From NCBI GenBank assembly GCA_021296315.1, contig JAGWAO010000013.1, forward strand, positions 1 to 42,218: DNA of 42,218 nucleotides. Direction: 5' to 3'. This DNA is from Acidimicrobiia bacterium (GTDB taxonomy: Bacteria > Actinomycetota > Acidimicrobiia > Acidimicrobiales > Aldehydirespiratoraceae). Shown here one piece after another: positions 1-42,218 of this stretch. The notes under the pieces were generated by a model, which was not told where the DNA came from, made no database searches, and saw only the letters and a list, made by a program, of their open reading frames with translations. The number at the start of each line of letters is the position of its first letter. The stretch's first letter is position 1. The translations under genes and the position numbers were made by a program.

Positions 1-557
1 TCGTCGGCCATGTCGTCGGCCATGTCCATGTCGTCGCTCATGTCCTCTTCGCTCATGTCCTCTTCGCTCATGTCCTCTTCAGCCGGGGCCTCTTCAGCCG
101 GGGCCTCTTCAGCCGGGGCCTCTTCCTCGGCGGGCGCTTCCTCTTCGACCATCGGCTCGCCGACCTTGATGACTACGGTGGCACCGCTCGGGGGAGCCGT
201 GGTAAACACCAACAGCACCAGCCCTTCGGCCGGAACGTTGACGGTGATCGACGTCGAGAACGACCCTCCCGGCGCTGAGACCGTTGAGCCCATGTCTGAA
301 ATGAGGTTGGGACAGTTCGCTATGCTCGACCCTTGATCCATAGTGTCTGGCACGACGCCGCCGAAGCCAGTGCACGCTGTGATCGCCGGGCTTGCCGGCC
401 AGCCGCTTCCGGAGACGGTTACCGTGTGGCTGCCCGCCGCGCTGACGTACTCGGGATCGACGGATGCTGTCGGCTCGCCCTGAGCAGCTGCGTGGCTCGT
501 GAGCGTGAACAGGGCCAAAATGCTCACTGCGGCCGTCAGTGCCATGATTCTCTTCAT
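1..557 (-). CDS. Secreted protein with acidic repeat tail (3' end cut by window)
   Basis: This gene is not in the ORF track because it runs off the left edge. The minus strand reads from ATG at 557 with a good Shine-Dalgarno (AAAGGA, 8 nt upstream). About 185 codons are visible. The product has a Sec-type signal peptide: KR at residues 2-3, a hydrophobic core, and a likely cut after SHAAA near residue 25. A roughly 110-residue domain follows, with PTASVDPEYV near its start and two cysteines. It is loosely reminiscent of neocarzinostatin-like or Ig-like secreted actinobacterial domains, which I cannot confirm. The tail is low complexity: five-residue repeats APAEE, then EEDMS, from 15-bp DNA repeats, ending in an Asp/Met-rich stretch. 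A TATCCT box at 620-615 could be its own promoter. Function unknown. Confidence 0.8.
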   Translation of the reverse strand, partial: MKRIMALTAAVSILALFTLTSHAAAQGEPTASVDPEYVSAAGSHTVTVSGSGWPASPAITACTGFGGVVPDTMDQGSSIANCPNLISDMGSTVSAPGGSFSTSITVNVPAEGLVLLVFTTAPPSGATVVIKVGEPMVEEEAPAEEEAPAEEAPAEEAPAEEDMSEEDMSEEDMSDDMDMADDMAD

Positions 558-629
558 CGGTGCTGTCCTTTCATGGAGCTGGCAACTCTGTGCTAGCGCC
601 CGTTACTTGCGAGGAGGATACACATGGCA

Positions 630-1231
630 TGGGGGCCGGGTCCACCAGGCCGATCGCGGCCGGGACGCGACGGAGCCCCGAGTAGCCTCCCGGCTTGCGC
701 CGCTCAACTTCTCGGGGCTCCGATTGCGCCTATCCACCGACCGCATCCTCCCGGCAGAGTCTGCGGTACTCCGGGACACTTCGCCGTATCCGGCTCGGTG
801 TCCTGATCCCCGCCCCGGACGGCTCCGTGGCGTGAATCCGAATCACCCGGCGGTGCCCGTCGGCACCTACTGAGGCTCCGATTCTGCCCGCTCCCCGTCG
901 GGACCGGACTCGAATCCGATGCCTCGGCGACACCCTCACCTGGAGGCGGTTCCGGTGACTCCCTCGCACACCCGGCGGTGTGCTCGGTTGTCGCCGGGCT
1001 TCCCGGCGAGGCGGATCTTCTGCGACCTTGCGATCACCCTCCCCCGTCGGGGATTCCTACCGCTCGCTCGAAGGAGAACCTCCGTGCCCCCGGCTGACCC
1101 ACCGACTCCTGGGAGCCGGTCTGGTTGGCAGGGTGTCCTCTGCGGACCGCTCCACCAACTCCGTTCCGCTGCCTCGGGCCGAGGCCCTGGGCTGCTGGTC
1201 CGGTGTCGGTGTCGCTGCTCACTTCGGACGC
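630..1231 (-). ncRNA. Candidate large structured RNA or long structured leader
   Basis: The 837 bases between the two flanking genes (558-1394) contain no convincing protein gene. The minus strand is unusually rich in hairpins. A perfect 12-bp stem joins 671-682 to 711-722 and encloses a 4-bp hairpin with a GCAA (GNRA) loop at 691-702. Other perfect stems are 740-745/762-767, 852-857/862-867, 966-972/977-983, 991-998/1002-1009, 1040-1044/1049-1053 and 1090-1095/1114-1119. A 15-nt palindrome lies at 1171-1185. A second GCAA-loop hairpin lies at 1024-1035. A plausible promoter sits just upstream at 1237-1265. I found no RNase P, tmRNA or SRP RNA signature. The ends are guesses. It could instead be the 5' leader of the secreted-protein gene. 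Confidence 0.4.
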
Positions 1232-1236
1232 TGGGC

Positions 1237-1265
1237 ATCTTGGGAGGTTCTCGCGGGGTTGTCAA
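1237..1265 (-). promoter_or_regulatory. Promoter with palindromic operator over the -35 box
   Basis: On the minus strand, TTGACA (1265-1260), a 17-nt spacer and CAAGAT (1242-1237) form a sigma70-like promoter reading into the hairpin-rich region. The -35 box lies inside a perfect 15-bp palindrome, GGGGTTG-T-CAACCCC (1255-1269), which looks like an operator. Confidence 0.45.
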
Positions 1266-1276
1266 CCCCAAAACGC

Positions 1277-1317
1277 GAAATCCCCATCGAAATCCCGAAC
1301 ATTCTCAAGAAATCCCC
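1277..1317. repeat. Three direct GAAATCCC repeats upstream of promoter
   Basis: GAAATCCC occurs at 1277, 1289 and 1309 (plus-strand orientation), directly upstream of the minus-strand promoter at 1237-1265. The starts are 12 and 20 bp apart. These could be binding sites for a regulator of the hairpin-rich transcript. This is inferred from position only. Confidence 0.35.
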
Positions 1318-1330
1318 AGCCGCCGTCAAG

Positions 1331-1339
1331 TTATGCACA
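1331..1339 (+). promoter_or_regulatory. DnaA-box-like 9-mer TTATGCACA
   Basis: Matches the DnaA-box consensus TTATNCACA. It lies in the gene-free stretch, about 870 bp from a second match at 2205. No dnaA, dnaN or AT-rich unwinding region is visible, so an origin is not supported. Confidence 0.3.
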
Positions 1340-1394
1340 GTCCGATCACAGACTGGTGCCGCTGGAAGGCTCCCGGCCGGCTCCCGACGGCGGG

Positions 1395-2156
1395 TCAGGC
1401 CCCCCAGTGGCCCCTCTCGATCATCACCCGGCGGAGCACCGAGGGGCGGTCGGTCATGATGCCGTCCACCCCCATGTCGAGGAGGCGGTGCATCTCGGCG
1501 GGCTCGTCGATGGTCCAGACGTGGACGGCTGCATTGTGACGATGGGCCGCGGCCAGCACCGCGGGTCGCACCAGCGTCAGGCCCTTGGAGCGGACCGGCA
1601 CCTGGGCGGCGTGGAAGTCGAAGGACGCGGGACCGGGCACGCGGGCCGAGGCAGCCAGCAGGCGTGCGATGCCCCGGGGCCCGGCACCGACGCACAACGA
1701 GTCCCCGATCCGGTCGCGCACCTGCCTGGTGCGCCGGTCCGAGAACGAGCAGATGCACACCCGCTCGACCGCACCCGCTCGCCGGAGCACCTCTGCCAGC
1801 GGGCCGACCGCCGCGTCGCTCTTGGGGTCGATGTTGATCCTCGTGTCCGGCAGCTCCTCGAGAAGCTCGTCGAGGCGCAGTATCGGGTCGGTGCCGGCCA
1901 CCGCGGCTCGCTGGACCTGGCTCCAGTCGAGGTCGCCGACCGCGCCGCGGCCGTCGGTGACCCGGTCCAGCGAGTCGTCGTGGAAGGCCACCGCCACCCC
2001 GTCGGCGGTGGAGTGAACGTCGGTCTCCACATGGGTGTAGCCCAGGTCCACGGCATGGCGGAAGGCCCTCAGCGTGTTCTCAGGGAACTCCTCGGCCCCG
2101 CCGCGATGAGCGAAGGCGATGGGGCCGTCCACGTCCAGGTAGGGATGGAGCGACAT
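1395..2156 (-). CDS. Glycerophosphodiester phosphodiesterase (GDPD family)
   Basis: Cleaves glycerophosphodiesters to glycerol-3-phosphate and an alcohol. At 253 aa with no signal peptide it resembles the cytosolic UgpQ type. The GDPD signature is intact: HRG at residues 17-19 followed by ENT at 26-28, metal-binding E44 and D46 (ETDV), and catalytic H59-D60. The C-terminal half has the expected TIM-barrel strands (HVWTIDEP, GVDGIMTDRP). The start is supported by a TACGGT box ending 6 nt before the ATG, which suggests a leaderless transcript. It diverges from pyk. A second GDPD lies at 40498-41244. Confidence 0.93.
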   Translation of the reverse strand: MSLHPYLDVDGPIAFAHRGGAEEFPENTLRAFRHAVDLGYTHVETDVHSTADGVAVAFHDDSLDRVTDGRGAVGDLDWSQVQRAAVAGTDPILRLDELLEELPDTRINIDPKSDAAVGPLAEVLRRAGAVERVCICSFSDRRTRQVRDRIGDSLCVGAGPRGIARLLAASARVPGPASFDFHAAQVPVRSKGLTLVRPAVLAAAHRHNAAVHVWTIDEPAEMHRLLDMGVDGIMTDRPSVLRRVMIERGHWGA

Positions 2157-2162
2157 GGCGGC

Positions 2163-2168
2163 ACCGTA
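2163..2168 (-). promoter_or_regulatory. -10 box of a leaderless promoter for the GDPD gene
   Basis: TACGGT (2168-2163, minus strand) ends 6 nt before the ATG at 2156, the spacing expected when transcription begins at the start codon. Confidence 0.5.
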
Positions 2169-2204
2169 GCGGGCGCCGCCACCCTTGCCGGCCGAAACCC
2201 GAAG

Positions 2205-2213
2205 TTATCCACA
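2205..2213 (+). promoter_or_regulatory. DnaA box TTATCCACA in the pyk promoter region
   Basis: A perfect match to the strongest classical DnaA-box sequence. It lies between the divergent GDPD and pyk genes, about 20 bp upstream of the pyk -10 box, so DnaA-dependent regulation of pyk is possible. Confidence 0.35.
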
Positions 2214-2231
2214 GGAACACGCCGCCGGCGG

Positions 2232-2237
2232 TAGCGT
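2232..2237 (+). promoter_or_regulatory. -10 box of a leaderless promoter for pyk
   Basis: TAGCGT ends 7 nt before the ATG at 2245. This favours the 2245 start over the upstream ATG at 2185 used in the ORF track, because the extension would run through the promoter. Confidence 0.55.
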
Positions 2238-2244
2238 TGTGCGT

Positions 2245-3678
2245 ATGCAGCGCCGTACGAAGATCGTTGCCACCATCGGTCCGGCCAGCGAGGACGAGTC
2301 CACGCTGCGGGACATGATGGCCGCGGGAATGGATGTGGCCCGAATCGGCCTGGCCCACGGCACCCTCGACGAAGCCATCGAGCGCTACCGGCGCGTCCGG
2401 CAGGTCGCCGACCAGGAGGGCCGGCCGGTGGGGATCCTCGTGGACCTTCCGGGACCCAAAGTCAGGGCCGCAAGTTTCGGCGAGGATCCCGTGCGGTTCC
2501 GCTCAGACAGCGTCGTCGAGCTGGTGGTCGGCAGCGACCGCTCGACCGACAGCGTCGTCGAGGTGGACTACGAGGGCCTGATGGACGACGTGCTGGTGGG
2601 GGACAACCTCGATGTGGGTGACGGGCGGGTGGTGCTCGACGTCACCGACAAGGGTGGCGACCGCCTCAAGGTCCGCGTCGTGCACGGCGGCGTTCTGTCG
2701 GGCTGCCCCGGCGTGCACATCCCCGCCGACCGGCTGCGGATGTCCACGCCCACCCCCAGCGACTTCGTGGCGCTCGACGCCTTCATCGAGCTCGGCGTGG
2801 ACATAGTGGCCATATCGTTCGTGCGCTCCGCCCACGACATCCGGCGGGTCGGCACCGAGCCCCATCCCCGGGGCCCGCTGGTGGTGGCCAAGATCGAGAC
2901 CAGGGCGGCGGTGCAGAACCTGGCCGGCATAATCGACACCGCCGGGGCGATCATGGTGGCCCGCGGCGACCTCGGCAGCGAATGCAGCATCGAGGAGCTT
3001 CCCCACCTGCAGAAGCAGATCATCCAGCAGTGCATCGCGGGAGGCCGTCCCGTCATCACCGCCACACAGATGCTTGAGTCGATGGTGTCGCGCCCCTCGC
3101 CCACCCGGGCAGAGGCCAGCGACGTGGCCAACGCGGTTTTCGACGGCTCCTCCGCGTTGATGCTCTCCGGGGAGACCGCGGTCGGCATCGATCCCGCCAA
3201 CGTGGTGCGCACCATGGACCGGATCGCCCAGCGAGCCGACGAGCAGTTCGACTACGAGCTGTGGGCCGAGCGCCTCGCCGAGCTGCGCATGACCGACGAC
3301 TCGACCCATGACGCGGCCTCCATCACCGACGCCATGACCATGGCGGCCTGGCGGGCCGCCGACGGGCTCGGCATCTCCACCATCCTGGCCATCTCCGGCA
3401 CCGGCTTCACGGTGCGGTCCATGGCCCGGTTCAGGCCCCAGGCCCGGATCATCGGCTTGTCGCACAACGCGCGGACTGTGCAGCAGCTCACGCTGAGTTG
3501 GGGCACCACGCCGGTGCTGGTCAACGACAGGGGCTCCAACGATGAGATGGTCCGCCAGGCGGTGACGGTGGCGCGTGATCGGGATTTTGCCCGTTCCGGC
3601 GAGATCGTTGCGATTCTGGCCGGCGCCGACAACCGGTCCCGCAGCGCCAACGTGCTCCGCTTGGAGCGCATCCCGTAA
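2245..3678 (+). CDS. pyk: Pyruvate kinase
   Basis: Converts phosphoenolpyruvate and ADP to pyruvate and ATP in glycolysis. The protein is 477 aa, normal for a bacterial enzyme. It begins RRTKIVATIGPAS, the conserved pyruvate kinase N-terminus. The active-site signature VVAKIETRAAV is at about 213-223 with its catalytic Lys at 216. The metal and substrate loop MVARGDLGSE is near 237, and the conserved TATQMLESM follows near 272. The C-terminal allosteric domain is present and the protein ends ANVLRLERIP. I start it at ATG 2245; the longer track ORF adds 20 residues translated from promoter DNA. Confidence 0.97.
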   Translation: MQRRTKIVATIGPASEDESTLRDMMAAGMDVARIGLAHGTLDEAIERYRRVRQVADQEGRPVGILVDLPGPKVRAASFGEDPVRFRSDSVVELVVGSDRSTDSVVEVDYEGLMDDVLVGDNLDVGDGRVVLDVTDKGGDRLKVRVVHGGVLSGCPGVHIPADRLRMSTPTPSDFVALDAFIELGVDIVAISFVRSAHDIRRVGTEPHPRGPLVVAKIETRAAVQNLAGIIDTAGAIMVARGDLGSECSIEELPHLQKQIIQQCIAGGRPVITATQMLESMVSRPSPTRAEASDVANAVFDGSSALMLSGETAVGIDPANVVRTMDRIAQRADEQFDYELWAERLAELRMTDDSTHDAASITDAMTMAAWRAADGLGISTILAISGTGFTVRSMARFRPQARIIGLSHNARTVQQLTLSWGTTPVLVNDRGSNDEMVRQAVTVARDRDFARSGEIVAILAGADNRSRSANVLRLERIP

Positions 3679-3706
3679 CTCGCCACCCCCGGCCTGACCG
3701 GATGAG

Positions 3707-3970
3707 CTACCCGCAGTTGGGGTTGGCGTCGGCGGGGATGGCGACTTGCCGGCCGTACAGCCGGCAGGAGCAGGTCTCCATGCAGTCCTGCAGATCGGAG
3801 CGCTGCAGCCACAGGCTCGCGGCCAGGGCGCCGATGAGGATGATCAGCACCAGCCGCAGCAGCAGCCTGCGCACGCCCCACATGACCAGGACGGCGAGAA
3901 CGCCCAGCACCACGATCGCGCCGATGATGATGTCCGGCAGAGACTCGGCATCGACCCATTCGCCCATCAC
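3707..3970 (-). CDS. Small membrane protein of unknown function
   Basis: 87 aa, starting at GTG 3970 (or ATG 3967). It has a short acidic N-terminus, then two closely spaced hydrophobic segments (about 13-32 and 37-51) separated by RR. A cysteine-rich C-terminal tail follows (CMETCSC and a terminal C near the last residue). I do not recognise a family. It faces the DUF3151 gene in a 32-bp divergent spacer with a TAACGT box 8 nt before its start. The cysteine-rich tail would be outside the cell if both segments span the membrane, which is a guess. Confidence 0.7.
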   Translation of the reverse strand: MMGEWVDAESLPDIIIGAIVVLGVLAVLVMWGVRRLLLRLVLIILIGALAASLWLQRSDLQDCMETCSCRLYGRQVAIPADANPNCG

Positions 3971-3978
3971 CGCCGGGC

Positions 3979-3994
3979 ACGTTACCTATAGCCT
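3979..3994. promoter_or_regulatory. Compact divergent pair of -10 boxes
   Basis: The 32 bp between GTG 3970 (minus) and ATG 4003 (plus) hold two boxes: TAACGT (3984-3979, minus) and TAGCCT (3989-3994, plus). Each lies 8 nt from its start codon. Two leaderless promoters this close should compete. Confidence 0.45.
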
Positions 3995-4002
3995 CGACGG
4001 CG

Positions 4003-4452
4003 ATGAGTGACGCTGGCGTCCCCCTCCTGCCGCACGGTCCGCCCGAGACGGTCCTGGCCCCTGAACCGGAGGAAGCGCAGGCTGCGCTGGCCTCCGCCAT
4101 CTCGAGCGACGACCCCATCGCGGCGTTCGGCGCAGCCTGCGCGATGTGGCCGGTCTGCCTGGAGGCGTGGGCCGGGCTGGGTGAGGCCCTGGAGTCGAGC
4201 GACGCAACACCGGCGTTGGCCTACGCCGCGTTCCGCGCCGGATATCACCGCGGCCTGGACCGGCTGCGGGCCAGCGGCTGGCGCGGCTCCGGCTACGTCC
4301 GCTGGAGGAATCCGTCCAACCGGGGGTTCCTGCGCGCCCTCAGCGGGCTGCAGCGCGTCGCGGCTCTGATCGGGGAGACCGACGAGGCCGAGCGGTGCGC
4401 ATTGTTCCTGGTCCAACTCGACCCCGACTGGCCGCCGTCGGACGATGCGTGA
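4003..4452 (+). CDS. DUF3151 family protein
   Basis: 149 aa, soluble. It matches the actinobacterial DUF3151 pattern from memory: an alpha-helical N-terminal half, then AYAAFRAGYHRGLDRLR, a Gly-rich turn leading into NRGFLRALSGLQR, and GETDEAERC near the end. The function of the family is not established. Its stop overlaps the GTG start of the MobA-rhodanese gene (GTGA at 4449-4452), so the two are probably translated together. Confidence 0.85.
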   Translation: MSDAGVPLLPHGPPETVLAPEPEEAQAALASAISSDDPIAAFGAACAMWPVCLEAWAGLGEALESSDATPALAYAAFRAGYHRGLDRLRASGWRGSGYVRWRNPSNRGFLRALSGLQRVAALIGETDEAERCALFLVQLDPDWPPSDDA

Positions 4453-5534
4453 ATAGGCCGGCGCCGATCCTTGGCTGCATGGGTGCGGTGCTGGCGGGCG
4501 GGGCCAGCTCCAGGATGGGCACCGACAAGGCGTTCATCGAGATCGAGGGAGAGCCCATGGTGGTGCGGGCCGTCGGGGCGCTGCGCGCCGCGGGGGCCGA
4601 GCCCACGCTGGTGGTGGGCGGGGACGCAGCCCGGCTGGGTGATCTGGGCCTGGACACCATGCCCGACCGCTACCCCGGCCAGGGCCCGCTGGGAGGGGTG
4701 ATCACCGCGCTCGGCGCGCTCGGCTCACCCGGCGTCTCCGGCATGGACGCGGTCTCTGGCATGGACGCGGTCTCCGGCATCGACGCGGTGGTGACGCTGC
4801 CCTGCGATGTGATCGCGCCGGACGCTGCCGCGGTCCGTTGCGTGCTCGATCGCTGGGCCGACACTGCCGTCCGTCCGGGGGTCGGCGTGCCGGCCGCGGA
4901 CCTGGTCGTCCCGCTCGGCGGCGGGGTTCCCCAATGGATGCACGCCGTGTGGCGGGCGAGTTGCCTGGAGCGCCTGTCAGAGGCCTTCGCCAGGGGAGTG
5001 AGGGCACCGAGCGAGGCAGCCCGGCAGCTGCGAACGGCCACCGTCGACGTGCCGGGAACGGGCTGGTTCGGTGATGCAGACCGTCCCGAGGACCTGCCGA
5101 CCGAACTACCATCATCAATTGCGGCCCGACGAGGACCGGGCATGCCCGACGAGGAGCGGGCATGGAGGAGAGGGCAACGAGGAGCGGGCATGGAAGCTGC
5201 CGACGTCCCCGAGATCGACATCGACGAACTCGAACGCCGCCGCGCCGGCGGCGCCGCGGTCTTCGATGTGCGAGAGCCCGACGAGTACGAAGAGGTCCGG
5301 ATTCCCGGCGCGGTGCTGGTGCCTCTGGCGTCGGTCCCCGACGCGGTCGAGGAGTTCCGGGCGGCGTCCCAGCGCACCGCGGTGTGCGTGGTGTGCGCCG
5401 TGGGAGGTCGCAGCGGCCAAGCCGTCGGATTCCTGCGGGACCGGGGAGTCGACGCCGTGAATGTCGCCGGCGGCACCAACGCCTGGCACCAGTCGGGCCG
5501 GCCGGTGGACACGGGTCCCGCGCCCGCCTCCTAG
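4449..5534 (+). CDS. mobA: MobA-like nucleotidyltransferase fused to a rhodanese domain
   Basis: One 361-aa frame holds two domains. The first (about 1-215) is a molybdenum-cofactor guanylyltransferase-like domain with the MobA loop AVLAGGASSRMGTDKAF and the metal-site LPCD. The second (about 248-361) is a single rhodanese domain with FDVREPDEYEE, an active-site loop CAVGGR with Cys at about 316, and VAGGTNAW. No stop separates them. The most probable start is GTG 4449 (overlapping the DUF3151 stop) or ATG 4479. A strong ribosome-binding site (GAGGAG, 5 nt) precedes the in-frame ATG 5190, so the rhodanese may also be made alone. A three-fold 18-bp repeat lies within the MobA domain. Its stop overlaps the RNase D start. 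Confidence 0.85.
   Translation: MNRPAPILGCMGAVLAGGASSRMGTDKAFIEIEGEPMVVRAVGALRAAGAEPTLVVGGDAARLGDLGLDTMPDRYPGQGPLGGVITALGALGSPGVSGMDAVSGMDAVSGIDAVVTLPCDVIAPDAAAVRCVLDRWADTAVRPGVGVPAADLVVPLGGGVPQWMHAVWRASCLERLSEAFARGVRAPSEAARQLRTATVDVPGTGWFGDADRPEDLPTELPSSIAARRGPGMPDEERAWRRGQRGAGMEAADVPEIDIDELERRRAGGAAVFDVREPDEYEEVRIPGAVLVPLASVPDAVEEFRAASQRTAVCVVCAVGGRSGQAVGFLRDRGVDAVNVAGGTNAWHQSGRPVDTGPAPAS
4734..4787 (+). repeat. Three tandem 18-bp repeats inside mobA
   Basis: Three near-identical 18-bp units encode VSGMDA, VSGMDA and VSGIDA, placed directly before the strand leading to the metal-binding LPCD motif. The unit length is a multiple of three, so the frame is kept. Confidence 0.85.
5129..5192 (+). 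repeat. Repeated Shine-Dalgarno-plus-ATG units in the MobA-rhodanese linker
   Basis: The motif ACGAGGA-N-CGGGCATG is found ending at ATG 5142 and, in the GAGGAGCGGGCATG form, at ATG 5162 and 5190. Each is a ready-made translation start. ATG 5142 and 5190 are in the fused frame; 5162 is in the RNase D frame. This looks like a former gene junction that has been duplicated. Confidence 0.6.
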
Positions 5535-6736
5535 TGGCGCGCCGTCGAAACGCCCGGACCAACCGGGGTCCTCAGACGCCCTATCGCTATGTCGATTCCA
5601 GCGCGGGGCTGCGAGAGGTGGTGGGCGCCCTTGTCTCCGAGCCTCGATACGCGCTCGACACCGAGTTTCACCGGGAGCGCACCTACCGGCCCCAGGCCGC
5701 ACTGATCCAGATCGCCTGGCCGGGCGATCTGGTACTGATCGACCCGCTGGCAGTGGATGTGAAGCCTCTGGCCGGGGTGTTCGGGGCGGGCGGGCTGATG
5801 GTCGCTCACGCGGCAGGCCAGGACCTGGAGGTCCTCGACGACTGCTGCGAGACGGTCCCCGAGCGGATCTTCGACACTCAGATCGCGGCCGGCTTCCTCG
5901 GCCTCGGCATCCCCGCGCTGGCGACTTTGTACGAGAGCGAGATCGGCTGGAAGCCCCCTAAGGGGGATCGGCTCACCGACTGGCTGGTACGGCCGCTCAA
6001 GGCCTCGCAACTCGACTACGCGGCGGGCGATGTCATCCACCTGCTGGAGATCCACGACAGGCTTGCGTCCCGGCTGGAGCAGCAGGGCCGGAGGGCCTGG
6101 GCAGAAGCGGAATTCGATCTGCTGCTGGAGCGCAACCGCCACCAGCTGCGACCCGAGGATGCCTGGTCCCGGCTCAAGGAGGCGCGCCATCTGAGGCGCC
6201 GCGACCTGCCCGTGGCCCGGTCGGTGGCGATGTGGCGCGAGCTGAGGGCGGCCAGGGTCAATCAACCGGTCCGCCATGTGCTGTCGGACGTCGCGGTGGT
6301 GTCGATCGCGCAGGCCGTGCCCCGAACGACCGAGGAGCTGGCCGCGGTGCGGGGCGTCGGCGAGGGCGTGGCCCGGGGCCGGCTGGGCCCGGCCATCCTC
6401 AAGGCGGTCGCCGAGGGGCTGGCGTCCGATTGGCGCCCGCCCCCGAAGCGTGCGGCGCGCTCCGATGCCGTCGACCGCCTTCGCCCGGCGGTGGGTCTGG
6501 TGACCTCCTGGGTGAGCCAGCTCGCCCGCAACCGCAGGATCGAGCCGTCGCTGCTGGCCACCCGGGCCGACATCGAGGCCTTGATCCGCGGCGACGCCGA
6601 TGCCCGGCTGGCGCGGGGATGGCGCTCGGAGATGGTTGGCGAGCCGCTGCGCCGGCTCGTAGCCGGCGAGGCTGCCCTGGCTTTCGACAACGGTCAACTC
6701 GTCCTGGAGGAGCGCAGCCGCAGACCCGTGGCATGA
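5534..6736 (+). CDS. rnd: Ribonuclease D
   Basis: A 3'-5' exoribonuclease that trims tRNA and other stable RNA ends. From GTG 5534 (overlapping the upstream TAG as TAGTG) the protein is 400 aa. It carries the DEDDy exonuclease residues: D42 and E44 (LDTEF), D97 (AGQDLEVL), and Y162 with D166 (YAAGDV). An HRDC domain follows from about 215. The C-terminal part (LARNRRIEPSLLATRADIEALI) resembles the second HRDC-like repeat of RNase D. The ORF track begins far upstream at 5162, inside the rhodanese. The adjacent start is preferred because it gives the normal length. Confidence 0.93.
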   Translation: MARRRNARTNRGPQTPYRYVDSSAGLREVVGALVSEPRYALDTEFHRERTYRPQAALIQIAWPGDLVLIDPLAVDVKPLAGVFGAGGLMVAHAAGQDLEVLDDCCETVPERIFDTQIAAGFLGLGIPALATLYESEIGWKPPKGDRLTDWLVRPLKASQLDYAAGDVIHLLEIHDRLASRLEQQGRRAWAEAEFDLLLERNRHQLRPEDAWSRLKEARHLRRRDLPVARSVAMWRELRAARVNQPVRHVLSDVAVVSIAQAVPRTTEELAAVRGVGEGVARGRLGPAILKAVAEGLASDWRPPPKRAARSDAVDRLRPAVGLVTSWVSQLARNRRIEPSLLATRADIEALIRGDADARLARGWRSEMVGEPLRRLVAGEAALAFDNGQLVLEERSRRPVA

Positions 6737-6824
6737 GTTCCGCTGGTGGCCGATCGTTGTGGTCCAGCCGCGCCCAGCCGGTACACTGGAGTCCCTGCGA
6801 ATCCGTCAAACCGGGAGTTGGGCC

Positions 6825-7016
6825 GTGAAAAAGGGGCGACACCGAAGGTATGAGGAAGCCCGCAAGTTCAAGCGCTCGCAGGTAGACGATCTCCAAGGGC
6901 TGATCGAGTCCTTCAACGAGCCTGACGACTACGTGAAGCCCGAGCACGCGTCCTGGGCGGAGGAGTTCGCCGACGAGGAGTTGGCCGAGGCGGAGCTCTC
7001 CGCCGACGACGACTGA
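6825..7016 (+). CDS. Small charged protein of unknown function
   Basis: 63 aa from GTG 6825, preceded by GGGAG. The N-terminal third is basic (KKGRHRRYEEARKFKR) and the C-terminal third strongly acidic (EEFADEELAEAELSADDD). No membrane segment. The longer track ORF (from 6759) would include a promoter-like TACACT at 6782-6787, so the shorter form is preferred. The basic-acidic polarity suggests binding to nucleic acid or to a basic protein, but I do not recognise a family. Confidence 0.65.
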   Translation: MKKGRHRRYEEARKFKRSQVDDLQGLIESFNEPDDYVKPEHASWAEEFADEELAEAELSADDD

Positions 7017-7045
7017 CGTTCAGTCCTCAGCTCGCGTCCGGGCCG

Positions 7046-8734
7046 TCAGCCCTCGGTCTCCTCGAGGATCTCGCCGAGCCGCACGACGTCGTCCTCGGTG
7101 ACGACACCGATGAAGTTGCCGGCGCTGTCGGTCACGGCCAGCACCTCGATGTCGGCCGCTTCCATCGCCACCACGGCATCGCGCACGGTCCACGACGGCG
7201 ATCCGGCGGGGAGGTCCGTCGTCATCATGGACTCGACGGATGCGGTCTCCCATTGGTCGCGGTTCACCGACGACAGCTGGGAGAGCTGGGCCATCCCCAG
7301 ATAGGAACTGCCCTCCACGACCGGCACCACCCGCTCGCGCCGGCCCAGGACGTGCATGTACACGAACTCGGACACTGTGGCGTCGGGGGGCACCGTCAGC
7401 ACGTCCGTGGTGAGGATCGAGCTGAGGGGCAGGGTGAAGCGCTGCTCGAGATGGCCCAGCCGCTTGGATCGCTGGTACTCGGTGACCGAGGACGGGCCTC
7501 CCACCACCTGGCTCACCGCCGCGGCCACCAGGGCGGGCACTACGAATGCGGCTGCGCCGGTGGACTCGGCCACGAACATCACCGCCGCGATCGGGGCCCG
7601 GTAACCGGCGCCGAGGAACGCGGCGAGGCCCAGCGTGGCGTACAGGCCCGTGGACGTCGCGTCCAGGGCCACACCGACGAACTGGCCCACGATCACCCCG
7701 AGAGTGGCGAGCGGGATGAACAGTCCCCCGACGCCATCGCCCAGCACAGTGGCCAATGTGGCCGCGACCCTGACCCCGAACAGCAGGGCGATCAACTCCA
7801 GCGCATCCTGCTGCACCACCCACTCCATGGCCCTGGTGCCCGGCCCGAGGCTGAGGACCTCGCCGAAGGCGACGTCGGCCAGCAGGGCCAGACCGGCCAT
7901 GACAACTGCGGCCGCCAAAGCCCGCTTGGCCCAGGAGACCGTGTGGGTGGCGTGCTTGGCCTGGCGCACCAGCCAGGCGAAGCCGCGGCCGCCCAACCCT
8001 GCCGCGATCCCCAGGATGAGCGCTCCCAGCAGGTCGCCGATCTGCACGTCCAGCATCGCGGCCGCGCCGTTGGCATCGACGGGGCCCTCGCCGAGGAACG
8101 GGACGACGGGAGTGCTGCCGACGAGGAACACGAATGTGACGTAGCTCGCAGCCGATGCGATCAGGGAGGGGAGCAGAGCCTGGGGGGTCACGTCGTCGCG
8201 GTAGGGGGCCTCGAGGGCGAAGATGACTCCCGTGGCCGGGGTCTTGAACACCGCGGCCACTCCGGCCGCAGCCCCCGCAGTGAGCAGCAGGCGGGCCTCG
8301 TCGCGCCGGAAGAAGCGCCCCAGGCGCTCGTGGACGAACAGACCGATCGAGGAGCCCGCGTAGAGCGACGGGCCCTCCAGGCCGACTGCGCCACCCGAGC
8401 CGATGGTGGCGACCCCCGCCAGCAGCTTGGCGGGCAGGAACCGGAAACCGATGCTGGGATGGCGCTCATGGAACGCTCGGACGTACTCGTCGGAGGTGGA
8501 GCCCGACGTGCCGCCGCCCACGGTGCGCAGCACCAGCTTGGAGGCGGCGATGCCGAGCACGGGGGCCAGCGCCAGCACGGCCAGGGGCTGCTCCAAGACA
8601 CGCTCCAGCACGATGTGGAGCGCCAACGTCTCGAAAGCGGCCACGACCAGCGCCACGATCACGCCGGTGGCGGCCGACGCGGCCAGGAGACGCGGGTTGC
8701 GGGCCTGGCGGAGGGTCCTGGTTAGCGGTCGCAT
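7046..8734 (-). CDS. CLC-type chloride channel or antiporter with two CBS domains
   Basis: 562 aa integral membrane protein of the CLC family, moving chloride (or related anions), possibly in exchange for protons. Family motifs include GGAVGLEGPSLYAGSS with the gating glutamate, VFKTPATGVIFALE, GGLFIPLATLGVIVG and YRAPIAAVMFVAE. The early selectivity motif is atypical: GTSGSTSD where GSGIP-like sequence is usual. Two CBS domains occupy about 435-555 (DVLTVPPDATVSEF and VVTEDDVVRLG) and probably bind adenine nucleotides. It is divergently transcribed from the small gene at 8763, with only 28 bp between start codons. Confidence 0.93.
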   Translation of the reverse strand: MRPLTRTLRQARNPRLLAASAATGVIVALVVAAFETLALHIVLERVLEQPLAVLALAPVLGIAASKLVLRTVGGGTSGSTSDEYVRAFHERHPSIGFRFLPAKLLAGVATIGSGGAVGLEGPSLYAGSSIGLFVHERLGRFFRRDEARLLLTAGAAAGVAAVFKTPATGVIFALEAPYRDDVTPQALLPSLIASAASYVTFVFLVGSTPVVPFLGEGPVDANGAAAMLDVQIGDLLGALILGIAAGLGGRGFAWLVRQAKHATHTVSWAKRALAAAVVMAGLALLADVAFGEVLSLGPGTRAMEWVVQQDALELIALLFGVRVAATLATVLGDGVGGLFIPLATLGVIVGQFVGVALDATSTGLYATLGLAAFLGAGYRAPIAAVMFVAESTGAAAFVVPALVAAAVSQVVGGPSSVTEYQRSKRLGHLEQRFTLPLSSILTTDVLTVPPDATVSEFVYMHVLGRRERVVPVVEGSSYLGMAQLSQLSSVNRDQWETASVESMMTTDLPAGSPSWTVRDAVVAMEAADIEVLAVTDSAGNFIGVVTEDDVVRLGEILEETEG

Positions 8735-8749
8735 CCGTTACGAAGCCTC

Positions 8750-8755
8750 TATGGT
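8750..8755 (+). promoter_or_regulatory. -10 box of a leaderless promoter
   Basis: TATGGT ends 7 nt before ATG 8763. The box itself contains an in-frame ATG (8751), so the downstream ATG is the likelier start. Confidence 0.45.
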
Positions 8756-8762
8756 GTCAGGC

Positions 8763-8966
8763 ATGGTTGATAAGCGTCATGATATTTCAGAGCGGCTCTC
8801 GGCCATTGCCGACGAACTCGCGGATATGGCATTTGAGAGCTTGCGGGATTCGGTCGAGGCTGGGGCAACGAAGGCTTCGGAAGAGGAGAAGCGCCTCACT
8901 CGGGCCCGGCGAGCCGTCGAGAAGGCCGCGCACCTCCTTCGGTCCGATCTGTCACCGCCGGCGTGA
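8763..8966 (+). CDS. Small helical protein of unknown function
   Basis: 67 aa. The sequence is amphipathic and almost entirely helix-forming (ISERLSAIADELADMAFESLRDSVEAG), with charged repeats that could form a helical hairpin or coiled coil. No cysteines or membrane segment. The track ORF starting at 8403 runs antisense through the CLC gene; the real start is set by the TATGGT box 7 nt upstream. No family recognised. Confidence 0.6.
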   Translation: MVDKRHDISERLSAIADELADMAFESLRDSVEAGATKASEEEKRLTRARRAVEKAAHLLRSDLSPPA

Positions 8967-9014
8967 GTCGGAGGCTAGCGCGCGGCCGCCACGACGCGGA
9001 CCCTTCACCTCCCA

Positions 9015-9656
9015 TCAGCGGTCGCCGCGCCCCGGTGGCCGGATGCGTCCCAATACCTCGTCGGTGACCTGCGCCGCCGCGCTGCCGATGTCCGTCGAGG
9101 CGGTGTCGATGCGTATCTCGGCCGCGGCGGGCGCCTCGTAGGGTGCGGCGATGCCGGTCAAGTCCTCTATGGCTCCGGACCGGGCCCTGGCGTAGAGACC
9201 CTTGGGATCGCGCTGCTCGCACACCTCCAGCGGCGCGTCCACGAACACCTCCACGAAGGCTCCTTCGGGATGCAGGCTGCGCACCCGTTCACGGTCCTGT
9301 AGGTAGGGCGATATGAACGCAGCCAGCACCACCACCCCCGCGTCGTGAAGCAGCGCGCTCACCTCGCCTGCTCTGCGGATGTTCTCGGCCCGGTCCTCGG
9401 GGGAGAAGCCGAGGTCCGAGTTGAGACCGAACCTGAGGTTGTCGCCGTCGAGCACATAGGCCAGCACCCCCTCTGCGGCCAGCCGAGCCTCCACGGATCG
9501 GGCCAGCGTGGACTTGCCCGACCCCGGCAGACCGGTGAACCACACCGTGACCGCGCCGTGGCCGAGCAGACCGGCACGGGCGCCCTCGGTCACCTGCGGT
9601 GGGCTCCACACCACGTCGGCCTGTTGTGGAGGCCGCCGATCAGGATGGGTCGTCAC
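9015..9656 (-). CDS. cysC: Adenylylsulfate (APS) kinase, stand-alone
   Basis: Phosphorylates adenylylsulfate to 3'-phospho-adenylylsulfate (PAPS), the activated sulfate used for reduction or sulfation. 213 aa from GTG 9656, which overlaps the cysNC stop (GTGA). Motifs: P-loop GLPGSGKST (42-50), the DGDNLRFGL motif, the canonical AFISPY substrate motif, and GLYARARSG. All are intact, unlike the fused kinase upstream. The track start at 9725 would overlap cysNC by 73 bases and is rejected. This gives two APS kinases in tandem in one operon. Confidence 0.93.
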   Translation of the reverse strand: MTTHPDRRPPQQADVVWSPPQVTEGARAGLLGHGAVTVWFTGLPGSGKSTLARSVEARLAAEGVLAYVLDGDNLRFGLNSDLGFSPEDRAENIRRAGEVSALLHDAGVVVLAAFISPYLQDRERVRSLHPEGAFVEVFVDAPLEVCEQRDPKGLYARARSGAIEDLTGIAAPYEAPAAAEIRIDTASTDIGSAAAQVTDEVLGRIRPPGRGDR

Positions 9657-11593
9657 GGTCGCGCCGCGCCGGTGGCCGGGATGAAGCCGCGGGCCTCCAG
9701 CCAGGCCGTGACGGCCTGCACGCACGCGTCCACGTCGAGGCGGGAGGTGTCGAGCACCAGGTCGGCGTCATCGGGTTTCTCGTAGGGAGCGGAGACACCG
9801 GGGAAGTAGCGGATGTCGCCCCGGTCGGCCGCGGTGTAGAGCCCGGCCCGGTCGCGGGAGCGACAGACCTCCAGGGGCGGGTCGAGGAAGACCTCCACAA
9901 AGCGCTCGGCCCCGATGAGGCGTCGGGCCCGGGTCCGCACCGCGGCATTGGGCGCTAGCAACGCCGCGATGGCGATGAGACCCTGGTCGTTCACCAGCCG
10001 GGCCAGCTCAGCGGCGCGGCGCACGTTCTCGGAGCGGTCCCGGCTGGAGAAGCCCAGGTCCTTGCTCACACCGAGGCGCATGTTCTCGCCGTCGAGCCTC
10101 ACCGTGGTCCGCCCCCGGTCGAACAGCTCCCGCTCCAGCGCGGTCGCGATCGTCGACTTTCCGGCCCCGGTGAGCCCGGTCACCAGCACAGTGACCGGGA
10201 GCTGGCCGAGCCGCTCGGCCCGCTCGTCGACGCTCACCGAGCTTCGCTGACGCTCGAGCGTGGACCCGGGCACCGCGTCCCAGGCCTCGAGCGAGTCGGT
10301 CCCGGAGATCATGCCCGCGGCCACGGTGGCGTTGTTCGACCGGTCGACGAGGATGAACGAGCCCGTGATCCGGTTCTGCTCGTAGAAGTCGAAGGCGAGC
10401 TCGGACTCGGCGCGGATCCTCACGCCGGCTATGTCGTTGAGCTTCAGTGAGGCGGCCGGATGCGATTGCAGGGTGTCGACGTCGAGACGGCCGATCACCT
10501 CCGACACCCTGCACGTCGAGATCCTTCCTGCCTGCTGCAGCAGGTACTCGCGGCCCGTCACCCCGTCCGTCTCCGACATCCATACCAGCGTGGCCGTCAG
10601 ATCCGATCCTCGCTGCAGCCGGTGGGCGGGATCGACGATCACGTCGCCCCGGCCGATGTCGATCTCGTCGGCGGTGGTGACGGTGACGGCCCGGCCGGGG
10701 CCGGCCTCGTCGAGATCGGTGTCGAAGGTGATGATCCGGTCGATCGTGGTGGTGAGGCCCGAAGGCTCTACCAGCACTTCGTCGCCGGCCCGCAACTTTC
10801 CCTCGCAGATGGTTCCCGCGAAGCCTCGGAACCGGTGGTCGGGCCGGATGACGAGCTGGACCGGCAGCCGAAGCCTGGGGCCCGGGAGCGCTCCGGCGTG
10901 CAGCGCAGTCCCGGCGGTGTCCACCTGCTCCAGGTGCTCCATGAGGCACGGCCCGCCGTACCAGGGCATGCTCGCGCCCCGGTCGACGACGCAGTCGCCG
11001 TGCAGGGCGGACATGGGGATGCACGCCGGCGTGTGCAGTCCGAGCGCGGCGGCCAGATCCGAGGCTTCGGCCGCGATGGCGGAGAACCGGTCCTCGGCGT
11101 AGCCGACGAGGTCCATCTTGTTGACGGCCACGACCACCGAGGTGATGCCCATCAGGCTCACGATCGAGCTGTGGCGCCTGGTCTGGGCGGTCACCCCCTT
11201 GGCTGCGTCGACGAGGATCACGGCGAGGTCGGCAACCGAAGCGCCCGTCACCATGTTGCGGGTGTACTGCTCGTGACCGGGTGCATCGGCGATGATGAAG
11301 CTCCGCCGGGGGGTCGAGAAGTACAGGTGGGCGACGTCGATCGTGATGCCCTGCTCCCGCTCGGCTCTGAGGCCGTCGGCCAGCAGGGCCAGATCGACCT
11401 GCCCTCCGGCGTGGCCTGTGGTGGCCGAGTCCTTGCGCACCGCGGCCAGGTGGTCGTCGTAGAGGAGGTCCGAGTCGTGCAGGAGCCGGCCGATCAGAGT
11501 CGACTTGCCGTCGTCCACCGAACCGCACGTGAGCAGGCGCAGCAGATCCCGCGGGAGTCCGGCGGGATCGTCGGCGGGTCGGGCCGGGCCCAT
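9653..11593 (-). CDS. cysN: Sulfate adenylyltransferase subunit 1 fused to APS kinase
   Basis: 646 aa CysNC. The N-terminal GTPase part drives ATP sulfurylase: G1 GSVDDGKST (24-32), G3 DAPGHEQY, G4 NKMD. EF-Tu-like beta-barrel domains follow. The C-terminal APS kinase (from about 465) has the P-loop GLTGAGKST, but its DGDN is DGEN and the usual ISP substrate motif reads ALLAPN. It may therefore be weak or specialised, which could explain the extra cysC behind it. The start ATG 11593 overlaps the cysD stop (ATGA). The longer track ORF (to 11752) lies inside cysD in another frame. Confidence 0.95.
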   Translation of the reverse strand: MGPARPADDPAGLPRDLLRLLTCGSVDDGKSTLIGRLLHDSDLLYDDHLAAVRKDSATTGHAGGQVDLALLADGLRAEREQGITIDVAHLYFSTPRRSFIIADAPGHEQYTRNMVTGASVADLAVILVDAAKGVTAQTRRHSSIVSLMGITSVVVAVNKMDLVGYAEDRFSAIAAEASDLAAALGLHTPACIPMSALHGDCVVDRGASMPWYGGPCLMEHLEQVDTAGTALHAGALPGPRLRLPVQLVIRPDHRFRGFAGTICEGKLRAGDEVLVEPSGLTTTIDRIITFDTDLDEAGPGRAVTVTTADEIDIGRGDVIVDPAHRLQRGSDLTATLVWMSETDGVTGREYLLQQAGRISTCRVSEVIGRLDVDTLQSHPAASLKLNDIAGVRIRAESELAFDFYEQNRITGSFILVDRSNNATVAAGMISGTDSLEAWDAVPGSTLERQRSSVSVDERAERLGQLPVTVLVTGLTGAGKSTIATALERELFDRGRTTVRLDGENMRLGVSKDLGFSSRDRSENVRRAAELARLVNDQGLIAIAALLAPNAAVRTRARRLIGAERFVEVFLDPPLEVCRSRDRAGLYTAADRGDIRYFPGVSAPYEKPDDADLVLDTSRLDVDACVQAVTAWLEARGFIPATGAARP

Positions 11594-12600
11594 CAGAAGT
11601 AGCCCTCCCGCTTCTTCTCCTCCATCGAGCCGGACTGGTCGTGGTCGATAACCCGGCCCTCGCGCTCGGACCGGGTGGCTGCCGCCATCTCCGCGGTGAT
11701 CTCCTGCACGGTGGCCGCCGTCGATTCGACGGCCCCGGTGAGGGGGTAGCACCCCAGAGTGCGGAAGCGCACCGATCGAACCTCGGGGAGCTCGCCCGCC
11801 TCGAACCTGAACCGGTCATCGTCGACCATGATCAGGGTCCCGTCCCGTTCGACCACCGGCCGCGGCGCCGCGAGGTACAGGGGCACGACCTCTATGCCAT
11901 TGGCGGAGATGTAGTGCCACACGTCCAGTTCGGTCCAGTTGCTCAACGGGAACACCCGGATGCTCTCGCCCTCAGAGATCCTCCCGTTGTAGTGGTTCCA
12001 CATCTCGGGCCGCTGGTTCCTGGGGTCCCACCGGTGCAGCCGGTCCCGGAAGCTGAAGACCCGCTCCTTGGCCCGTGAGCGCTCCTCGTCGCGGCGCGCC
12101 CCGCCGAACGCCGCGTCGTAGCCCCCGGCGTCGAGGGCCTGCTTGAGGGCCTGGGTCTTCATCACGTCGGTGTAGTGCTGTGACGTGTGGTCGAACGGGT
12201 TGATCCGCGCCGCGACCCCCTCGGCGTTGGTGTGCACCATCAGTTCGAAACCGATCTCGTCGGCCATGCGGTCCCGGAAGGTGATCATCTCTGAGAACTT
12301 CCAGGTCGTGTCGATGTGCAGCAACGGGAAGGGGATCGGCCCGGGATGGAACGCCTTGCGGGCGAGGTGCAGCATCACCGAGCTGTCCTTGCCTATCGAG
12401 TAGAGCATCACCGGGTTGCTGAACTGGGCCCTGACCTCTCGGATGATGTGGATGCTCTCGTCCTCGAGGCGCTGGAGCCGGGCCCGCGCCGGGTCGACCG
12501 CCGCGGCCCGGTCCGGGACGGCCTCAGCCCTGCCCTGAGCGGGCCCGGATGGCGGATTATCGGCGGCCGGAGAGCGCTTGGAGGTCGTCGGCCTTGTCAC
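11593..12600 (-). CDS. cysD: Sulfate adenylyltransferase subunit 2
   Basis: Catalytic subunit of ATP sulfurylase, making adenylylsulfate from ATP and sulfate with CysN. 335 aa. The PP-loop SIGKDS is at 68-73, followed by [10 protein letters not shown] and [15 protein letters not shown], and the protein ends in the conserved EGYF. It has an extra N-terminal stretch of about 40 Pro/Ala-rich residues. With ATG 12600 it overlaps the end of the transaldolase gene by 44 nt. I see no good GTG or ATG between that point and the conserved [11 protein letters not shown], so the overlap is probably real. Confidence 0.95.
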
Positions 12601-13675
12601 CGAGCATCCCTAGAAGCTCGTCGAAGCTCTTGGCGAAGGCGGCCACGCCCTCGTCCTCGAGCTGGGCGGTGACGGCTTCGAGGTCGACGCCCACGGCGGC
12701 GATCCGGTCGAGCGCCTCGACGGCCTCGTCGATCCCCGACGCGAGGGTGGGCTCGACGGTGCCGTGGTGCTCGAAGGCCTCCAGGGTCGCGTCGGGAAGC
12801 GTGTTCACCGTGTCCGGGCCGATCAACTCGTCGACGTAGAATGTGTCCGGGTAGGCCGGGTTCTTGGTCGATGTGCTCGCCCACAGCAGGCGCTGGGGCC
12901 GGGCCCCGCGGGCGGCCAGCGCCTTCCAGCGCGGCTCGGAGCAGAGCCTCTGGAAGTGCGAGTAGGCGACCTTGGCGTTGGCGATGGCCGCCTTGCCCCG
13001 AAGCTGCAGCGCTTCGTCGGATCCGACGGCTTCCAGGCGCCGGTCCACCTCGGTGTCGATCCTCGACACGAAGAACGACGCCACGCTGGACACACTCGAC
13101 AGGTCGCCGGGATTCTGCTCGAGACCCGACATGTAGGCGTCGGCTACCTCGAGGTACCGGTCAACGCTGAAGATCAAGGTGACGTTGATGCTGTTGCCCT
13201 CCGCGATCATCTGGGCGATGGGCGCCAGGCCCTCAGCCGTTCCCGGGATCTTCACGTAGAGGTTGGGCAGCGCCAGCTGCTCATGAAGGTGCCGGGCCGC
13301 CCGGGCGGTGGCCGCCGAGTCCCGGGCAAGGTCGGGCGCCACCTCCACCGACACATAGCCGTCGAGACCGTCGGACTCGTCGTAGACCCCTCGAAGGACC
13401 GCGGCCGCCGCGGAGATGTCGGAAGTCACCAGGCGCCAGTAGGACGACTCGACGTCGAGCCCGGCGTCGATCGAGGCCCGGAACTCGTCGTCGTAGTCGG
13501 CGGTGGCGGTGATGGCCTTCTGGAATATCGACGGGTTCGAGGTCAAGCCCCGGACGCCTCGCTGGACCCACCCCTGGAGATCGCCGCCGGTTATCCAGCC
13601 CCTGCGAATGTTGTCCAGCCAGGGACTCTGGCCGCAGCGCCCGTAGAGTTCGTGCAGTCTGTCGGTAGCAGTCAT
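12557..13675 (-). CDS. tal: Transaldolase
   Basis: Moves a dihydroxyacetone unit between sugar phosphates in the non-oxidative pentose phosphate pathway. 372 aa, the long form typical of actinobacteria. The N-terminal signature [13 protein letters not shown] is at 43-55 and the Schiff-base lysine is K142 in [12 protein letters not shown]. Later motifs [12 protein letters not shown] and [14 protein letters not shown] are characteristic. It follows tkt by 22 bp on the same strand, so the two are co-transcribed. Its 3' end overlaps the cysD start. Confidence 0.96.
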
Positions 13676-13697
13676 CTCGAGTTGCTCCTCCTCGACA

Positions 13698-15671
13698 TCA
13701 GAGCGCGGCTCTCCGGACTGCGCCGGCCAGCAGGGCCCGGGCCCTGCGGGCCACGTTGGAGGCGGAGATCCCGAGTCGCTCCATCACGACCGCGCCGGGT
13801 GCCGAGGCACCGAAGCGGTCGATGCCGAGGGCCTCGTCGGTCCAGCGGCTCCAACCCATGGTGCTGCCCGCCTCCACCGCCAGGGACGGAAGGTCGGGCC
13901 GCAGCACCCGGAACTGCTCGGAGTAGGGCTGGTCGGCGAACAGCTCCCATGACGGCAGCGACACCACCCGGGCCGCCACTCCCTCGGCGGCCAGGACCGC
14001 GGCGGCGTCGCAGCACACCGCCACCTCGCTGCCCGTTCCCACCAGTGTCAGGCTGGGCTCCTCGGGCTCTCGCAGCGCGTAGCCCCCGGCCGCGACCGCG
14101 TCGGCCCGGGTGCCCTCGAGCACGGGCACGCCCTGGCGGGTGAGGATCAACGCGGTCGGACCCTCGGACTCCACCGCAACCCGCCAGGCCCCCACCGTCT
14201 CGGTGGCGTCCGCGGGCCTGATCACCCGGAGGCTCGGGATGGCTCGCAGGGAGGCCAGGTGCTCCACCGGCTGGTGGGTGGGGCCGTCCTCTCCCACGCC
14301 CACCGAGTCGTGGCTCCACACGAAGACGACCTTGGCTTCCGACAGCGCGGCGAGCCGCACCGCCGGTCGCATGTAGTCGGCGAACACCAGGAACGTTCCC
14401 ACCACCGGTATGGCGCCGCCGTGCAGGGCCATGCCGTTGGCGATGGCCCCCATGGCGTGCTCGCGCACGCCGAAGTAGATCTGGCGGCCCCCCGGCCCGC
14501 GGGCCGAGAACACCCCGCCATCGGCGATGACGGTGCCCGTGTTGCCGGTCAGGTCGGCGCCGCCGCCGGTGAGTCCTGGTACCACCGGCAGCAAGGCCTG
14601 CAGGGTGGCGCTGGAGGCCTTGCGGGTGGCGACCGACTGGCCCGGCTCCCATGACGGCAGCGAGTCCTCCCAGCCGGCGCGGCCGGTCGCGGCCAGACAC
14701 GCCTCCAGGCCGCTGCGGTCGCCGTCGAAGGCGGCGGCGCGGGCCTCCCAGGCGAAGCGCTCGCCCTGGCCCGCGGTCCCGGCGCGGCGGTAGTAGTCGA
14801 GCACCTCGGCAGGCACGTGGAACGTCTCAGCGGCGGGCAGTCCCATCAAGTCCTTGGTGGCCGCGATCTCCTCGTCGAAGATGGCGTAGCCGTGCGCGGC
14901 CGGCGTTCCCGATGCCTGCGGGGCCGGAGCGGCGATCACGGAACGCACGATCACCAACGACGGGCGGTCCTCTGCGGCGATCGCGTCGCGCAGTCCGGAT
15001 TCCAGCCCGTCGAGGTCCTCGGCCGCCTCGCCGAGTTCGAGGACATGCCAGCCGTAGGCGCGGAATCGTTCCGCGGCATTGTCCGAGAGGGCGAGGTCGG
15101 TGCCGCCGTCAATGGTGACCTCGTTGTCGTCGTAGACCACTACCAGCCGGCCCAGGCCCAGGTGTCCTGCCAGGGAGGCCGCCTCGTGGCTGATCCCCTC
15201 GGACAGGTCGCCGTCGCCGGCGATCACGAAGACGCGGTGGTCGCAGACGTCCGCGCCGAAGCGGGTTCGCATCTGGCTCTCCGCGATGGCCATTCCCACC
15301 GCGTTGGCAACGCCCTGCCCGAGCGGGCCGGTCGTGACCTCGACCCCCGGGGTGCAGCCGACCTCGGGATGCCCGGGTGTGGGCGACCCCCACTGCCGGA
15401 AGTCCTGCAGGTTCCTGAGGGTGAGGCCGTGTCCGGTCAGATACAGCATGGCGTACTGCAGGATCGAGGCGTGACCGGCCGAGAGCACGAACCGGTCCCG
15501 GTCGGGCCAGTCCGGCCTCTGGGCGTCGTAGCGCATGATCCGGGTCCACAGCACATGCGCCAGCGGAGCCAGCGCCATGGCGGTGCCCTGGTGGCCCGAG
15601 CGCGCCGCGTGGGGCGCGTCCATGGCCAGCGCCTTGATGACGTTGATTCCGAGCCTCTCGATGGAAGTCAC
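13698..15671 (-). CDS. tkt: Transketolase
   Basis: Thiamine-diphosphate enzyme transferring two-carbon units in the pentose phosphate pathway. 657 aa from GTG 15671 (VTSIERLGINVIKALAMDA), preceded by GGAGGG. Motifs: GHASILQYAMLYL, the thiamine-diphosphate site GDGDLSEGISHEAAS ... DDNEVTIDG, FGVREHAMGAIANG, and the pyrimidine-domain SHDSVGVGEDGPTHQPVE. The track ORF extends upstream to 16040, but those 123 residues are non-coding in character. A TATGGT box at 15716-15711 would give a leader of about 35-40 nt. Confidence 0.96.
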   Translation of the reverse strand: MTSIERLGINVIKALAMDAPHAARSGHQGTAMALAPLAHVLWTRIMRYDAQRPDWPDRDRFVLSAGHASILQYAMLYLTGHGLTLRNLQDFRQWGSPTPGHPEVGCTPGVEVTTGPLGQGVANAVGMAIAESQMRTRFGADVCDHRVFVIAGDGDLSEGISHEAASLAGHLGLGRLVVVYDDNEVTIDGGTDLALSDNAAERFRAYGWHVLELGEAAEDLDGLESGLRDAIAAEDRPSLVIVRSVIAAPAPQASGTPAAHGYAIFDEEIAATKDLMGLPAAETFHVPAEVLDYYRRAGTAGQGERFAWEARAAAFDGDRSGLEACLAATGRAGWEDSLPSWEPGQSVATRKASSATLQALLPVVPGLTGGGADLTGNTGTVIADGGVFSARGPGGRQIYFGVREHAMGAIANGMALHGGAIPVVGTFLVFADYMRPAVRLAALSEAKVVFVWSHDSVGVGEDGPTHQPVEHLASLRAIPSLRVIRPADATETVGAWRVAVESEGPTALILTRQGVPVLEGTRADAVAAGGYALREPEEPSLTLVGTGSEVAVCCDAAAVLAAEGVAARVVSLPSWELFADQPYSEQFRVLRPDLPSLAVEAGSTMGWSRWTDEALGIDRFGASAPGAVVMERLGISASNVARRARALLAGAVRRAAL

Positions 15672-15778
15672 CGGCCCTCCAACCGCTCGCACTCCGCACT
15701 CGCGCGGCCCACCATAGCCATTGCCGGGGACTCCAAGGGGGAGGAGGCTGGTGCCGCCGTGCTCGTCCCTCAACCTGC

Positions 15779-16165
15779 TCAACCAGTAGGAGGCAGCAGC
15801 GTGTACGGGATGGCCATCACCGGTCCGGCGTCGATGCGAGCCCGGGCCTCGACCGTGCCGTAGTCGGTGAACTCGAGTTCGGCTCGGACCAGCCGGTAGT
15901 TGAACTTCCCCGGCTCGACCTGAAGCGGCTGCACGTTGCGGGCTATCCGATCCTCGCCCCGGAAATAGGCGACCTCGAGAGCCCCGACGCCCGACTCGTC
16001 GGGCGCGCATCGAACGACCACCACCAGGTGTGGGGCCCACACCAGCGGCACCTCCTGCGGCGCGGCGGCCGAGAACTGCACTCCGGTCAGGTCGATGCGG
16101 GTGGAGGGCCCCGGCACCTGGCGGAGCTGGATGTCGTCAATGAACAAGGCGGCCACGATGTCCAT
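15779..16165 (-). CDS. Protein of unknown function (128 aa)
   Basis: 128 aa from ATG 16165. Soluble, mostly beta-strand in pattern (LFIDDIQLRQVPG, PHLVVVVRCAPDESG, RLVRAELEFTDYGTVEARARI), like a small beta-sandwich. No signal peptide, metal site or catalytic motif seen. The upstream extension in the track (to 16786) overlaps dacB antisense and is not real. A TAGCGT box at 16208-16203 could be its promoter. It faces dacB divergently. I do not recognise the family. Confidence 0.7.
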   Translation of the reverse strand: MDIVAALFIDDIQLRQVPGPSTRIDLTGVQFSAAAPQEVPLVWAPHLVVVVRCAPDESGVGALEVAYFRGEDRIARNVQPLQVEPGKFNYRLVRAELEFTDYGTVEARARIDAGPVMAIPYTLLPPTG

Positions 16166-16239
16166 GGTCGGGTCCTCGCTTGGGCGGCTGCAGGGTTCCC
16201 CGACGCTACCGAGACAATCCACGCACCCGGCCGGCGGCG

Positions 16240-16245
16240 TACGAT
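16240..16245 (+). promoter_or_regulatory. -10 box of a leaderless promoter for dacB
   Basis: TACGAT ends 7 nt before ATG 16253 and overlaps the alternative ATG at 16244. This favours the 16253 start. Confidence 0.5.
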
Positions 16246-16252
16246 GGCCAGG

Positions 16253-17857
16253 ATGCGTCGGATCCTGGTTTCGATCCTGCTGGCCGCTCTGGCGACCACT
16301 GCCGTCGGGTCCTACGTCCAGGCGCGGCGCATCAACGCCGACTCCGATCCGGGGTGGGCCGTCGACGCCGGTCCTCCCCAGATGGTGGTGGACACGCCGC
16401 TGCTGAGTGTGCGCCGGACGCCGTCGTGGCTGTCGGGCCCGGTCACCGAAGCCCGGCTCTCCGAGCGGCTCTCCGACATGGCTGAACTCCCCAGCGCCCC
16501 GCCCCAGACATGCCTGGCCGTCTACCGCAACGGCGAGCCCGTCCTGCTCGAGCAGGCCGAAGTGCCGCTCGTGCCGTCCTCGTTGATGAAGATCGTCACC
16601 GCGGCCGTGATCCTCGAGACGGCAGGATCCGAGGCGACCTTCAGCACTGAGGCCTTCGTGCGTTCCGCGGACCTGACTGCCGCCTCCGGCGGCGTGCTCA
16701 CCGGCGACATCTTCCTGGTGGGACGGGGCGATCCGGTCCTGTCGACGGTCTCCTACATACGGCGATTCCCGGAGCCCATGGCCCACACCGACTTCACGGA
16801 TCTGGCTGTCCAGGCCTCAGCGAGCCTGCGCGATCGGGGCATCGCCAGGGTCGAGGGCCGCGTCCTGGCCGACGAGTCGCGGTTCCCCGAGGCGGAGCGG
16901 GACTACTCCGGCCAGATCGTCCAGCCCAGCAACCAGCCCATCTGGAAGCAGTCCTATGTCAACAGCAATCAAGTCGGTCCTCTGTCCGCGCTGCTGCTCA
17001 ACGACGGGTACGTGTCCTTCCCCGCGTCGGCGGACTATGCCAGCCGGCGCCAGAACGTGCGGGCCACCGATCCCGCGCTCCACACGGCCCAAGTGCTGGA
17101 CGGGCTGATCGAGTCCCGCGGCATCCTCGTGTCGGCGCCGGCCGGCAAGGGCACTGCGCCGGCGCGGTCCGAGCTCTTCTCGCTGGGCAGCGTCGAGTCG
17201 CCGCCGATGGCGGAGATCGTGGCCCGTATGTTGCGCTACTCGGACAACACCACGGCCGAGATGCTCCTCAAGGACATCGGTCGGCGCTTCTCGGGCTCGG
17301 CACGCGCCGAGGCGGTCACCGATGTCCAAGATGTGCTGGAGCGACTGCTGGGCGTCTCGACCACCGGGATCGCCATTGCCGACGGATCGGGACTGTCGCT
17401 GCACAACCGGCTGACCTGCGACCTGATCACCCGGCTGTTGCTGCAGGCCGGCCCCGACTCGCCCCTGGTGAAGGGTCTGGCCGTGGTGGGGGAGAGCGGC
17501 ACTCTGCGGGACTGCGAGGCAGAGTCGCAACCCTCCGACGAGACCACCACACCAGCGACCGCCGATGCAGCCCTCACCGGCGATTCGCTGGACGGTCCGG
17601 TGTGGGCCAAGAGCGGGACTCTGAACGATGTGTCGGCCATCGCGGGGGTGACCGAGGCTCGGAACGGCGACGTGCTCACGTTCGCGCTGATCTCCAACCG
17701 CGAGGGACTGATCTTCGATCTCGGCTTCTGCAACGACTTGCAACGAGGTCTGATATCGGCCGCGGCCGGCCATCCCTACGGACCGTCATCGGCCGACGCT
17801 CTGCTCCACCCGAGGCCCGCGAGGGCGCCGGTAGTCGCCACGGACACCGGCCAATAG
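16253..17857 (+). CDS. dacB: D-alanyl-D-alanine carboxypeptidase/endopeptidase (PBP4 type)
   Basis: Trims peptidoglycan peptides outside the membrane. 534 aa. The N-terminus (MRRILVSILLAALATTAVGS) is a signal peptide or anchor. The three penicillin-binding motifs are present: S110-L-M-K113, S330-D-N332 and K453-S-G455. The long insertion between the first two motifs, with repeated strand motifs such as LTGDIFLVGRGDPVLS and RVEGRVLADESRF, is typical of PBP4 (peptidase S13). The segment around 420-440 before KSG is Thr/Ala-rich and poorly conserved. The next gene starts 14 nt after the stop. Confidence 0.93.
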   Translation: MRRILVSILLAALATTAVGSYVQARRINADSDPGWAVDAGPPQMVVDTPLLSVRRTPSWLSGPVTEARLSERLSDMAELPSAPPQTCLAVYRNGEPVLLEQAEVPLVPSSLMKIVTAAVILETAGSEATFSTEAFVRSADLTAASGGVLTGDIFLVGRGDPVLSTVSYIRRFPEPMAHTDFTDLAVQASASLRDRGIARVEGRVLADESRFPEAERDYSGQIVQPSNQPIWKQSYVNSNQVGPLSALLLNDGYVSFPASADYASRRQNVRATDPALHTAQVLDGLIESRGILVSAPAGKGTAPARSELFSLGSVESPPMAEIVARMLRYSDNTTAEMLLKDIGRRFSGSARAEAVTDVQDVLERLLGVSTTGIAIADGSGLSLHNRLTCDLITRLLLQAGPDSPLVKGLAVVGESGTLRDCEAESQPSDETTTPATADAALTGDSLDGPVWAKSGTLNDVSAIAGVTEARNGDVLTFALISNREGLIFDLGFCNDLQRGLISAAAGHPYGPSSADALLHPRPARAPVVATDTGQ

Positions 17858-17871
17858 GAGCGGGGGCCACC

Positions 17872-18510
17872 ATGGCTACGCCGATGTTCGCGCTCCAGTC
17901 GGTCCTCCTGCCCGGGTTGCCGCTGCCGCTCCATGTCTTCGAGCCGCGCTATGTGGCCATGCTCGACACCGTCATCTCGACAGACGCCGAAATGGGCGCC
18001 GTGCTGATCGAGCGCGGCCGGGAGGTCGGGGGCGGCGATGTGCGGTGCGATGTGGCCACCATGGCCCGCGTGGTGGAGACGCAGGAGTTGGCTGACGGCC
18101 GGCTGCTGGTGATGGCGCTGGGAGTGCGTCGCATCCGGGTGCGGAGGTGGCTTCCCGACGATCCATATCCCTGCGCCGAGACCGAGGACTGGCCCGACGA
18201 GCCCGAAGATGAGTGGTCGGAGGCCCCTGAGCTGCTGCGACGGCTGTCCGGGCTGGTCTCGGAAGCCCGCAGCCTGGCCAGCCGCTTGCGGTTCGGGTCC
18301 GCGCCGCCCGAAGCGGCCGGGCCGGCTCCCGTCGATCTGGGCCACGACCCGTCCGAGGCCTCCTACCGGGCTGTGGCCCTGACTCCGCTCGGTCCGCTCG
18401 ACCGCTACGAGGTGCTGTGCGCCCCGAGCGCCAGCCAGCGGCTCGCCGTGGCGCACCGTGTCGTGGCCGACGCCGTGGAGTTGTTGCGAGCAAGATCGCA
18501 TTGGGGCTAA
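17872..18510 (+). CDS. LON substrate-binding-domain protein
   Basis: 212 aa with only the Lon N-terminal (substrate-binding) domain and no ATPase or protease part. The pattern is LPGLPLPLHVFEPRYVAML, then GAVLIERG, ARVVETQELADGRLLVMALGVRRIRV, and a helical C-terminal half ending LLRARSHWG. Such stand-alone LON domain proteins are common in actinobacteria; their role is unclear. ATG 17872 has GGAG 11 nt upstream. It is probably co-transcribed with dacB. Confidence 0.88.
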   Translation: MATPMFALQSVLLPGLPLPLHVFEPRYVAMLDTVISTDAEMGAVLIERGREVGGGDVRCDVATMARVVETQELADGRLLVMALGVRRIRVRRWLPDDPYPCAETEDWPDEPEDEWSEAPELLRRLSGLVSEARSLASRLRFGSAPPEAAGPAPVDLGHDPSEASYRAVALTPLGPLDRYEVLCAPSASQRLAVAHRVVADAVELLRARSHWG

Positions 18511-18532
18511 GTCTTGCGGTGCAGCGTCGTGG

Positions 18533-18577
18533 TTGCCGCCCCTGTTCGCTGCGCTCACGGGCCGCGCGGCCTCTGGG
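18533..18577 (-). repeat. Interspersed repeat copy A (short, inverted)
   Basis: A shortened copy of the repeat family seen at 19388, 31911, 37331, 38444 and 41297, in the opposite orientation. It shares GGCCCGTGAGCGCAGCGAAC (read on the minus strand). It lies 22 nt after the LON-domain gene stop. Confidence 0.7.
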
Positions 18578-18639
18578 AGCTCGGATCGAGCTGGGCACCG
18601 GGTAGCGTGAAATCTCGCTACAGGGGCGGAGGATCAGGT

Positions 18640-18939
18640 TTGGCAGGCAGGCGGGGCGTTGCAGAAGTCGTGGACCTGGTAAAGGCCTACGTGCGCCAGG
18701 AGTTGCTCGGTCCGCTGCGGGGCGCGGGGCGATGGGTGTCGATGGGCCTGGCCGGCAGCGTTGCGCTGGTCGTGGGGGTGATCCTGCTGCTGCTCTCGAT
18801 GCTGCGCGCTCTGCAGACCGAGACGGGCACCGCCTTCGAAGGGCACCGCTCGTGGATTCCCTACCTGATCGCGGTCGGCGCGCTCGTCGCGGTCATAGCG
18901 GCGCTGTTGCGCCAGGTCGGCAAGAGAGGCCTGCGGTGA
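18640..18939 (+). CDS. Small membrane protein, two helices
   Basis: 99 aa if it starts at TTG 18640, which has an excellent ribosome-binding site (GGAGGA, 6 nt upstream). GTG 18607 would add 11 residues. An amphipathic N-terminus (VVDLVKAYVRQELLGPL) precedes two membrane segments (about 37-57 and 74-91). It resembles the small actinobacterial holin-like or phage-holin-superfamily membrane proteins, without certainty. First of three tightly linked small genes: its stop overlaps the next GTG (GTGA). Confidence 0.7.
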   Translation: MAGRRGVAEVVDLVKAYVRQELLGPLRGAGRWVSMGLAGSVALVVGVILLLLSMLRALQTETGTAFEGHRSWIPYLIAVGALVAVIAALLRQVGKRGLR

Positions 18940-19148
18940 CCGCGGAATCGGACCGGATCACCCGCGATTCGCTGGAGGACGCCTTGCGCGACCTTCAAGC
19001 CGACATCGACCGGGACGCCCAGCCGCTCCTCGTCAAGGTCGCGTACGGAGCGGCCGCGGCCGCGGGCGTCCTGATCGGCCTCGCCTACCTGGTGGGGCGA
19101 AGGGCCGGCCGGCTCCGCAGGACCGTCGTAGAGGTGAGGCGGATCTGA
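18936..19148 (+). CDS. Small single-helix membrane protein
   Basis: 70 aa, GTG start overlapping the upstream stop. The N-terminal half is an acidic helix (SLEDALRDLQADIDRD). One membrane segment follows (about 38-55, AAAAAGVLIGLAYLVGRR), then a basic tail. The layout is like membrane-tethered coiled-coil proteins (YqjD or DUF3618-like), but I cannot assign it. Middle gene of the three-gene group. Confidence 0.68.
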   Translation: MTAESDRITRDSLEDALRDLQADIDRDAQPLLVKVAYGAAAAAGVLIGLAYLVGRRAGRLRRTVVEVRRI

Positions 19149-19151
19149 CCC

Positions 19152-19379
19152 ATGGGACTGGTCGGCGGGAAGGCAGCCGGAGCCTGGATCACACGCCAGG
19201 CCGTGCGACGGGGCCTGCTCGGCAGCTCGCGGTTGTGGTTCGCGGCATTCGTCGCGCAGGGCGCGGTCAAGCTGGCGCGCCGGGCGCTCGGACCTCGCCA
19301 GCCCACGACGGTGCTGGAGGAACGGCTCGAGCCGGGTGCTGGAATCGAGGTCCGGCACCTGAACAGGGACCGCGGCTGA
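19152..19379 (+). CDS. Small basic protein of unknown function
   Basis: 75 aa, ATG 3 nt after the previous stop. Basic and weakly hydrophobic centre (LLGSSRLWFAAFVAQGAVKLARRALG), possibly peripheral or single-pass in the membrane. No family recognised. It ends the three-gene group and is followed at once by a copy of the interspersed repeat. Confidence 0.62.
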   Translation: MGLVGGKAAGAWITRQAVRRGLLGSSRLWFAAFVAQGAVKLARRALGPRQPTTVLEERLEPGAGIEVRHLNRDRG

Positions 19380-19387
19380 GCCCGGTC

Positions 19388-19494
19388 AGAGGCCGAGCGG
19401 GTGGGCGGTAACCAATGAGCATCCTGGTGAGGCGCCGAGCGAGGCCGCGGCCCGAGCGGCCCGTGAGCGCAGCGAACAAGAGCGGGAATGGCAA
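19388..19494 (+). repeat. Interspersed repeat copy B
   Basis: Begins with GAGGCCGAGCGGGTGGGCGG and carries the core GGCCCGAGCGGCCCGTGAGC and then GCAGCGAACAAGAGCGGGA. It lies in the gap after the 19379 stop. The core can fold as a GGCCG/CGGCC stem. Confidence 0.8.
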
Positions 19495-19553
19495 TGCGGC
19501 ACCGCAAAGCACTGACTCCTGCCCGCTGGGCCTCTAGGGCCGAGGTTGCTCCG

Positions 19554-19760
19554 ATGAGAGTCGTGCTGCGCAACCCGACCAGGGAGATGGACATCGAGGG
19601 TCCGGTGACGGTGCACGTCCTACTGCAGCGGTTGGGGCTGAACCGGGAGTCGCACCTGGTGATATGCGACGGCGAGCTGGTAGCGGGCGACCGCACCCTG
19701 GCCGCGGAAGCCTCGGTGGAGATCCGCAGCGTGATATCGGGAGGGACGGGGCTGCGGTGA
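19554..19760 (+). CDS. ttuB: TtuB-like ubiquitin-fold sulfur carrier
   Basis: 68 aa beta-grasp protein of the ThiS/MoaD/TtuB type, next to ttuA. In Thermus, TtuB carries sulfur as a C-terminal thiocarboxylate to TtuA for tRNA 2-thiolation. From memory the N-terminus MRVVLRNP and the C-terminal VISGG resemble Thermus TtuB. Here four residues (TGLR) follow the GG, so the tail would have to be removed before activation. Start ATG 19554; the track start (19488) lies in the repeat region. The stop overlaps a GTG that begins a chain of mini-ORFs leading to ttuA. Confidence 0.82.
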
Positions 19761-19864
19761 AGTGCCGGGCTGTGATGAGGTCAGGGCTGCGGTGAAGTGC
19801 CGGGCTGTGATGAGGTCAGGGCTGCGGTGAGGACCGGGCTGCGGTGAGGGCCGGGGTGCGATGA
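19757..19864 (+). other. Chain of four overlapping mini-ORFs joining ttuB to ttuA
   Basis: Four short frames tile the gap, each starting on GTG inside the previous stop (GTGA): 19757-19795 and 19792-19830 (each [12 protein letters not shown]), 19827-19847 (VRTGLR) and 19844-19864 (VRAGVR). The last stop overlaps the ttuA ATG (ATGA). The first two start like TtuA (MKCRVC) and end like TtuB (GLR), showing tandem duplication of the gene junction. Start-to-start steps are 35, 35, 17 and 17 nt. Translation is inferred. Confidence 0.6.
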
Positions 19865-20799
19865 AGTGCCGGGTGTGTCGCGGTGCGGCAGTGATCGACA
19901 TCCGGCGTCACAACGCCAACTTCTGCCGCGAGCACTTCCTGCGGTTGTGTCGCGACCAGGTGGAGCGAGCCATCCACCGTTTCGGCATGCTTGAGCCCGG
20001 CGAGCGTGTGCTGGTGGCGGTGTCGGGCGGCAAGGACAGCCTGGCCCTGTGGGACATACTGGTCGACTTGGGCTACGACGCCGACGGCTTCTACCTGGGG
20101 CTCGGCATCGGCGACTACAGCGAGGAGTCCGCCGGCTACGCCCACCGCTACGCGGAGGGCCGGGATCTCACCCTCCACACCGTCGACCTGCTGCGGACCC
20201 ACGGCTTCGACATCGGCAGCGGCGCTCGCGCCGCCAAGAGGGCGCCGTGCTCGGCCTGCGGCCTGTCGAAGCGGCACCTGTTCGACGAGGCGGCCCGCCG
20301 GGGCGGCTACGACGCCCTCGCCACCGGGCACAACCTCGACGACGAGGCGGCCGTGCTCATGGGAAATACGCTGAGGTGGCAGACCGAGTACCTGGGCCGG
20401 CAACTGCCGGTACTGGAGGCCCGCGACGGCTTCCCCCGCAAGGTCAAGCCCCTGGTCCGGCTGAGCGAGCGAGAGACCGCGGCCTACTGCCTCCTGCGGG
20501 GCATCGACTACATCGTCGAGGAGTGCCCCATGGCGGTCGGCAACAAGCACCTCGCCTACAAGGCCGCGCTCAACGACATAGAGGTCCAGTCGCCCGGCGC
20601 CAAGCACGACTTCTACTTCGGCTTTCTTGCGAGGGCCTCGGAGCGCTTCCGGGCCGAGGTGGAGCGGGACCGGGCCGATCTGGCCCCATGCGAGCGCTGC
20701 GGATCGTCCACCGACGCCGGCGTGTGCGCGTTCTGCCGCCTGACCGAACGGGCTACCGCTCCCTCTCCGGTGCGCTTCTCCGAGCGCGGCAGTCCATGA
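19861..20799 (+). CDS. ttuA: tRNA-5-methyluridine(54) 2-sulfurtransferase
   Basis: Adds sulfur at U54 of the tRNA T-loop, using the TtuB thiocarboxylate. 312 aa. An N-terminal zinc finger has C3, C6, C22 and H25. The PP-loop SGGKDS is at 55-60. The three iron-sulfur cysteines C130, C133 (CSACGLSKR) and C222 (EECP) fall at the positions I recall for the Thermus enzyme. TGHNLDDEAAVL is present, and a C-terminal zinc finger CERCG...CAFCR closes the protein. The stop overlaps an ATG that begins a duplicated junction before trmI. Confidence 0.95.
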   Translation: MKCRVCRGAAVIDIRRHNANFCREHFLRLCRDQVERAIHRFGMLEPGERVLVAVSGGKDSLALWDILVDLGYDADGFYLGLGIGDYSEESAGYAHRYAEGRDLTLHTVDLLRTHGFDIGSGARAAKRAPCSACGLSKRHLFDEAARRGGYDALATGHNLDDEAAVLMGNTLRWQTEYLGRQLPVLEARDGFPRKVKPLVRLSERETAAYCLLRGIDYIVEECPMAVGNKHLAYKAALNDIEVQSPGAKHDFYFGFLARASERFRAEVERDRADLAPCERCGSSTDAGVCAFCRLTERATAPSPVRFSERGSP

Positions 20800-20849
20800 C
20801 TGCCGGGGCGTTCCCAGAGCGCGGCAGTCCATGACCGCCGGGGCGTTCG
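20782..20849 (+). repeat. Tandem duplication of the ttuA-trmI junction (35-bp period)
   Basis: GAGCGCGGCAGTCCATGAC plus the following GCCGGGGCGTTC occurs twice, 35 bp apart, with one substitution. The first copy ends ttuA and the second starts trmI. Between them lies a mini-ORF 20796-20834 (MTAGAFPERGSP) that starts like TrmI and ends like TtuA. It overlaps both neighbours by ATGA. Confidence 0.85.
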
Positions 20850-21607
20850 AGGCGGGGGAGCCGGTCCTGCTCATAGACCGCAAGAATCGCCGTTACCTGG
20901 TCGATCTGGCCGCTGGCCGCGAGTTCCACACCCACACCGGTGTGATCGACCACGACGACATCATTGGCGCACCCGAGGGAACCAGGCTGAAGTCGTCGCG
21001 GGGCGCGGCGTTCCTGGCTCTGCGTCCCACCCTGGCCGACGCGGTGCTCAAGATGCCCCGGGGAGCGCAGGTCGTGTATCCCAAGGACACGGGGGCGATC
21101 CTCATCCTGGCCGACATCTATCCGGGCGCCAGGGTGCTCGAGGCCGGGGTCGGCTCCGGAGCGCTGTCGATGTCGCTGCTGCGGGCGGGCGCGGTCGTAT
21201 CCGGTTACGAGCGGCGCGAGGACTTCTGCGCCCGGGCCCGGGCCAATGTCGAGCGCTTCTGCGGCCCCGAGGCGCTGGAGCGGTACCGCACTGAGATTCG
21301 CGACATCTACGAGGGCATCGACGAAACCGACCTCGACCGGGTGGTGCTCGACCTGCCCGAGCCGTGGCGGGTCGTCGCTGGTGCGGCGGGGGCGTTGCGC
21401 ACGGGCGGCATCCTGCTGGCCTACACACCGAGCATAGTCCAGGTCCAGAGGTTGCGCCGGGCGCTGGACGACTCGCCGTTCGGTCTCCACGACACTATCG
21501 AGGTGCTGCATCGGGGCTGGCATGTCGAGGGCGACGCGGTGCGGCCCAACCACCGCATGGTGGCCCACACCGGCTTCCTGACGGTGAGCCGGCTTACCGC
21601 TCAGTGA
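20831..21607 (+). CDS. trmI: tRNA (adenine(58)-N1)-methyltransferase
   Basis: SAM-dependent methylation of A58 in the T-loop. 258 aa. The N-terminal beta-barrel domain is followed by the SAM motif VLEAGVGSGALS (near 97) and the catalytic-loop motif VVLDLPEPWRVV (near 172). TGFLTVSRL lies near the end. In actinobacteria trmI often lies next to the proteasome ATPase gene, as here. Start ATG 20831 overlaps the mini-ORF stop. Its stop overlaps the GTG of the serine protease gene (GTGA). Confidence 0.94.
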   Translation: MTAGAFEAGEPVLLIDRKNRRYLVDLAAGREFHTHTGVIDHDDIIGAPEGTRLKSSRGAAFLALRPTLADAVLKMPRGAQVVYPKDTGAILILADIYPGARVLEAGVGSGALSMSLLRAGAVVSGYERREDFCARARANVERFCGPEALERYRTEIRDIYEGIDETDLDRVVLDLPEPWRVVAGAAGALRTGGILLAYTPSIVQVQRLRRALDDSPFGLHDTIEVLHRGWHVEGDAVRPNHRMVAHTGFLTVSRLTAQ

Positions 21608-22464
21608 GGCGGCTGGCGCGGTGGCGCGCCGCGACCGCGGCCGCCGCCGTGGTCTTGGCGGGAGCGGGTGTGGCGGTGGCCGTGGATGCGATCTGGGATG
21701 GCCTGACGGAGTCCGGACCGGACGGGTTCGTGTCGACCCCGGCCCAATCCGGCCTCGTGAGCGATCCCGGCCCGACTTCCACCCGCCCGCCGCTGGACGA
21801 CCCGCCCGATCCGGGTCCGGTGCCCGACGATCACGGCATCTCGGAGCCGGACCTGGCCACGGCGGTGGCCTCGTCGGTCCGGGTCGCGGCACCGGCATGC
21901 CGGGGGATCGTGCGCGAGGGCAGCGGGTTCGTGGTCGGAGACGGTGATCTCGTCGTGACCATCGCGCACCTGATGGTCGGAATGGAGGAGCCGGAGGTCG
22001 AGCTGGCCGACGGCCGCAAGCTGGCCGCGGTGACGGTGGCCTTCGATCCCGCCAACGACTTGGCCGTGCTGCGCGTGCCGGGCGCGGGCCTGCGCCCCCT
22101 TCCCCTCAGCGAAGCCGCGCCCGACGGGACGCTGGGAGCGTTGCTGGCCTGGGAGCAGGAGGGCGTGCCCGACCCGACGCCGTTCCGCATCGACCGGCCG
22201 GTGACGGTGCGCACCGAGCCGGTGGGCGGGGGCGACCGGATCGAGCGGCCCTCGTGGCTGCTGGCCGCCGACACCGAGGTGGGCGACTCCGGTGCTGCGC
22301 TCGTGGCCGAGTTGGATGGGCGCATCACCGCGGTGGGTGTGGCGTGGGGCGCATCCCGGCGCGGAGGTGGCGGGGTCGCCTACGCCACCCGGTCCGGCGC
22401 GGTGGAGAGGCTTCTCGACTCGTCGGATCTGGTCCAGCCGGCGGTGCTCCCCGACTGCGGTTGA
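21604..22464 (+). CDS. Membrane-anchored trypsin-like serine protease
   Basis: 286 aa, GTG start overlapping the trmI stop. One N-terminal signal anchor (ATAAAAVVLAGAGVAVAV) is followed by a Pro/Asp-rich linker (to about 85). A chymotrypsin-fold protease domain follows, with triad H122 (TIAHL), D152 (PANDLAVL) and S229 (GDSGAAL). It is outside the membrane and related to HtrA/MarP-type proteases, but has no PDZ domain and no multi-helix anchor. The substrate is unknown. Confidence 0.85.
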   Translation: MRRLARWRAATAAAAVVLAGAGVAVAVDAIWDGLTESGPDGFVSTPAQSGLVSDPGPTSTRPPLDDPPDPGPVPDDHGISEPDLATAVASSVRVAAPACRGIVREGSGFVVGDGDLVVTIAHLMVGMEEPEVELADGRKLAAVTVAFDPANDLAVLRVPGAGLRPLPLSEAAPDGTLGALLAWEQEGVPDPTPFRIDRPVTVRTEPVGGGDRIERPSWLLAADTEVGDSGAALVAELDGRITAVGVAWGASRRGGGGVAYATRSGAVERLLDSSDLVQPAVLPDCG

Positions 22465-22487
22465 GCCGCCCGCGGTGATCCCGGGGC

Positions 22488-22516
22488 CTGAGGCGCGGCT
22501 CCAGACGGGGCCTCAG
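22488..22516. terminator. Hairpin between convergent genes
   Basis: CTGAGGC (22488-22494) pairs with GCCTCAG (22510-22516) in the gap between the protease and the convergent ferredoxin gene. It overlaps the ferredoxin stop. There is no U-run, so it may act as a bidirectional stem only. Confidence 0.4.
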
Positions 22517-22746
22517 ACCTCGATGAAGATGCACTCCCCGGGGCACTCTTCGGCCGACTCGATCACGGCCTCCTCTTGGCCCGCTGGCACCGCCGCCAGG
22601 CCATCGGGACCACCGGGATCGGAGAAAACGTTGCCGTCCTCGACCACATAGGCGAGGCCGTCGTCGAGGAGCGTGAAGACGTCGGGCGCGATCTCCTCAC
22701 ACAAGCCGTCACCCGTGCACAAGTCCTGATCAATCCAGACCTTCAT
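22513..22746 (-). CDS. Ferredoxin, 3Fe-4S type
   Basis: 77 aa electron carrier. The start MKVWIDQDLCTGDGLC gives C10 and C16 in a C-x5-C pattern, with C68 in EECPGEC, as in actinobacterial 3Fe-4S ferredoxins that serve cytochromes P450 and related enzymes. C72 is extra. The middle (about 35-60) is longer and more acidic than usual. No redox partner gene is nearby. Confidence 0.88.
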   Translation of the reverse strand: MKVWIDQDLCTGDGLCEEIAPDVFTLLDDGLAYVVEDGNVFSDPGGPDGLAAVPAGQEEAVIESAEECPGECIFIEV

Positions 22747-22961
22747 GTCGGTGGAGGTACCTCTCTTCAGTGGGGCTCTCTAGGGGGACAGGCCCCATTT
22801 TGGCCGTAGCGGCCCTCGGCGGGTTGCTCTTGACTGCAGCATAGCGGCCTTTGGGGCGAAAGATTGCCAGGCGATCCCGACCATTGGCAAGTTCCACGGC
22901 AACGGGCCTTTCCAGCTTGGCGCTGAACAGCATGAGCACGCAGTCTGGCGCCCGTGCGGTC

Positions 22962-23001
22962 TAGGGTGTCGTCCTACCCAGCCGACGAAACCCCGCAGGA
23001 G
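22962..23001 (+). promoter_or_regulatory. Promoter and ribosome-binding site of arc
   Basis: TAGGGT at 22962-22967 is a likely -10 box, giving a leader of about 35 nt. AGGAG at 22997-23001 lies 7 nt before the GTG start at 23009. No clear -35 box. Confidence 0.4.
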
Positions 23002-23008
23002 TTGAGCC

Positions 23009-24763
23009 GTGAGCGAAGCCGGCATCGGCGATTCAGCGCAGGATCTGGAGCGTCTGCGCCAGCTTGTGTCCGAGCTCGAGGGCGAGGTCGCCTCGCTGCG
23101 GCGGCGCCTGCACGACGCCCCCAAGCGGGTGCGGATGCTCGAGGAGCGGCTGGCCGACACGAAGGGCCGTCTGACCCAGGCCGTGTCCCAGAACGAGCGG
23201 CTCACGACCATGCTCCGCGACGCACGCGAGCACATCGGGTCGCTGCGGGAGGAAGTCGAGAAGCTCACCCAACCGCCCAGCGGTTACGGCACGGTTCTCG
23301 GGTGCAACGACGACGGCACCGTGGACGTGCGGGCCGGAGGCCGGAAGATGCGGGTCGCGGTCCATCCCGACCTGGCCGACGACCTGAGGGCCGGCGAGGA
23401 GGTCGCGCTCAACGAGTCGTTCAGCGTGGTGCTGGCCCGCCGGCCGGATCGCACCGGTGAGGTCGCCACGGTCAAGGAGCTGCTGCCGGGGGGCGATCGG
23501 GCCGTGGTGCTGGGCCGGGCCGATGAGGAGCGGGTCGTCGAGCTCGGTGCGGTGGTCTCGTCCGGGCCGATTCGCAGCGGCGACAATGTGCTCATCGACT
23601 CCTCGGGCGACCTGGTCATCGAGCGGCTGCCCCGCCCCGAGGTGGAGGATCTCATCCTGGAGGAGGTGCCCGACACCTGTTACGAGGATGTCGGTGGCCT
23701 CGACGCCCAGATAGAGCAGATCACCGACGCGGTGGAGCTGCCGTTCGTGCACCACACCCTGTTCGCCGAGTACGACCTGCCCGCGCCCAAGGGTGTGCTG
23801 CTCTACGGGCCGCCGGGCTGCGGCAAGACCCTCATCGCCAAGGCGGTGGCCAACAGCCTGGCCAGCAAGGTGTCGGAGATGTCGGGCGATGCCCGGGCCC
23901 GCAGCTTCTTCCTGAACATCAAGGGACCCGAGCTGCTCAACAAGTACGTGGGCGAGACCGAGCGCCAGATCCGCCTGGTGTTCCAGCGAGCCCGGGAGAA
24001 GAGCGAGCAAGGCTGGCCCGTCATCGTCTTCTTCGACGAGATGGAGTCGCTGTTCCGCACCCGCGGCTCGGGCATCAGCTCCGACATCGAGTCGACCATC
24101 GTGCCCCAGCTCCTGGCCGAGATCGACGGCGTGGAGGCTCTGCGAAACGTCATCGTCATCGGAGCCTCCAACCGGGAGGATCTAATCGACCCCGCCATCC
24201 TTCGTCCCGGCCGCCTCGACGTGAAGATCAAGATCGAGCGGCCCGACGCCGAGGCGGCCGCGTCCATCTTCGCCCGCTACCTGACTCCGAGCCTGCCGAT
24301 CGCGGCCGAGATGGTAGACACTGTCGGCGGGGGCGACCCCGACAAGGCGGTGCGGGGCATGATCGAGCAGACCACCGAAGACATGTACAGGCCCGCAGAC
24401 CCGAACCGGTTCCTCGAGGTCACCTACCAGAACGGCGACAAGGAAGTCATGTACTACCGGGACTTCGCCTCGGGGGCGATGATCGAGAACGTGGTCCGGC
24501 GGGCCAAGAAGCTGGCCATCAAGCGGGAGATCGCCGGGGGGACCCGCGGGATCATGACCGCCGATCTGCTCGCCTCGGTGCGCCAGGAGTTCAAGGAGCA
24601 CGAGGACCTGCCCAACACGACCAACCCCGACGACTGGGCCCGGATCTCGGGCAAGAAGGGCGAGCGCATCGTGTTCGTGCGCACGCTGGTTTCCGGCGAC
24701 GAGGAGGACATGGCCTCCGGCGGTCGCTCCATCGAGCGGGTGCAGACCGGCCAGTACCTCTAA
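23009..24763 (+). CDS. arc: Proteasome-associated AAA+ ATPase (ARC/Mpa)
   Basis: Hexameric unfoldase that binds Pup on tagged proteins and threads them into the 20S core. 584 aa from GTG 23009. An N-terminal coiled coil (about 10-90) forms the Pup-binding helices, followed by two OB-like interdomain segments (about 92-235). The AAA+ domain has Walker A GPPGCGKT (267-274) and Walker B VIVFFDEM (338-345). The C-terminus ends GQYL, the proteasome-docking motif. A substrate-binding protein gene starts 12 nt after the stop. Confidence 0.97.
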
Positions 24764-24775
24764 GGGATAGCGGCC

Positions 24776-25930
24776 GTGCTGGTGCCGGTGACGCGGCTGC
24801 TGGTGGCGCTGGCGGCCGCGGCTTGGGCCGTTTCGGCCTGCGGCGATCCGGATCCTCGAGACGCCGCGGGCACCGAGTCGGCAAGCACGGCAGCGTCCCA
24901 GACCACCGAGGCGCCCGAGCCGGCCACGGCGGCCGGCGACATCGTCGATGACAGCGCGGAGGGGGACTTGCTCCACACGGTGCAGGGGCGGGGCAGGCTG
25001 GTCTGCGGCGTCTCGGGCACCAGGGTGATCTTCTCGGAGACCCGGCCCGACGGCAGCGTGGTCGGCGTCGATGCCGACTTCTGCCGTGTGGTTGCGGCGG
25101 CGGTGTTCGGCGACGCCGGGGCGGTGGAGTTCGTGTCGCTCACCACGGGGGAGCGTTTCGCGGCCCTTCAATCGGGCCACATCGACGTGCTCTTCCGCAG
25201 CACCACCTGGACGCAGAGCCGCGACACCGCCGTGGGCCTGGATTTCGGACCGGTGATCTACTACGACGGCCAGCAGCTCATGGCCAGGGCCGCCGACAGG
25301 TACACGATCTCCTCCGAGGTGGCCGACATCGCCGGTGCCGTGGTGTGCGCCCTGGCCGGGACGACGACCGAGCAGAACGTCTCCGATGCCGCCGACGCGG
25401 CCGGGATCGACATCACCCTCACCACCCTCGAGGACTTCGACGCCATCATCGAGAACTTCATCGCGGGCGCATGCGACGTGGCCACCGCCGACGGCTCGGC
25501 GCTGGCCGGGCGCAAGGCGAAGCAGCAGCCCGACGACCAGGAATGGGTGATCTTCCCGGCCACCCCGTTCTCCAAGGAGCCGCTCGCCCCGGTGTACCCG
25601 CAGAACCAGTCGCGCTTCGGCGACGTCGTGAACTGGGCGGTGTACGCCACGATCATCGCCGACGAGAAGGGGATAACCCAGGCCAACGTCGACGCCATGG
25701 CGGCCGATCCTCCCGACGCGGAGGCGGCCCGACTGCTGGGTGCCTCTGACGACGAGCAGCAGTCGAACATGGGCCTGGCTCCCGACGCCTTCCATCAGGC
25801 CATCTCCCAAGTGGGCAACTATGGCGAGATCCTCGCCCGCCACCTGGGCCCCGCGGGCCTGACCCGCGCCGGCTCAATCAACGCGAGCTGGCGCGACGGC
25901 GGGTTAATTTACGCTCCGCCGGCCCGCTGA
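24776..25930 (+). CDS. aapJ: Amino-acid ABC transporter substrate-binding lipoprotein, copy 1
   Basis: Extracytoplasmic binding protein of the general L-amino-acid (AapJ/BztA) type. 384 aa from GTG 24776. It has a lipoprotein signal ending AVSAC (Cys near 22), a Ser/Thr/Ala-rich linker, then the SBP_bac_3 fold: GVSGTRVIFSE, GVDADFCRVVAAAVFG, FRSTTWTQSRD, and a C-terminal GLIYAPPAR. It is closely similar along its full length to the next gene. It lies only 12 nt after arc, so the two are probably co-transcribed, unlike the second copy, which has its own promoter. Confidence 0.92.
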   Translation: MLVPVTRLLVALAAAAWAVSACGDPDPRDAAGTESASTAASQTTEAPEPATAAGDIVDDSAEGDLLHTVQGRGRLVCGVSGTRVIFSETRPDGSVVGVDADFCRVVAAAVFGDAGAVEFVSLTTGERFAALQSGHIDVLFRSTTWTQSRDTAVGLDFGPVIYYDGQQLMARAADRYTISSEVADIAGAVVCALAGTTTEQNVSDAADAAGIDITLTTLEDFDAIIENFIAGACDVATADGSALAGRKAKQQPDDQEWVIFPATPFSKEPLAPVYPQNQSRFGDVVNWAVYATIIADEKGITQANVDAMAADPPDAEAARLLGASDDEQQSNMGLAPDAFHQAISQVGNYGEILARHLGPAGLTRAGSINASWRDGGLIYAPPAR

Positions 25931-25948
25931 GGCCCTGCCGGGCCGACG

Positions 25949-25975
25949 CGGCAGCAGTGGCTCGAACTACTGCCG
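25949..25975 (+). terminator. Hairpin after the first binding-protein gene
   Basis: CGGCAGCAGT (25949-25958) pairs with ACTACTGCCG (25966-25975), 9 of 10 matched, with a 7-nt loop. It lies 18 nt after the aapJ copy 1 stop. No U-run, but it is well placed to end the arc-aapJ transcript. Confidence 0.5.
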
Positions 25976-25983
25976 AATGGGGT

Positions 25984-26011
25984 TTGAAAGACGCGCGCCG
26001 GACCATACCGT
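25984..26011 (+). promoter_or_regulatory. Promoter of the second binding-protein gene and transporter operon
   Basis: TTGAAA (25984-25989), a 16-nt spacer and TACCGT (26006-26011). The leader carries GGAGGG shortly before GTG 26049. Confidence 0.5.
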
Positions 26012-26048
26012 GGCGATGTCATTGACGACCAGCCCACGGAGGGAACCA

Positions 26049-27215
26049 GTGACCAAGAACAACTTACTGTTATGGCGCGTACTCGCCGTTCTTTGCGCCG
26101 TGACGCTCATTGCCGCAGCATGCGGAGATGACGACGACGCGGACGTAACAACGGCGCCGACCGAGACGGCTGCAGCGGAGCCCGACGCGGCCGAGCCTGC
26201 GGAGACCCCCACGACCGTGGGGGATGTCGTCGACGACACCCAGGACGGCGACCTGCTCGACACGGTCCTCGATCGCGGCGAGCTGAACTGCGGCGTTTCC
26301 GGATCGGCGGTGGCGTTCTCGGAGACCCAGCCCGACGGCTCCCAGACCGGCTTCGACGCCGACTATTGCCGGGCGGTGGCTGCGGCGCTGTTCGGCGACG
26401 CCGACGCGGTCGTGTTCACTCCTCTGACTGCGGCTGAGCGGTTCACCGCGGTGCAGACGGGCGAGGTCGACGTTCTGATACGCAACACCACCTGGACCCA
26501 GAGCCGTGACACCGAGGTCGGCATGGACTTCGGTCCGACCACCTACTACGACGGCCAGCAGCTCATGGCCCGCGAGTCCGCCGGCTTCTCGGGAGCCTCC
26601 CAGGTGGCCGACATCGCCGGCGCGGTGGTGTGTACCAACGCCGGTACCACGACCGAGCAGAACATCGCCGACGCGGCCGACGCGGCCGGGATCTCGATGC
26701 AGCTCACCACCTTCGAGGACTTCGACCAGGTCACCGAGAACTTCATCAATGGCGCCTGCGATGTCATCACGACCGACGGCTCGGCCCTGGTGGGGCGCAA
26801 GGCCAACCAGCAGCCTGCGGGTGAGAACTGGGTGATCTTCCCGGCCACGCCCATCTCCAAGGAGCCTCTCGGCCCGACCTACGGGCAGAACCAGTCCCGT
26901 TTCGCGGACGTGGTGAACTGGACCGTGTACGCCACGATCATCGCCGATGAGAAGGGCATCAACTCGGGCAACGTCGACGACATGGCGGCCAGCCCGCCCG
27001 ACGCTGAGGCGGCCCGCCTGCTCGGTGCAGCCGACGACGAGCAGCAGTCGAACATGGGGCTGGCCCCCGACGCCTTCCGCCAGGTGATCGCCCAGGTCGG
27101 GAACTACGACGAGATCTACTCCCGCCACCTGAACCCGGTCGGTCTCACCCGCGAGGGCTCGGCCAACGCCGGCTGGCTCGACGGAGGCCTCATCTACGCA
27201 CCGCCAGCCCGGTAA
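26049..27215 (+). CDS. aapJ: Amino-acid ABC transporter substrate-binding lipoprotein, copy 2
   Basis: 388 aa from GTG 26049 (GGAGGG upstream); the track start at 25977 lies before the promoter. Lipoprotein signal LIAAACGDD (Cys near 23), then an Asp/Thr/Ala-rich linker and the same SBP fold as copy 1. Shared blocks include TTWTQSRDT, YYDGQQLMAR, NMGLAPDAF and GGLIYAPPAR. A tandem duplication with divergence is the simple reading; the two may differ in ligand preference. A strong hairpin follows, separating its mRNA from the permease genes. Confidence 0.94.
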   Translation: MTKNNLLLWRVLAVLCAVTLIAAACGDDDDADVTTAPTETAAAEPDAAEPAETPTTVGDVVDDTQDGDLLDTVLDRGELNCGVSGSAVAFSETQPDGSQTGFDADYCRAVAAALFGDADAVVFTPLTAAERFTAVQTGEVDVLIRNTTWTQSRDTEVGMDFGPTTYYDGQQLMARESAGFSGASQVADIAGAVVCTNAGTTTEQNIADAADAAGISMQLTTFEDFDQVTENFINGACDVITTDGSALVGRKANQQPAGENWVIFPATPISKEPLGPTYGQNQSRFADVVNWTVYATIIADEKGINSGNVDDMAASPPDAEAARLLGAADDEQQSNMGLAPDAFRQVIAQVGNYDEIYSRHLNPVGLTREGSANAGWLDGGLIYAPPAR

Positions 27216-27266
27216 GGCGACGGCTTCAAGAGACTTCACCTGAAGGACATACTCGTCTAGGTTTGC

Positions 27267-27296
27267 GGGGGTCCGGGACAGCAGTCCCGGGCCCCC
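27267..27296 (+). terminator. Strong hairpin between binding protein and permease
   Basis: GGGGGTCCGGGAC (27267-27279) pairs with GTCCCGGGCCCCC (27284-27296), 13 pairs counting one G-U, with loop AGCA. It lies 51 nt after the binding-protein stop and 56 nt before the permease start. Such a stem usually lets some transcripts through and protects the upstream mRNA, giving more binding protein than permease. Confidence 0.75.
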
Positions 27297-27351
27297 GTTG
27301 CCGTTTCCGTACTCGAAGCCCGCGACCCACCGCCCCGGAGGCGCCCCCGGC

Positions 27352-28887
27352 GTGTCCAACACTGATCAAGCCACGCTGGCCGCGACCCAGTCGCAGCGTC
27401 CGCCCTTCTACCGCGACGCCACCGTCGTCAAGTGGCTGGCACAGGTCTTCACGCTTCTGCTGGTCGTCTTCGCTCTGTTCTTCCTGACCACGCAGGCCCT
27501 CGAGAACCTCAACCGCCAGGGAATCGAGATCAAGTACGACTTCCTGAGCATCGGCCTCGGGAGCGACCTCCGGGAGGGCATCGACACCGATCCCGACACC
27601 GCCGGCCGGGCGCTGTGGGCCGGTGCGGTCAACACGCTCCGCATCGCCGCGGGCGGGATCGTCGCCGCCACCATCCTCGGGGTGCTGATCGGGGTCGGGC
27701 GGCTGTCGAGCAACTGGATCGTCAGCCGCATGTGCAGCGTCTACATCGAGACGATCCGCAACATCCCGCTGCTGGTCCAGATCGTCCTGATCTGGGCGCT
27801 CGTCGCCACCCTTCCCGACGTCGAATTGGATCAGGGGCCCATCAACGGTCTTCTGCACCTCTCCAACAAGGGGATGTCGGTGCCGCGCCTGCACATCGAC
27901 GACGGCTTCTACCAGTGGCTCATCTTCATCGGTGCCGGCTGGCTGGTCGGCACCTTCGTGAAGCGCCGCCGGGAGCGCCGTCACGACGCCACCGGCCGCG
28001 ACACCTACCCCGTGCTGAGCTTCCTGGCCGTACTGGCCGCCTTCGGCGCAGTGGGCTGGGTCGCGCACCCGATGTTCAGGTGGGTGGGCGCCATCTTCGA
28101 CTTCATCGGCGACGGGTTCTCCTCGTTGACACCGGTCGTCGTGCAGGTTGTGCTGTCGCTGGCCGCGCTGGCGGCGGCGGCATGGTGGATCCGTCGCTTC
28201 CTGGCCCGGCTGCGCACGCCGGCGGGGCTCATGAAGCTCACCGACGACGACAAGTTCCGCATCATCTTCGCCGGGGTGGGCGCCCTGGCGGTGATCGCGT
28301 TCATGCTGGTGGGCTGGCCCGGCCTCGCGAGCTGGATCATCAACTCCGGCACCGACCTGCTGGGGGTCATCGCCGACAAGTTCGGGGACGGCCGCACCGG
28401 ACAGCCTCTCGACATCAAGCGACCGGACGTCGAGCAGCTCGGCAACTTCCCCAACCCCGGTCCGGCCGGGTTGAACCTCACCCAGGGCGGCGCCGCGGTG
28501 TTCTTCGGTGTGGTGCTGTACACCGCGTCCTTCATCGCCGAGATCGTGCGGGGCGGCATCCTGGCTGTTCCCAAGGGCCAGACCGAGGCCGCCCAGGCGG
28601 TCGGGCTGCGGCGGGTGACGATGCTGCGCCGCGTCATCCTGCCCCAGGCCTTCCGGGTGATACTCCCGCCGCTGGGCAATCAGTACCTGAACCTCACCAA
28701 GAACACCTCCCTGGCCATCGCGGTGGGCTACAGCGACTTCGTCCAGGTGGGCCAGATCGTCTACAACCAGACCGGCAAGACGCTCGAAGTGATCTCCCTG
28801 TGGATGCTCTTCTACCTGGCCTGCTCGTTGACGATCTCGGTGGTGGTCAACTTCTTCAACATCCGCATGAAGATCGTGGAGCGTTGA
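27352..28887 (+). CDS. aapQ: Amino-acid ABC transporter permease (AapQ type), enlarged
   Basis: 511 aa from GTG 27352 (GGAGG upstream; the track start TTG 27298 overlaps the terminator). Membrane permease of the HisMQ/AapQ family. IRNIPLLVQIVLIW and the ATPase-contact EAA loop TEAAQAVGLRRVTMLRRVILPQAF are clear. Family members I know are about 400 aa. Here an extra block with several hydrophobic segments (about 200-330: LIFIGAGWLVG, FLAVLAAFGAVGW, VVVQVVLSLAALAA, VGALAVIAFMLVGW) is inserted between the conserved N- and C-terminal parts. Confidence 0.93.
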   Translation: MSNTDQATLAATQSQRPPFYRDATVVKWLAQVFTLLLVVFALFFLTTQALENLNRQGIEIKYDFLSIGLGSDLREGIDTDPDTAGRALWAGAVNTLRIAAGGIVAATILGVLIGVGRLSSNWIVSRMCSVYIETIRNIPLLVQIVLIWALVATLPDVELDQGPINGLLHLSNKGMSVPRLHIDDGFYQWLIFIGAGWLVGTFVKRRRERRHDATGRDTYPVLSFLAVLAAFGAVGWVAHPMFRWVGAIFDFIGDGFSSLTPVVVQVVLSLAALAAAAWWIRRFLARLRTPAGLMKLTDDDKFRIIFAGVGALAVIAFMLVGWPGLASWIINSGTDLLGVIADKFGDGRTGQPLDIKRPDVEQLGNFPNPGPAGLNLTQGGAAVFFGVVLYTASFIAEIVRGGILAVPKGQTEAAQAVGLRRVTMLRRVILPQAFRVILPPLGNQYLNLTKNTSLAIAVGYSDFVQVGQIVYNQTGKTLEVISLWMLFYLACSLTISVVVNFFNIRMKIVER

Positions 28888-28888
28888 G

Positions 28889-28927
28889 ATGCCTTGGAGC
28901 GTTGAGATGCCTGGAGTGCTGGGATGA
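28889..28927 (+). other. Tandem start-site repeats and mini-ORF between aapQ and aapM
   Basis: GGAGCGTTGAGATGCCT occurs twice (period 18), followed by the related GGAGTGCTGGGATGACT (period 17). Each has GGAG followed by an ATG. The mini-ORF 28889-28927 (MPWSVEMPGVLG) begins 1 nt after the aapQ stop, and its stop overlaps the aapM ATG (ATGA). The step from first to last ATG is 35 nt. Confidence 0.6.
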
Positions 28928-31071
28928 CTGTGCCGATGGGTGATCCAGCGGCAACGGCCGCAGGCTCGGTCGAACCGTGGGCCGGCGAGCGCGAGCCTGC
29001 CCAGAAGCCCGACGAGCCGAGCCTGTCCGCGGGGGAGTGGCTCACCAAGAACCTGTTCTCCTCCCCGGTCAACGCACTGCTCACGGTCGTCTTCTCGCTG
29101 TTCGTGTTCCTGGTGGTGCGCGGCCTGCTCAACTTCATGTTCAGCGAGGAGCGAACCTGGCGGGCCGTCAAGACCAACATGCGGTTCCTGTTCACCCACG
29201 CCTACCCCCAGGAGCAGTACACCCGCATCTGGGTCTGCGTGGGCGCCATCGCAGTGCTCTCCGGGCTGTCGGTAGGGCTGCTGGCCCGAGTCGGCGGCGG
29301 CATCTCGATGAAGAAGCTGTCGATGAACCTGATGGGCACGGGCGCTGTGATCGCGCTGGGGATCGTGCTGCGCGAGCCCTCGGCGATCGTCGACGACGAG
29401 GGCCTGGCCCTGCACCGAGATGTCTCAGAGGCCGTCGGCGGCTCCTTCGCCGGCTGGTTGGACAGCAACGCCTTCACGGTGCTGGCCGTGCTGGTGCTGG
29501 CCAACGTCGCTCTTGCCGTCTGGTTCCACCGCCAGGACACCTACCTGCGGGGCGGACCAGAGCCGAGGATCGCTCATGGTGCGCTCGTACTGGCGAGCTT
29601 CGGGGTGCTGATGGTGCAGCAGTACGCAAGCGGCGAGGTCGTCCGGGAGTCGTTCGCCGACGCCATGTTGGACCGGGCTTGGTGGTGGCTGGCCGCGGCC
29701 GCGCTCGCCGGCGCGGGCGCAGCATTGTGGATCGGGCTGGGCGACGCCCGCCGGCGCCACACATTCGTGCCGGCCATGTACGTGTTCTTCGCGGTCGCCG
29801 GGGTGATGGTGCTGTCGTCGTGGGTGTACCCGTGGGGGCACTACGGATTCCTGGAGGGCGAGTTCATCGCCGAGCCCGGCAGCACGGTCGCGATGACCAC
29901 GAAGCTGCCGTGGACGGTCATGCTGCTCCTGCTGGTGGCCACCTACCATCTGGGGCGAGTGCTCAGGGCGGCACGGGCGGGCCCGAAGTTGCGGGTTCCG
30001 CTGAACCTGCTGTGGGTGCTGACCCCCTTCGTCCTGTACTGGGCGGTGCTGCGCGACCCCGACCTCGACTGGGACCACGTGCTGTCCACCGACCTCCCGA
30101 TGGCGCTGTTCTTTGCCGCCTTCGGGGGCCTTGTGATGTGGTTCCTGGCCCACCCCCGCATCGGCGAGGCCGGAAGGGTGATTGCCGCCGTGCTGGTGGC
30201 GGTGGCCGCGCTCAACTGGGTGGCCGCGTACTTAGGTTGGTACCCGATGCTTCAGAAGGCGCGGATCAGCTTCCTGCTGCTGGCCGTGGTCGCCCTGCTG
30301 GCCCACAACTTCGCCGGAGACCGCTCCCAGCGGATGAAGCTGGTGGCCGCGTGGGTCGCGACCATGGCCGTATTCCACTGGCTCGTCACGCTGGTCAACT
30401 CGCCCTCGACCGTCGACACGCCCACCGACGCCCTGATCGGCGGCTTCGGCATCACCCTCATCGTGGCCGTGTTCACGCTGCTGCTGGCCTTCCCGATGGG
30501 AGTGCTCCTCGCGCTGGCCCGCACGTCCAAGCTGCCGATCTTCAGGGTGCTGTCCACCGCCTACATCGAGGTGTTCCGGGGCGTGCCGCTGATCACGGTG
30601 CTGTTCTTCTTCACTCTGATCTTCAACCTGTTCCTTCCCCAGAGCATGACCCTGGTGGACATCGCCGGGGCCACCATCGGCTTCGCGCTGTTCTCGGCCG
30701 CCTACCTCGCCGAGAACATCCGCGGCGGCCTGCAGGCCGTCCGCCGCGGCCAGTACGAGGCCTCCGACGCGGTCGGGTTGACCACTGTGCAGCGCACCCT
30801 GTTCATCGTGCTGCCGCAGGCCCTGAGGGTGTCGATACCGCCGCTGGTCGGCCAGGTCATCGCCACCTTCAAGGAGACCTCGCTGCTGGCCATCGTCGGG
30901 ATCTTCGACTTCCTGCGGATCGCCGACAAGGTCATCTCCGCTCAGTCCGAGTTCCTCGGCGTCAAGCGCGAGGGCCTGCTGTTCGTGTCGTTCATCTACT
31001 GGCTGTTCGCCTACAACATGTCCAAGCACAGCCAGCGCCTCGAGAAGCGGCTGGGAGTGGGGGAGCGCTAG
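28924..31071 (+). CDS. aapM: Amino-acid ABC transporter permease (AapM type), strongly enlarged
   Basis: 715 aa, nearly twice the usual length of about 380. The N-terminal FSSPVNALLTVVFSLFVFL and the C-terminal permease part (from about 490) match AapM: AYIEVFRGVPLITVLFFF, the EAA loop YEASDAVGLTTVQRTLFIVLPQALR and ATFKETSLLAIVG. Between them lie about 350 residues with roughly ten further membrane segments and no motif I recognise. Start ATG 28924 overlaps a mini-ORF stop. The stop is followed by two more mini-ORFs leading to aapP. Confidence 0.92.
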   Translation: MTVPMGDPAATAAGSVEPWAGEREPAQKPDEPSLSAGEWLTKNLFSSPVNALLTVVFSLFVFLVVRGLLNFMFSEERTWRAVKTNMRFLFTHAYPQEQYTRIWVCVGAIAVLSGLSVGLLARVGGGISMKKLSMNLMGTGAVIALGIVLREPSAIVDDEGLALHRDVSEAVGGSFAGWLDSNAFTVLAVLVLANVALAVWFHRQDTYLRGGPEPRIAHGALVLASFGVLMVQQYASGEVVRESFADAMLDRAWWWLAAAALAGAGAALWIGLGDARRRHTFVPAMYVFFAVAGVMVLSSWVYPWGHYGFLEGEFIAEPGSTVAMTTKLPWTVMLLLLVATYHLGRVLRAARAGPKLRVPLNLLWVLTPFVLYWAVLRDPDLDWDHVLSTDLPMALFFAAFGGLVMWFLAHPRIGEAGRVIAAVLVAVAALNWVAAYLGWYPMLQKARISFLLLAVVALLAHNFAGDRSQRMKLVAAWVATMAVFHWLVTLVNSPSTVDTPTDALIGGFGITLIVAVFTLLLAFPMGVLLALARTSKLPIFRVLSTAYIEVFRGVPLITVLFFFTLIFNLFLPQSMTLVDIAGATIGFALFSAAYLAENIRGGLQAVRRGQYEASDAVGLTTVQRTLFIVLPQALRVSIPPLVGQVIATFKETSLLAIVGIFDFLRIADKVISAQSEFLGVKREGLLFVSFIYWLFAYNMSKHSQRLEKRLGVGER

Positions 31072-31073
31072 CC

Positions 31074-31150
31074 GTGCCGACCGTCTACACACCGCAGGGG
31101 ATGAAGCCATGAGTGTCAGCGACGCCACCACAGGGGGGATCGGGTCATGA
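31074..31150 (+). other. Two chained mini-ORFs and start-site duplication before aapP
   Basis: CATGAGTGTCAGCGACGCC and the next five bases ACCAC occur twice, 38 bp apart, the second copy being the aapP start. Mini-ORF 31074-31112 ([12 protein letters not shown]) starts 2 nt after the aapM stop and ends in ATGA with mini-ORF 31109-31150 ([13 protein letters not shown]). That one ends in ATGA with aapP. Start steps are 35 and 38 nt. Confidence 0.65.
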
Positions 31151-31911
31151 GTGTCAGCGACGCCACCACCGCCTTGACCGAGGAGCTCGCCGCCCGCGAC
31201 GACATGATCGTGTGCGAGGGGGTCAACAAGTGGTTCGGGGACTTCCAGGCCCTCGACGGGATCACCGCCATCATCAAGGAGCGCGAGGTGGTGGTGGTGC
31301 TCGGCCCGTCGGGCTCGGGAAAGTCCACCTGGATCCGCTGCATCAACCGCCTCGAGGCCCATCAGGAGGGGCGCATCGTCGTGGACGGCGTGGAGCTCAC
31401 CAACGACCTGCGCAACATCGAGAAGATCCGCTCCGAGGTCGGCATGGTGTTCCAGCAGTTCAACCTGTTCCCCCACCTGACCGTTGAGGACAACGTCACG
31501 CTGGCGCCGATCTGGGTGCGCAAGAAGCCGAAGGGGGAGGCCGAGGAGCTGGCCCGCTCGCTGCTGGAGCGGGTCGGCATCCCCGAGCAGGCCGAGAAGT
31601 ACCCGGGACAGCTCTCCGGCGGCCAGCAGCAGCGGGTGGCCATCGCCCGGGCCCTGGCCATGGAGCCCAGGATCATGCTCTTCGACGAGCCCACCTCCGT
31701 GATCAAGGAGGTCCTGGACGTGATGAAGGAGCTGGCCCTGTCCGGCATGACCATGATGGTGGTGACCCACGAGATGGGCTTCGCCCGCGAGGTCGCCGAC
31801 CGCGTGATCTTCATGGAGGACGGCCAGATAGTCGAGACCGGCACCCCCGAGCACTTCTTCACCGATCCCCGCGAGGAACGCACCAAGCTGTTCCTGTCCC
31901 AGATCCTCTAG
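31147..31911 (+). CDS. aapP: Amino-acid ABC transporter ATPase lacking the D-loop
   Basis: 254 aa, cytoplasmic ATPase of the transporter. Walker [10 protein letters not shown] (53-61), Q-loop [13 protein letters not shown], signature LSGGQQQR (156-163), Walker B IMLFDEP (176-182) and H-loop VVTHEMG (H208) are all intact. After DEPTS the usual ALDPEM is missing: the sequence runs [14 protein letters not shown]. This is a clean 18-nt in-frame deletion removing the D-loop, normally needed for ATP hydrolysis across the dimer. The rest of the protein is undamaged. A read or assembly error is possible. Confidence 0.93.
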
Positions 31912-32009
31912 AGGCCGAGCGGATGGCAGCGTCTCGTGAGGCATGCCGCGAGGCGTTGAGCGAGGCCGTGGCCCGAGCGGCCCGTGAGCGAAGCGAACAA
32001 GAGCGGACA
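31911..32009 (+). repeat. Interspersed repeat copy C
   Basis: Starts on the last base of the aapP stop codon (TAGAGGCCGAGCGG) and runs through the core GGCCCGAGCGGCCCGTGAGC then GAAGCGAACAAGAGCGG. It fills most of the aapP-dop gap. Confidence 0.8.
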
Positions 32010-32036
32010 CAACGTCCCACCGTCGGCGAGTCTCGC

Positions 32037-32042
32037 TAGCGT
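32037..32042 (+). promoter_or_regulatory. -10 box of a leaderless promoter for dop
   Basis: TAGCGT ends 7 nt before GTG 32050. This sets the start at 32050 rather than at the track start 31984, which lies in the repeat. Confidence 0.55.
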
Positions 32043-32049
32043 CCGGCCC

Positions 32050-33567
32050 GTGGCTGTCCCCAAGACGCTCGGCCTCGAGACCGAGTACGGCATCGTCCAC
32101 CGGGGCGCGCCGGAGCCCAACCCGATCTCGGCGTCCTCGCTGCTGATCAACGCCTACCTGATCGCCACCCAGCAGTCGCCCGAACCGGGCCGGGCCGCGG
32201 TGGGCTGGGACTTCACCGACGAGACTCCCGGCAACGACGCCCGGGGCGGCGCTCCCACGGGCTCGCTCGCGCCCGAGATCGAGACCCACCTGGTGAACGC
32301 GGTGCTCACCAACGGTGCCCGCTACTACGTCGACCACGCCCACCCCGAGCTGTCCACCCCCGAGTGCGCCGACGCTCGCTCGCTGGTCGTCTATGACCGG
32401 GCTGCCGAGCTGATCGCGGCCCGCTCGATGGAGGCGGCCCGCATGCTGCTGCCCCAGGGCGAGGAGATCGTGGTCTACAAGAACAACTCCGACGGCAAGG
32501 GCAACACCTACGGCTGCCATGAGAACTACCTGGTGAGCCGGGCTGTGCCGTTCTCGCGCATCGTGACCCACGCCACCGCGCACTTCGTGACCCGCCAGAT
32601 CTTCTGCGGCGCGGGCAAGCTGGGCAGCGAGACCTCCGGCATGCGCCTGGACGAGGCCGGCTACCAGATCTCCCAGCGGGCAGACTTCGTCGAGGAGGAG
32701 GTCGGTCTGGAGACCACCCTCAAGCGTCCCATCGTCAACACCCGCGACGAGCCCCACGCCGACGCGGCCAAGTACCGGCGCCTGCACGTGATCGTAGGCG
32801 ACGCCAACATGTCGCAGGTGGCGACGTTCCTCAAGGCGGGCACGACCGCGCTGGTGATGGCCCTCACCGAGGACGACGCGATGCCCCGCGAGCTGCGCTT
32901 CGCCACGCCGGTGGCCGCGTTTCGCCAGGTGAGCCGCGACCTGTCGCTGCGGGCGCCGCTGGAGTTGGTCGACGGGTCCACCATCACCGCTCTGGGCGCT
33001 CAGTGGGAGCTGCTGGGCGCGGCCCGCGCCTATGTGGACGCCCGGGGCGCGGACGCGGTCGGCGGCCAGGTCGCCTATGAGGTGCTGGGCCGCTGGGAGA
33101 CGGTGCTCGGTGGCTTGGAGCGGGACCCGATGGAACTGGCCGCCCAGATCGACTGGGTGGCCAAGCTCCGGTTGCTGGAGGGCTTCCGGGAGCGTCACGG
33201 TCTCGACTTCCAGGACGCCCGCCTCAGGGCCCTCGACATCCAGTACCACGATCTGCGCCCGGGTAAGTCCCTGGCGGCCAGGGCGGGGCTCGAGACGCTG
33301 GTGGACGAGGCCGACGCCGAGTTGGCCATGACCGAGCCGCCGCCCGACACCCGCGCCTTCTTCAGGGGCCGGTGCCTGCAGCGCTTCGCGGCGGAGGTGG
33401 TGGCGGCCAACTGGGACTCGATCGTGTTCGATGTGGGCGAGGGCTCGCTGCGACGGGTCTCCATGACCGAGCCGACCCGGGGAACCGTCACCCACGTGGG
33501 CACCATGTTCGACGAGTGCGACTCCGCGATCGACCTGCTGCGCCGCTTGGGCGCCGCTGGCGCGTAA
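32050..33567 (+). CDS. dop: Depupylase/deamidase of Pup
   Basis: Removes Pup from conjugated proteins, and in species with Pup-GGQ also deamidates it. 505 aa from GTG 32050, beginning [15 protein letters not shown] with metal-ligand glutamates E10 and E12. The catalytic aspartate D95 lies in [15 protein letters not shown]. The Dop-specific loop is present between about 38 and 80 ([18 protein letters not shown]), distinguishing it from PafA. Because Pup here already ends in GGE, the main role should be removing Pup. Related to PafA at 35974. Confidence 0.96.
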
Positions 33568-33577
33568 CCTCCTGTTC

Positions 33578-33583
33578 TACGAT
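33578..33583 (+). promoter_or_regulatory. -10 box of the pup-prcBA promoter
   Basis: TACGAT lies just after the dop stop, about 30 nt before pup. Unlike its neighbours this transcript should have a short leader with GGAGG (33603-33607) ahead of ATG 33614. Confidence 0.45.
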
Positions 33584-33613
33584 CCACATAAGGCACCGAG
33601 CCGGAGGAACGCA

Positions 33614-33808
33614 ATGGCCGAACGAGAGCAGATCCGAAAGCCGGCGCCGGCAACCCGCGAGCAGTCCGTGGAGGAGGCGCCGCCCGCGTCCGAGCGGGGC
33701 TCGGACATCAAGGCCCAGCTCGACGACCTGCTCGACGAGATCGACGAGGTGCTCGAGACCAATGCCGAGGACTTCGTGAAGAGCTACATCCAAAAGGGCG
33801 GCGAGTGA
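33614..33808 (+). CDS. pup: Prokaryotic ubiquitin-like protein Pup
   Basis: 64 aa, intrinsically disordered protein tag. Ends YIQKGGE, so the C-terminal glutamate used by PafA is encoded directly and no deamidation is needed. The central helix ([28 protein letters not shown]) is the segment that binds the ARC coiled coil. Strong ribosome-binding site. The stop overlaps the prcB start (GTGA). Confidence 0.98.
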
Positions 33809-34635
33809 GCCTGCCCCGCTTCGGACCGCACGACGATCCTGGTCCCGACTTTGCCGCGCTGCTGCGCCTCACCGCCTCCGGTCCCGAGGCCGGTCCGCTC
33901 GGCCCGGCCGCCCAGCACCCGCAGGCACCGCCGGAGATCCCCCACGGCACGACCTGCGTGGCCGTGCGCTACGACTCGGGGGTGGTCCTGGCGGGAGATC
34001 GGCGAGCAACCGCGGGGCATCTGATCAGCAACCACCGCATCGAGAAGGTGTTCCCCGCCGACCGCCACTCCGGCGTGGCCATCGCGGGCGCGGCCGGGCC
34101 CTCGACGGAGATGGTGAGGCTGTTCCAGCTCCAGCTCGAGCACTACGAGAAGGTCGAGGGCACCCCGATCAGCCTCGAGGGCAAGGCCAACCAGCTCGGC
34201 CAGATGGTGAGGGCCAACCTGCCCGCAGCCATGCAGGGACTGGTGGTGGTGCCGATCTTCGCGGGCTTCGACACGGTGGCCTCCAGGGGCCGGATCTTCG
34301 AGTACGACGTCACCGGCGGGCGCTACGAGGAGCGGGACCATGCGGCCACCGGCTCGGGCTCGCTGCACGCCGACACCGTGGTGAAGCTGGGATTCCGCCC
34401 GTCGATGGCGAGGACTGCGGCTGTGGACCTGGCGCTGGACGCGCTGTACGTGGCCTCCGACGCAGATGCCGCCACCGGCGGACCCGACCCGGTGCGCGGC
34501 GTGTTCCCGGTAGTGGCGGTGATCGACGCCGACGGCTATGTGCGCCTCGACGACGCCGAGTTGCGCCGCCGCACCGAGCGGCTGCTGCGCCGCCACCGCA
34601 GCCGGCGCGAGGGCGGCAAGGGGGGAGCATCATGA
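33805..34635 (+). CDS. prcB: 20S proteasome beta subunit
   Basis: Catalytic subunit. 276 aa, GTG start inside the pup stop. A 48-residue propeptide is followed by the cleavage site [10 protein letters not shown], exposing catalytic T49. The supporting residues D65 (LAGDRR) and K81 (RIEKVF) are at mature positions 17 and 33, as in other proteasomes. The C-terminal tail is basic and Gly-rich ([15 protein letters not shown]). Its stop overlaps a mini-ORF start that leads to prcA. Confidence 0.97.
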
Positions 34636-34682
34636 CGATGCCTCGGGCCCGAATTCCGAGCAAGGGGGGTTCTTGGCGATGA
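34632..34682 (+). other. Mini-ORF linking prcB to prcA
   Basis: ATG 34632 overlaps the prcB stop (ATGA). The 16-codon frame [16 protein letters not shown] ends in ATGA with the prcA start at 34679. ATGACGATGCC occurs at both starts, 47 bp apart. The peptide begins like PrcA (MTMP) and carries KGGS like the PrcB end. Confidence 0.6.
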
Positions 34683-35368
34683 CGATGCCCTTCTACGCCC
34701 CGCCCGAGCAGATGATGAAGGACAAGGCCGACTATGCCCAGAAGGGCATCGCCCGGGGCCGCAGCCTGGCTGGCTTCCGCTACGACGGCGGCATCGCCAT
34801 CGTGGCCGAGAACACCTCCAGCACGCTGCGCAAGGTGAGCGAGATCTACGACCGCATCGCCTTCGCGGGGGTGGGCCGCTACAACGAGTTCGACCAGCTG
34901 CGCATTGCCGGGGTGCGCCACGCCGACCTGAAGGGTTTCGCCTTCAGCCGCGAGGACGTGGACGCCCGCAGCCTGGCCAACGCCTACGCCCAGAGCCTCG
35001 GGCAGGTCTTCACCCACGAGTTCAAGCCGATGGAAGTGGAGATACTGGTGGCCGAGATCGGCCTCGACGCCGACGGCCGCGGCGACCAGCTGTTCCACAT
35101 CCTCTACGACGGCACGGTGGTCGACGAGGACGACTGGGTGGTGCTCGGCGGCGAGACCGAGGAGATCTCGGAGCGCTTCGAGGCGGCCCTGCCCGAGGCG
35201 CCGCGCTCGCTGGCCGACGGCGTGCAGGCCGCGGTCGACGCCCTGGCCGGACCCGATCGCACCCTGAGCGCCGAGGGCCTCGAGGCCGCGGTGCTGGACC
35301 GCGGCAACGTCCGCCGCGCCTTCCGCCGCCTCAGCGACGAAGAAGTAGCCGTCATCCTGCAGGCCTAG
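34679..35368 (+). CDS. prcA: 20S proteasome alpha subunit
   Basis: 229 aa. Forms the outer, non-catalytic rings and the gate. The N-terminus MTMPFYAPPEQMMKDKADYAQKG contains the conserved alpha-type YxxPEQ and the H0 helix. GIAIVAENTSSTLRKVSEIYDRI and GVGRYNEFDQLR follow. No N-terminal nucleophile is expected. The track start (34538) overlaps prcB; ATG 34679 gives the standard N-terminus. The C-terminal region (LSAEGLEAAVLDR) is of normal type. Confidence 0.97.
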   Translation: MTMPFYAPPEQMMKDKADYAQKGIARGRSLAGFRYDGGIAIVAENTSSTLRKVSEIYDRIAFAGVGRYNEFDQLRIAGVRHADLKGFAFSREDVDARSLANAYAQSLGQVFTHEFKPMEVEILVAEIGLDADGRGDQLFHILYDGTVVDEDDWVVLGGETEEISERFEAALPEAPRSLADGVQAAVDALAGPDRTLSAEGLEAAVLDRGNVRRAFRRLSDEEVAVILQA

Positions 35369-35387
35369 AACGTGCGCGCGTGGGCGA

Positions 35388-35405
35388 TGCCGCCTCGCGC
35401 TGCGG
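35388..35405. terminator. Short hairpin between convergent genes
   Basis: GCCGC (35388-35392) pairs with GCGGC (35401-35405) in the 53-bp gap between prcA and the convergent coiled-coil gene. Weak evidence. Confidence 0.3.
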
Positions 35406-35421
35406 CGTTGTGTTCGGCCCG

Positions 35422-35826
35422 TCAGGCAGCTTCGCGGCTGTCGCCGTCGGATTCGGGGTCGTCGGTCGCGGGCCGGCCGATCCGCAGTTGGCCCTCGATG
35501 CGAGCGAGCCGTTCCCGGGTGTCGCCGAGGATGCTGATCACGGCGCCGTGGCTTCTCTCGATCAGGTCCCGGTTCTTGTCGATCAGGTCCCGGTTCTTGT
35601 CGATCAGGTCCCGGTTCTTGTCGATCAGGTCCCGATTCTCCTTGCGGGCCTGGTCGATGAGGTCCCGGTTCTCTTTGCTGGCGTCGGTGATGAGCCGGCG
35701 TGTCTCGATGCTGTCTCGGTGCTGGATGCGGATCGAGGCCACCATCAGCGTGATCAGCGAGGCGAGGATGACGCCGAAGGACGTCCCGAGGATGGTCAGC
35801 ACTGTCGCGGCCGTCTCGGTGTCCAT
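35422..35826 (-). CDS. Membrane-anchored coiled-coil protein with heptad repeats
   Basis: 134 aa. One N-terminal membrane segment (about 7-31, TVLTILGTSFGVILASLITLMV). A charged helix follows with heptads LIDKNRD repeated exactly from 21-bp DNA repeats and flanked by imperfect copies (ENRDLIDQARK). A second helix (VISILGDTRERLARIEGQLRI) and an acidic tail complete it. Together the cytoplasmic part should be a long coiled coil. It is inserted antisense between prcA and pafA. A TAGGTT box 6 nt before the ATG suggests a leaderless transcript. Function unknown. Confidence 0.8.
   Translation of the reverse strand: MDTETAATVLTILGTSFGVILASLITLMVASIRIQHRDSIETRRLITDASKENRDLIDQARKENRDLIDKNRDLIDKNRDLIDKNRDLIERSHGAVISILGDTRERLARIEGQLRIGRPATDDPESDGDSREAA
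35560..35643. repeat. Exact 21-bp tandem repeats encoding LIDKNRD
   Basis: GATCAGGTCCCGGTTCTTGTC is repeated exactly at 35560, 35581 and 35602, with a partial fourth copy from 35623. Each unit encodes one coiled-coil heptad, so copy number changes the rod length by one heptad. Confidence 0.9.
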
Positions 35827-35832
35827 GGGCCC

Positions 35833-35838
35833 AACCTA
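35833..35838 (-). promoter_or_regulatory. -10 box of a leaderless promoter for the coiled-coil gene
   Basis: TAGGTT (35838-35833, minus strand) ends 6 nt before the ATG at 35826. Confidence 0.45.
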
Positions 35839-35961
35839 TCCCACCAGCTATAGCGATGCAACCTGAAACTCTATGAGAATGATTGAACTATCGTCCATAG
35901 TCGCTGCGGCCCACCCCCGAGCACAGGTCGGGCCGATCCGTCGGCGGGTGGCGGCGGGGGG

Positions 35962-35967
35962 TACGGT
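35962..35967 (+). promoter_or_regulatory. -10 box of a leaderless promoter for pafA
   Basis: TACGGT ends 6 nt before GTG 35974. Confidence 0.55.
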
Positions 35968-35973
35968 GGCGGG

Positions 35974-37332
35974 GTGCAGCGGCGCATCTTCGGCATCGAG
36001 AACGAGTACGGCGTCACCTGCACGCTGCGGGGCCAGCGCCGCCTGAGCCCCGACGAGGTGGCCCGCTACCTGTTCCGCAAGGTGGTGTCGTGGGGGCGCA
36101 GCAGCAACGTGTTCCTGGGCAACGGATCCCGGCTCTACCTCGACGTCGGCAGCCATCCCGAGTACGCCACCCCGGAGTGCGACTCGGCCCATGACCTGGT
36201 GGTGCACGACAAGGCGGGGGAGCGCATCGTAGAGCGCCTGCTGGGCGACGCCGAGGAGCGCCTGGCCGAGGAGGGAATCCGCGGCGACGTGTTCCTGTTC
36301 AAGAACAACACCGACTCGGCTGGCAACAGCTACGGCTGCCACGAGAACTACCTCACCAGCCGCCGCGACGACCTCAACGATTACGCCGAGGTGCTGATCC
36401 CGTTCCTGGTCAGCCGCCAGATCTACGCGGGGGCGGGCAAGGTGCTGCAGACCGCCCGGGGCGCCATGTACTGCATGAGCCAGCGGGCCGAGCACATCTG
36501 GGAGGGGGTGTCGTCGGCCACCACCCGGTCGCGCCCGATCATCAACACCCGCGACGAGCCCCACGCCGACGCGGAGCGCTTCCGGCGCCTGCACGTGATC
36601 GTGGGCGACTCCAACATGAGCGAGTACACGACCTTCCTCAAGGTCGGGGCGTGCGCGCTGATGCTGCGCATGCTGGAGGACCCCCGCGTCGTGCTGCGGG
36701 ACATGACGCTGGAGAACCCGATCCGAGCCATCCGCGAGATCAGCCACGACGTCACCTGCCGGCGCCGGGTGCGGCTCGCCACCGGCCGGGAGGTCAGCGC
36801 GCTCGAGATCCAGTCGGAGTACCTGAACCGGGCCCTGCGCTACGCCGAGCACCACGACCTCTCCGACGAGGAGAAGAAGGCTCTCACCATGTGGGAGTAC
36901 TGCCTGACCGCCATCGAGCAGGATCCGCTCCAACTCGACCGCGAGATCGACTGGGTCGTCAAGCACCATCTGGTGGAGGCCTACCGCGAGCGGCACGGGC
37001 TGGACCTGTCCGACCCCCGCGTCGCCCTGGTGGACCTCCAGTATCACGATGTGAGCCAGAGCCGCGGCCTCTACTACTGCATGCAGCACCGGGGCATGGT
37101 GGAGACGCTGGTGACCGAGGCCGAGATCCATCACGCGGTGGAGCACCCGCCGTCCACCACCCGGGCCCGCCTGAGGGGCGAGTTCATCCGCCGGGCCAAG
37201 GAGCGCAGGCGGGACTACACCGTCGACTGGGTCCACCTGAAGCTCAACGACCAGTCCCAGCGAACCGTGCTGTGCAAGGACCCGTTCAAGTCCCACGACG
37301 AGCGGGTGGAGAAGCTGATCGCCTCCCTCTAG
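35974..37332 (+). CDS. pafA: Pup-protein ligase
   Basis: Attaches the C-terminal glutamate of Pup to lysines of target proteins using ATP. 452 aa, normal length. Begins [13 protein letters not shown] with metal ligands E9 and E11. The catalytic aspartate is D57 in [35 protein letters not shown] and [27 protein letters not shown] are shared with Dop. The Dop-specific loop is absent, confirming the ligase assignment. A repeat copy begins inside the stop codon. Confidence 0.97.
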
Positions 37333-37392
37333 AGGCCGAGCCTGCGAGGCCGTGGCCCGAGTGGCCCGTGAGCGCAGCGAACAAGAGCGGGA
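37331..37392 (+). repeat. Interspersed repeat copy D (internally deleted)
   Basis: Begins in the pafA stop codon as TAGAGGCCGAGC, exactly as copy C does after aapP. It lacks about 40 bp of the 5' half, then continues with GAGGCCGTGGCCCGAGTGGC and GTGAGCGCAGCGAACAAGAG. Confidence 0.78.
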
Positions 37393-37505
37393 GACGCAGC
37401 GCGTCGACGCGAGACGATGAATTCCCCGCCGCCGTCGGTTGGAGGCTGGCCCCTGTAACGTCCCTCCGCGGGCTGGCAGCATCCGCCGAGCCCAAGATTC
37501 TCGCC

Positions 37506-38420
37506 ATGGACAAGTTCGAACGGCTCTTGAACCTCGCCGCGGCGCTGCTCAACGCATCGCATCCGCTCAGCGCGAACGAACTGCGTGAGCGCATGGCCGG
37601 TGCCTACGCGACGGACAAGACCGCATTCAGGCGGATGTTCGAACGCGACAAGGCCGACCTGAGGGCGATCGGCGTGCCCATTGAGGTCTCGACCCTCTAC
37701 CGGCTCGACCCTCCGGTGGAGGGCTACCGCATCCCGTCCGGGCAGTACGCCGGCCGTGACCTGCGTTTCGAACCCGACGAGCTCGCGGTGCTGCACCTCG
37801 CCACGAACCTGGTGCGTCTCGAGGGCGGCGCGGGCGCCGGCCTCGCCCGGCTCGGCGGCGCCGCGCCGTCCGGTGGCAGTACCGAACCGGTCGAGGCGGT
37901 AGGCGAGCTGCCCTTCCACGACTCGCTGTCGAAGCTGGTGGCGGCCGCCATCGGCCGCCGGGCGGTCTCGTTCGCGTACCGGGACACGGAGCGACAGGTC
38001 GAGCCCTGGCGCCTGTCGTTCCACCGGGGCCACTGGTATCTGGTGGGCTGGGACGTAGACCAGTCCACCGAACGCATGTTCCGCGTGGACCGCATCGACG
38101 GGGAGGTCACTGAGCGGGGCCCGGCGGTCAACCCGGTGGGGCAGGGTCCCGATCCCCGCACCCTGAAGCCGTGGGAGTTCGGCACGGGCGAGCCGGTCGA
38201 GGCTCGGGTGCTGGTGGACGCCGACCAGGCCGGCTGGGCCTGCCACCGCGCCGGCGTGGACGGGGAGCGCCGGCCCGACGGCTCGGTAGTGATCACGCTC
38301 CAGGTGCGCGACACCGCCGCGCTCAGGTCGTTCGTGGTCGAGTTCCTCGAGCACGCCGAGGTGCTTGAACCCCAGTGGCTGCGCGACGAGTTCGTGGCCT
38401 GGCTGGAGGCTCTGGCCTGA
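37506..38420 (+). CDS. pafB: WYL-domain transcriptional regulator PafB
   Basis: 304 aa from ATG 37506. The N-terminal winged helix-turn-helix (MDKFERLLNLAAALLNASHPLSANELRERM) is followed by a WYL domain with HWYLVGWD and FRVDRIDGEV. With PafC it forms an activator of DNA-damage genes in mycobacteria; despite the name it is not required for pupylation. The track ORF starts inside pafA in another frame. A weak CAAGAT box precedes the ATG by 7 nt. Confidence 0.93.
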   Translation: MDKFERLLNLAAALLNASHPLSANELRERMAGAYATDKTAFRRMFERDKADLRAIGVPIEVSTLYRLDPPVEGYRIPSGQYAGRDLRFEPDELAVLHLATNLVRLEGGAGAGLARLGGAAPSGGSTEPVEAVGELPFHDSLSKLVAAAIGRRAVSFAYRDTERQVEPWRLSFHRGHWYLVGWDVDQSTERMFRVDRIDGEVTERGPAVNPVGQGPDPRTLKPWEFGTGEPVEARVLVDADQAGWACHRAGVDGERRPDGSVVITLQVRDTAALRSFVVEFLEHAEVLEPQWLRDEFVAWLEALA

Positions 38421-38443
38421 AACCTGTTGAGCGGGCGCACCGT

Positions 38444-38543
38444 CAGGGGCCGAACGGATCGGGAGCGATTGATGAGGATCCTGGCGATGCGCCGAGCGAG
38501 GCCGTGGCCCGAGCGGCCCGTGAGCGAAGCCAACAAGAGCGGG
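38444..38543 (+). repeat. Interspersed repeat copy E
   Basis: Lies between pafB and pafC, 24 nt after the pafB stop. Carries GAGGATCCTGGCGATGCGCC in the 5' half, then the core GGCCCGAGCGGCCCGTGAGC and GAAGCCAACAAGAGCGGGA. Confidence 0.78.
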
Positions 38544-38592
38544 AGTGGCACCGCTGCGCCCCGACGGGCCTCGCACCTGTTCGCGCTGCCCT

Positions 38593-38598
38593 TAGGGT
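38593..38598 (+). promoter_or_regulatory. -10 box of a leaderless promoter for pafC
   Basis: TAGGGT ends 6 nt before GTG 38605. Together with the intervening repeat this suggests pafC is transcribed separately from pafB, whereas the two form one operon in mycobacteria. Confidence 0.5.
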
Positions 38599-38604
38599 GA
38601 TTGG

Positions 38605-39615
38605 GTGACGTCGGCGGCGGCTGCGAACGGGGCCAAGCTCTCAGTGACCGAGCGGATGGCCCGTTTGCTGGGCGTCGTCCCCTGGGTGGTCAAGCAGGGC
38701 GGCGCCCACCTGGACGACATCGCGGCCCGTTTCGACTATCCCCGCGAGCAGCTGCTGGAAGACCTGACCCAGCGGCTCTTCTTCGTCGGCGTGCACCCGT
38801 TCACCCCCGACACGCTCATAGACGTCCACATCTCCGACGGCATCGTCGACATCCAGTACGCCGACTGGTTCTCGCAGCCCATGCGGCTCACAAGCGAGGA
38901 GGCGACCCGGCTGCTGGCCGCCGGCCGCACCGTGCTCGACATGGCGCAGGGGCGCGGGTCCCAACCCGGTGATCACGAGTCCGGGGCCGACCCGCTGGTA
39001 CGGGCCCTCACCAAGCTCAGCCTGTCGTTGGGATCGGAGGGCGCAAGCGCGGTAGATCGCATCGACGTGTGCTTGGGCCAGGCGCCTGCCGAGACCCTCG
39101 ACGACCTGCGCCGGGCCATCGACCTGAGGCGGCAGATCGAGATCGAGTACTACTCGCAGGGGCGTGACCAGATGACCTCGCGGGCCGTCGATCCGGCCCG
39201 GCTGTTGAGCCATGACGGCGCGTGGTACCTGTTCGGCTGGTGCCACCGCGCCGGCGCGGAGCGGGTGTTTCGTGTCGACAGGATCGGCGCGCTGACCGTG
39301 ACCGACTCGGTGGCACAGGTAGACTTGCCCGTTGGTCCCGCACCCTCGCTGTCGGTCGACAGCGTGGACCGCTCCGCCACGATCCGGCTGGCTCCGCCGG
39401 CGGCCTGGGCCGCCGACTACTATCCGGTGCGGCAGCGAACCTATCACGCCGACGGCACCGTCGACGCCGTGTTCGCGGTGGCCGGCGAGTCGTGGCTGGC
39501 CCGGCTGCTGGTGCAGCTGGGACCGCGGGGCGAGATGATCGACAGCCACACCGACATCGACCCGGATCTGCGGGCGGCCACCGCGGCACGGATGCTGGAG
39601 CGATACCGCCGGTGA
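38605..39615 (+). CDS. pafC: WYL-domain transcriptional regulator PafC
   Basis: 336 aa. Partner of PafB. The N-terminal helix-turn-helix (VTERMARLLGVVPWVVKQGGAHLDDIAARFDYPREQL) is followed by the WYL domain with AWYLFGWCHRAG and FRVDRIGAL. A C-terminal domain completes it (SWLARLLVQLGPRGEMIDS). The stop overlaps the lepB start (GTGA). Confidence 0.93.
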   Translation: MTSAAAANGAKLSVTERMARLLGVVPWVVKQGGAHLDDIAARFDYPREQLLEDLTQRLFFVGVHPFTPDTLIDVHISDGIVDIQYADWFSQPMRLTSEEATRLLAAGRTVLDMAQGRGSQPGDHESGADPLVRALTKLSLSLGSEGASAVDRIDVCLGQAPAETLDDLRRAIDLRRQIEIEYYSQGRDQMTSRAVDPARLLSHDGAWYLFGWCHRAGAERVFRVDRIGALTVTDSVAQVDLPVGPAPSLSVDSVDRSATIRLAPPAAWAADYYPVRQRTYHADGTVDAVFAVAGESWLARLLVQLGPRGEMIDSHTDIDPDLRAATAARMLERYRR

Positions 39616-40463
39616 CCGAGCCGGCGGCCGCTCGGCCGGGTGAGTCTGGGGAGCGGGCAAACGTGGAGTCCACGCGGTCGCATATGTCGGCGGAGCGGGC
39701 AAACGTGGAGTCCACGCGGTCGCATATGTCGGCGGAGCGGGCAAACGTGGAGTCCACGCGGTCGGGCGCATCGGCGGAGCGGGCAAACGTGGAGTCCACG
39801 CGGTCGGGCGCCGATGACTGGGATGGGGGGGTGCAGCCGCCCGCCACGCCCGCCGGCGATGCCGCGCCCGCCGACATCGGTGCCGACGGGCCGTCGCCGA
39901 CCCGGGGGCAGCGTGCGTTGCCAGTTGTCGTCGAGTGGCTGGTCGTGCTGGTCTGCGCCCTGGGTCTGGCCCTGCTGCTCAAGGCCTTCCTGGTGGAGGT
40001 GTTCGTCATCCCGTCGGGCTCGATGGAGCCCACCCTGGTGGTCGACAACCGGGTGGTCGTGTACAAGCTCGGATACCGCTTGCACGACGTGAACCGCGGC
40101 GATGTGGTGGTCTTCGACAGCCCGAGCCAGAGTGGGGGTGTCGATGACCTGATCAAGCGGGTCGTCGCCCTGGGCGGCGAGACCTTCGAGATCCGCGACG
40201 GCCGGGTGTACATCGACGGCACCCGGCTGGAAGAGCCCTACCTGGAAGACGGCGAGTCGACGTTTCCCAAGGCGCCTATCCCGGGCTGCGTCAACGAGGC
40301 CGACTCGCAGCGCTGCGAGGTGCCGCAGGGCAAGGTCCTCGTGCTGGGCGACAGTCGCGAGGACAGCCGCGACGGCCGCTTCTTCGGCCCCATAGACGTC
40401 GACGACATCGTGGGCAGAGCCTTCTTGAAGATCTGGCCCCCGAACGACATGGGTGGGCTGTAA
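39612..40463 (+). CDS. lepB: Signal peptidase I with repetitive N-terminal extension
   Basis: Cleaves signal peptides from exported proteins. 283 aa from GTG 39612. Residues about 14-69 are four 14-residue repeats (ERANVESTRSHMSA and variants). A Pro/Ala-rich stretch and one membrane segment (about 107-127, VVEWLVVLVCALGLALLLKAFLV) follow. The catalytic domain has S137 in IPSGSMEPT and K182 in DDLIKRVVALGGE. VLGDSREDSRDGRFFGPI matches the later conserved box. The repeated N-terminus is cytoplasmic by the usual topology and is not a family feature. Confidence 0.94.
   Translation: MTEPAAARPGESGERANVESTRSHMSAERANVESTRSHMSAERANVESTRSGASAERANVESTRSGADDWDGGVQPPATPAGDAAPADIGADGPSPTRGQRALPVVVEWLVVLVCALGLALLLKAFLVEVFVIPSGSMEPTLVVDNRVVVYKLGYRLHDVNRGDVVVFDSPSQSGGVDDLIKRVVALGGETFEIRDGRVYIDGTRLEEPYLEDGESTFPKAPIPGCVNEADSQRCEVPQGKVLVLGDSREDSRDGRFFGPIDVDDIVGRAFLKIWPPNDMGGL
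39651..39818 (+). repeat. Four tandem 42-bp repeats at the 5' end of lepB
   Basis: Units start at 39651, 39693, 39735 and 39777. The first 30 bp (GAGCGGGCAAACGTGGAGTC then CACGCGGTCG) are identical in all four; the last 12 bp differ between the first two and last two. The period is a multiple of three. Confidence 0.95.
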
Positions 40464-40485
40464 CCGCCGCACGGCCCGGCTGGGT

Positions 40486-40491
40486 GATACT
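40486..40491 (+). promoter_or_regulatory. Possible -10 box for the second GDPD gene
   Basis: GATACT ends 6 nt before ATG 40498. A weaker match to TANNNT than the other leaderless boxes in this window. Confidence 0.35.
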
Positions 40492-40497
40492 GGGCTG

Positions 40498-41244
40498 ATG
40501 CCGACCCGGATACCGGCTCTGATGGCGCCGCCCATTGCTTTCGCCCACCGCGGGGCGAGAGCCCACGCCCGGGAGAACACGCTTGAAGCGTTCGCGCTGG
40601 CCCACCAGATGGGGGCCACCGGCATCGAGACCGACGCCTGGATCACCGCCGACGGCGAGGTCGTGCTGAACCATGACGAGACCGTCGGACGATTGCCCAC
40701 CTTCTCCACCCGCCGGATCCTCGGTCGGCCCATCGCCAGCCTGCCCCGGTCCCGGCTGCCCGGCCACATTCCCACTCTCGGCGAGTACTACCAGCACTGC
40801 GGAACCGATCTCCCCCTGAGCGTCGACGTGAAAGACGAGTCCGCCTTCACAGGACTGATCGCAGTGGCCCGGGACCAAGGCGCGGCCGAGCGGCTGTGGG
40901 TCTGCCACCACGACGCCGGCGTGCTCGGGATCTGGCGGTCCGCCGCGCCCGAAGTGCGGCTGGTGCACTCCACGCGCCTGGACCGGCTGGCGCGGGGTCC
41001 CGAGCGCCATGCTGCCGACCTCGCTGAGGCCGGCATCGACGCGGTGAACTGCCACCGCGAGTACTGGAACGGCGGCCTCACCACGCTGTACCACCGCTTC
41101 GGCCTGTTCGCCCTGGGCTGGGACGCACAGCAGACCCGCCACATCGCCGAGTTGGTCGACGCCGGCATCGACGCGGTGTACAGCGACCACGTCGACCGGA
41201 TGGTGGAGACCCTGGCCCTGTTCACGGACGGCGCCGACGGCTGA
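40498..41244 (+). CDS. Glycerophosphodiester phosphodiesterase, second copy
   Basis: 248 aa, no signal peptide. The catalytic positions align one for one with the gene at 1395: H17-R18-G19, ENT at 26-28, E44, D46 and H59-D60. The strand after the metal site reads ETDAWITADGEVVLNHD. The C-terminal part has ALGWDAQQTRHIAELVDAGIDAVYSD in place of VWTIDEP, so it is a distant paralogue, not a recent copy. Start ATG 40498 by promoter spacing; the track start 40453 is upstream of it. Confidence 0.92.
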   Translation: MPTRIPALMAPPIAFAHRGARAHARENTLEAFALAHQMGATGIETDAWITADGEVVLNHDETVGRLPTFSTRRILGRPIASLPRSRLPGHIPTLGEYYQHCGTDLPLSVDVKDESAFTGLIAVARDQGAAERLWVCHHDAGVLGIWRSAAPEVRLVHSTRLDRLARGPERHAADLAEAGIDAVNCHREYWNGGLTTLYHRFGLFALGWDAQQTRHIAELVDAGIDAVYSDHVDRMVETLALFTDGADG

Positions 41245-41296
41245 GCCAGGGGGTCCCATCGGGAGCCATTCACCGCTTGCGGGTATCGTTCCACTC

Positions 41297-41396
41297 AGAG
41301 GACGAGCGGGTAGGCGGCAATCATTGGACATCCCAGCGAAATCCTCAGCGAGGCCGTGGCCCGAGCGGCCCGTTAGCGCAGTGAACAAGAGTGGGA
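41297..41396 (+). repeat. Interspersed repeat copy F
   Basis: A more diverged copy: GAGGACGAGCGGGTAGGCGG, then GAGGCCGTGGCCCGAGCGGC and CGTTAGCGCAGTGAACAAGA. It begins 52 nt after the GDPD stop. Confidence 0.75.
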
Positions 41397-41433
41397 ACCA
41401 AGACGCTGCACCGCGAGGCGTCATCACCTGCCC

Positions 41434-41712
41434 GTGCATGTTCTGATGTGGATGTTGGCACCGGCCGCGGCCACCGTCATCGCCCTCCGGGTGCTAGTCG
41501 CCGGTATGCGAGCCGTGGCCCAGGCCTCTGCAGACCTGACCGGCGCGTTGGGGAAGTCGTCGTCGGCGGCTGTGGCCGGGGACGAACTCTCGCGCGTCGC
41601 GGCTCGACTGGGCGACCACGCCGAGGCAACCAGGGCCGCGGCCGACCGGTTGCGTGCCAACCGGGCCGCGCTGCCCCGTAGGCAGCCGCCGCAAGCTCGG
41701 CCTCTAGGCTGA
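41434..41712 (+). CDS. Small membrane protein of unknown function
   Basis: 92 aa from GTG 41434, or 88 aa from ATG 41446. An N-terminal membrane segment (MWMLAPAAATVIALRVLVAGM) is followed by a helical, Ala-rich soluble part (SRVAARLGDHAEATRAAADRLRANRAAL). It ends 4 nt before tatB, and the tatB -10 box overlaps its 3' end. No family recognised; moderate confidence that it is coding. Confidence 0.55.
   Translation: MHVLMWMLAPAAATVIALRVLVAGMRAVAQASADLTGALGKSSSAAVAGDELSRVAARLGDHAEATRAAADRLRANRAALPRRQPPQARPLG
41705..41710 (+). promoter_or_regulatory. -10 box of a leaderless promoter for tatB
   Basis: TAGGCT ends 6 nt before GTG 41717. Confidence 0.5.
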
Positions 41713-41716
41713 CGGC

Positions 41717-42218
41717 GTGGGAAACCTCGGCGGGGGAGAGATCCTAGTCATCCTGCTCGTCGCCCTGATTGTGCTGGGGCCGACCAAGCTGCCCCCGGCC
41801 ATCCGCCAGGTCGGCAAGTTCATGGGGGAGATCCGTCGCGTCGGCCAAGGCTTCCAGGAGGAGCTGCGCGAAGCGGCCAAGCCTCTGCAGGAAGCGACCG
41901 CCGATTTCAAGGCAGCCGACAAGAGCCTGCGGGAGACCACCCAGAAGCCCCTCAAGGAGATGACGGACACGCTGAAGGCCGCCGACCCCCGCAAGGTGAT
42001 CGAGCCTCCGCCCGACACCAGGGGCAAGGACGGCGACGCCGCCAAGGGCAAGGACGCATCACGCAAGGGCAATGCCGCTGCGGGTCCCGTCTCCTGGGGC
42101 ACCGCTGCTGCTGGGGTGAGCGCTCCCCCCGCGGCCGGCGATGTGTCGGAGGCTGCTGCGTCGGGCGCTGATGTGTCGGAGGCTGCTGCGTCGGGCGCTG
42201 ATGTGTCGGAGGCTGCTG
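41717..42218 (+). CDS. tatB: Twin-arginine translocation protein TatB (3' end cut by window)
   Basis: Not in the ORF track because it runs off the right edge. From GTG 41717 the N-terminus reads MGNLGGGEILVILLVALIVLGPTKLPPAIRQVGKFMGE. It has one membrane helix, glutamate at position 8 and the GPxxLP motif, which favour TatB over TatA. A long amphipathic helix (about 35-90) and an Ala/Asp/Gly-rich tail with ten-residue repeats follow. TatB receives folded, twin-arginine-signal proteins with TatC. Mycobacteria also have tat genes after pafBC. Confidence 0.88.
   Translation, partial: MGNLGGGEILVILLVALIVLGPTKLPPAIRQVGKFMGEIRRVGQGFQEELREAAKPLQEATADFKAADKSLRETTQKPLKEMTDTLKAADPRKVIEPPPDTRGKDGDAAKGKDASRKGNAAAGPVSWGTAAAGVSAPPAAGDVSEAAASGADVSEAAASGADVSEAA
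42140..42218 (+). repeat. 30-bp tandem repeats at the 3' end of tatB
   Basis: The 30-bp unit encoding DVSEAAASGA is repeated from 42140 and 42170, with a third copy cut by the window end. The frame is kept. Confidence 0.9.

Follow-up and report, generated by a model that had tools for sequence, protein, structure and literature searches.

The window, the whole stretch of 42,218 nt of Acidimicrobiia DNA that was analysed, contains at positions 558–1394 a region of 837 bp which, as the preliminary description had it, is without genes; it is bordered by a secreted-protein gene (ORF 3–557, minus strand, start at 557) and a GDPD gene (1395–2156, minus strand, Pfam GDPD). The promoter, direct repeats and stems of this region are all minus-strand features, and on that strand a structured RNA of approximately 568 nt is predicted at 663–1230, its start placed 7 nt past the −10 box and its end assigned from the terminal hairpin. 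Compared with 20 dinucleotide shuffles, folding of the minus strand gave a z score of −8.5, against −5.8 for the plus strand. The earlier proposal of a new large structured RNA of about 600 nt is strongly supported at a size of ~570 nt, on the evidence of homologues of 554–576 nt in other genera with a consensus fold, covariation, noncoding indels, a strand test, and a conserved promoter and terminator. We are nearly certain that 663–1230 is transcribed as one RNA, its ends being predictions from sequence. No account of this RNA was found in the open-access literature.

In a DNA search of 41 relatives, 12 further genomes of the genus aligned over about 590–800 nt at 83–88% identity; the RNA itself is 81–89% identical across the genus, most of the RNA was kept in 13/16 genus genomes, and short conserved patches reached the level of the order. 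In a strand-corrected genus alignment, the conserved block began at the GGGGATTTC repeats, took in the promoter and closed just past the terminal hairpin, with sharp edges on both sides. Indels within the RNA, relative to the window, were all of 1–2 nt, none a multiple of 3. Because no reading frame survives such indels between homologues of the same genus, the RNA is taken to be non-coding; a protein-coding reading was rejected, the ORFs across the region not being conserved and their frames being disrupted. Moreover, 48/49 homologous RNAs were more stable on the RNA strand than on its complement (mean 37 kcal/mol).

The predicted promoter is of the housekeeping type (TTGACA-17-CAAGAT, 1265–1237, minus strand). 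Its −35 box, TTGACA (1260–1265), is conserved in the genus and appears as TTGAC/TTGCA in mapped homologues; it lies 17 nt from the −10 box, CAAGAT (1237–1242), whose position is conserved in the genus alignment and in relatives. The operator-like palindrome noted previously, GGGGTTGTCAACCCC (15 nt, 1255–1269), does surround and contain the minus-strand −35 box, but is largely restricted to the genus and was not seen in other families. The three upstream direct repeats are present as described, as GAAATCCC(C) at 1277–1285, 1289–1297 and 1309–1317, and correspond to minus-strand boxes GGGGATTTC (the closest to the promoter), CGGGATTTC and GGGGATTTC, respectively. Further upstream, at 1330–1340 on the minus strand, CTGTGCATAAC matches the DnaA-box consensus TTATNCACA (GTTATGCACAG on the plus strand).

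The same layout and boxes recur at the promoters of homologues in diverse families. Upstream boxes of most mapped promoters are of CTGTGGAnAA and CTGGGGATTTC types, mostly in one orientation and often spaced by ~1–2 helical turns, in an array that ends near the −35 box. GGGGATTT was present in 33/43 upstream regions, compared with 0.9 in shuffles, and the DnaA-type motif TGTGNAYAA in 13/43, compared with 0.1; promoter mapping demanded one GGGGAT/GTGGAT-type box near the −35 box, which biases the box count upward, but not to three. Clusters of TGKGGA boxes (at least 3 within 110 nt) occurred at 22/50 RNA promoters and in 5/6 dnaA/oriC regions, and only once elsewhere in a background of ~281 kb of flanking DNA. 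Those 22 RNA promoters carry the oriC-type box cluster by which a DnaA-regulated promoter would be recognised in sequence, and it is likely, as judged from these boxes, that DnaA controls the RNA promoter. The simplest reading of the motifs is that one factor, DnaA, would bind both the RNA-promoter and the oriC arrays; GGGGATTT departs from the canonical DnaA box, and another factor could bind the array. An oriC-like array at an RNA promoter offers a way to test directly whether replication control is tied to a noncoding RNA. In the dnaA regions of relatives (L150–L155), the oriC clusters of Acidimicrobiia consist of TGKGGA boxes, many of them TGGGGA variants, and lie in either the rpmH–dnaA or the dnaA–dnaN spacer.

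Sixteen long-form sequences (554–576 nt, a length that is near-constant across genera) were aligned over their full length. The RNAalifold consensus comprised 92 pairs, 44 of which had changed on both sides, compared with 23.5 ± 2.6 in shuffles (0/500 as high) and 12–23 when partners were slid. The element at the 3′ end (671–722, minus strand) is a hairpin composed of a 12-bp stem, an R.A mismatch, an AGUU/GGCU helix and an inner hairpin with a GCAA loop. Its outer stem, 671–682/711–722, is as perfect as first reported, inner GCAA loop included, and the hairpin, from which models R1 and R2 were built, covaries over both 16 and 58 sequences. Since the G-U pairs of the AGUU/GGCU helix are invariant, they fix the strand of the RNA. 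In several families of relatives a T tract follows directly on the hairpin, which therefore appears to double as a terminator. A second stem singled out earlier for a covariation check, 991–998/1002–1009, exists and shows paired changes within the genus (TCGCCGGG/CCCGGCGA versus TCACCGGG/CCCGGTGA), although in the wider consensus part of it has other partners.

The interior of the long form is rich in stable hairpins. Four conserved helices of alignment A4, all on the minus strand, carry GNCG loops: CCCC-GACG-GGGG (helix 5, 1041–1054), CACC-GCCG-GGTG (helix 7, 969–980), UCCC-GACG-GGGA (helix 9, 892–903) and GGUGCC-GACG-GGCACC (helix 10, 852–867). Across 25 long forms, hairpins with a C-GNCG-G loop and a stem of at least 5 bp numbered 69, compared with 4.7 ± 2.2 in shuffles; by the same stem criterion there were 23 GNRA hairpins against 6.3 and 11 UNCG hairpins against 1.8. 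The repetition of one specific loop suggests that the GNCG hairpins may form a multivalent binding site. None was present in short forms, so they cannot represent a universal function of the RNA.

Short forms were found in relatives from other families, where the RNA is only ~160–380 nt long: promoter architecture and 3′ hairpin are kept, and the middle is replaced. Together, the long form (~570 nt) and the several short ones define the core of the RNA. The 3′-hairpin model (R1, later R2) matched in 105/298 genomes of the order, 124/394 of the class and 30/397 of the phylum, that is, in approximately one third of the sampled order and class genomes and sporadically in other Actinomycetota. Some weak matches in these tallies reflect chance or simple terminators; three such loci (L065, L068 and L069) were not used as family members, yet are included in the counts, and the same holds for weak covariance-model matches that palindromic stems gave on the opposite strand. 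Around two thirds of the sampled class genomes had no match to the hairpin model, including close relatives (genome G011 of the genus, and sister genus g2). When ~85,000 species were scanned for the pattern, 73 stretches were recovered, nearly all from Acidimicrobiia or unclassified Actinomycetota; three pattern matches inside coding sequence (L142, L143 and L148) were set aside. In family f56 (L040, L041 and L044), the terminal hairpin is present twice, the copies ~95 nt apart, in an RNA of ~360 nt with GNRA loops. In MAGs of other Actinobacteria (L066, L067, L080 and L090), a hairpin sharing the internal-loop motif (GAAGUGAGUAGG/GAAGGCUACUCGG) sits right at promoter-like sequence, with little RNA ahead of it.

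A search of Rfam 15 with the window and 20 related loci gave no family above gathering threshold, and in E-value mode only chance-level matches, bearing out the initial impression that no known motif was matched. RNase P RNA was rejected as an identity, a separate RNase P RNA being present in the own genome and in 23/24 relatives. That the RNA represents a new family, found in Acidimicrobiia and some other Actinomycetota and absent from Rfam, is well supported.

Taken as a whole, the data are probably best explained by a stand-alone large structured RNA that is controlled through a DnaA-box array and acts in trans by protein binding. In the mechanism we propose, the array adjoining the −35 box would be bound by DnaA, or by another factor that recognises these boxes, and the bound factor would set RNA output by replication or growth state. 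The RNA would then act in trans through protein binding, with the conserved 3′ hairpin as a putative common docking or terminator module; in long forms, the recurring GNCG-loop hairpins would be multiple copies of one binding site. The resemblance here is to CsrB/RsmZ, stand-alone protein-sequestering RNAs which likewise present many copies of one hairpin-loop motif; theirs is a GGA loop, whereas the new RNA has GNCG in a C-G closed stem and a conserved global fold. Taken separately, action in trans via protein binding is plausible, if somewhat short of probable. More tentatively, DnaA may directly gate RNA synthesis, such that a large multivalent RNA couples replication-initiation state to how active a sequestered protein is, RNA polymerase being one possibility; if true, this would be a replication-linked riboregulator without known counterpart. 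By analogy with Ms1 and CoRP, RNA polymerase is a candidate partner, albeit a doubtful one.

The competing reading that survives best, although on balance unlikely, is that the RNA is an RNA-polymerase-binding analogue of 6S, Ms1 or CoRP, which stores or tunes the polymerase in a lineage where 6S and Ms1 are not recognisable. The 6S model (RF00013) had no match in any of 25 relatives, and the RNA is present in about one third of the sampled genomes of a widespread Actinomycetota class in which 6S RNA is not recognisable. The Ms1 model (RF02566) was silent in the own genome, and the window too scored below gathering; this is weak evidence, because no control genome matched either. There is precedent in Ms1, which binds the RNA polymerase core (PMC9130861), and in CoRP, a 516-nt polymerase-binding RNA of corynebacteria, a group that yielded neither 6S nor Ms1 (PMC11077062). 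The sizes of long and short forms fit the range of such RNAs, the short forms being of 6S size and encoded, like 6S, by a chromosomal stand-alone gene. As with Ms1, the new RNA is a stand-alone structured RNA with its own promoter in Actinomycetota without 6S, and is without near sequence relatives in other lineages; with CoRP it shares similar length and actinobacterial origin. However, 6S RNA is a single rod with a central bubble, while the new RNA lacks a rod closed by end pairing: its consensus is many-branched, and a separate, terminator-like hairpin forms its 3′ end, features which set it apart from Ms1 also. Location differs as well. Ms1 lies near ori beside a HAD hydrolase gene (PMC9130861), whereas in five complete genomes (G018, G022, G198, G265 and G289) the new RNA gene is 27–48% of chromosome length from dnaA, and its neighbours are GDPD and secreted-protein genes in the window and other genes in relatives. 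CoRP, found in Corynebacterium alone, lies between tRNA-Glu/Gln genes (PMC11077062); as judged by location and taxonomy, the new RNA differs from it in both context and class. At that distance from dnaA the RNA cannot be part of oriC; in the same five genomes its gene tends to be origin-distal.

Bacterial RNAs this large and complex are few, and for many the function is not known; it could be supposed that this one, too, is an RNA-only ornate assembly of GOLLD, ROOL or OLE type whose function is to form a homo-oligomeric RNA particle. The preliminary description drew the comparison with ROOL and GOLLD, and in size and complexity it holds: the RNA has many conserved helices, near-constant length in its long form and plentiful stable tetraloops, and is similar to these families also in having a function that is unknown or poorly known. 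It does not extend to Rfam, phage or plasmid matches. The RNA has no match to the Rfam models of ROOL, GOLLD or OLE and shrinks to only ~160–280 nt in short lineages, and no phage or plasmid record matches it. ROOL and GOLLD are RNAs of phages or prophages whose genes often lie close to tRNA islands (PMC12286853), whereas the new RNA is chromosomal and associated with neither; the only tRNA in the window, tRNA-Pro at 18228, is 17 kb away. An ornate assembly is accordingly quite unlikely. A mobile-element or phage origin was likewise rejected, the single pattern match on a viral contig reading as a chance match in a coding region.

Less probable again is an antisense role in trans, in which exposed loops or linkers would pair with mRNAs. 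A stand-alone gene with a terminator-like end is common to many base-pairing sRNAs, but the conserved segments lie mostly within paired helices and tetraloops, and strict conservation of a whole fold over ~570 nt is unusual among such RNAs.

That the RNA is a long 5′ leader or riboswitch of the secreted-protein gene is very improbable: the gene at 557 is indeed co-directional and begins ~105 nt after the RNA in the window, as had been remarked, but this arrangement is incidental, as a FAD oxidoreductase follows in other species of the genus, the neighbours in other lineages are UvrD, DAHP synthase and others, some on the opposite strand, no co-directional downstream gene is conserved across lineages, and the hairpin that closes the RNA is terminator-like and is followed by T tracts in relatives. 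Because its gene neighbours change between lineages, the RNA is considered a stand-alone gene. The secreted-protein gene itself (3–557) contains acidic repeats, and one relative (L002) has two similar tandem genes (2290–2895 and 3128–3733) downstream of the RNA. There is scarcely any more room for a DNA element alone, a DnaA-titration site or replication-related sequence with the RNA as a by-product, for while the array of DnaA-box-like sequences is shared with oriC, it lies upstream of the RNA, which has a well-spaced promoter, and 663–1230 shows RNA-type covariation, with G-U pairs on a single strand and compensatory changes that contradict a role as DNA only.

Returning to the stand-alone RNA, its conserved 5′ end (1214–1230 of the window, GUCCGAAGUGAGCAGCG) is similar to the terminal hairpin's 5′ arm (GAGAAGUUGAGCGGCG, within 663–722), a likeness that possibly reflects internal duplication or alternative pairing.
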